This document shows positions 1 through 32,432 of a DNA stretch of 32,432 nucleotides, one piece after another. The notes under the pieces are model-generated. The model was not told where the DNA came from. It was given only the letters and a program-made list of their open reading frames with translations, and did not search any database. Numbering within the stretch: position 1 is the stretch's first letter; each line of letters begins with the position of its first letter. Source of the DNA: Granulosicoccaceae bacterium (GTDB lineage: Bacteria > Pseudomonadota > Gammaproteobacteria > Granulosicoccales > Granulosicoccaceae); NCBI GenBank assembly GCA_020629835.1, contig JAHDCO010000023.1, forward strand, positions 22,150-54,581, given 5' to 3'. The translations under genes and the position numbers were made by a program.

Positions 1-6
1 TGCAGC

Positions 7-1305
7 TTAGCCATTACTGAATGGATTATTCGGGTGGCTTGTCCAGTTGCTGTACTCCGATGAAATCGGTTGGCCCGTCCTGGGGTCGGTACCTTCAGTC
101 ATCTGTTCCATCGTGATGCATTGATCGACCGGACAAACACTCACACATAAATTACAGCCCACGCATTCTTCATCGATAACTTCAAAATGACGCTTACCGT
201 TCACCGAGGAGGTAATGGCCTGGTGTGAGGTGTCTTCACACACCACATGGCATCGACCGCATTCAATGCACAGGTCCTGATTGATTTTAGCTTTAGCGAT
301 GTAGTTAAGATTGAGCTCTTGCCAATCCTTAACGTTGGGCACCGCGCGTCCGACGATGTCTTCAACCCGCTCGTAACCAGCTTCCTCCATCCAGTTGGAC
401 AGCCCTGATGTCAGCTCTTCAATAATACGAAAGCCGTATGTCATAGCAGCGGTGCATACCTGTACATTGCTTGCACCTAAGGATAAAAATTCTGCAGCAT
501 CTCGCCATGTTGTAACTCCACCAATGCCTGAGATCGGCATGCCGGCGGTATGCGCATCGCGTGCAATTTCAGCCACCATGTTAAGTGCAATGGGTTTAAC
601 CGCTGGCCCACAATAACCACCGTGTGAACCCCAGCCATCGATGGATGGTTCAGGAGACATGGTGTCCAGGTTAACGCTGACAATAGAACTGACTGTGTTG
701 ATTAATGACACTGCGTCCGCACCGCCATCTTTGGCCGCGCGTGCAGGGAATCGAATGTCGGTGATATTCGGTGTCAGTTTGACAATCACCGGAAGTTTCG
801 TGTGCAACTTGCACCACTCAGAAACCATCTTGATGTATTCCGGTACTTGCCCAACGGCAGCTCCCATGCCGCGTTCAGACATTCCGTGCGGACAACCAAA
901 ATTAAGCTCCACACCATCGGCACCGGTATCTTCAACTTTTTTCAGGATGCTGGCCCAATTGGGTTCTTCGCACGGCACCATCAAGGACACAATCATGGCC
1001 CGGTCGGGCCAGTTGCGTTTTACACGTTTGATTTCTTCCAAGTTGGTTTCTAACGGACGGTCGGTAATAAGTTCAATGTTGTTAAAGCCCATCAAGGTTC
1101 GATCACTGGAATGTACTGCGCCATAGCGTGGGCCGTTAACATTCACAATGTGGGGATCTTCCCCCAGCGTTTTCCAAACCACGCCACCCCAGCCCGCTTC
1201 GAAAGCGCGTACCACATTAATCTCTTTATCCGTTGGCGGTGCAGAGGCTAACCAAAAGGGATTGGGTGATTGGATACCGAGAAAGCTAGACGTTAAATCA
1301 ACCAT
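7..1305 (-). CDS. preA: NAD-dependent dihydropyrimidine dehydrogenase subunit PreA
   Basis: Catalytic subunit that reduces uracil or thymine to the 5,6-dihydro form, the first step of reductive pyrimidine breakdown in the cytoplasm. Residues 1-320 form a dihydroorotate-dehydrogenase-like FMN barrel. The active-site loop NFGCPHGMSERGMG places Asn135 and the proton-donating Cys138 where the animal enzyme has them. The C-terminal 90 residues carry two [4Fe-4S] clusters (CIECGRCHVVC and CVGCNLCVSVCP) that should pass electrons from PreT. The 432-residue length is slightly above the E. coli protein. The ATG has a GGAG about 8 bases upstream. It follows preT by 20 bases and is the second gene of that operon. 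The later pathway enzymes, dihydropyrimidinase and beta-ureidopropionase, are not in the window. Confidence 0.93.
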   Translation of the reverse strand: MVDLTSSFLGIQSPNPFWLASAPPTDKEINVVRAFEAGWGGVVWKTLGEDPHIVNVNGPRYGAVHSSDRTLMGFNNIELITDRPLETNLEEIKRVKRNWPDRAMIVSLMVPCEEPNWASILKKVEDTGADGVELNFGCPHGMSERGMGAAVGQVPEYIKMVSEWCKLHTKLPVIVKLTPNITDIRFPARAAKDGGADAVSLINTVSSIVSVNLDTMSPEPSIDGWGSHGGYCGPAVKPIALNMVAEIARDAHTAGMPISGIGGVTTWRDAAEFLSLGASNVQVCTAAMTYGFRIIEELTSGLSNWMEEAGYERVEDIVGRAVPNVKDWQELNLNYIAKAKINQDLCIECGRCHVVCEDTSHQAITSSVNGKRHFEVIDEECVGCNLCVSVCPVDQCITMEQMTEGTDPRTGQPISSEYSNWTSHPNNPFSNG

Positions 1306-1325
1306 ATCTGTGCTCCACTGTCAGG

Positions 1326-2627
1326 TTAGGCGGACAAGTGTTGGTGAATAGAAAGGGCGGCTACTTTTCCTGCTTGTACAGCGCTGACGGTTAAGTCTTC
1401 CCCGCCGGATACACAATCACCGCCTGCCCACACAGCGGCGTCACTGGTGCGTCCGTATTCATCTACGCGAACGCGCCGATCTTGTAATTCAACACCGCTT
1501 AACGCGTCTGCCGCATCAAACTGCTGGCCAATGGCCAACAACACCCGATCGCATTCGAACACGCGTTTATTCCCCGTACCTTGCAGCGAGCCATTGGCAC
1601 TATCGGTCTGTTCAAATTCAACCCCACTGACTTGACCATCGTCGGCAATCAATTGAATCGGTTGCCAGTTCGTTTTCAGAAGAACACCGTGCGTTTGCGC
1701 AACAGCTTGTTCAAACTCACTGGCATTCATTGCATCCTGACCACGCCGGTAAACCAGCGTTACGTCATCTGCACCTAATAAGCGGGATTGTACGGCCGCA
1801 TCAATGGCAGTCATGCCACCACCGATGACGACAACGTTACGACCTACATCGAGCGCTGTTGGATCCTCTGCCTGTCGAAGCGCTTCGATAAAGTCCACGG
1901 CATCGTGGACGCCTGCGGGCGTGTCACCATCAACATTTAAAGCGTTGGTACCGCCTAAACCCATACCTAAAAACACAGCATCGAACTGGTCTTTTAACTG
2001 GGAAAGATTTACAGATGTACCTAATTGCTGGTCGTACTCCACCTGGATACCACCAATCGACAACACATAGTCCACTTCGCGTTGAGCAAAATCATCAATG
2101 GTTTTGTAGGCGGCAATGCCGTACTCGTTCAATCCACCGGGTTTAGGTTTCGATTCGTAGATGGTTACTGAGTGACCGTGCATGGCCAGCCGGTGTGCGC
2201 AGCTTAAGCCGGCCGGTCCGGCACCAACAACGGCAACGGTTTTACCTGAATCGGCGGAACGCTCGTAAGGTTGGCGGCCGGTATCCATCAGAGTGTCGGT
2301 GGCGAAACGCTGCAGTTCGCCGATGCGAACTGGCTTCTCTTCCTGGCTGTTGCGCACGCACGCTTGCTCACACAGGGTTTCGGTGGGGCAAACCCGAGCG
2401 CACATACCGCCTAAGATGTTTTCGTCGAAGATGGTTTTGGCAGCGCCCTTTGGGTTATCGGCTTTAATCTGCCGGATAAAAAGGGGTATATCGATACCCG
2501 TGGGGCAGGCGGTTATACACGGCGCGTCGTAGCAGAAGTAGCACCGGTCAGACTCTACGCCTGCCTCATGGGCGGTAAGTGGGGGGTGTAATTCTTCGGT
2601 CAGGCTCTGCAGACGTTGGCTCGTCAT
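1326..2627 (-). CDS. preT: NAD-dependent dihydropyrimidine dehydrogenase subunit PreT
   Basis: Electron-input subunit: it oxidises NADH at FAD and passes electrons through iron-sulphur clusters to PreA. The N-terminal 110 residues hold the cysteine pattern of the glutamate-synthase small-subunit family (CYFCYDAPCITACP, then CARVCPTETLCEQAC), which binds two [4Fe-4S] clusters. An FAD dinucleotide fold follows at VVGAGPAGLSCA (about residue 132), a second nucleotide fold at VVIGGGMTAIDA, and a C-terminal AGGDC FAD motif. At 433 residues it is close to E. coli PreT. It is first in the preT-preA operon, behind a promoter candidate at 2655-2684. A glutamate synthase small subunit would share this fold, but adjacency to preA makes PreT much the better call. 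Confidence 0.92.
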   Translation of the reverse strand: MTSQRLQSLTEELHPPLTAHEAGVESDRCYFCYDAPCITACPTGIDIPLFIRQIKADNPKGAAKTIFDENILGGMCARVCPTETLCEQACVRNSQEEKPVRIGELQRFATDTLMDTGRQPYERSADSGKTVAVVGAGPAGLSCAHRLAMHGHSVTIYESKPKPGGLNEYGIAAYKTIDDFAQREVDYVLSIGGIQVEYDQQLGTSVNLSQLKDQFDAVFLGMGLGGTNALNVDGDTPAGVHDAVDFIEALRQAEDPTALDVGRNVVVIGGGMTAIDAAVQSRLLGADDVTLVYRRGQDAMNASEFEQAVAQTHGVLLKTNWQPIQLIADDGQVSGVEFEQTDSANGSLQGTGNKRVFECDRVLLAIGQQFDAADALSGVELQDRRVRVDEYGRTSDAAVWAGGDCVSGGEDLTVSAVQAGKVAALSIHQHLSA

Positions 2628-2654
2628 GAACGCTTCTCGTGTTGAATTCCCCTA

Positions 2655-2684
2655 CATATAATCAGGTTTTGTCCAGTTGGTCAA
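2655..2684 (-). promoter_or_regulatory. candidate sigma-70 promoter for preT-preA
   Basis: On the minus strand TTGACC (2679-2684) lies 18 bases before TATATG (2655-2660), in the 77-base gap between the proS stop and the preT ATG. Five of six -35 bases and four of six -10 bases match consensus. The start point would lie about 20 bases before the ATG. No intrinsic terminator for proS is visible in the same gap, so some read-through from proS is possible. Confidence 0.5.
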
Positions 2685-2704
2685 ATTTCTATTTGTGAGC
2701 TCAA

Positions 2705-4432
2705 CTATCTAATGGTGGCGATCGCATCGGCATAGTCGATCACAACCGAGTCACTTGCTCGCCGGTCGCGGTACTCCAGTTTGTTGTCTGCTAACAGCTT
2801 ATCGCTGACCACCAGGCGGTGAGGAATACCAATCAACTCCATATCAGCGAACATCACGCCAGGGCGTAATGGCCGGTCGTCGAGTAGCACATCAAAGCCT
2901 GCGTCCAGTAATTCCTGATAGAGCTTCTCTGAGGTCGCTTTCACCTCGTCGGATTTGGCTGCGTTAATGGGCACGATAACCACCTGGAAGGGTGCGATGC
3001 TTGTTGGCCACTGAATCCCTTTGTCGTCGTGATTTTGTTCTATGGCTGCGGCTACTATGCGAGTAATGCCAATGCCATAACAGCCCATGTGCAACGTTTG
3101 GTTCTTCCCGGATTCATCGGGCACGGCGGCTTTCAATGCTTCGCTGTATTTAGTGCCCAGTTCGAAGATGTGGCCAACCTCAATACCACGCACGATGGTC
3201 AGCTCTCCGTTTCCATCCGGTGATGGGTCACCGGCGACCACGTTGCGCAAGTCAGCTACTTCGGGTTCGGGGCAATCACGACCCCAGTTAACACCGCGAA
3301 TATGCTGGGCATTTTTATTGGCGCCGCAGATGAAGTCACTCATGTTGGCAGCGTCTTGATCGGCAATGACGGGTATCGACAAACCAACCGGCCCGATCGA
3401 GCCAGCATCGCAATTGGCCGCTTCGCGAATGGTTTTGGCGTCCGCGAATGTTAGAGGTGTTTGCACCAGGGGATGATTCTCCGCCTTGATGTCATTCAAT
3501 TCATGATCGCCCCGCAGAACCAGTGCAACGACTTTGGGGCCTTCGGAAGGCTCGCCATCTTCTGCGGTGTTCATACCAACGCCGTTGACTAACAGGGTCT
3601 TGGCGCATTGGGCAGCCGCGGCTCCGGTCGCGGCACTGAGTTCTGCAATGGTGTGCACCTTCGGCGTATCAATAACCGTTGTGTCTTCAGTGGGTGCTGC
3701 CCGTTCGGTGCGACACACCACAGCGGCTTTTTCTACGTTTGCCGCATAGTCGCTGCCATTGGATATGGCCAGGCCATCTTCACCACTGCTGGCCAGCACA
3801 TGAAATTCTGTGGATTTTGCACCACCGATGCTGCCGCTATCGGCGTCCACTGGGCGGTAGTCCAACCCGATTCTGTCAAATACCGATACGTACGCCGCGT
3901 GCATATCATCAAACGTCTGACTCAGCGACGGCCCATCGATATGAAAGGAATAGGCGTCTTTCATGATGAATTCGCGCGCGCGCATGACGCCGAAACGAGG
4001 TCGGATTTCATCGCGAAATTTCGTTTGAATTTGATAGAAATTAACCGGCAGTTGCTTGTAGCTGCGCAGCTCACGCCGAGCGATGTCGGTTATGACTTCT
4101 TCGTGGGTGGGGCCAACGCAAAATTCACGTTCGTGTCGATCGTGAAGGCGCAGAAGTTCGGGGCCGTATTTTTCCCAACGCCCGGATTCCTGCCAGAGTT
4201 CGGCTGGTTGAACGGCTGGCATCAAGACTTCCAGCGATCCTGCGCGGTTCATTTCTTCGCGCACAATGGCTTCGATTTTTCTAACCACTCGCAAACCCAG
4301 TGGCATCCAGTTGTACAAACCCGAAGCCAGGCGGCGAATGAGTCCGGCGCGCAACATGAACTGATGACTGGCAATTTCAGCATCATTGGGTGTTTCTTTG
4401 GTGGTCGCTAAGTGATACTGGCTGGCGCGCAT
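2705..4432 (-). CDS. proS: prolyl-tRNA synthetase (bacterial type, with editing domain)
   Basis: Charges tRNA-Pro with proline in the cytoplasm. The protein shows the class II core: motif 2 around [17 protein letters not shown] and motif 3 at [13 protein letters not shown]. Between them, at roughly residues 225-400, is the INS editing insertion that hydrolyses mis-charged Ala-tRNA-Pro and defines the bacterial long form. The C-terminal anticodon-binding domain ends at [11 protein letters not shown]. The open frame runs 63 codons further upstream, but that part crosses the divergent regulator gene. The family's conserved N-terminus ([15 protein letters not shown]) begins at the ATG at 4430-4432, giving 575 residues against 572 in E. 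coli. It is divergent from the LysR gene across 91 bases. Confidence 0.97.
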
Positions 4433-4470
4433 GGGCCTAAACTTCTTCTGTAAACGGGGATATGGGTGCG

Positions 4471-4476
4471 AGTATA
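4471..4476 (-). promoter_or_regulatory. candidate -10 element for proS
   Basis: TATACT on the minus strand, in the 91-base divergent gap and about 38 bases before the proS ATG. It matches the -10 consensus at five of six positions, but no good -35 hexamer stands 16-18 bases upstream. On the opposite strand a TAGAAT at 4512-4517 sits only six bases before the regulator ATG, so that mRNA could be nearly leaderless. Both readings are tentative. Confidence 0.3.
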
Positions 4477-4523
4477 GCGAGATTGGTGCCGATGCTTGTG
4501 TGCAGACTGGGTAGAATGCAGGG

Positions 4524-5420
4524 ATGTCCGATCGACGACTCCAGGTATTCCACACCGTAGCCGGCGTGCTGAACTTTACGCGTGCCGCTGAAATCCTGCA
4601 TATGACGCAGCCAGCGGTCACGCACCAAATCCGTCAGCTGGAGGCGGATTTCAATACGCGATTATTTGACCGTATTAACAACAAAATTAGCCTGACCCCG
4701 GCCGGTGAGCAGGTACTGGAATATTCCACTCGGATCTTGTCGCTTTATGACGATATGCATGAGTCGGTAAAGCAGCTCACGGGTGATCGATCCGGTCTGC
4801 TCACTTTAGGTGCAAGTACCACCATTGCTGAGTACCTGTTGCCAGAATTGCTCGGCGGTTTTCGTCGAGAGTTTCCAGATGTTCATGTCAGGTTGCGTGT
4901 TGCTAATACCGATGCTGTTGTTGCTTTAGTTGCCGACAGCTCGATTGACTTGGGCATTGTGGAAGGAGAGGTGCAAAAGCAGCACCTCGTTGTGGAAGAC
5001 TGCAAACAAGATGAATTAGTGGTGGTGGTTCCAAACGGTCACGCTCTCACCGCACAACTCTCGGTAACCGCGCATGATTTACTGAATTATCCTTTCGTAC
5101 AGCGCGAAGACGGTTCCGGCACTCGCAGTGTGATTGCACGCTATTTAATTGACCATGGCTTGAATGAAGATCAACTGCAACAACCGTTTGAGTTGGGCAG
5201 TACCGAAGCGATCAAGGGTGCTGTGCAAGCGGGTATGGGCGTATCGATCGTATCCAAAGCGACGGTAAAAAAAGAAATTGAGTTGGGACAGCTGGTGACC
5301 TTGCCGCTTAACCCCCCGCTGTTAAGACCCTTTTATTTTGTTCGTCAGCGTCAGCAATTTCGTTTGCGCTTAATGGAAGAACTGTTCGAATTTGCAAAAA
5401 TCTATTGCCAAAATCGTTAG
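4524..5420 (+). CDS. LysR-type transcriptional regulator
   Basis: A 298-residue DNA-binding regulator of standard LysR length. The N-terminal winged helix-turn-helix (about residues 1-60) includes [20 protein letters not shown] and the usual [12 protein letters not shown] wing. A periplasmic-binding-protein-like effector domain fills residues 90-295. The motifs [15 protein letters not shown] and DLGIVEG resemble the CysB/CbbR/YeiE-like branch, but the effector cannot be named by eye. It is divergent from proS and followed 117 bases later by a PerM-family gene. LysR proteins usually control themselves and a divergent neighbour; here that neighbour is a housekeeping synthetase, so the real target is probably elsewhere. 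The ATG has only a weak ribosome-binding site. Confidence 0.9.
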
Positions 5421-5427
5421 GCACTCA

Positions 5428-5447
5428 TTAGTCAATGTAATGACTAA
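5428..5447. repeat. inverted repeat after the LysR gene
   Basis: TTAGTCA (5428-5434) and TGACTAA (5441-5447) form a perfect 7-bp dyad around a 6-base centre, eight bases after the regulator stop codon. It is AT-rich and followed by only three T residues, so it is a weak intrinsic terminator at best. It could equally be a protein-binding site ahead of the next gene. The rest of the 117-base gap shows only a possible TACAAT -10 at 5487-5492. Confidence 0.35.
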
Positions 5448-5537
5448 GCCTTTCAACACCGAAGTCCTTCTCAATCAATGGCATACTACAATCGTCCTCG
5501 CTTTGGTACCCAACTAGCGCTGCGCGCTTAAACCCGT

Positions 5538-6641
5538 ATGCTCGATTTAATTCGCGACTGGTACGATCGCAATTTCTCCGACCCGCAAGCCGTCATTTTG
5601 GCGTTTTTGTTGTTGGTGCTGTTTGGGCTCATCTTTGCGCTGGGCGATATCATGGCACCGGCATTGGTTGCTTTGGTATTAGCCTATCTACTAGATGGTG
5701 TTGTTACTGTCCTGCAGCGTGTTGGCATACCGCGAACCCTGGCGGTGGTCATAGTTATTCTGGTGTTTATTGCACTGTCTTTCGTATTGTTGTTTGGTGT
5801 TTTACCGGTGTTATCACAGCAGGTGACGCAAGTCGTGCGTGCGTTACCGGGCATGATCGTCGAGGGGCAGGAGCAACTGCTTAAGCTCCCGGATTTATAC
5901 CCCGAAGTCTTCACGGTTGAGCAAATCAACGAATTGATTGGTACGTTGCGAGCTGAGTTAGGCAGCCTGACGCAGAAAGTATTGGAATTTTCATTTGCGC
6001 AAGTTGGCAACATCGTTGTGCTAAGCGTGTACGCGGTCTTAGTGCCTTTGATGGTGTTCTTCACATTAAAAGATAAATACAAACTGCTGGAATGGGCTCA
6101 ACGTTTTATGCCGCGCCGAAGTGAATTGTCATTTCAAGTGTGGCGTGAAGTGGATGTGAAAATCGCCAACTACATTCGCGGCAAATTTGTAGAGATCGCC
6201 ATCGTCTGGCTGGCGTCGTACATTACCTTTGCGTTCGCTGGTTTGGATTACTCATTACTGCTGAGCTTTCTCGTCGGTATTTCAGTCATCGTGCCTTACA
6301 TTGGTGCAGTGGTCGTCACGGTGCCTATCGCAATCATCGCGTACTTTCAATGGGGCCTTACCGCCAAATTTTGGTGGTTGCTACTGGCTTATCAGATTAT
6401 TCAAGTACTCGATGGCAACGCTCTGGTACCGCTGCTGTTTTCAGAAGTGGTTAACCTGCATCCTCTGGCCATCATCCTGGCAGTGTTGTTTTTTGGTGGC
6501 CTATTCGGTCTTTGGGGGGTGTTCTTTGCGATCCCGCTGGCAACCTTGGCCCAAACCGTTCTGAAGGTGTGGCCCCGCTATGATGCCCGCGAACAGGCCT
6601 TATCGAAGGGCAGTTCAGTAACAGCGCGTTATAAGGAATAG
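5538..6641 (+). CDS. perM: PerM / AI-2E transporter (UPF0118) family membrane protein
   Basis: A 367-residue inner-membrane protein with about seven or eight hydrophobic segments: two near residues 18-58, one near 66-90, one near 157-175, and several after 225. The central soluble loop (about 95-150) and the C-terminal signature around residues 290-335 (DGNALVPLLFSEVVNLHP, then GGLFGLWGVFFAIPLA) are typical of the family. Members have been proposed as exporters of autoinducer-2 or as sodium/proton antiporters; E. coli PerM has no agreed substrate. In several gammaproteobacteria perM lies near dapA and bamC, as it does here, 57 bases upstream of dapA. The ATG lacks a clear ribosome-binding site. 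The family call is firm, the substrate is not. Confidence 0.88.
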   Translation: MLDLIRDWYDRNFSDPQAVILAFLLLVLFGLIFALGDIMAPALVALVLAYLLDGVVTVLQRVGIPRTLAVVIVILVFIALSFVLLFGVLPVLSQQVTQVVRALPGMIVEGQEQLLKLPDLYPEVFTVEQINELIGTLRAELGSLTQKVLEFSFAQVGNIVVLSVYAVLVPLMVFFTLKDKYKLLEWAQRFMPRRSELSFQVWREVDVKIANYIRGKFVEIAIVWLASYITFAFAGLDYSLLLSFLVGISVIVPYIGAVVVTVPIAIIAYFQWGLTAKFWWLLLAYQIIQVLDGNALVPLLFSEVVNLHPLAIILAVLFFGGLFGLWGVFFAIPLATLAQTVLKVWPRYDAREQALSKGSSVTARYKE

Positions 6642-6698
6642 TCGAAAACCCTTCGTAAGCTGTATCATTCAGGGCCAATCCATTTATTGAGAAGTCCC

Positions 6699-7583
6699 AT
6701 GTTCCATCAAGGCAGTATGGTCGCGCTGGCTACCCCGTTGAGTACCGACGGCAAGGTAGACAAACCCGCGTTGGCTGATTTGGTGGAATGGCATGTTTCT
6801 GAGGGCACTGATGCCATCGTGGCTGTGGGCACTACCGGTGAATCTGCCACATTGACCGTCCCGGAGCACCTGGCTGTCATCGAGCAGGTGGTGGGTTTGG
6901 TTAACGGACGAATCCCGGTGATTGCCGGCACGGGCGCCAACGCCACAGCGGAAGCCATTGAATTAACCGAACGTGCAGCCGGTGCCGGGGCCGACGCCTG
7001 CTTGCTAGTCACCCCGTACTACAACAAGCCATCACAGGAAGGGCTGATCCAGCATTACACGGCCATCGCCAACGCCGTGCCCATCCCGCAGATCTTATAC
7101 AACGTGCCCGGAAGAACCGCGCTGGATATGCTGCCCGAAACTTCCGCTACGCTATCCAAAATCGGCAATATTGTAGGTATTAAAGAAGCGTTCGGCACCG
7201 TTGAGCGCATTAAGACGTTGCTGGAACTGACAGAACCGGGCTTTATGATCGTGACCGGGGATGACAGCACGTCAATGGAAAGTATGCTGGCCGGTTGTCA
7301 CGGGGATATTTCAGTAACCGCCAATGTGGTGCCAAAGGCCATGGCCGATATGTGCCGGGCCGCGATTGCTGGAGACCGTGAAACTGCAGAGGCCATAAAC
7401 GCGCCTATCAACGATCTTCACACCGATCTGTTTGTGGAATCAAATCCCATCCCCGTGAAGTGGGCCCTGGCAGAGATGGGCCGGTGCGGACACACATTAC
7501 GACTGCCGCTCACTCCGCTGGCAAGCGACTATCATCACAGGGTGAAATCCGCTTTAGTCAAAGCTGGCGCCTTGCCTGCTTAA
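6699..7583 (+). CDS. dapA: 4-hydroxy-tetrahydrodipicolinate synthase
   Basis: Condenses pyruvate with aspartate semialdehyde, the committed step towards diaminopimelate and lysine. The expected catalytic residues are present: Thr45-Thr46 in GTTGES, Tyr108 in TPYYNKP, Tyr134 and Arg139 in YNVPGRT, and the Schiff-base Lys162 in GIKEA. At 294 residues it is near the 292 of E. coli. A TTG four codons upstream extends the frame, but the ATG at 6699 gives the family N-terminus (MFHQGSMVALATP) and has GAGAAG about five bases before it. bamC follows after 19 bases, as in E. coli, so the two are probably co-transcribed. Confidence 0.97.
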   Translation: MFHQGSMVALATPLSTDGKVDKPALADLVEWHVSEGTDAIVAVGTTGESATLTVPEHLAVIEQVVGLVNGRIPVIAGTGANATAEAIELTERAAGAGADACLLVTPYYNKPSQEGLIQHYTAIANAVPIPQILYNVPGRTALDMLPETSATLSKIGNIVGIKEAFGTVERIKTLLELTEPGFMIVTGDDSTSMESMLAGCHGDISVTANVVPKAMADMCRAAIAGDRETAEAINAPINDLHTDLFVESNPIPVKWALAEMGRCGHTLRLPLTPLASDYHHRVKSALVKAGALPA

Positions 7584-7602
7584 GCGGACTTTGGAGAAAT
7601 TC

Positions 7603-8571
7603 ATGTATCGCGCGATTGTGACGGTAGTACTGGGTATATCTGTGGCCGCTTGCCAGCCAGGGTATCGTGCGTCCAGCCCGGAAGTGCTGTACTCAAAAGA
7701 CGCAACTCGCGCCCTGGATTTACAGATCCCGCCAGATTTATCCAACGTGACCGAAGGGGAGCAGTTCGTTCTGCCCGGGAATACGGGGGCCGCTATCACC
7801 CGCAATACGCTGTTACCGGAATCGGCCAGTGTGCGCTTTGTCCGCACCAGCGATGAAAATTTTCTAGCTATTCAAAAGAGCCCTGAAGAAGTGTGGTCGC
7901 AGCTGCAGGCCTTTTTGCGAGCGGAACGTTACTCCATCGCTAAAAGCGAACCCGTGGCGGGTGTTATGACCAGCCAGTGGCGAGAGCTGAGCGAAGATGC
8001 GGGTCGCAATGCGTTAAAAAGCCTGTTGAACAGCGATGCGACGGTTGGACGAGTAGCGTTTCGACTAGAACGCGGCACCGGCAACAGCACGAGGTTGTTC
8101 GCCCGTCAACAAGTGGCGATCAGCGCGGATGCTGCATTAGGCCCCAATGATATCTGGCCGCCCAGCAGCCACGACCCTGAAAACACCAGCGAATTGTTGG
8201 TACGGCTTATGGTTTTTCTGGGTGTTCAGGAGCAAAGAGCCCGCGGCATATTAAATGATGCCGCTGTGTCCGCCGTGCTGGACGATGCCACTCTGGAAGC
8301 CACCGCCTCCCAAACCTATCTGGTGGTGCACGAAAGCTATCGGCCTGCGTTTCGGTCCGTGTCAGCTGCAGTAAAAAGTCTGGCTACAGGTCCTGTTGAG
8401 GAAGACAGTAACGTGGGCCGTTTAGTGGCTAACATAGACGGCGACGCGGTTTCGTTTCGAGTTGCTCCGGTAAACGTTTCTGCCGCGCGCGTATCAGTTA
8501 ATGCGGCGGAGCCGTTAAACCGTCAACGGCAGCAGGCTTTGTTGAACAGTCTGCGTGAATTGTTGGTTTAG
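7603..8571 (+). CDS. bamC: outer membrane assembly lipoprotein BamC (NlpB)
   Basis: Lipoprotein of the BAM complex that inserts beta-barrel proteins into the outer membrane. The first 16 residues form a lipoprotein signal ending in a lipobox (ISVAAC), with the lipidated cysteine at position 17. Next comes an extended stretch containing LDLQIPPDLS, the conserved region that contacts BamD. Two helix-grip domains follow (about 85-190 and 215-320). The length, 322 residues, is near the 344 of E. coli. A TTG at 7591 is in frame, but the ATG at 7603 is preceded by an excellent GGAG six bases away. The position directly after dapA is the classic one for this gene. Confidence 0.9.
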   Translation: MYRAIVTVVLGISVAACQPGYRASSPEVLYSKDATRALDLQIPPDLSNVTEGEQFVLPGNTGAAITRNTLLPESASVRFVRTSDENFLAIQKSPEEVWSQLQAFLRAERYSIAKSEPVAGVMTSQWRELSEDAGRNALKSLLNSDATVGRVAFRLERGTGNSTRLFARQQVAISADAALGPNDIWPPSSHDPENTSELLVRLMVFLGVQEQRARGILNDAAVSAVLDDATLEATASQTYLVVHESYRPAFRSVSAAVKSLATGPVEEDSNVGRLVANIDGDAVSFRVAPVNVSAARVSVNAAEPLNRQRQQALLNSLRELLV

Positions 8572-8615
8572 ATAACTCGCGTGCTGATGCCAATGGCAAC
8601 ACCGTATGTTTTGGC

Positions 8616-9449
8616 ATGTTAGAAGTTGCCTCATTAGGCAGCGGGAGTTCCGGCAACGCTACCCTGGTGCGTTCAAAAACCACCACACTGTTAATTGATT
8701 GTGGCTTTACCCTAAAAGAATCACTAAAACGGATGGCAAGCCTTGGAGTAGCGCCATCCGATCTGACAGCGGTATTGATTTCTCACGAGCACAGCGACCA
8801 CGTGAAAGGGATTGGCCCGTTGTCGCGCAAGTTCGGCGTACCCATTCATCTAACACACGGGACCTACCGCCGTTTGCGTGATAACCGATTACTGGCTTAC
8901 GAGTTGTTTCACGCGCACGCCCCGTTCACACTGGGTGATATTGAGGTTGACCCTTTCCCCACACCACACGATGCCGCAGAGTCTTGTCAGTTTGTACTGC
9001 AACACAACGGCGTAAGCTTTGTGGTGGCTACGGATATGGGAGTGTGTACTCCCTACATTTTAAAAAAGCTGGCAGGCGTTAATGGTGTGCTCATCGAATG
9101 TAACTACGATGACGAGATGCTGCGCAACGGGCCGTATCCTCCCAGCCTGCAGCATAGAATCCGCGGCAACTTCGGGCACCTGGGCAACGTGCAAGCTGGC
9201 CCTGTACTGCGCGCTATTGATCACCCCAGGCTGAACCGAATTTTATTGGGGCATTTAAGCGAAAAAAACAACACAGAAGATTGTGCTCGTAACACGGTAT
9301 TAGCCAGTCTTCCTCAAGCGGCTGATCGTGTAACCGTGTTGAAGCAACATACCGCTAGCCCCTGGTTTGCAATCACGGGTGAATCGATGCCGATTGAAAA
9401 TAACGCTTCACACACTGAAGCCCTGCTGGCTGATGGTGGCCAGAAGTAG
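8616..9449 (+). CDS. metallo-beta-lactamase-fold hydrolase (YycJ/WalJ-like)
   Basis: A 277-residue soluble protein of the MBL superfamily. It opens with the family signature SLGSGSSGN, then carries the metal-binding motif HEHSDH (His57, His59, Asp61, His62), followed by TPHDA, ATDMG and GHLS metal or active-site positions. Members related to Bacillus YycJ/WalJ are thought to be nucleases or phosphodiesterases; the substrate is not established. In several pseudomonads and relatives a gene of this type follows bamC, so it is probably the last gene of dapA-bamC-MBL. Its TAG stop directly abuts the stop of the opposing dxs, with no base between. The ATG lacks a clear Shine-Dalgarno sequence. Confidence 0.85.
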   Translation: MLEVASLGSGSSGNATLVRSKTTTLLIDCGFTLKESLKRMASLGVAPSDLTAVLISHEHSDHVKGIGPLSRKFGVPIHLTHGTYRRLRDNRLLAYELFHAHAPFTLGDIEVDPFPTPHDAAESCQFVLQHNGVSFVVATDMGVCTPYILKKLAGVNGVLIECNYDDEMLRNGPYPPSLQHRIRGNFGHLGNVQAGPVLRAIDHPRLNRILLGHLSEKNNTEDCARNTVLASLPQAADRVTVLKQHTASPWFAITGESMPIENNASHTEALLADGGQK

Positions 9450-11333
9450 TTAACGCTTAACGATCTCGTTCACTTGAGCTAAGACTCCCGCCTCGTCCAG
9501 TCCTGCGCGCGTCAGTAACTCCTCGCGTGAACCGTGTTCAATGTATTCATCACGTAAGCCAATTAATGTAACGGGAGTGCGGCAAGCCGTGGTCGCTAAG
9601 TACTCCATGACACCAGCGCCCGCCCCACCGGCGATCGCATTTTCCTCCACAGTAATCAGATGGTCGTGGCTGGCAGCCAGTTCATCGATTAAGACCGTGT
9701 CCAGTGGCTTCACAAAGCGCATGTTCACAACGGTTGCATCCAAAGTGTCTCCAACGTCTTCAGCCACTGAAACCATGGATCCGAAGGCGAGTAAGGCAAT
9801 GGATTTGCCCTTGCGTCGAACTTCCGCTTTACCAACAGGCAGCGGCGTCATCTCCATTTCAATTCCTGCGCCCGGACCACTGCCGCGTGGATAACGAACC
9901 GCTGATGGGGAATCCAACTGATAGGCGGTGTACAGCAGGTGACGGCATTCGTTTTCATCCGCTGGAGCCATGATCGTCATGTTGGGAACGCAGCGCAGGT
10001 AGCTGAAATCGTACGCACCGGCGTGTGTGGGGCCATCCGGTCCAACCAAACCCGCACGGTCAATTGCGAATACCACCGGCAAGTTTTGAATGGCGACGTC
10101 GTGCACTAATTGATCGTAAGCGCGTTGTAGAAACGTGGAGTAAATCGCCACAACGGGCTTCTGCCCACCACAGGCAAGTCCTGCTGCTAAGGTAACGGCA
10201 TGCTGTTCGGCGATACCCACATCGAAATAGCGTTCGGGGAATCGCTCCTCAAATTCCACCATGCCCGAGCCTTCACGCATTGCAGGTGTGATACCGACAA
10301 GCCGCTCATCACGCTCAGCCATATCGCACAACCAGTTGCCAAACACCTTGGTGTACGTGGGTTTGTTGCTACCACTGGGCTTTAAGCTTTTGCCGGTCTT
10401 TGGGTCAAACGGTGACACCGCGTGTAACGCTAGCGGGTCTTCCTCGGCAAAGCGATAGCCGTAGCCTTTTTTAGTCACCACATGTAAGAACAACGGGCCG
10501 CTTAAGTTTTTCATGTTTTGCAGTACGGCCACCATGCCTTCCACATCGTGCCCGTCAACCGGTCCGTAATAGTTAAAACCCAATTCTTCAAACATGGACG
10601 ACGGCACCACCATGCCTTTCACTTGTTCTTCTGTGCGTTTGGCAAATTCAAACAGTGGGGGTGTTTTACTCAGTACTTTTTTACTGCCTTCGCGCGCACC
10701 AGACACGAGCGGCCCCGTCAGTAGCCGCGCCAGGTAGCGATTCATGGCACCCACATTGGGAGAAATCGACATGTCGTTATCGTTTAAAACGACCAGCATG
10801 TCTGTCTTTAAGCCACCGGCGTGGTTCAACGCTTCGTAAGCGAGGCCTGCGGTCAGCGCACCGTCGCCAATGACGGCAATAGCTTTCGCCGCTTCCTCAT
10901 CAGGCTGTTCCGCGGCTCGTTGCTGCGCGGCGATGGCCATACCAAGCGCGGCGCTAATCGATGTGCTGGAGTGCCCAACCCCGAAGGTGTCGTAATCGCT
11001 TTCGCCGCGTTTTGGAAAAGGCGCTAACCCATCAGACATGCGCATGGTGTTCATCAGGTGCTTGCGACCAGTCAGAATTTTGTGCCCGTAGGTTTGATGC
11101 CCAACGTCCCACACCAACTGATCGCGTGGTGTGTTGTAGACATAATGCAGTGCCACAGTCAGTTCAATGGTGCCAAGGCTGGCCCCGAAATGGCCCCCGG
11201 TTTTTGCCACTGATTCAATCAGAAACTGCCTTAACTCATGACTGAGTTGCGGCAGGTCGCTGATGTCCAGCTGACGAAGGTCAGCAGGGACATCAATCTG
11301 ACTGAGCAGAGGGTATTCGCTTGGTGTGTCCAT
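9450..11333 (-). CDS. dxs: 1-deoxy-D-xylulose-5-phosphate synthase
   Basis: Thiamine-diphosphate enzyme that joins pyruvate and glyceraldehyde 3-phosphate in the first step of the MEP isoprenoid pathway; the product also feeds thiamine and pyridoxal synthesis. Visible motifs are GHQTYGHKI, the ThDP site GDGALTAG...NDNDMSIS, the catalytic Glu in [13 protein letters not shown], and the transketolase C-terminal domain. The frame can open at a TTG at 11345 that overlaps the ispA stop as TTGA, but the ATG at 11333 matches the E. coli N-terminus better and gives 627 residues (E. coli has 620). It ends the xseB-ispA-dxs run, so prenyl precursor and prenyl chain synthesis are made together. Confidence 0.97.
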
Positions 11334-11341
11334 TGTTGGGC

Positions 11342-12244
11342 TCAATGGCGTCGCTTGGTTATGTAGTTGGCCAGCTGCCTCAGTTCATCAAACTGTGGCC
11401 CCAAACCTTCTAGTTCGGATAAAGCACACTCATGCATCTGTGCGGCGTGTTCGCGAGCGCCCTCTAGTCCCAGCAGTGCCGGGTAAGTGGGTTTGTTCAG
11501 CGCAATGTCTGCGCCTTGCTGCTTGCCCAGTGTATCGGTGTCGGCCACGACATCCAAGATGTCATCCACAATTTGGAAACATAAGCCGATGGCCGACGCG
11601 AAACGGTCCAGTCGCCCCATGATGTCGTCCGAGGGGTCGGTGGCGGCTAATCCGGCTAAGGCCACGCTGGCCCGAATCAGCGCACCGGTTTTGTGACGGT
11701 GCATGGTTTCCAGCTGTTCCAGGGTCAGCGCGGAATTGACCGATTCCAAATCAATGGCCTGGCCTACAGCCATGCCCGCCGAACCGCTGGCGTCACCGAG
11801 TACCTTAACCATCTGCAGTTTTCGTTCGGCGTCAATGCCGCTATCGTCATTGGTGGCAAGGATCGTAAACGCCAAAGCTTGCAGGGCATCGCCTGCCAGA
11901 ATGGCCGTGGCTTCGTCAAACTTAATGTGACAGGTGGGTTGGCCTCGGCGCAGATCATCGTCATCCATGGCTGGTAAATCATCGTGAACCAACGAATACG
12001 CGTGCAGCATTTCTACTGCGGCTGCAGGCACGTCCAGGCGTTCCAACGGCACGCCGAGTGCCTGTCCTGTCGTGTAAGTCAGAATAGGGCGTACTCGTTT
12101 ACCTCCAACGGTTACCGCGTACAACATGGCTGCTGGCAGTTGGGTTTCGCAGGCGTTCTCTGTTGGTAACAGAGTGCGAAGCACTCGGTCCACTCGGTCC
12201 TGATAGCCTTTTAGAAGGTCATCAATCGGCTTCATCGGCCGCAT
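11342..12244 (-). CDS. ispA: farnesyl diphosphate synthase (short-chain prenyltransferase)
   Basis: Condenses isopentenyl and dimethylallyl diphosphate to geranyl and farnesyl diphosphate for quinones, undecaprenyl phosphate and haem O. It has the first aspartate-rich motif in [14 protein letters not shown] with the two-residue insertion of type II FPP synthases, the GGKRVRP substrate motif near residue 47, the second aspartate-rich motif DDILD near residue 228, and the [12 protein letters not shown] lysine motif. At 300 residues it matches the family (299 in E. coli). The start at 12244 overlaps xseB by 23 bases; an ATG three codons later at 12235 is equally possible. It sits between xseB and dxs, a widely conserved gammaproteobacterial operon. 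Confidence 0.95.
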
Positions 12245-12482
12245 CCAAATCTACCAGGGCGTCCGCACCGTCTGATTGTTTCATGAGCACTTGAACTTTC
12301 TGTTCTGCCGTTTTCAGGCTGTGCTGGCAGTGCCGTGCCAGGCTGATACCTCTCTCGAACTGCGCCAGCGATTCTTCCAAAGGCTGGTCTCCTGACTCCA
12401 GGCCGTTAACCAAAGCCTCCAGCTCGCTCAAGGCCTCTTCAAAAGCCATGGACTTAGGAATTTTTTTAGATTTTTGTGGCAC
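12222..12482 (-). CDS. xseB: exodeoxyribonuclease VII small subunit
   Basis: Small helical subunit that assembles on XseA to form exonuclease VII, which degrades single-stranded DNA in repair and recombination. The 86-residue protein carries the core pattern FEEALSELEALVNGLESGD, then EESLAQFERGISLARHCQ, which folds as a two-helix hairpin. The frame starts with GTG at 12482; the resulting N-terminus (MPQKSKKIPKS) lines up with E. coli, which supports it over the internal ATG at 12449. It overlaps ispA and begins 27 bases after radA. The large subunit xseA is not in the window. Confidence 0.92.
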   Translation of the reverse strand: MPQKSKKIPKSMAFEEALSELEALVNGLESGDQPLEESLAQFERGISLARHCQHSLKTAEQKVQVLMKQSDGADALVDLDAADEAD

Positions 12483-12509
12483 TCGAGCAAAGACCTGACA
12501 ACAAGACGA

Positions 12510-13871
12510 TCAGTTTATCAAATCAAGCGCTTGATGCAGGCGATTCACACCGTCCACGCGCAGGCCTTTGATGGGTCTTTTGGGTGCATTGGCGGTGGCA
12601 ACGATGGCCCGTTTAAACCCGTGCTTTCGCGCCTCGGCCAACCGCTCTTCGCCATTGGCCACCGGACGCACCTCGCCGGCTAGACCGATTTCCCCAAAAA
12701 CGATGAGATCGCTGGGTAGCGGACGGTCGCGAAATGAGGATAAGGCCGACAGCAGCACGGGTAAGTCGGCCGCTGTTTCCGATATACGAACGCCACCCAC
12801 CACGTTGATGTAAACATCCTGATCAAACATCGCAATGCCAGCATGCCGGTGCATGACGGCCAGCAACATGGCCAACCGGTTCTGTTCCAGGCCAAGAGCC
12901 ACTCGCCGAGGCGCCCCGCTGTGGCTGGTATCCACCAGTGCCTGAGCTTCCACCAAAAGCGGTCGCGTGCCTTCTCGGGTAACGAGGATTACACTGCCGC
13001 TGACGGGTTCAGGGTGTCTGGACAAAAAGATCGCTGATGGATTTGAGACCGCTTTTAACCCGCGTTCACCCATTGCAAACACACCCAGTTCGTTAACCGC
13101 ACCAAAGCGATTTTTCACCGCGCGGATGACTCGGTAGCGGCTGCCAGGGTCGCCTTCGAAATACAGCACCGTATCCACCATGTGTTCAAGCACTCGTGGC
13201 CCAGCCAATGCGCCTTCTTTCGTGACGTGCCCCACCACGAATACCGCGACACCGGCTTGTTTTGCGTAACGCACTAAGCGAGCGGAGCTTTCCCGAACTT
13301 GCGCTACCGCGCCTGGGGCGGAGTTCAAGGTCTCGGTGTGCATGGTTTGAATCGAATCCACCACCATAACCGCAGGCTTTTCCGCCTGTGCATGAGACAA
13401 GATGGCCTCAACGCTGGTCTCAGCCAATAAGCGCAGGTTTTCCGTGGGCAACTCCAGGCGTCGAGCTCTTAAGGCCACCTGCTGTAAGGATTCTTCACCC
13501 GTGACATACAACGTCCGGTGCGAGGTCGATAAGTTCGCCAGGCACTGCACTAAAATCGTTGACTTTCCAATGCCTGGGTCACCGCCTAAGAGGGTGACAG
13601 AGCCTGCCACCAAGCCGCCACCGAGCACTCTGTCCAGTTCAGATAAACCGGTACCAATACGCGCTTGAGATTCCAGTGATACATCGTCGGCATTGGTAAT
13701 GCCAGATGCGCCCGCGTAGTTAGCAAAACGATCGTTACCGGCCGCGGGTTTGGTCACGGCAACGGTTTCTTCCAGCGTATTCCACTCACCACAGTCAGCG
13801 CATTGACCGTTCCACTTTGTGAATGATGCACCGCAATTGGTGCAGACATAGGCGGTTTTTGTCTTCGCCAT
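12510..13871 (-). CDS. radA: DNA repair protein RadA (Sms)
   Basis: RecA-like ATPase that helps branch migration and processing of recombination intermediates. An N-terminal four-cysteine zinc finger (Cys10, Cys13, Cys24, Cys27) precedes the ATPase core, with Walker A GGDPGIGKST at 96-105, Walker B VMVVDSIQT at 168-176 and the RadA-specific KNRFG motif at 253-257. The C-terminal third is the Lon-protease-like domain without protease activity. Its 453 residues compare with 460 in E. coli. The ATG directly abuts the stop of corB upstream. xseB, another single-strand DNA repair gene, follows. Confidence 0.97.
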   Translation of the reverse strand: MAKTKTAYVCTNCGASFTKWNGQCADCGEWNTLEETVAVTKPAAGNDRFANYAGASGITNADDVSLESQARIGTGLSELDRVLGGGLVAGSVTLLGGDPGIGKSTILVQCLANLSTSHRTLYVTGEESLQQVALRARRLELPTENLRLLAETSVEAILSHAQAEKPAVMVVDSIQTMHTETLNSAPGAVAQVRESSARLVRYAKQAGVAVFVVGHVTKEGALAGPRVLEHMVDTVLYFEGDPGSRYRVIRAVKNRFGAVNELGVFAMGERGLKAVSNPSAIFLSRHPEPVSGSVILVTREGTRPLLVEAQALVDTSHSGAPRRVALGLEQNRLAMLLAVMHRHAGIAMFDQDVYINVVGGVRISETAADLPVLLSALSSFRDRPLPSDLIVFGEIGLAGEVRPVANGEERLAEARKHGFKRAIVATANAPKRPIKGLRVDGVNRLHQALDLIN

Positions 13872-15158
13872 TCAGTCTTGCTCAGCGCTGAAGTCGTCGT
13901 CGTCTTGTTTAGGCTCTATACGCACACGCTGCACAAAGTTTTCTTCAACTTCCAAGACAGTGATGTTGTGGCCATTGAAGTTAAACATGGCACCCTGAGG
14001 GGGGAAATTTTCAAAATGCTCAAGCACAATACCGTTCAGAGTTTTTGGCCCGTCACTGGATAATTCCCAGTTCAACGCTTTGTTTAAGGCCCTGATTTGT
14101 GCGCCGCCCTCGGCCAGGAAACTGCCGTCATCCTGGGCCTGGATATCCTCGGGGCCGTGATGCGGATCAGTGTCAAACTCGCCGACAATTTCTTCAACGA
14201 TATCTTCAATCGTGATTAGACCCTGTATATCACCGTATTCATCCACCACTAAACCGATACGTCGTTTTTCCCGCTGAAAATTCAGCAGTTGCACCGTTAA
14301 CGTTGTGCCATCGGGAATGAAATAGGGCTCGCGGATGATGCGCTCCAGGGTTTCCCGAGTGTATTCACCGGTTGCCAGAGAATCCAGCATTTTGCGCAGG
14401 TAGATAAAGCCTTCAACCTGGTCAATGTTGTCGCGGTAAACCAGCATACGGCTGTGCTTACTTTCGCTAATGTTTTTCTTAACGTCTTCCCAGGAATCGT
14501 CTAAATCCAATCCGGTGATTTCGTTGCGCGGCACCATGATGTCATTGACTGACACGGTGGATAAATCAAGGATGTTCACCAGCATTTCGCGGTGGCGCGG
14601 CGGGATCATACCAGTGGTTTCGTTGAGTACCGTACGCAGCTCATCACTGCTAAGCGCCTCGATTTCTTCGGTAGCACTATCAACTTTGAAGAGTTTTAGA
14701 ATTCGACCGCTCATCCAATTGGTGGCCAGCACAAGCGGGTAAACCGCCTTCATCAACGGCACATAAACGGCCGAGGCCATAAAAGCGACTTGCTCGGTTC
14801 GACGGGTGGCAAGGGTTTTTGGCGTTACCTCTGCGAACACGAGGATAACCAATGTCAAAACACCGGTCGCAACCGCTATTCCAGCCTCGCCCATCAATCG
14901 AAGCGCAATGATCGTTGCGATAGCTGACGCTAGGATGTTGACGAAGTTATTGCCTAGCAGAATCAGGCTGATCAACCGATCAGGTCGTTCTAGTAGCTTC
15001 GCGGTTCGGATGGCCCCGCGATGGCCTTGCTTGGCTTGGTGCCTTAGTCGGTACCGATTGATGGACATCAATGCTGTTTCAGAACCTGAAAAACAGCCTG
15101 ATAGGACAATCAGGAAAACCAAAAGGAGCACCAGCACGCCGATGGGGATGGTGTTCAA
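13872..15158 (-). CDS. corB: CNNM/CorC-family membrane protein, CorB (YfjD) type
   Basis: Inner-membrane protein of the HlyC/CorC family linked to magnesium or cobalt efflux. Residues 1-190 form the CNNM transmembrane domain with three or more membrane segments; CFSGSETALMSINRYRL and GNNFVNILAS are near-identical in character to E. coli YfjD. A CBS-domain pair covers about 205-335 (VNDIMVPRNEI, VDEYGDIQGLITIEDIVEEIVG), then a CorC_HlyC domain to the end. Length is 428 residues. The frame has no ATG at the front: TTG at 15158 is the best start, with AAGAGA some 12 bases upstream. It lies between ypjD and radA; ypjD-corB next to ffh is the E. coli order. The transported ion is inferred from the family. 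Confidence 0.9.
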   Translation of the reverse strand: MNTIPIGVLVLLLVFLIVLSGCFSGSETALMSINRYRLRHQAKQGHRGAIRTAKLLERPDRLISLILLGNNFVNILASAIATIIALRLMGEAGIAVATGVLTLVILVFAEVTPKTLATRRTEQVAFMASAVYVPLMKAVYPLVLATNWMSGRILKLFKVDSATEEIEALSSDELRTVLNETTGMIPPRHREMLVNILDLSTVSVNDIMVPRNEITGLDLDDSWEDVKKNISESKHSRMLVYRDNIDQVEGFIYLRKMLDSLATGEYTRETLERIIREPYFIPDGTTLTVQLLNFQREKRRIGLVVDEYGDIQGLITIEDIVEEIVGEFDTDPHHGPEDIQAQDDGSFLAEGGAQIRALNKALNWELSSDGPKTLNGIVLEHFENFPPQGAMFNFNGHNITVLEVEENFVQRVRIEPKQDDDDFSAEQD

Positions 15159-15214
15159 GTAGAACGATATCTCTTAATTTAAGATCAATAGCCGCATAAT
15201 AGCCTAGCTTCTGA

Positions 15215-16024
15215 TCAGCTGCGTTGTAGAACCAACTCCAACACGAATTTGCTGCCAAAGTAGGCGACGATCAGCACGCCAAAGCCCGCCAGGGTCCAAA
15301 AGACTGCCCGCTTACCGCGCCAGCCCCAGCGCCAGCGCGCGAACAGCAATAACCCGAATATCAGCCAGGCAATTACCGACAGCACCGTCTTGTGAACAAG
15401 CGATTGCGCGAACAAGTTCTCGAGGTATATGAAACCGGATGCCAGCGAAAGTGTCAGCACCGCAAAACCGATGGACAGAAGTGTAAACAGCAGCCGTTCG
15501 GTTTGATCCAGTGCCGGTAGGGCGTTCATAAATCCGCCCGGCTTATGGTTTTGCAGCTTCATTCGCTGCACCCACACCAGAATGGCTTGTGAAGCAGCCA
15601 AGGCTAAAAACGCGTAGGCGGTTAACGACAGCAGCACATGCAGCTGGATATTTAACGGTAAGTTGCTGGTTGCACCACCTGTAGCACTGCTCAAGAGCAG
15701 CAAAATAGCCGCTAGCGGGTACACCGCAAGCCCCAGATAGTCTGCCGGTTGGCGAATGCACAACACCAGCAGCAGCCACACGACAAACAGGCCAGCGACA
15801 TTCAAGGACACCATTAGCGGCAACTGCAGCGTTTCGGGTAAGCCGGTCTGTCGCAGGCCAACGAATGCATGCATCAGCACGGCAACCGCTGCCAGCATCT
15901 GTGCTTTACGTCCGCCACTGCTGTCCGCGGCTGGCTGGGCTTTGGCCAGGCTTAAAAGCAGCAGAGCCGCAGAGCCCACATAGAGAGCTGCAGCAAATAT
16001 GGCGAGTATGTTGGTGTTTATCAC
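15215..16024 (-). CDS. ypjD: YpjD/CcsA-like cytochrome c assembly family membrane protein
   Basis: A protein of about 269 residues with eight predicted membrane segments, belonging to the CcsA/CcmC haem-handling superfamily. Conserved histidines appear in LMHAFVG, NIQLHVLLSLTAYA and SLVHKTVLSVIAW. The WWD loop typical of true haem lyases is not evident. In E. coli the equivalent gene lies between ffh and corB, and a link to CorB function has been proposed. The frame runs upstream into ffh, so I place the start at the GTG at 16022-16024 (MINTNILAIFAA), near the E. coli length of 263. The start is uncertain because there is no clear ribosome-binding site. Confidence 0.85.
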   Translation of the reverse strand: MINTNILAIFAAALYVGSAALLLLSLAKAQPAADSSGGRKAQMLAAVAVLMHAFVGLRQTGLPETLQLPLMVSLNVAGLFVVWLLLVLCIRQPADYLGLAVYPLAAILLLLSSATGGATSNLPLNIQLHVLLSLTAYAFLALAASQAILVWVQRMKLQNHKPGGFMNALPALDQTERLLFTLLSIGFAVLTLSLASGFIYLENLFAQSLVHKTVLSVIAWLIFGLLLFARWRWGWRGKRAVFWTLAGFGVLIVAYFGSKFVLELVLQRS

Positions 16025-16038
16025 GAAGCGGATATACT
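16011..16038 (+). promoter_or_regulatory. candidate promoter for ffh
   Basis: TTGGTG at 16011-16016 and TATACT at 16033-16038 are 16 bases apart, pointing to ffh with a leader of about 35 bases. The -10 matches five of six consensus positions, the -35 three of six. The element overlaps the start of the opposing ypjD, so polymerases initiating on the two strands could interfere. Confidence 0.4.
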
Positions 16039-16080
16039 CACAGGCCGGGAAAGTAAAGTAGCGACGGCAGACCCTTACCG

Positions 16081-17436
16081 ATGTTTGAGTCATTAAGTGA
16101 ACGATTGGGCCGGACGGTCAAGCAGCTGCGCGGCCAGGGCCGCCTGTCTGAAGACAACATCAAAGATACCATGCGCGAAGTTCGTATGGCTCTGCTTGAA
16201 GCGGATGTGGCCTTACCGGTTGTCAAAGAATTTGTCGATAAAGTGCGTGAGAAGGCGCTGGGACAGGAGGTTGTCGGCAGCCTTTCGCCCGGGCAGGCGC
16301 TCATTAAGGTAGTCAATGATGAGCTAACCGCCTTAATGGGCGAGAGTACCGCCACCTTAAATTTAGCGACACAGCCGCCCGCTGTTGTACTGATGGCAGG
16401 CCTTCAGGGTGCAGGTAAGACCACAACCGTAGGCAAGCTGGCACGCCTTTTAAAAGAGCGTGAAAAAAAGAAGGTCATGGTGGTCAGCTGTGATGTGTAT
16501 CGCCCGGCAGCCATAAAACAACTGGAAACTCTGGCGGAATCCGTGGATGTGTTGTTCCATCCCAGCACGGCCGTGGATACGGTAAATGGTATTGCGCAAG
16601 GGGCTTTGGAAGCGGCCAAGCGGCAGATGGTGGATGTGCTGCTGGTGGATACCGCGGGTCGATTGGCCATCGACGAAGAAATGATGGCCGAAATTCAGTC
16701 GCTGCACAAAGCGGTAAATCCCATCGAAACGCTGTTTGTTGTTGACAGTATGACCGGCCAGGACGCGGCCAATACGGCTAAGGCCTTTGGAGATGCGCTG
16801 CCACTCACGGGTGTTGTTCTGACAAAAACCGACGGTGATGCCCGCGGTGGGGCAGCCCTGTCGGTTCGAATGATCACCGGTAAGCCCATCAAATTTATTG
16901 GATCCGGTGAAAAGACCGATGCACTTGAACCGTTCCATCCCGATCGTGTTGCTTCGCGCATTCTTGGTATGGGGGATGTGGTCAGTTTGGTGGAAGAAGT
17001 TACCGCCAAAGTCGATCACTCCAAAGCAGAAAAGCTGGCCAGGAAAATTAAGCGCGGTAAAAACTTCGATTTAGAAGACATGCGTGATCAGCTTGAACAA
17101 ATGGCCAACATGGGTGGTATGGCTGCCATGCTGGATAAGCTGCCGGGTGGGGCCGATCTGCCAGAAGCAGTTAAGCAAAAAGCCAACGACAAAGAATTCG
17201 TGCGCATGATTGCGTTAATAAATTCCATGACACCGCAAGAACGGCGTCACCCGGGCATTATCAAAGGGTCTCGGCGCAAGCGAATCGCTGCCGGCAGCGG
17301 TTGCCAGGTGCAGGACGTCAATAAACTGCTGAAGCAGCACCTTCAGATGTCGAAGATGATGAAAAAAATGAAGGGCGGCGGTATGGCGAAAATGATGCGT
17401 GGCATGAAAGGTCGTTTACCGCCCGGCATGATGTGA
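16081..17436 (+). CDS. ffh: signal recognition particle protein Ffh (SRP54)
   Basis: GTPase that binds 4.5S RNA and signal sequences and delivers inner-membrane proteins to FtsY. The N domain covers residues 1-90. The G domain carries GLQGAGKTT (107-115), DTAGR, TKTDGDARGGAAL and the closing GMGDVVSLVEE. The methionine-rich M domain (about 325-451) includes the RNA-binding SRRKRIAAGSG segment and a run of KMMKKMK repeats. Length is 451 residues against 453 in E. coli. It is followed by a terminator and then by the rpsP operon, the usual gammaproteobacterial arrangement. Confidence 0.98.
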   Translation: MFESLSERLGRTVKQLRGQGRLSEDNIKDTMREVRMALLEADVALPVVKEFVDKVREKALGQEVVGSLSPGQALIKVVNDELTALMGESTATLNLATQPPAVVLMAGLQGAGKTTTVGKLARLLKEREKKKVMVVSCDVYRPAAIKQLETLAESVDVLFHPSTAVDTVNGIAQGALEAAKRQMVDVLLVDTAGRLAIDEEMMAEIQSLHKAVNPIETLFVVDSMTGQDAANTAKAFGDALPLTGVVLTKTDGDARGGAALSVRMITGKPIKFIGSGEKTDALEPFHPDRVASRILGMGDVVSLVEEVTAKVDHSKAEKLARKIKRGKNFDLEDMRDQLEQMANMGGMAAMLDKLPGGADLPEAVKQKANDKEFVRMIALINSMTPQERRHPGIIKGSRRKRIAAGSGCQVQDVNKLLKQHLQMSKMMKKMKGGGMAKMMRGMKGRLPPGMM

Positions 17437-17447
17437 CGTGATGCTGC

Positions 17448-17478
17448 GGAACAAGGCCTTTTAGGCTGTCCTTTTTTT
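17448..17478 (+). terminator. intrinsic terminator after ffh
   Basis: Twelve bases after the ffh stop, GGAACAAGGCCT and AGGCTGTCC can pair around a TTT loop (GCCT/AGGC, CA/TG and GGA/TCC with small bulges), followed at once by seven T residues (17472-17478). This fits a rho-independent terminator separating ffh from the ribosomal operon. The bulged stem suggests moderate efficiency. Confidence 0.65.
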
Positions 17479-17512
17479 ACTCAATCCGATACAATTGGGA
17501 GTTACCTTCGCA

Positions 17513-17529
17513 CACACCCCTTCGGTGTG
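17513..17529 (+). promoter_or_regulatory. hairpin in the rpsP leader
   Basis: CACACC (17513-17518) and GGTGTG (17524-17529) form a perfect 6-bp stem with a 5-base loop, 35 bases before the rpsP ATG. A possible -10 (TACAAT, 17490-17495) lies upstream, so the hairpin would be in the leader RNA. It may only be a structural element, or it may be a feedback site of the ribosomal operon. Confidence 0.35.
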
Positions 17530-17564
17530 GGCCGATCTACCGATTTTTCGTGGACTACTGCACT

Positions 17565-17834
17565 ATGGTTACCATCCGTCTGTCTCGCGGTGGCTCTAAA
17601 AAAGCCCCGTTCTATCACGTGGTTGCAACTGACAGCCGCAACCGCCGTGACGGCCGCTACTTAGAGCGCCTGGGTTACTACAACCCGATGGCTCGTGGCG
17701 CTGCTGTCGAAACTAACATCGATCTCAGCCGAGTTGACTACTGGGTTGGTAACGGCGCTCAAATGAGTGACCGTGTAAAGCAAATCGTCAAGACGTACCG
17801 CAAAGCGCAAGCGGCGGCTACGGCGGCGGCCTGA
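17565..17834 (+). CDS. rpsP: 30S ribosomal protein S16
   Basis: Small-subunit protein that binds 16S rRNA and stabilises the 30S body. The conserved opening [20 protein letters not shown] and the core [12 protein letters not shown] are unmistakable. The frame can start five codons earlier at a GTG, but the family starts at this ATG. That gives 89 residues, slightly longer than E. coli (82) because of an alanine-rich tail ([10 protein letters not shown]). It is first in rpsP-rimM-trmD-rplS, after the ffh terminator. Confidence 0.98.
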
Positions 17835-17860
17835 GCCAGTCTTCAGACAACACCTCCTGG

Positions 17861-18385
17861 GTGTTGTTAGGTCGCATTATTGGAGTTCATGGTGTTCGCG
17901 GATGGGTAAAAGTCCATTCCGACACAAAACCCCGCGAAAATATCCTGAGTTACCCGGTTTGGTGGCTTAAGACGCGCGAGGGTTGGCAGGAAACGAAAAT
18001 CGACAGCGTGCAACACACCGCTAAAAATGTGCTGGCGCTGATAGACGGAATTAAAGACAGAGACGCGGCAGAGCGATTGCGCGGCACCGAAATCGCGGTC
18101 CCGCGAGATCAGCTGCCTCCAACGGGGGCCGACGAGTACTACTGGGCCGACTTAATCGGCTGTGAGGTATTCGATCTGGCGGGTGTGCGGCTCGGGTCGG
18201 TTACCCGATTGTTTGAAACCGGGGCTAATGATGTCCTGGAGGTACGCGATGAGAGGCCACTTGAGGCCGATCAGAAGCGAGTTAACGGGCCCAACATTTT
18301 GGTGCCTTGGGTTCGACCTGAGGTGGTTGTGTCGGTTGACATAGGCACTAAAAAAATCGTGGTCGACTGGGACCCGGATTTTTAG
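17861..18385 (+). CDS. rimM: ribosome maturation factor RimM
   Basis: Binds S19 in the 30S head and is needed for late 16S rRNA processing. The N-terminal barrel shows LLGRIIGVHGVRGWVKVHS, and the C-terminal PRC-barrel shows EYYWADLIGCEV, ETGANDVLEV and the closing VDWDPDF. The start is doubtful: GTG at 17861 gives 174 residues but an N-terminus about ten residues shorter than usual and no Shine-Dalgarno. The only earlier candidate in frame is CTG at 17831, overlapping the rpsP stop as CTGA. The stop directly abuts the trmD ATG. The order within the ribosomal operon is canonical. Confidence 0.95.
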   Translation: MLLGRIIGVHGVRGWVKVHSDTKPRENILSYPVWWLKTREGWQETKIDSVQHTAKNVLALIDGIKDRDAAERLRGTEIAVPRDQLPPTGADEYYWADLIGCEVFDLAGVRLGSVTRLFETGANDVLEVRDERPLEADQKRVNGPNILVPWVRPEVVVSVDIGTKKIVVDWDPDF

Positions 18386-19123
18386 ATGAAGTTTGGTGTG
18401 GTTACGTTATTTCCTGAGAGCGTCGCAGCGCTGACGGATATAGGGGTAATCGGTCGGGCTATTGAGCGCGGTGAGGTGGTTGTAGATACCGAATCACCTC
18501 GCGGCCATGCGCACGACAAACACCGCACAGTTGATGACCGGCCATTTGGTGGCGGTCCGGGCATGGTAATGACACCGCAGCCTACGTTGGATGCAATCCA
18601 GGCGTTAAAGGCACGGCTGCCACCATCGAAGGTTATCTACCTGAGCCCTCAGGGGGCAGTGTTCGATCAGGCCATGGCGCAGCGGTTTAGCGAAATGGAC
18701 AGTTTGATTTTGTTGTGTGGAAGGTACGAAGGCATCGATGAGCGAATAACCGAACGCGCAGTCGATGAGGAAGTGTCACTGGGTGACTTTGTACTCAGCG
18801 GCGGTGAAGTAGCGGCGGCGGCGGTTATTGACGCAGTCGCTCGGTTAGTCCCTGGTGTGTTGGGGCACCCGGAATCGGCAGTGCAGGATTCGTTTGCCGA
18901 CGATGGGTTGTTGGATCATCCGCATTACACGCGGCCAGAATTGTATGACGGGATGGCTGTGCCATCGGTGTTACTGTCCGGCGACCACAAAGCAATCGCT
19001 ATGTGGCGTCGGCAACAAGCGTTACTGAGAACGAGTCGTAGACGCCCGGAGTTGATTGAAGAATCGACACTGAGTGAGGCAGACAAAGCTCTCTTGAAAA
19101 AAATCGAGCCCACCCAAGGGTGA
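18386..19123 (+). CDS. trmD: tRNA (guanine-N1-)-methyltransferase
   Basis: Methylates G37 next to the anticodon of tRNAs reading CNN codons, using S-adenosylmethionine, and so prevents +1 frameshifting. Visible motifs are VVTLFPE at the start, HRTVDDRPFGGGPGMVM, the knot residues LSPQG, CGRYEGIDERI and GDFVLSGGE, then HPHYTRP. These make up the trefoil-knot SPOUT fold. Length is 245 residues against 255 in E. coli. It begins on the base after the rimM stop, which implies translational coupling. Confidence 0.98.
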   Translation: MKFGVVTLFPESVAALTDIGVIGRAIERGEVVVDTESPRGHAHDKHRTVDDRPFGGGPGMVMTPQPTLDAIQALKARLPPSKVIYLSPQGAVFDQAMAQRFSEMDSLILLCGRYEGIDERITERAVDEEVSLGDFVLSGGEVAAAAVIDAVARLVPGVLGHPESAVQDSFADDGLLDHPHYTRPELYDGMAVPSVLLSGDHKAIAMWRRQQALLRTSRRRPELIEESTLSEADKALLKKIEPTQG

Positions 19124-19152
19124 CTCACATTACTTAAGTACAGGTTAAGAGC

Positions 19153-19497
19153 ATGAGCAAGATCATCGACGAAATCAACGCCGAGCAAATGGGAAAAGAA
19201 ATCCCACCGTTCGGCCCCGGCGACACCGTCGTTGTGCAGGTAAAAGTAAAGGAAGGCAGTCGTGAGCGTCTTCAGGCGTTTGAAGGTGTGGTTATCGCGA
19301 AGCGCAACCGCGGTTTACATTCTGCCTTCACGGTACGAAAAATCTCTCACGGTGAAGGAGTGGAGCGTGTATTCCAAACGTACAGCCCGCTCGTTGACAG
19401 CGTTGAAGTAAAGCGACGTGGTGATGTGCGCCGCGCCAAGCTTTACTACCTGCGCGGTCTGACCGGCCGTGCCGCGCGAATCAAAGAAAAGTTATAA
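19153..19497 (+). CDS. rplS: 50S ribosomal protein L19
   Basis: Large-subunit protein at the interface with the 30S subunit. The 114-residue sequence matches the family from [19 protein letters not shown] through [16 protein letters not shown] to the basic end [22 protein letters not shown]-type tail. AGGTTAAG lies just before the ATG. It is the last gene of the rpsP operon, 29 bases after trmD. No hairpin with a T-run follows, so the operon may read on towards htpG, 68 bases away. Confidence 0.98.
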
Positions 19498-19565
19498 CAC
19501 GCAAGTCTTTAAAAATTGGGGTGTTGGCTCCAGACATTGCAGTGCGTGTTTAACCGATTATTTAG

Positions 19566-21515
19566 ATGGAAACCATGTCTGAAGAAATGAAATTTGAAGC
19601 AGAAGTTAGCCAACTTCTGCAACTGATGATTCATTCGCTGTACAGCAACCCGGAGATTTTTCTCCGGGAGCTCATCTCCAACAGTTCCGATGCCTGCGAC
19701 AAGCTTCGCTTTGATGCCATATCGGATGCCAGCCTACTCGAGTCAGACCCCGATCTATCCATCGTGGTCGGCTTCGATGCCGACGCCGGAACCATTACCG
19801 TCAGTGATAACGGCATCGGCATGAGCCGTGACGAGGTGATCGAAAATATCGGCACCATCGCAAAATCTGGCACCAAGCAATTTTTAGAATCGCTCACTGG
19901 CGATCAAAAAACTGATTCAGCCTTGATCGGCCAGTTTGGTGTGGGGTTTTATTCAGCTTTTGTCATTGCGGATAAAGTCGATCTGCAAACCCGTCGAGCT
20001 GGTGCAGAGGCATCCGATGCGGTGTTGTGGTCGTCAGATGGTACCGGCGGTTACACATTGGAGTCTGTGACTCAGGAAGCGCGTGGTACAACCGTTACCT
20101 TGCACGTTAAGGATGAACACAAACAGTTTGCTGATCATTGGCAACTGCACAGCATCATCAAAAAGTATTCTGACCACGTAACGTTCCCCATAAAGATGTT
20201 GGAGCAGCTGCCACCGCCAGCTGAGCCGGAAGAGGGTGAGGAACCCGAAGCTCCGAAGACGCCCGAATTGCAGCAGGTCAATGCCGCATCGGCCTTGTGG
20301 ACGCGCCCGAAAAGTAGCATCAGTGACGAGGAATACCAGTCTTTCTACAAGCAGGTTTGTGGTGACTATGAAGACCCGATGGCCTGGAGTCATAACCGGG
20401 TAGAGGGTAACTACGAGTACACCTCGCTACTGTATGTGCCCAAGCGCGCACCGTTTGATCTGTACGAATCCATGACACCAAAAAATGGCATCAAGCTGTT
20501 TGTTCAACGCGTGTTCATCATGGATGATGCAGAAAAATTAATGCCGCGATACCTGCGGTTCGTGCGCGGGTTGGTCGATAGTAATGACTTGCCATTGAAC
20601 GTATCCAGAGAAATTCTGCAAGACAATAAAGTCATCGACAGCATGCGTCGCGGTTCGGTGAAAAAGGTGTTGTCGATGTTGTCTGATATGGCCACTAACA
20701 AAGCGGACGAATACAAAGAATTCTGGAGTCAGTTTGGCAACTGCTTAAAGGAAGCCCCTGGTGAAGACCCGGGTAATAAGGATGAGGTAGCGAAGCTGTA
20801 TCGATTCGATACCACTCAAACCGGCACGGAAGGCGAACTGACCGGGCTGGACGATTACCTGGCTCGGATGCAAAGCGGTCAGGACAAAATCTACTACATT
20901 ACAGCCGACAGCTATTCGGCCGCGAAAAACAGTCCGCACCTGGAGATCTTCAAAGACAAAGGCATCGAAGTGCTGCTGATGCACGATCGGGTGGATGAAT
21001 GGATGATGGGCTACCTGAGTGAATACGACGGTAAATCCTTCGTTTCCATCGCCAAAGGCGATTTGGATCTTGAGGGGGTCGGTAATGCGAGTGATGATGA
21101 CGACAAAAAGGCCGAGAAAGAAAAGAAAGCGGCCGAAGCTGAGCCTTTGATCAACCGCATCAAGACGGTTTTGGAAGACGACACCAGCGATGTGCGTGCC
21201 TCCACTCGATTAACCTCGTCTCCTGCCTGCATTGTCATGGGTGAGCACGATATGGCATTGCACATGCAGCAGTTGTTGAAGCAAGCCGGTCACGAGATGC
21301 CTGCCAGCAAGCCAGTATTGGAAGTTAACCCAACCCATCCAATTTTGGACTTATTGGATAGGGAGCAGGATGATGATCGTTTTGCCAATTGGTCTCGCTT
21401 ACTGCTCGACCAGGCGATGTTGGCTGAAGGCGGCCAACTGGCTGATGGTGCGGGTTTTGTGAAGCGCATGAACGAAATGTTTGTGGCTATGCAGCCTAGT
21501 GACTCTGACGCCTAA
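19566..21515 (+). CDS. htpG: chaperone HtpG (Hsp90)
   Basis: ATP-dependent Hsp90 chaperone. The GHKL ATP-binding domain shows ELISNSSDACDKLRF, DNGIGMS and GQFGVGFYSAF. The middle domain includes the conserved LPLNVSREILQD. The C-terminal dimerisation domain ends near FVKRMNEMFVAMQ. At 649 residues it is longer than E. coli (624). The extra length lies in charged linkers: a Glu/Pro stretch at about residues 217-237 and an Asp/Lys/Glu stretch at about 507-526. A second ATG three codons on (19575) is an equally good start. I saw no convincing heat-shock sigma-32 promoter in the 68-base gap before it. Confidence 0.97.
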   Translation: METMSEEMKFEAEVSQLLQLMIHSLYSNPEIFLRELISNSSDACDKLRFDAISDASLLESDPDLSIVVGFDADAGTITVSDNGIGMSRDEVIENIGTIAKSGTKQFLESLTGDQKTDSALIGQFGVGFYSAFVIADKVDLQTRRAGAEASDAVLWSSDGTGGYTLESVTQEARGTTVTLHVKDEHKQFADHWQLHSIIKKYSDHVTFPIKMLEQLPPPAEPEEGEEPEAPKTPELQQVNAASALWTRPKSSISDEEYQSFYKQVCGDYEDPMAWSHNRVEGNYEYTSLLYVPKRAPFDLYESMTPKNGIKLFVQRVFIMDDAEKLMPRYLRFVRGLVDSNDLPLNVSREILQDNKVIDSMRRGSVKKVLSMLSDMATNKADEYKEFWSQFGNCLKEAPGEDPGNKDEVAKLYRFDTTQTGTEGELTGLDDYLARMQSGQDKIYYITADSYSAAKNSPHLEIFKDKGIEVLLMHDRVDEWMMGYLSEYDGKSFVSIAKGDLDLEGVGNASDDDDKKAEKEKKAAEAEPLINRIKTVLEDDTSDVRASTRLTSSPACIVMGEHDMALHMQQLLKQAGHEMPASKPVLEVNPTHPILDLLDREQDDDRFANWSRLLLDQAMLAEGGQLADGAGFVKRMNEMFVAMQPSDSDA

Positions 21516-21609
21516 GGGATTTGGCGGTTCGTTAGACAAGGTTGTGCGGTAAACTTTGCATAGAGGCTGGCCCTCACTTAATTTGACTTTGAAGGTTGTT
21601 TGTTCTCTC

Positions 21610-21948
21610 ATGAAATCACTGATGCAACGCCTTGCCATGGGCGCTACTTGCAGCATGGCTTTAGCGCTTACGTTAAGTGCTCCAGTGTCAGCAGCAGGGG
21701 ATCCGGTTGAAGGCGCTAAGAAGGCCTACACGTGTCTTGGCTGCCATGGCGTCGAGCACTATGTAAATGCGTATCCCACGTACAAAGTGCCGCGCATTGC
21801 GGGTCAGCATGAAGCCTATTTAGTGGCCGCATTGCAGGCTTACCGGGCTAAAACCCGTCATCACCCCACGATGCAGGCCAACGCTGGTCTTCTGAGTGAT
21901 CAGGATATCGCTGATATTTCGGCGTACTTAGCAAGTCAGGGCAAGTAA
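21610..21948 (+). CDS. monohaem cytochrome c (c4/c5 type), first of a tandem pair
   Basis: A small periplasmic electron carrier of 112 residues. Residues 1-28 form a signal peptide ending at APVSA before AGDP. The haem is attached at CLGCH (Cys42, Cys45, His46), and Met88 in HHPTMQAN is the likely sixth ligand. Class I features follow (SDQDIADISAYLAS). The frame extends 18 codons upstream, but this ATG gives a normal signal peptide. The partner cytochrome begins two bases after the stop. The redox partner is unknown. Confidence 0.88.
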   Translation: MKSLMQRLAMGATCSMALALTLSAPVSAAGDPVEGAKKAYTCLGCHGVEHYVNAYPTYKVPRIAGQHEAYLVAALQAYRAKTRHHPTMQANAGLLSDQDIADISAYLASQGK

Positions 21949-21949
21949 C

Positions 21950-22294
21950 GTGACACACACATCTCAACTATTCGTTCGGTTTCTGGGTGCAGTTTGTGTC
22001 GCATTGCCAATGATGGCAAGCGCCGGTGACCCTGCTAACGGAGAAGCACTCTCCACAGCTAAAGGTTGCATCGGCTGCCATGGCGCGGACGGTAACTCAG
22101 CTATCCCCACTAACCCCATCTTGGCCGGCCAATACGAAGATTACCTGGTTCAGGCTCTTAAGCAGTATCGATCAGGTGATCGGCAGAACGCGATCATGTC
22201 AGGTTTCGCGACAGGGCTTACCGATAAGGAAATCGCCGACCTTGCTGCATGGTTCTCGTCAAACGAAAGCAACCTGACTCACTTAAATAAGTAA
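21950..22294 (+). CDS. monohaem cytochrome c (c4/c5 type), second of a tandem pair
   Basis: A paralogue of the preceding gene: a 114-residue secreted protein with a signal peptide ending near MMASA before GDPANG. The haem site is CIGCH (Cys40, Cys43, His44), the likely sixth ligand Met83 is in NAIMSGFA, and the C-terminal helix is TDKEIADLAAWFSS. It starts with GTG one base after the upstream stop, so the two are surely translated together. The shared layout (GDP, CxGCHG, AGQ, Y-LVQAL-QYR, D-EIADL) recalls the two halves of dihaem cytochrome c4 made as separate chains. Confidence 0.88.
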   Translation: MTHTSQLFVRFLGAVCVALPMMASAGDPANGEALSTAKGCIGCHGADGNSAIPTNPILAGQYEDYLVQALKQYRSGDRQNAIMSGFATGLTDKEIADLAAWFSSNESNLTHLNK

Positions 22295-22301
22295 GCCACT
22301 C

Positions 22302-22314
22302 ATCGCCCGGCGAT
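22302..22314. repeat. perfect palindrome between convergent genes
   Basis: ATCGCC and GGCGAT flank a single C in the 28-base gap between the second cytochrome and the opposing ycgL-type gene. It could serve as a two-way transcription stop, but there is no T-run on either side and the loop is very tight. A weak call. Confidence 0.25.
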
Positions 22315-22322
22315 ACTATGAT

Positions 22323-22604
22323 TTACCAGGGCGGTTGACGACTTTCGTCGGCCGCCTGGGTCACCAAATGTTCAATGTCTTTGGGCATTTGAATGTGGAA
22401 GCCCCGTGACATCAGGTTGTCACGCACTTCTGCGATATTTTCCTGGCCAAGCGAGTTTCGTTTGGATAGATCGACTGTCAGTGCCAGCGTGGGTTCGCCC
22501 AGCTGTTTCATTACCGGTTCAGGTAAGTGGTCGAGGCCTGCGTCTTCCAGTACATAGACGTATAGACCCTCTTTCTTTGAGCTTCGGTATACAGAACAGA
22601 GCAT
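22323..22604 (-). CDS. ycgL: YcgL domain-containing protein
   Basis: A 93-residue cytoplasmic protein of the YcgL family, found mainly in gammaproteobacteria and without an established function. The opening MLCSVYRSSKKEGLYVYV and the later LGEPTLALTVDLSKRNSL, then RGFHIQMPKDIEHL, match the family pattern. I chose the ATG at 22604; a GTG five codons upstream (22619) is the only other option because a stop lies just beyond. Neither has a clear Shine-Dalgarno. It is divergent from hslR across 98 bases and convergent with the cytochrome pair. Confidence 0.85.
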   Translation of the reverse strand: MLCSVYRSSKKEGLYVYVLEDAGLDHLPEPVMKQLGEPTLALTVDLSKRNSLGQENIAEVRDNLMSRGFHIQMPKDIEHLVTQAADESRQPPW

Positions 22605-22669
22605 GGGCAAAGCACTCACAACGGATCAGGATGGTTTCTTAGGATGGCCTGCGTAATGCCACTAAGCGA

Positions 22670-22677
22670 AGTATACT
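22670..22677. promoter_or_regulatory. self-complementary -10 element between ycgL and hslR
   Basis: AGTATACT reads TATACT on both strands in the middle of the divergent gap, so one 8-bp block could serve as the -10 for both genes. It lies 25 bases before the hslR GTG and 65 before the ycgL ATG. Neither direction has a good -35 hexamer at the right distance. Confidence 0.3.
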
Positions 22678-22702
22678 GTGAGCTATGCTTTAGGAACTGT
22701 GT

Positions 22703-23140
22703 GTGAGCCGCGATAAAAACGCGGAGCCGGCAGTGAAAGTCCGATTAGACAAGTGGCTGTGGGCCGCTCGTTTCTTCAAGACACGCAGTATGGCTACGGC
22801 AGCCATTAATAAAAATCGTGTTCAGATCGACGGATCATCAGTAAAACCGTCAAGACAAATTCAGGTGGGCGAATCGCTCAGGATCGAAAAGCCACCTTAC
22901 GAGTTTCGGATAGAGGTACTGGCCTTATCCGATACGCGCCGCTCGGCGAGCGAAGCGCAACAGTTGTATCTGGAAACTGACGAGAGCAAGGCCAAGCGGG
23001 AACACCAACGGCTGGAGGCTCGTGCTGACAGAGAAGCCCGCTTGGGGCTGGCCGGTGATGGTCGGCCTACTAAAAAGCAGCGTCGCCAGATCCGTTCTTT
23101 TAAGGACCAACGCAATAATGCACAAACCGGTGATGAATAA
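22703..23140 (+). CDS. hslR: ribosome-associated heat shock protein Hsp15 (S4 domain)
   Basis: RNA-binding protein that recycles 50S subunits blocked with peptidyl-tRNA. The S4 RNA-binding domain covers residues 12-65 and opens with VRLDKWLWAARFFKTRSMA, very close to E. coli Hsp15. The rest is a basic helical tail (RRSASEAQQLYLETDES, then PTKKQRRQIRSFKDQ). Length is 145 residues against 133 in E. coli. The GTG start has AGGA seven bases upstream. pcnB begins three bases after the stop, so the two RNA-binding proteins are co-expressed. Confidence 0.93.
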   Translation: MSRDKNAEPAVKVRLDKWLWAARFFKTRSMATAAINKNRVQIDGSSVKPSRQIQVGESLRIEKPPYEFRIEVLALSDTRRSASEAQQLYLETDESKAKREHQRLEARADREARLGLAGDGRPTKKQRRQIRSFKDQRNNAQTGDE

Positions 23141-23143
23141 ATC

Positions 23144-25171
23144 ATGGTGAAATCCGTGAAGACTGCGCCCGCAGTGGAAGTTCTGGGTGCCGATGACCAC
23201 GACATGTCGCAAGACATGATCAGCGCTAATGCTTTAAAGGTGCTCAATCGATTAATCGACGGTGGATTTGACGCCTTTCTGGTGGGCGGTGGGGTACGCG
23301 ATGCCCTTGTGGGCCAACAGCCCAAAGACTTCGATGTAGCTACGGATGCCAGCCCGGAAGAGGTGCGGGAGTTATTCCGTAACTCGCGCATCATTGGCCG
23401 TCGATTTCGTCTGGTTCATGTGTTGTTCGGCCGTGACGTCATTGAAGTGGCGACCTTCAGAGCCGCTCACGATAAAGGCGATGGCGGTGAGGTTGGGGAT
23501 GCCGGACAGATAGTCCGAGATAACGTATTCGGTACCGTGGAAGAAGATGCCATTCGCCGCGACTTCTCGGTTAACGCGCTGTACTACAACATCGCAAACG
23601 ATTCCATCACCGATTATTGCGGTGGATTAAACGATATGCGCGATGGTGTCTTTCGTTTAATTGGGGACGCCGTCACGCGCTGCGAAGAAGATCCGGTTCG
23701 AGTGCTAAGAGCGGCTCGTTTAAGTGCAAAACTGGGTTTTGATATTCATAAAGATACGCTCAAAGCCATGAAGAAAACGCGTCATGCGCTGGCTGAGGTG
23801 CCGGCGGCGCGTTTGTTTGAAGAGATGCTGAAACTGTTTCAGGGCGGCTATGCTGAGCGCAGTTTTAATGCGGTACGTGAACACGGCTTACTTCCGTATT
23901 TATTTCCGTTGCTTGCTCCACGGTTGGAAAACGACACCGTTGGTTTAGAGGAGCTGCTCACCACAGCTTTGCAAAATACGGATGCAAGAGTGGCGGCAGG
24001 TAAGCCGATTACTCCTTATTACCTGTTGAGTTTTATGTTGTGGCCTGATGTAGAGCAACGGGCTCGATCTCATGTAGCTGATGGTATGCCGGTGGCAGAA
24101 GCGATTGGTACGGCAGCAGATTCTGTTACTGCAGAACAGGTACGTATTATTGCTATTCCCCGACGTTTCTCAGAACCGATGCGGGAAGTGTGGGCGCTGC
24201 AGTTACTGTTAGAGCACGTCGATGCATCCAATATTGAAGCGTTGATGCAAAGCCGCCGTTTCCGTGCAGCGTATGATTTTCTGCTGTTGCGTGCATCGAT
24301 TGATGACACCTTGCAGCCGCTAGCTGATTGGTGGACCGACATCCAAGCCGCCACGCACGATCAGCGTGACGAGATGCTTGAATCCAAACCGGTCATTGAA
24401 GGCTACTGGGGTGAAAGTCCTGAACAACTCGAAAACTTAGTGGTGCCTGTACCGCCGAGCAACGACAGAAAAAACAACCGAGATCGCAATAAAAAACCTC
24501 GGCGAGGGGGGCAAAACCGCGACAACCAAAGCCGGGATTCGCAAACTAACGGTAAACCCGGGCGTGGTGCATCCAACGCGCAAGCCGATGACAGCAGCGG
24601 CAACAACCCGGGTAATCAGCGCGGGCCAAGAAAGCCGAGAAGTAACGACAACGACAACGTCGGTAATCGTCAAAAACCAACGCGTCGGCAACAAAGTGGT
24701 GGCGGCCATGAAAATTGGGACGACGACAATTTCGGCAATCGTGCGTTACCGGAAGAGAACGAAGACACCTACACCATTTACGATGAAATACAGCCTGAAC
24801 ACAACGCAAATCGCGATGCCGCAGAATTACTAGGTATGCCTGCGCAGCGCCGTCAACGCGGTGGCCGCAAGCGTCCCTCGGGTAACAGCAACGGTCAGGG
24901 CAGACGGCGCAACCCGAATGCAGGCAACGGCAATAGCGCGGCTGGTAACGGCCAGGCTCGACGTAAGAAGCGCAGCGCACGTCGTCGCCCCGATAACGCT
25001 CAAAACGGTTCAGCAGGTAATCAGGCAGTTGCCTCCGACGGCCAAGGCCAGGGAAGCAGTAAAAAAACGGCAGCTAAGAAAACCGGCGGTCAGGGCATGA
25101 ACGGCCAACGGCGAAGGCGTTCGCGCACCCGGCGCCCGCGTAATTCAGCACCCGATGGAAACGCCGATTGA
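23144..25171 (+). CDS. pcnB: poly(A) polymerase I with a long disordered C-terminal tail
   Basis: Adds 3' poly(A) tails that promote RNA decay. The class II nucleotidyltransferase head shows LVGGGVRDAL and the catalytic pair Asp62 and Asp64 in KDFDVAT. The RRDFSVNALYYN motif (138-149), the EEDPVRVLRAARLSAKLGF neck and the FEEMLKLFQGG helix identify poly(A) polymerase rather than CCA-adding enzyme. The folded enzyme ends near residue 436, close to the E. coli size (465). Another 240 residues follow that look disordered and rich in Arg, Asn and Gly, broken by an acidic island at about 524-565. The gene starts three bases after hslR and overlaps folK by four bases. Confidence 0.95.
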   Translation: MVKSVKTAPAVEVLGADDHDMSQDMISANALKVLNRLIDGGFDAFLVGGGVRDALVGQQPKDFDVATDASPEEVRELFRNSRIIGRRFRLVHVLFGRDVIEVATFRAAHDKGDGGEVGDAGQIVRDNVFGTVEEDAIRRDFSVNALYYNIANDSITDYCGGLNDMRDGVFRLIGDAVTRCEEDPVRVLRAARLSAKLGFDIHKDTLKAMKKTRHALAEVPAARLFEEMLKLFQGGYAERSFNAVREHGLLPYLFPLLAPRLENDTVGLEELLTTALQNTDARVAAGKPITPYYLLSFMLWPDVEQRARSHVADGMPVAEAIGTAADSVTAEQVRIIAIPRRFSEPMREVWALQLLLEHVDASNIEALMQSRRFRAAYDFLLLRASIDDTLQPLADWWTDIQAATHDQRDEMLESKPVIEGYWGESPEQLENLVVPVPPSNDRKNNRDRNKKPRRGGQNRDNQSRDSQTNGKPGRGASNAQADDSSGNNPGNQRGPRKPRSNDNDNVGNRQKPTRRQQSGGGHENWDDDNFGNRALPEENEDTYTIYDEIQPEHNANRDAAELLGMPAQRRQRGGRKRPSGNSNGQGRRRNPNAGNGNSAAGNGQARRKKRSARRRPDNAQNGSAGNQAVASDGQGQGSSKKTAAKKTGGQGMNGQRRRRSRTRRPRNSAPDGNAD

Positions 25172-25683
25172 ATGAGACCACGCTGGTGTATGTGGCTCTC
25201 GGTAGCAACCTGGAAGATAGCCACGCACATTTGGATGCCGCCATTGCCTATCTGGATTCTCATGAGGCAATGCATTCAGTACGGGAGTCACCACGCTACA
25301 TCACGGACCCGATGGGTCCACAGGATCAACCGGATTTTTTAAATTCGGTGTGTTCGTTTCAAACCACGCTGGAAGCTCACGAATTACTGGATGTCTTACA
25401 AGCCTTGGAAATTGAACGTGGCCGAGTTCGACCAACTGATGAAGCGGCTATCGCTGCCTTGCGTTGGCACGCACGCACACTAGACTGTGATGTGTTGTTG
25501 TTCGGGCAAACTGAAATCAAGAGTGAGCGCCTTACGGTGCCCCACATCGGTATTGCTGAACGCGCTTTCGTGTTGCAACCGTTATGTGACTTAAGCCCAC
25601 AGCTACAGATTCCAGGGCTTGGCCCTGTGGCAAACTTACTGAGCGCAGTGGATTCCTCTGGCATTCGACCAGCCCGGGGTTAA
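25168..25683 (+). CDS. folK: 6-hydroxymethyl-7,8-dihydropterin pyrophosphokinase
   Basis: Transfers pyrophosphate from ATP to 6-hydroxymethyl-dihydropterin in folate synthesis. The family features are YVALGSNLEDS at the start, DPMGPQDQPDFLNSV, the metal-binding aspartates Asp106 and Asp108 in RTLDCDVLLFG, and RLTVPHIGIAERAFVLQPL. The usual WGPRTLD appears as WHARTLD, and a few extra residues (PTDEAAIAA) lengthen the flexible loop before it. The best start is a TTG whose last two bases form part of the pcnB stop (TTGA), giving 171 residues; a GTG at codon 7 would delete part of the first strand. pcnB-folK is a classic pair. Confidence 0.94.
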   Translation: MNETTLVYVALGSNLEDSHAHLDAAIAYLDSHEAMHSVRESPRYITDPMGPQDQPDFLNSVCSFQTTLEAHELLDVLQALEIERGRVRPTDEAAIAALRWHARTLDCDVLLFGQTEIKSERLTVPHIGIAERAFVLQPLCDLSPQLQIPGLGPVANLLSAVDSSGIRPARG

Positions 25684-25736
25684 GCTTGGGGTTCGTTGCG
25701 CATCACGTCTGTGCAGGTACAGCTTGGGGGTAGGGG

Positions 25737-26378
25737 ATGAAATACAAGTACATCGCGGTAGAGGGGCCCATCGGAGTCGGTACTACCACCTTGGCAAAAA
25801 AACTCAGCGCTGCAGTGGGTGGCCGTTACCTAGCCGATTCTGAAGAAACCAACCCGTACATTGAAGCGTTTTACCAGCAACCGGATCGCGTAGCGTTCCA
25901 CACGCAAATGCATTTTTTAGTCACTCGCTTACAAGCGATGGAAGCGGCCAGGATTCAAGATGAGCCACGCACGGTCGTGTCAGATTTTGTTATTGATAAA
26001 GATCGCTTGTTTGCCGAACTCACTTTAGATGAAGCTGAGTGGCAAATTTATGCGGCTTTATACGAGCGCACCGTGCAGCACTTACCCAAGCCGGATTTAG
26101 TGGTGTATTTGCAGGCACCGCTTGAGCGTTTGTTGCAGCGTATTGAAAGGCGAGGCATAAAGCACGAGCAGCGCATCGAAAGCCGATACTTGCAAAGACT
26201 CATTGAGCTATACGAACGCTACTTTCATCAGTACGATGCATCGCCTTTACTGATTGTGAACGCTACTGACATCAATTTGGCGGACAGCCCAGAAGATTTT
26301 GAAATGTTGGTGGAGCGAATCCAGTCGGTTGAAGGCGGGCGTCATTTCGTGAACCCAATTGCATCATCGGCTACATAA
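25737..26378 (+). CDS. deoxynucleoside kinase family protein with altered P-loop
   Basis: A 213-residue member of the dNK/dGK-type deoxynucleoside kinase family, which phosphorylates deoxyribonucleosides for salvage. Family landmarks are the P-loop region VEGPIGVGTTTLA (8-20), the substrate-binding EETNPYIEAFY, VSDFVIDKDRLFAEL, and the LID arginines in RIERRGIKHEQRIE with YLQRLIELYERYF after them. The invariant Walker A lysine is missing: residue 16 is Thr (codon ACT), so the loop reads GxxxxGTT instead of GxxxxGKT. Activity is therefore uncertain. It follows folK by 53 bases with a G-rich ribosome-binding region directly before the ATG. Confidence 0.85.
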   Translation: MKYKYIAVEGPIGVGTTTLAKKLSAAVGGRYLADSEETNPYIEAFYQQPDRVAFHTQMHFLVTRLQAMEAARIQDEPRTVVSDFVIDKDRLFAELTLDEAEWQIYAALYERTVQHLPKPDLVVYLQAPLERLLQRIERRGIKHEQRIESRYLQRLIELYERYFHQYDASPLLIVNATDINLADSPEDFEMLVERIQSVEGGRHFVNPIASSAT

Positions 26379-26488
26379 ATTACGCCGAATTCACAAAAAA
26401 TTACATCAGATCAATAACTTATTTAGTTTGCGATGACTTCCGCAGTGTTTCTTGATGCTGCAAATTGGTATTATTGTGAATTAGCATC

Positions 26489-26519
26489 GGGCCAGCGCTT
26501 TTGAATATTAGGCTGGCCC
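26489..26519 (+). promoter_or_regulatory. GC-rich hairpin in the response-regulator leader
   Basis: GGGCCAGC (26489-26496) and GCTGGCCC (26512-26519) make a perfect 8-bp stem around a 15-base AT-rich loop. It ends 25 bases before the response-regulator ATG and 12 before its AGGAG. No T-run follows directly. A TATTAT (26469-26474) just upstream is a possible -10, which would put the hairpin at the 5' end of the mRNA. The rest of this 166-base gap is AT-rich and holds no gene. Confidence 0.5.
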
Positions 26520-26544
26520 CTAGCACCTGTTTTAGGAGTGGCAC

Positions 26545-27252
26545 ATGTCTGACCGACCCGCATTGCGCATTGCGTTGCTTGAAGATGATCCAGAGCAGTC
26601 GGCCAAAGTCAGTGGCTGGATAGAAGACCGCGGATACCATTGCGGCGCGTACTCTTCTGCCGAAGAATTCCAGCGCGCGTTTCGTAAATCCAGTTACGAC
26701 GTATTGATATTGGATTGGATGTTGACCACCGGCAGTTCGGGTTTGGAAGTATTGACGTGGGTGCGCAAAACGCTCACGAGCGATATTCCTATTATCTTTG
26801 TGACCTCTCGTGTGGCCGAAGAGGACATCGTGACGGCGTTACAAGCCGGAGCCGATGACTACCTGTCAAAGCCTGTACGACAGCATGAGTTACTGGCTCG
26901 TTTGTTTGCCCTGGCTCGTCGTGCCCAGCCGGAATCCGAAGTGTTGGAATGCCCACCGTACGTGTTCAACACTGCCAACCGTGAAGTGCTTTTAAACGAT
27001 GAACCCATAAAGCTCACCGAAAAAGAGTACGAGCTAGCGTTGTTCTTGTTCCGTAATCGTGGCCGTGTATTGTCACGCCAGCACTTGTTGACATCGGTTT
27101 GGGGCACATCGGCAGAGCTAAACACGCGAACCGTTGACACACACGCAAGCCGCTTACGCAAAAAGCTAAACCTGTTAGCCACTGAACGCTGGAAGTTAAC
27201 GTCAATCTACCAGCATGGTTACCGCCTCGAAGAGCACACCAGCCCTGGCTGA
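26545..27252 (+). CDS. OmpR/PhoB-family response regulator
   Basis: A 235-residue DNA-binding response regulator. The receiver domain (6-125) has the acidic pocket Glu13-Asp14-Asp15, the phosphorylation site Asp57 in LILDWML, Thr87 in FVTSR and Lys109 in YLSKPV. The winged-helix output domain (about 138-230) ends with TRTVDTHASRLRKKL and IYQHGYRL, the OmpR signature. The ATG has a strong AGGAG. The kinase gene starts inside the last 13 codons, so the two are coupled and surely partners. Target genes cannot be inferred. Confidence 0.94.
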   Translation: MSDRPALRIALLEDDPEQSAKVSGWIEDRGYHCGAYSSAEEFQRAFRKSSYDVLILDWMLTTGSSGLEVLTWVRKTLTSDIPIIFVTSRVAEEDIVTALQAGADDYLSKPVRQHELLARLFALARRAQPESEVLECPPYVFNTANREVLLNDEPIKLTEKEYELALFLFRNRGRVLSRQHLLTSVWGTSAELNTRTVDTHASRLRKKLNLLATERWKLTSIYQHGYRLEEHTSPG

Positions 27253-29872
27253 GCGCGCAAAGCACCGGCGGCACAGCGTTACGTTGTTGTCGCTGGGGGC
27301 GTTTTTGTGCGCCTTGTTTGTGCTCACCGCGTTACTGTTGTGGAGCGAGAGCACGTTAAAGCTCGATCGCCTGTTACACGACACCTGGGTACGCGTTAAC
27401 CAGCGAGATACCCCTAAAGATCTCGTAATCGTAGGGATCGACCCTCAAAGCCTTCAGGACTACGGCCGTTGGCCATGGCCACGCACTCTACAAGCTGAGT
27501 TGTTCGATAGGTTGGCTGAGTCTGACGCCGAAGGCGTGGTGGTGGATCTGTTATACACCGAGGCAGCGTTTGACCCTGCTGACGATAGACGCTTGGCGGA
27601 TGCCATCAAAGCGTTACCCAAAACTGTTCTACCAGTACTAACAGAAACCCGCCGCGTTGGCGTCAGTAACTCTGGAGATGTTGAGCGTCTGCCAGTACCT
27701 GCGTTGCTGCGACACGTGCAGGATCTGGGGCAAATACAAATGCCCATCGACGATGATGGCATCGTCCGGCGCGTATTTTTAATGGCCGGTTACAACACGC
27801 CGCATTGGCCAACTTTATCGTTAGCCGCTCATCAAGCGTTCGGCAGTGCGGATGGTGTTTTAGAAATAACAAAGCTTCCTGGATTGTCTCGCGCGCCCGA
27901 GGGGCAAATCGGGCAATGGCTGCAAGACTTTGAAGTCATGATTCCCTTTTACGGACCGCGTGGAGCGTTTACGACGGTGTCGGCGGGTGAGGTGTTGGAT
28001 GGTGCAATCCCCCCTTCGTATTTTGATAACAAAGTGGTGTTCGTTGGTATGACATCAGTAGGTTTACAGGACGTCGTGCCGACACCGGTATCTGCTCTGG
28101 ACCAACCGATACCCGGTGTTGAGATTCATGCAAATCTGTTTGCAGGGTTACGAGACGGCAGTTTGATAACTCGCATCGATGGCCGTTGGAATTTAGTCGT
28201 AGCGCTTGCCATGTTGCCGTTCCTGATGTGGGTCTATTCGCGCGCCGGGCCCGAATGGTCGTTGGCTGCAGCCATCGCTGTGTCGTTCGCCCCAATAGGA
28301 TTAAGTTATGTGTTGTATCAAAGCTTTCAGCTTTGGTATGCACCACTTGCCGCATCCATTCCCATCCTGGTGAGTTATCTAGCCTGGAGTGGAAACCGAC
28401 TTCGGTTTGTTAACCGATTCCTGGCAAGCCAAAGTAAAAAGTTAGAAATTGAGCAAGCTCCGCGCGATCGTTACACCAACGAAGATTTAACGCGATTCTT
28501 CACACATGCAGCGCTGCATCTACCGCTGGATGGCTGGCGCTTTTCAACTAAGTCGTTAAGTCATGTAGGCGGGGATAATCCACCGCCACGAGCAACCGGT
28601 TTATCCGAATCCTGGGTTAGGGAAGGCAATGTCTACGCGCGCCGTTACCCTACCGACGACCGCCTGGATGTCATGTTGTCGGTCGGAGACCCCATCGTTG
28701 CTGACGAACTTACGCGCTATATCGATCGTTTGTCACGGGTACGGCGACGCATAAAACCATCCATCTGGCGTGGCTCGATAGAGCAGCTGCAAAACAACGC
28801 TTTAAAACTTGGTGATCAGTTGGAATGGTTGCGTGCTGTTAAAGCATTCTCCGACACCATTTTGGACGGTAGTCCGGCAGGGTTCATCGTGTGGAATGTG
28901 GTGGGTGAACCGATACGCCTGAATGACCTGTTAATGCGGATGCTGCCAGACGTCGGACCACGACCGTTGATGCGTGAGTTCATTGAACGTGCAGGCGTCG
29001 ATGTTAGTCACAACGAAGAGGCACGTGAGAATTTTGAGAACCTTATCCAGCGGGCGGTACCTTGGCAGTTCACGGTGCAGCAGGATGAGAAAGAGCTACT
29101 GATTGGTTTCAGTGCGGTAGGGGCGTCGCTCGCTGATCGATTGTTGTGTGCGACAGTCATTGATGTGAGTGAGATTCGTACCGCTGAGCGTGCTCGCGCT
29201 GAAATGATGGATTATTTATCGCACGACTTGCGATCTCCGTTGGTGTCCAGTTTGTACCTGCTGGATGCTGATGGTGAATCCGTTAGCACCGAAGACCTGG
29301 CTAGCGCTCGACGAAATATCCAATCGTCACTCACCATGATGGACAACCTGCTGCATATGTCTCGAGCAGATACCGTTAGCGTAGAGTCATTCAAGGATGT
29401 GTTGTTGGATAACATCATCGACAACGTAACCACACGGTATATGCCGCAAGCCAGTGCTCGGCGTATCACGTTGCATTTGTCGGTATGTGACGATGAGCTA
29501 TGGCTATTTGGTGATGCAGGGTTACTCGATCGGGCCGTCGGTAACTTACTGAGTAACGCCATTAAGTACTCCAACGAAGGTGGGGAAGTTTGGTTGGATG
29601 TAAAGCGTTTTGATGATGAGACCACCGATCGATCTGAGGCGGTAATCACCGTCATTGATGATGGAGTGGGTATCGACCCGGCTATTATCGATTCGTTGTT
29701 TACGCGTTTCAAACGCGACCCCAGCGTAGCGGATCGTTTTCGTGGTATCGGTTTGGGGCTGGCTTTGGTCGCTCGTGTGGCAAGGCAACACGGGGGCAGC
29801 GTAACCGCTCACAGTAGCGGGAAAGGCGCGAAATTCGAATTCCGCCTGCCCTTAGGTGCGGAAGGGGACTAA
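27215..29872 (+). CDS. CHASE2-domain sensor histidine kinase
   Basis: An 885-residue membrane sensor kinase. A first membrane helix lies at about 22-43, followed by a periplasmic CHASE2 domain (about 45-320, with VIVGIDPQSLQDYGRWPWPR and VVFVGMTSVGLQD). Three more helices follow (about 325-341, 348-368, 374-391). A cytoplasmic linker and a weak PAS-like region (about 540-655) lead to the HisKA domain with His670 in LSHDLRSPLV. The HATPase domain has the N-box NLLSNAIKYS, G1 DDGVGID and G2 GIGLGLAL. The ATG overlaps the regulator by 38 bases. CHASE2 ligands are unknown. It is convergent with rpiA across 21 bases. Confidence 0.92.
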   Translation: MVTASKSTPALAERAKHRRHSVTLLSLGAFLCALFVLTALLLWSESTLKLDRLLHDTWVRVNQRDTPKDLVIVGIDPQSLQDYGRWPWPRTLQAELFDRLAESDAEGVVVDLLYTEAAFDPADDRRLADAIKALPKTVLPVLTETRRVGVSNSGDVERLPVPALLRHVQDLGQIQMPIDDDGIVRRVFLMAGYNTPHWPTLSLAAHQAFGSADGVLEITKLPGLSRAPEGQIGQWLQDFEVMIPFYGPRGAFTTVSAGEVLDGAIPPSYFDNKVVFVGMTSVGLQDVVPTPVSALDQPIPGVEIHANLFAGLRDGSLITRIDGRWNLVVALAMLPFLMWVYSRAGPEWSLAAAIAVSFAPIGLSYVLYQSFQLWYAPLAASIPILVSYLAWSGNRLRFVNRFLASQSKKLEIEQAPRDRYTNEDLTRFFTHAALHLPLDGWRFSTKSLSHVGGDNPPPRATGLSESWVREGNVYARRYPTDDRLDVMLSVGDPIVADELTRYIDRLSRVRRRIKPSIWRGSIEQLQNNALKLGDQLEWLRAVKAFSDTILDGSPAGFIVWNVVGEPIRLNDLLMRMLPDVGPRPLMREFIERAGVDVSHNEEARENFENLIQRAVPWQFTVQQDEKELLIGFSAVGASLADRLLCATVIDVSEIRTAERARAEMMDYLSHDLRSPLVSSLYLLDADGESVSTEDLASARRNIQSSLTMMDNLLHMSRADTVSVESFKDVLLDNIIDNVTTRYMPQASARRITLHLSVCDDELWLFGDAGLLDRAVGNLLSNAIKYSNEGGEVWLDVKRFDDETTDRSEAVITVIDDGVGIDPAIIDSLFTRFKRDPSVADRFRGIGLGLALVARVARQHGGSVTAHSSGKGAKFEFRLPLGAEGD

Positions 29873-29893
29873 GGCCCGCAACAATTAGCCATG

Positions 29894-30556
29894 TTATGCA
29901 CGAGGTAAATGCGTTTCCGTTCGCCCGTCAGCGTACCCAACGATTAGCTCATCAGCAGGCCTTAAAGCGAATAAACCGACCGTCACGATACCGGGTATTG
30001 CATTGGCCGACTGTTCTAAACCCTTGGGGTCTGAGATGTGAAAGCCGTGGCAATCCAAAATGATATTGCCGTTGTCGGTAATTACACCCTCTCGGTACTC
30101 TGGGTCACAGCCTAATTTCAGTAGTTCTCGGGCGGCAAAACTTCGCGCCATGGGGATGACTTCAACTGGTACAGGAAACGCACCCAGTACATCGACCTGC
30201 TTGCTGTCATCAGCAATGCAGACAAAACGCTTACTAGCGCCGGCGATGATTTTTTCGCGGGTTAGTGCGGCGCCGCCACCCTTGATTAACTCAAGCATCG
30301 GGTTGGATTCGTCTGCGCCATCCACATACAGGTCTAACGTGCCGGTGGTGTTAAGGTCGAGCACGTCCACACCAATAGCCGTTAAGCGTTCCGCCGTTGC
30401 CACAGAGCTGGCCACAGCACCGCTCAAGCGAATACCAGACTCTGCCAGGGCATCGATGAAGCAGTTCACCGTGCTACCGGTGCCAACGCCCAAAATTGAG
30501 CCCTCTTCAATGTGACTCAGTGCCGCCTTTGCGGCTGCAACTTTTGCAGTGTTCAT
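29894..30556 (-). CDS. rpiA: ribose-5-phosphate isomerase A
   Basis: Interconverts ribose 5-phosphate and ribulose 5-phosphate in the pentose phosphate pathway. The phosphate loop GTGST (25-29), DGADE (79-83), [12 protein letters not shown] (92-103, with the catalytic Glu101) and the C-terminal [10 protein letters not shown] are all present. The frame runs 33 codons further upstream, into ilvA, but the family start ([13 protein letters not shown]) is this ATG, giving 220 residues (E. coli has 219). It is divergent from ilvA across 53 bases, an arrangement also known in pseudomonads. Confidence 0.97.
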
Positions 30557-30591
30557 GGTGGTGTTACAGTGGCGTATTAAATAAGAAAACT

Positions 30592-30605
30592 GCGCCTCGA
30601 GGCGC
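30592..30605. promoter_or_regulatory. perfect 14-bp palindrome over the ilvA ribosome-binding site
   Basis: GCGCCTCGAGGCGC is fully self-complementary and ends four bases before the ilvA ATG. Its right half contains GAGG (30599-30602), the likely Shine-Dalgarno sequence, seven bases before the start codon. It could be an operator for a dimeric repressor or a site where RNA pairing masks the ribosome-binding site. No leader peptide or attenuator is visible in the 53-base divergent gap. Confidence 0.4.
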
Positions 30606-30609
30606 GAGC

Positions 30610-32130
30610 ATGAACACTTTACACGAAGACTACTTACCCAAGATTCTGGCTGCACGAGTTTATGAAGTAAGCCAGGAAACTCGGCTGCATAAAGCGCCCA
30701 AATTAAGTGATCGCCTGGGCAACCGCGTACTGATCAAACGAGAAGATGAGCAACCGGTTTTTTCGTTCAAATGCCGTGGCGCTTTTAATCGAATTTTTCG
30801 CTTAACCCAAGAGGGAAGTGTCTCGGGTGTTATTGCCGCCTCCGCTGGCAATCATGCCCAAGGTGTTGCGTTAACCGCACAGTCGTTAGGCATCCCGGCC
30901 ATCATTGTCATGCCCACTCCCACACCGTCCATCAAAGTGGAAGCGGTGCGGGCAATGGGAGCTGAAATCGTTCTGCATGGCGATGATTTTGATACGGCAC
31001 TGGCTCATGCTAACCACTTGGTCGAGCAAACCGGTTATTCGTTTATTCACCCGTTTGATCACCCGGATACTATCGCAGGGCAAGCCACCATTGGGGTCGA
31101 GATCAGCCGTCAACACCCGGATAAAATTGATGCCGTGTTTATCCCCGTCGGTGGTGGTGGTATCGCTTCAGGCGTTGCGTTGTACTTAAAGTATTTGCGG
31201 CCCGACATTAAAATCTTTGGCGTAGAGCCGGTGGACGCGGCTTGCATGAAAAGGGCGTTGGAAGCGGACGAACGGGTTGTTCTGGACTCGGTAAGTCTGT
31301 TCGCCGATGGGGTGGCAGTTAAGCAGGCGGGTGCAGAAACGTTTCGTATTTGTCGAGAACTGCTGGATGATGTGATCCTGATAACGGTGGATGAAATGTC
31401 CACCGCGATTAAAGACATTTTTAACGACACGCGTACCCTGGCAGAACCCGCTGGCGCTCTGGGTGTTGCCGGGCTCAAAAAGTACGTGCAAACCACCGGT
31501 GCGAAAGATCAAACCCTGGTTGCCATCAACACCGGTGCAAACATCAATTTCGACAGATTGCGTCACATCGCTGAGCGTGTGGAAATCGGTGACAGCCGTG
31601 AAGCACTCTTCGGTGTGCGAATCCCGGAAACCCCTGGCAGTTTTCTGCACTTTTGCAATGTACTGGGTCGTCGGAGCATCACTGAATTTAACTACCGATA
31701 TTCGGATTCAGAGTCTGCTGTGGTGTTTGCTGGCGTGGAGGTTGAACGCGGTGCTGAAGAACGAGCTGAAATCGCCAGCACTCTGGAACAGGCCGGTTTT
31801 GATGTGCTGGACATGACGCACAACGATACCGCTAAGCTACACATACGCCATATGATCGGTGGGCATGCGAAGCTTCCCGATGAACAGGTACATCGATTGC
31901 GCTTTCCTGAGCGCCCCGGGGCCTTGTTAGATTTCTTGAAAGGTGTAGGCGAACAGTGGAATATTTCTATGTTCCATTACCGCAACCACGGTGCAGCCTA
32001 CGCTCGTGTGCTTATCGGTATCCAAGTGCCGGATGCGCACGCTGTTGAGTTCCCAGACTTTATCTCCGGCTTAGGTTTTCCAGCAGAGAATGAGTCCGAT
32101 AATGAGGCGTTTGATTGGTTCTTACGTTGA
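30610..32130 (+). CDS. ilvA: threonine ammonia-lyase (threonine dehydratase), biosynthetic
   Basis: Pyridoxal-phosphate enzyme that converts threonine to 2-oxobutanoate, the first step to isoleucine. The PLP lysine is Lys54 in [10 protein letters not shown], with SAGNHAQG (78-85) and the phosphate loop GGGGIASG further on. Two ACT-like domains (about 330-405 and 420-500) provide isoleucine/valine control, which marks the biosynthetic rather than catabolic form. The frame opens at 30496, but the ATG at 30610 gives the family N-terminus and 506 residues (E. coli has 514). A palindrome covers its ribosome-binding site. Confidence 0.97.
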
Positions 32131-32238
32131 CGCATCTGCACGATCTGCTGGGGTGAAACGGGCGTCCGGGATTCAGTCATCTAGACGCTGGTGAATACCC
32201 TATAAACTATGTACCTTAACTTTTCCGGGCTCCCAACC

Positions 32239-32432
32239 ATGTGGATACCTTACGTCGTTACTGCCGCCGCGCTTACGCTGGTAGCCCTTGCCGGTATGAA
32301 GGCCACCGTTATAGGGCCCTGGTATCGAGAGCTGAAAAAACCTTCGTGGAATCCACCCGATTGGGCATTCGGGGTCATCTGGACCATCATTTACGGATTC
32401 ATCATCGCGTCAATTGGTATTGCGTGGAACGC
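32239..32432 (+). CDS. TspO/MBR-family membrane protein (3' end cut by window)
   Basis: The first 64 codons of a tryptophan-rich membrane protein. WYRELKKPSWNPPDWAFGVIWTI is closely similar to the conserved first loop and second helix of TspO/MBR proteins, which bind porphyrins or sterol-like ligands; I describe it by this region only. A first helix lies at about 4-19. The ATG at 32239 is preferred; an in-frame ATG ten codons earlier (32209) is possible. A TATAAA lies at 32201-32206, a plausible -10 without a good -35. The 108-base gap after ilvA has no clear terminator. Confidence 0.82.
   Translation, partial: MWIPYVVTAAALTLVALAGMKATVIGPWYRELKKPSWNPPDWAFGVIWTIIYGFIIASIGIAWN

Follow-up and report, generated by a model that had tools for sequence, protein, structure and literature searches.

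A long arginine-, asparagine- and glycine-rich C-terminal tail with conserved islands in the poly(A) polymerase of one Granulosicoccaceae clade

The window analysed here, a 32,432-nucleotide stretch of DNA from a Granulosicoccaceae bacterium, carries a poly(A) polymerase gene, pcnB, between hslR and folK (Table 1). The PcnB model TIGR01942 matched residues 14–415 of the product with 455 bits against a cut-off of 305.65, while the stricter PcnB model PRK11623 gave 409 bits against a cut-off of 702. The three Pfam domains PolyA_pol, RNAbd and arg_C all lie inside residues 44–415, and the best PDB match is E. coli PAP I (3aqm; E 2.4e-105, residues 11–408). Together, the TIGR01942, Pfam and PDB matches support the identity proposed by an earlier, sequence-only reading of the window. 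PAPs are told from tRNA nucleotidyltransferases by the signature [LIV][LIV]G[RK][RK]Fx[LIV]h[HQL][LIV], as given in PMC8208693, and this signature was found in the window PcnB at residues 83–93. A second, weaker PcnB-like match in genome G000 (35% identity over residues 44–255, in a 423-aa frame) may be a separate CCA-adding paralogue. The three nearest named PcnB records are from uncultured Granulosicoccaceae, with core identities of 86–89%.

Table 1. Features of the pcnB locus, in window coordinates
Feature	Coordinates	Strand	Evidence or remark
hslR (Hsp15), 3 nt upstream of pcnB	22703..23140	+	PRK10348, E 6.5e-26 (below curated cut-off); S4 domain
pcnB, poly(A) polymerase I, 675 aa	23144..25171	+	TIGR01942, E 2.2e-136; Pfam PolyA_pol/RNAbd/arg_C
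Folded part, residues 1–436	23144..24451	+	AlphaFold blocks mostly >90 to about residue 430
PAP signature IIGRRFRLVHV, residues 83–93	23390..23422	+	Fit to published consensus, by eye
Apparently disordered tail, residues 440–675	24461..25168	+	Composition; low pLDDT; no family match above chance
Island 1, residues 440–456, basic, NDRKN..RDRNRKPRQRGG	24461..24511	+	12/17 identical in four species
Filler, residues 457–520	24512..24703	+	10/64 identical; large between-species length differences
Island 2, residues 521–565, acidic and aromatic	24704..24838	+	26/45 identical
QRGG(R/K)RP segment, residues 566–578	24839..24877	+	7/13 identical
Island 3, residues 605–616, RRKKRSARRRPD	24956..24991	+	10/12 identical
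Island 4, residues 640–665, KKTAxKKxGGQGMNGQRRRRSRxRRP	25061..25138	+	21/26 identical
folK, first listed start TTG overlaps pcnB stop	25168..25683	+	TIGR01498 above cut-off

The window PcnB is an ordinary poly(A) polymerase up to about residue 436. AlphaFold values were mostly above 90 in the core, with lower values in loops around 107–128, and the block means were 90 for residues 421–430, 75 for 431–440 and 60 for 441–450, followed by 33–50 for the remaining blocks. The sequence-only reading had ended the fold near residue 436 and started the tail at position 24452, which is residue 437; this boundary is right, since the domain models stop at residue 415 and pLDDT falls from residue 431 on.

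The neighbourhood of pcnB was surveyed in flanks of at most 3 kb, with one locus (L095) counted once. All 16 Granulosicoccaceae loci, long- or short-tailed, have hslR upstream of pcnB, and none of the 59 other loci does; folK is found near pcnB in 56 of the 59 loci outside the family and adjoins it in E. coli. The linkage of hslR and pcnB is a family trait, unrelated to the tail. Co-translation with Hsp15 had previously been taken to favour an RNA-tethering role, a line of support that falls away, since the arrangement is common to all 16 family loci whatever the tail length and gives no evidence for a tail role. Between the cytochrome c genes and hslR, the minus strand of the window carries a 98-aa ORF (22323–22619), which we take to resemble YcgL and which has a match in 15 of the 16 loci.

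Residues 441–675 (235 residues) contain 38 Arg, 33 Asn, 33 Gly, 21 Ala, 19 Gln, 18 Asp, 17 Ser, 14 Pro and 13 Lys, with a net charge of +26; our recount returned exactly the Arg, Asn and Gly numbers reported before. The clusters described earlier exist, in a wording that was slightly generous, as there are two RGG (454, 572), two GNG (594, 601) and RRR at four overlapping positions. The description of the tail as almost free of hydrophobic residues holds for its overall composition (V/I/L/M/F/W/Y/C make up 5.5% of residues 441–675 versus 34% of residues 1–440), but it hides a concentration, as the aromatic and aliphatic residues, few as they are, lie mostly within one island, 521–565. Among 27 window ORFs chosen by hand as likely genes, the richest 200-residue stretch reached 44.5% R+N+G in PcnB and 24.0% in the next ORF, with a median of 19%, and none of the other 26 came near the composition of the tail.

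Prediction of disorder, which had been proposed as a check, gave results in the anticipated direction, with AlphaFold pLDDT of about 33–60 across the tail and values below 50 at residues 455–609, 614–669 and 671–675; one low-confidence helix was predicted at residues 551–562. The input was an alignment of 52 PcnB proteins, few of which cover the tail, so that the low pLDDT is suggestive of disorder and may partly be caused by the shallow alignment. A frameshift, tandem-repeat or assembly artefact was ruled out, since the tail is in frame in the assemblies of four different species and the only tandem run found in it is 16 bp long.

Searches with the tail in its own genome, by protein comparison (E ≤ 10) and by profile, returned nothing apart from the tail itself. 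The PHROGs search gave no match, and a profile comparison with the PDB likewise returned no hit at E values up to 10. When the tails of four species were compared with Pfam, a single chance-level match was obtained in one of the four (FXR_C1, E 0.18, 12.5 bits versus a cut-off of 28).

PcnB was found in 25 of the 27 genus genomes. The two genomes with no PcnB match, G009 and G391, have completeness values of 86% and 76%, and since both are incomplete the absence is likely an assembly gap. Beyond residue 427, four of the 25 proteins have 248–314 residues (long-tailed), two have 130–136 (middle) and 19 have 25–75 (short-tailed). Close relatives lacking the tail had been named as the finding that would speak against the tail as described, and this is the situation of 19 of the 25 PcnB-bearing genomes, so that the tail fails as a general feature; its job must be dispensable in most of the genus, where it is missing. 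The short-tailed proteins (e.g., L006–L017) share 59–65% core identity with the window PcnB and have a basic block such as KKRRRRRRRKP; they differ in tail length and in a LLKRLSGLSRSALNKTR-type N-terminal segment.

We extended the comparison to 123 distinct rows from the genus, the class and named genomes (133 before dropping duplicates, with cut or divergent rows such as L105, L028 and L029 included). The median length past residue 412 was 30, and only seven rows exceeded 100 residues, i.e., the four long-tailed, the two middle and one Arenicellaceae protein. Sixteen further class rows chosen for long open frames had at most 79 residues; together with L122 and L126, these are the outside-genus rows with a frame of at least 503 aa among the matches listed. 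Across the class, 335 of the 369 genomes gave a PcnB-like match, and the tail lengths reported here are for rows among the matches listed. Most class rows examined, like the E. coli protein, have just a short basic C-terminal end. On a tree of the core, all four long-tailed rows group together (100/100), as do the two middle rows (99/98), and the two clades are weakly supported sisters (85/74). Based on this distribution and the core tree, the long tail is lineage-specific and not a general PcnB feature, and it appears to be an outgrowth of the short basic C-terminal block that is common in PcnB. The Arenicellaceae protein (L106, 3001–4743, uncultured) likewise has a long N/Q/R-rich tail, 178 residues past position 412, and no room for an N-terminal segment; it differs in its core (46% identical) and in a tail in which the islands are not visible by eye. 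It stands apart from the long-tailed clade on a very long branch of unsure placement, and it is apparently a separate case of tail growth.

To describe divergence among the four long-tailed species, raw pN and pS were used instead of dN/dS, since dS is saturated for most pairs and the ratios are unusable. pS was at or near saturation in the core (0.73–0.83) and in the tail (0.68–0.81). Core pN was 0.06–0.09, and the islands gave 0.03–0.14 (431–456), 0.09–0.17 (521–563), 0.03–0.23 (605–618) and 0.09–0.21 (639–667). The segment 564–578 gave 0.20–0.34, and the fillers 0.38–0.53 (457–520), 0.25–0.46 (579–604) and 0.35–0.57 (619–638). Judged from these substitution values, the tail islands are under purifying selection, far more conserved than the filler and approaching the core. 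Conservation at the nucleotide level was considered as a cause of the islands and thought unlikely, since synonymous differences are frequent within them (pS 0.43–1.05 depending on island and species pair, and 0.76–1.05 in 521–563). Island 2 has the consensus HENWDDDNxGNRAxPEExEDTYTIYDxIQPEHNANRDxAELLG and includes the low-confidence helix, and island 4 is similar by eye to the terminal basic block of short-tailed relatives.

From residue 440 of the window protein on, 96 of 236 residues are identical in all four species, with 76 of 113 inside islands and 20 of 123 elsewhere, a split that is circular, as the islands had been delimited by eye on that very alignment. A scan test based on 5000 shuffles needs no such borders. 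The densest 20-residue stretch (646–665) has 18 invariant positions, a density that 4 of 5000 shuffles reach; at the other extreme, the emptiest stretch of 30 residues has 1 of 30, reached in 1 of 5000; other widths gave 12 of 5000 (densest 12), 115 of 5000 (emptiest 20) and 148 of 5000 (densest 30). By the pN contrast and the scan, the tail shows short conserved linear motifs in variable filler, with the acidic island 2 not a significant peak on its own (a scan of width 43 peaks there, at 515 of 5000 shuffles). We conclude from the same two lines of evidence that parts of the tail are functional protein sequence, most securely island 4. A search with island 2 in the 27 genus genomes gave matches in seven at E ≤ 10, four of them the PcnB tails. 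The three weak matches (E 0.02, 0.95 and 5.5) were judged to be chance, and the protein under the E 0.02 match looks unrelated on inspection; credible matches are thus confined to 4 of the 27 genomes.

The N-terminus of PcnB also varies with tail class. All 19 short-tailed genus rows have the conserved, cationic LLKRLSGLSRSALNKTR-type segment ahead of the core (the L017 copy by eye), and none of the six others has it: in the four long-tailed rows nothing precedes the core, and a single residue separates the upstream stop from the ATG, and the two middle rows have instead a K/A/T-rich repeat extension of 134–169 residues. This perfect genus-wide association may reflect one event. Loss of the segment needs no tail, as such a segment would not fit, and a long tail is likewise missing, in two Granulosicoccaceae rows (L045, L046) and in at least eight further short-tailed rows of the class. 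Seven genus N-terminal segments had hydrophobic moments of 0.37–0.62, values attained in 43 to 712 of 5000 shuffles; their mean hydrophobicity is low and their amphipathicity modest, and we do not claim them as certain membrane anchors. In L004 and L005 (PcnB of G004 and G016), an N-terminal extension of AAKK/SKKTA type lies in open frame and is accompanied by a G/N/Q-rich C-terminal tail of about 130 residues. In L010 (PcnB of G013), the N-terminal linker that joins the amphipathic segment to the core carries a long run of Gly-Ser and Thr-Asp repeats.

E. coli PAP I shares with the window PcnB the family match over residues 11–408, the PAP signature, a basic C-terminal end and folK downstream. 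The contrast drawn by the sequence-only reading is borne out, as the E. coli protein has an N-terminal leader and, at its C-terminus, a basic end of about 20 residues, whereas the window protein has a 235-residue tail and no leader. The E. coli N-terminus is IFTRVANFCRKVLSREE; PMC9764084 describes a 17-residue leader that is cleaved, cites a report that places PAP I in the cell membrane and mentions binding regions for RNase E, RhlB or Hfq. Interaction of the C-terminal region of E. coli PAP I with degradosome proteins is stated in PMC12985599. PMC9764084 also speculates that membrane localisation of PAP I and its assembly into ribonucleoprotein bodies are perhaps regulated, so the idea of PcnB in bodies of this kind has a precedent. 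Among the papers listed from the open-access PMC literature on such PcnB tails or on PcnB in BR-bodies, represented mostly by titles and the starts of abstracts, none describes a long, disordered or low-complexity PcnB tail.

Given the likeness to RNase E tails suggested earlier, we examined RNase E in 25 of the 27 genus genomes; the other two (G006, G012) gave just a partial or short-frame match among the matches listed. The noncatalytic region has 266–776 residues, five rows being cut by the end of the stretch or contig. Near its start lies a GGLRRILGKVTSLF-type segment (pattern in 3 of 25, others similar by eye), which on our reading would be MTS-like, followed by an R/N/G/A-rich stretch. 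The first 260 noncatalytic residues of the RNase E of the window genome contain 13% R, 11% N and 13% G. The suggested likeness is upheld for composition, in which the PcnB tail matches the R/N/G-rich stretch of RNase E of the same genomes. When each PcnB tail was compared with the RNase E tail of its own genome, 6, 226, 117 and 27 of 300 shuffles scored as high in the four species, which does not indicate homology, and an origin of the tail as a relic or copy of RNase E sequence was rejected, as the similarity does not consistently beat shuffles. The net charge of the noncatalytic region (L213–L237) ranges from −64 to +25 across genus species; it is +17 to +19 in the four species with a long-tailed PcnB (one cut short), and likewise in several short-tailed ones.

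According to PMC4435900, RNase E of gamma-proteobacteria has a disordered RNQ-rich region with embedded microdomains, for which tandem-repeat growth has been proposed. In P. aeruginosa, arginine-rich motifs of the noncatalytic region of RNase E give RNA binding and foci (PMC11964227), and degradosomes are membrane-bound in E. coli and form cytoplasmic condensates in Caulobacter (PMC9848016). The PcnB tail resembles the noncatalytic region of RNase E in being apparently disordered and R/N-rich with short conserved islands in variable filler, and it combines two features expected of an RNase E-type scaffold region, R/N-rich composition and pLDDT below 50 (on a shallow alignment over the tail). 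It differs in sitting on another enzyme, in a likeness that is not consistent beyond composition, and in being without an AEPV-rich half, as it has few E and V residues.

Based on these comparisons, the reading we favour is that the tail would tether PcnB by binding RNA, in the manner of RNase E, and so contribute to its recruitment to RNA or degradosome bodies; it may in this way stand in for an N-terminal localiser. We regard this proposal as evenly poised between right and wrong. In this scheme, an ordinary PcnB would add A-tails to RNA 3' ends, and in one clade its short basic C-terminal block would have grown into an apparently disordered region of 236–302 residues, made of R/N/G/Q-rich filler and several short islands of conserved sequence; most of these are basic, and one is acidic and aromatic. 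Spaced arginine clusters would bind RNA weakly at many points, and the islands, chiefly 521–565, may provide docking contacts, either with a partner or with the basic tail. PcnB would thereby be kept near RNA, or in RNA-decay foci alongside an RNase E with a stretch of similar composition. As the N-terminal segment present in short-tailed sisters has been lost from this clade, a localising job may have passed to the tail. We infer RNA binding, partner docking, shared foci and replacement of the localiser from the comparisons above. The N-terminal and tail changes represent few events, possibly one (sister support 85/74). The most far-reaching version, in which a cationic amphipathic N-terminal segment (a possible membrane anchor, in a genus where RNase E has an MTS-like segment too) was exchanged for an RNase E-like disordered RNA-binding tail with new docking motifs, appears doubtful to us.

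A rival explanation is that the tail is a non-specific polycationic appendage for RNA affinity or solubility, in which charge and disorder suffice, with no partner or shared body, and which raises the local RNA concentration or the processivity of the enzyme itself. The net charge of +26 fits this explanation, as do the short, often basic ends usual in PcnB (median of 30 past residue 412 in the 123 distinct rows) and the great differences in length and filler among sister species. Bulk charge alone, however, does not call for an acidic island with invariant W, I and Y, nor for islands kept while synonymous sites are at or near saturation, and we consider the explanation rather unlikely, though worth serious attention. 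The same fast-changing fillers, with tail lengths differing by up to 66 residues across the four species, could instead point to a mostly near-neutral low-complexity growth, produced by slippage and indels and tolerated at a free C-terminus. The 130-residue version in the sister species looks repeat-grown (GNSQGNSQGNSPGN in L035), genus RNase E likewise has long variable fillers, and the tandem-repeat growth proposed for RNase E regions (PMC4435900) would offer a precedent. Neutral growth is nevertheless improbable in view of the low-pN islands and the clustering of invariant sites, the retention of the tail in four of four clade members, and a window tail in which no tandem array remains.

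Basic tails of this kind could bind rRNA, and with hslR 3 nt upstream, the tail might be thought to hold PcnB on rRNA or ribosomes, where it would work together with Hsp15 in the quality control of stalled subunits. The same neighbourhood in all 16 Granulosicoccaceae loci, at any tail length, speaks against such a tether, which we find very improbable.

Overall, the window PcnB is a selected, lineage-specific variant of a known enzyme with a known type of RNA-enzyme tail. How a bacterial poly(A) polymerase meets RNA and the degradosome is only partly known. If an N-terminal localiser was indeed exchanged for the tail, PcnB of this clade would be a built-in client or co-scaffold of RNA-decay bodies, and the exchange would amount to a natural evolutionary experiment on the coupling of polyadenylation to the degradosome. 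The long-tailed clade beside its tail-less sisters offers a ready comparison for testing a role of disordered tails in the recruitment of tail-adding enzymes to RNA-decay foci, and it also bears on whether such tails can substitute for an N-terminal localising segment.
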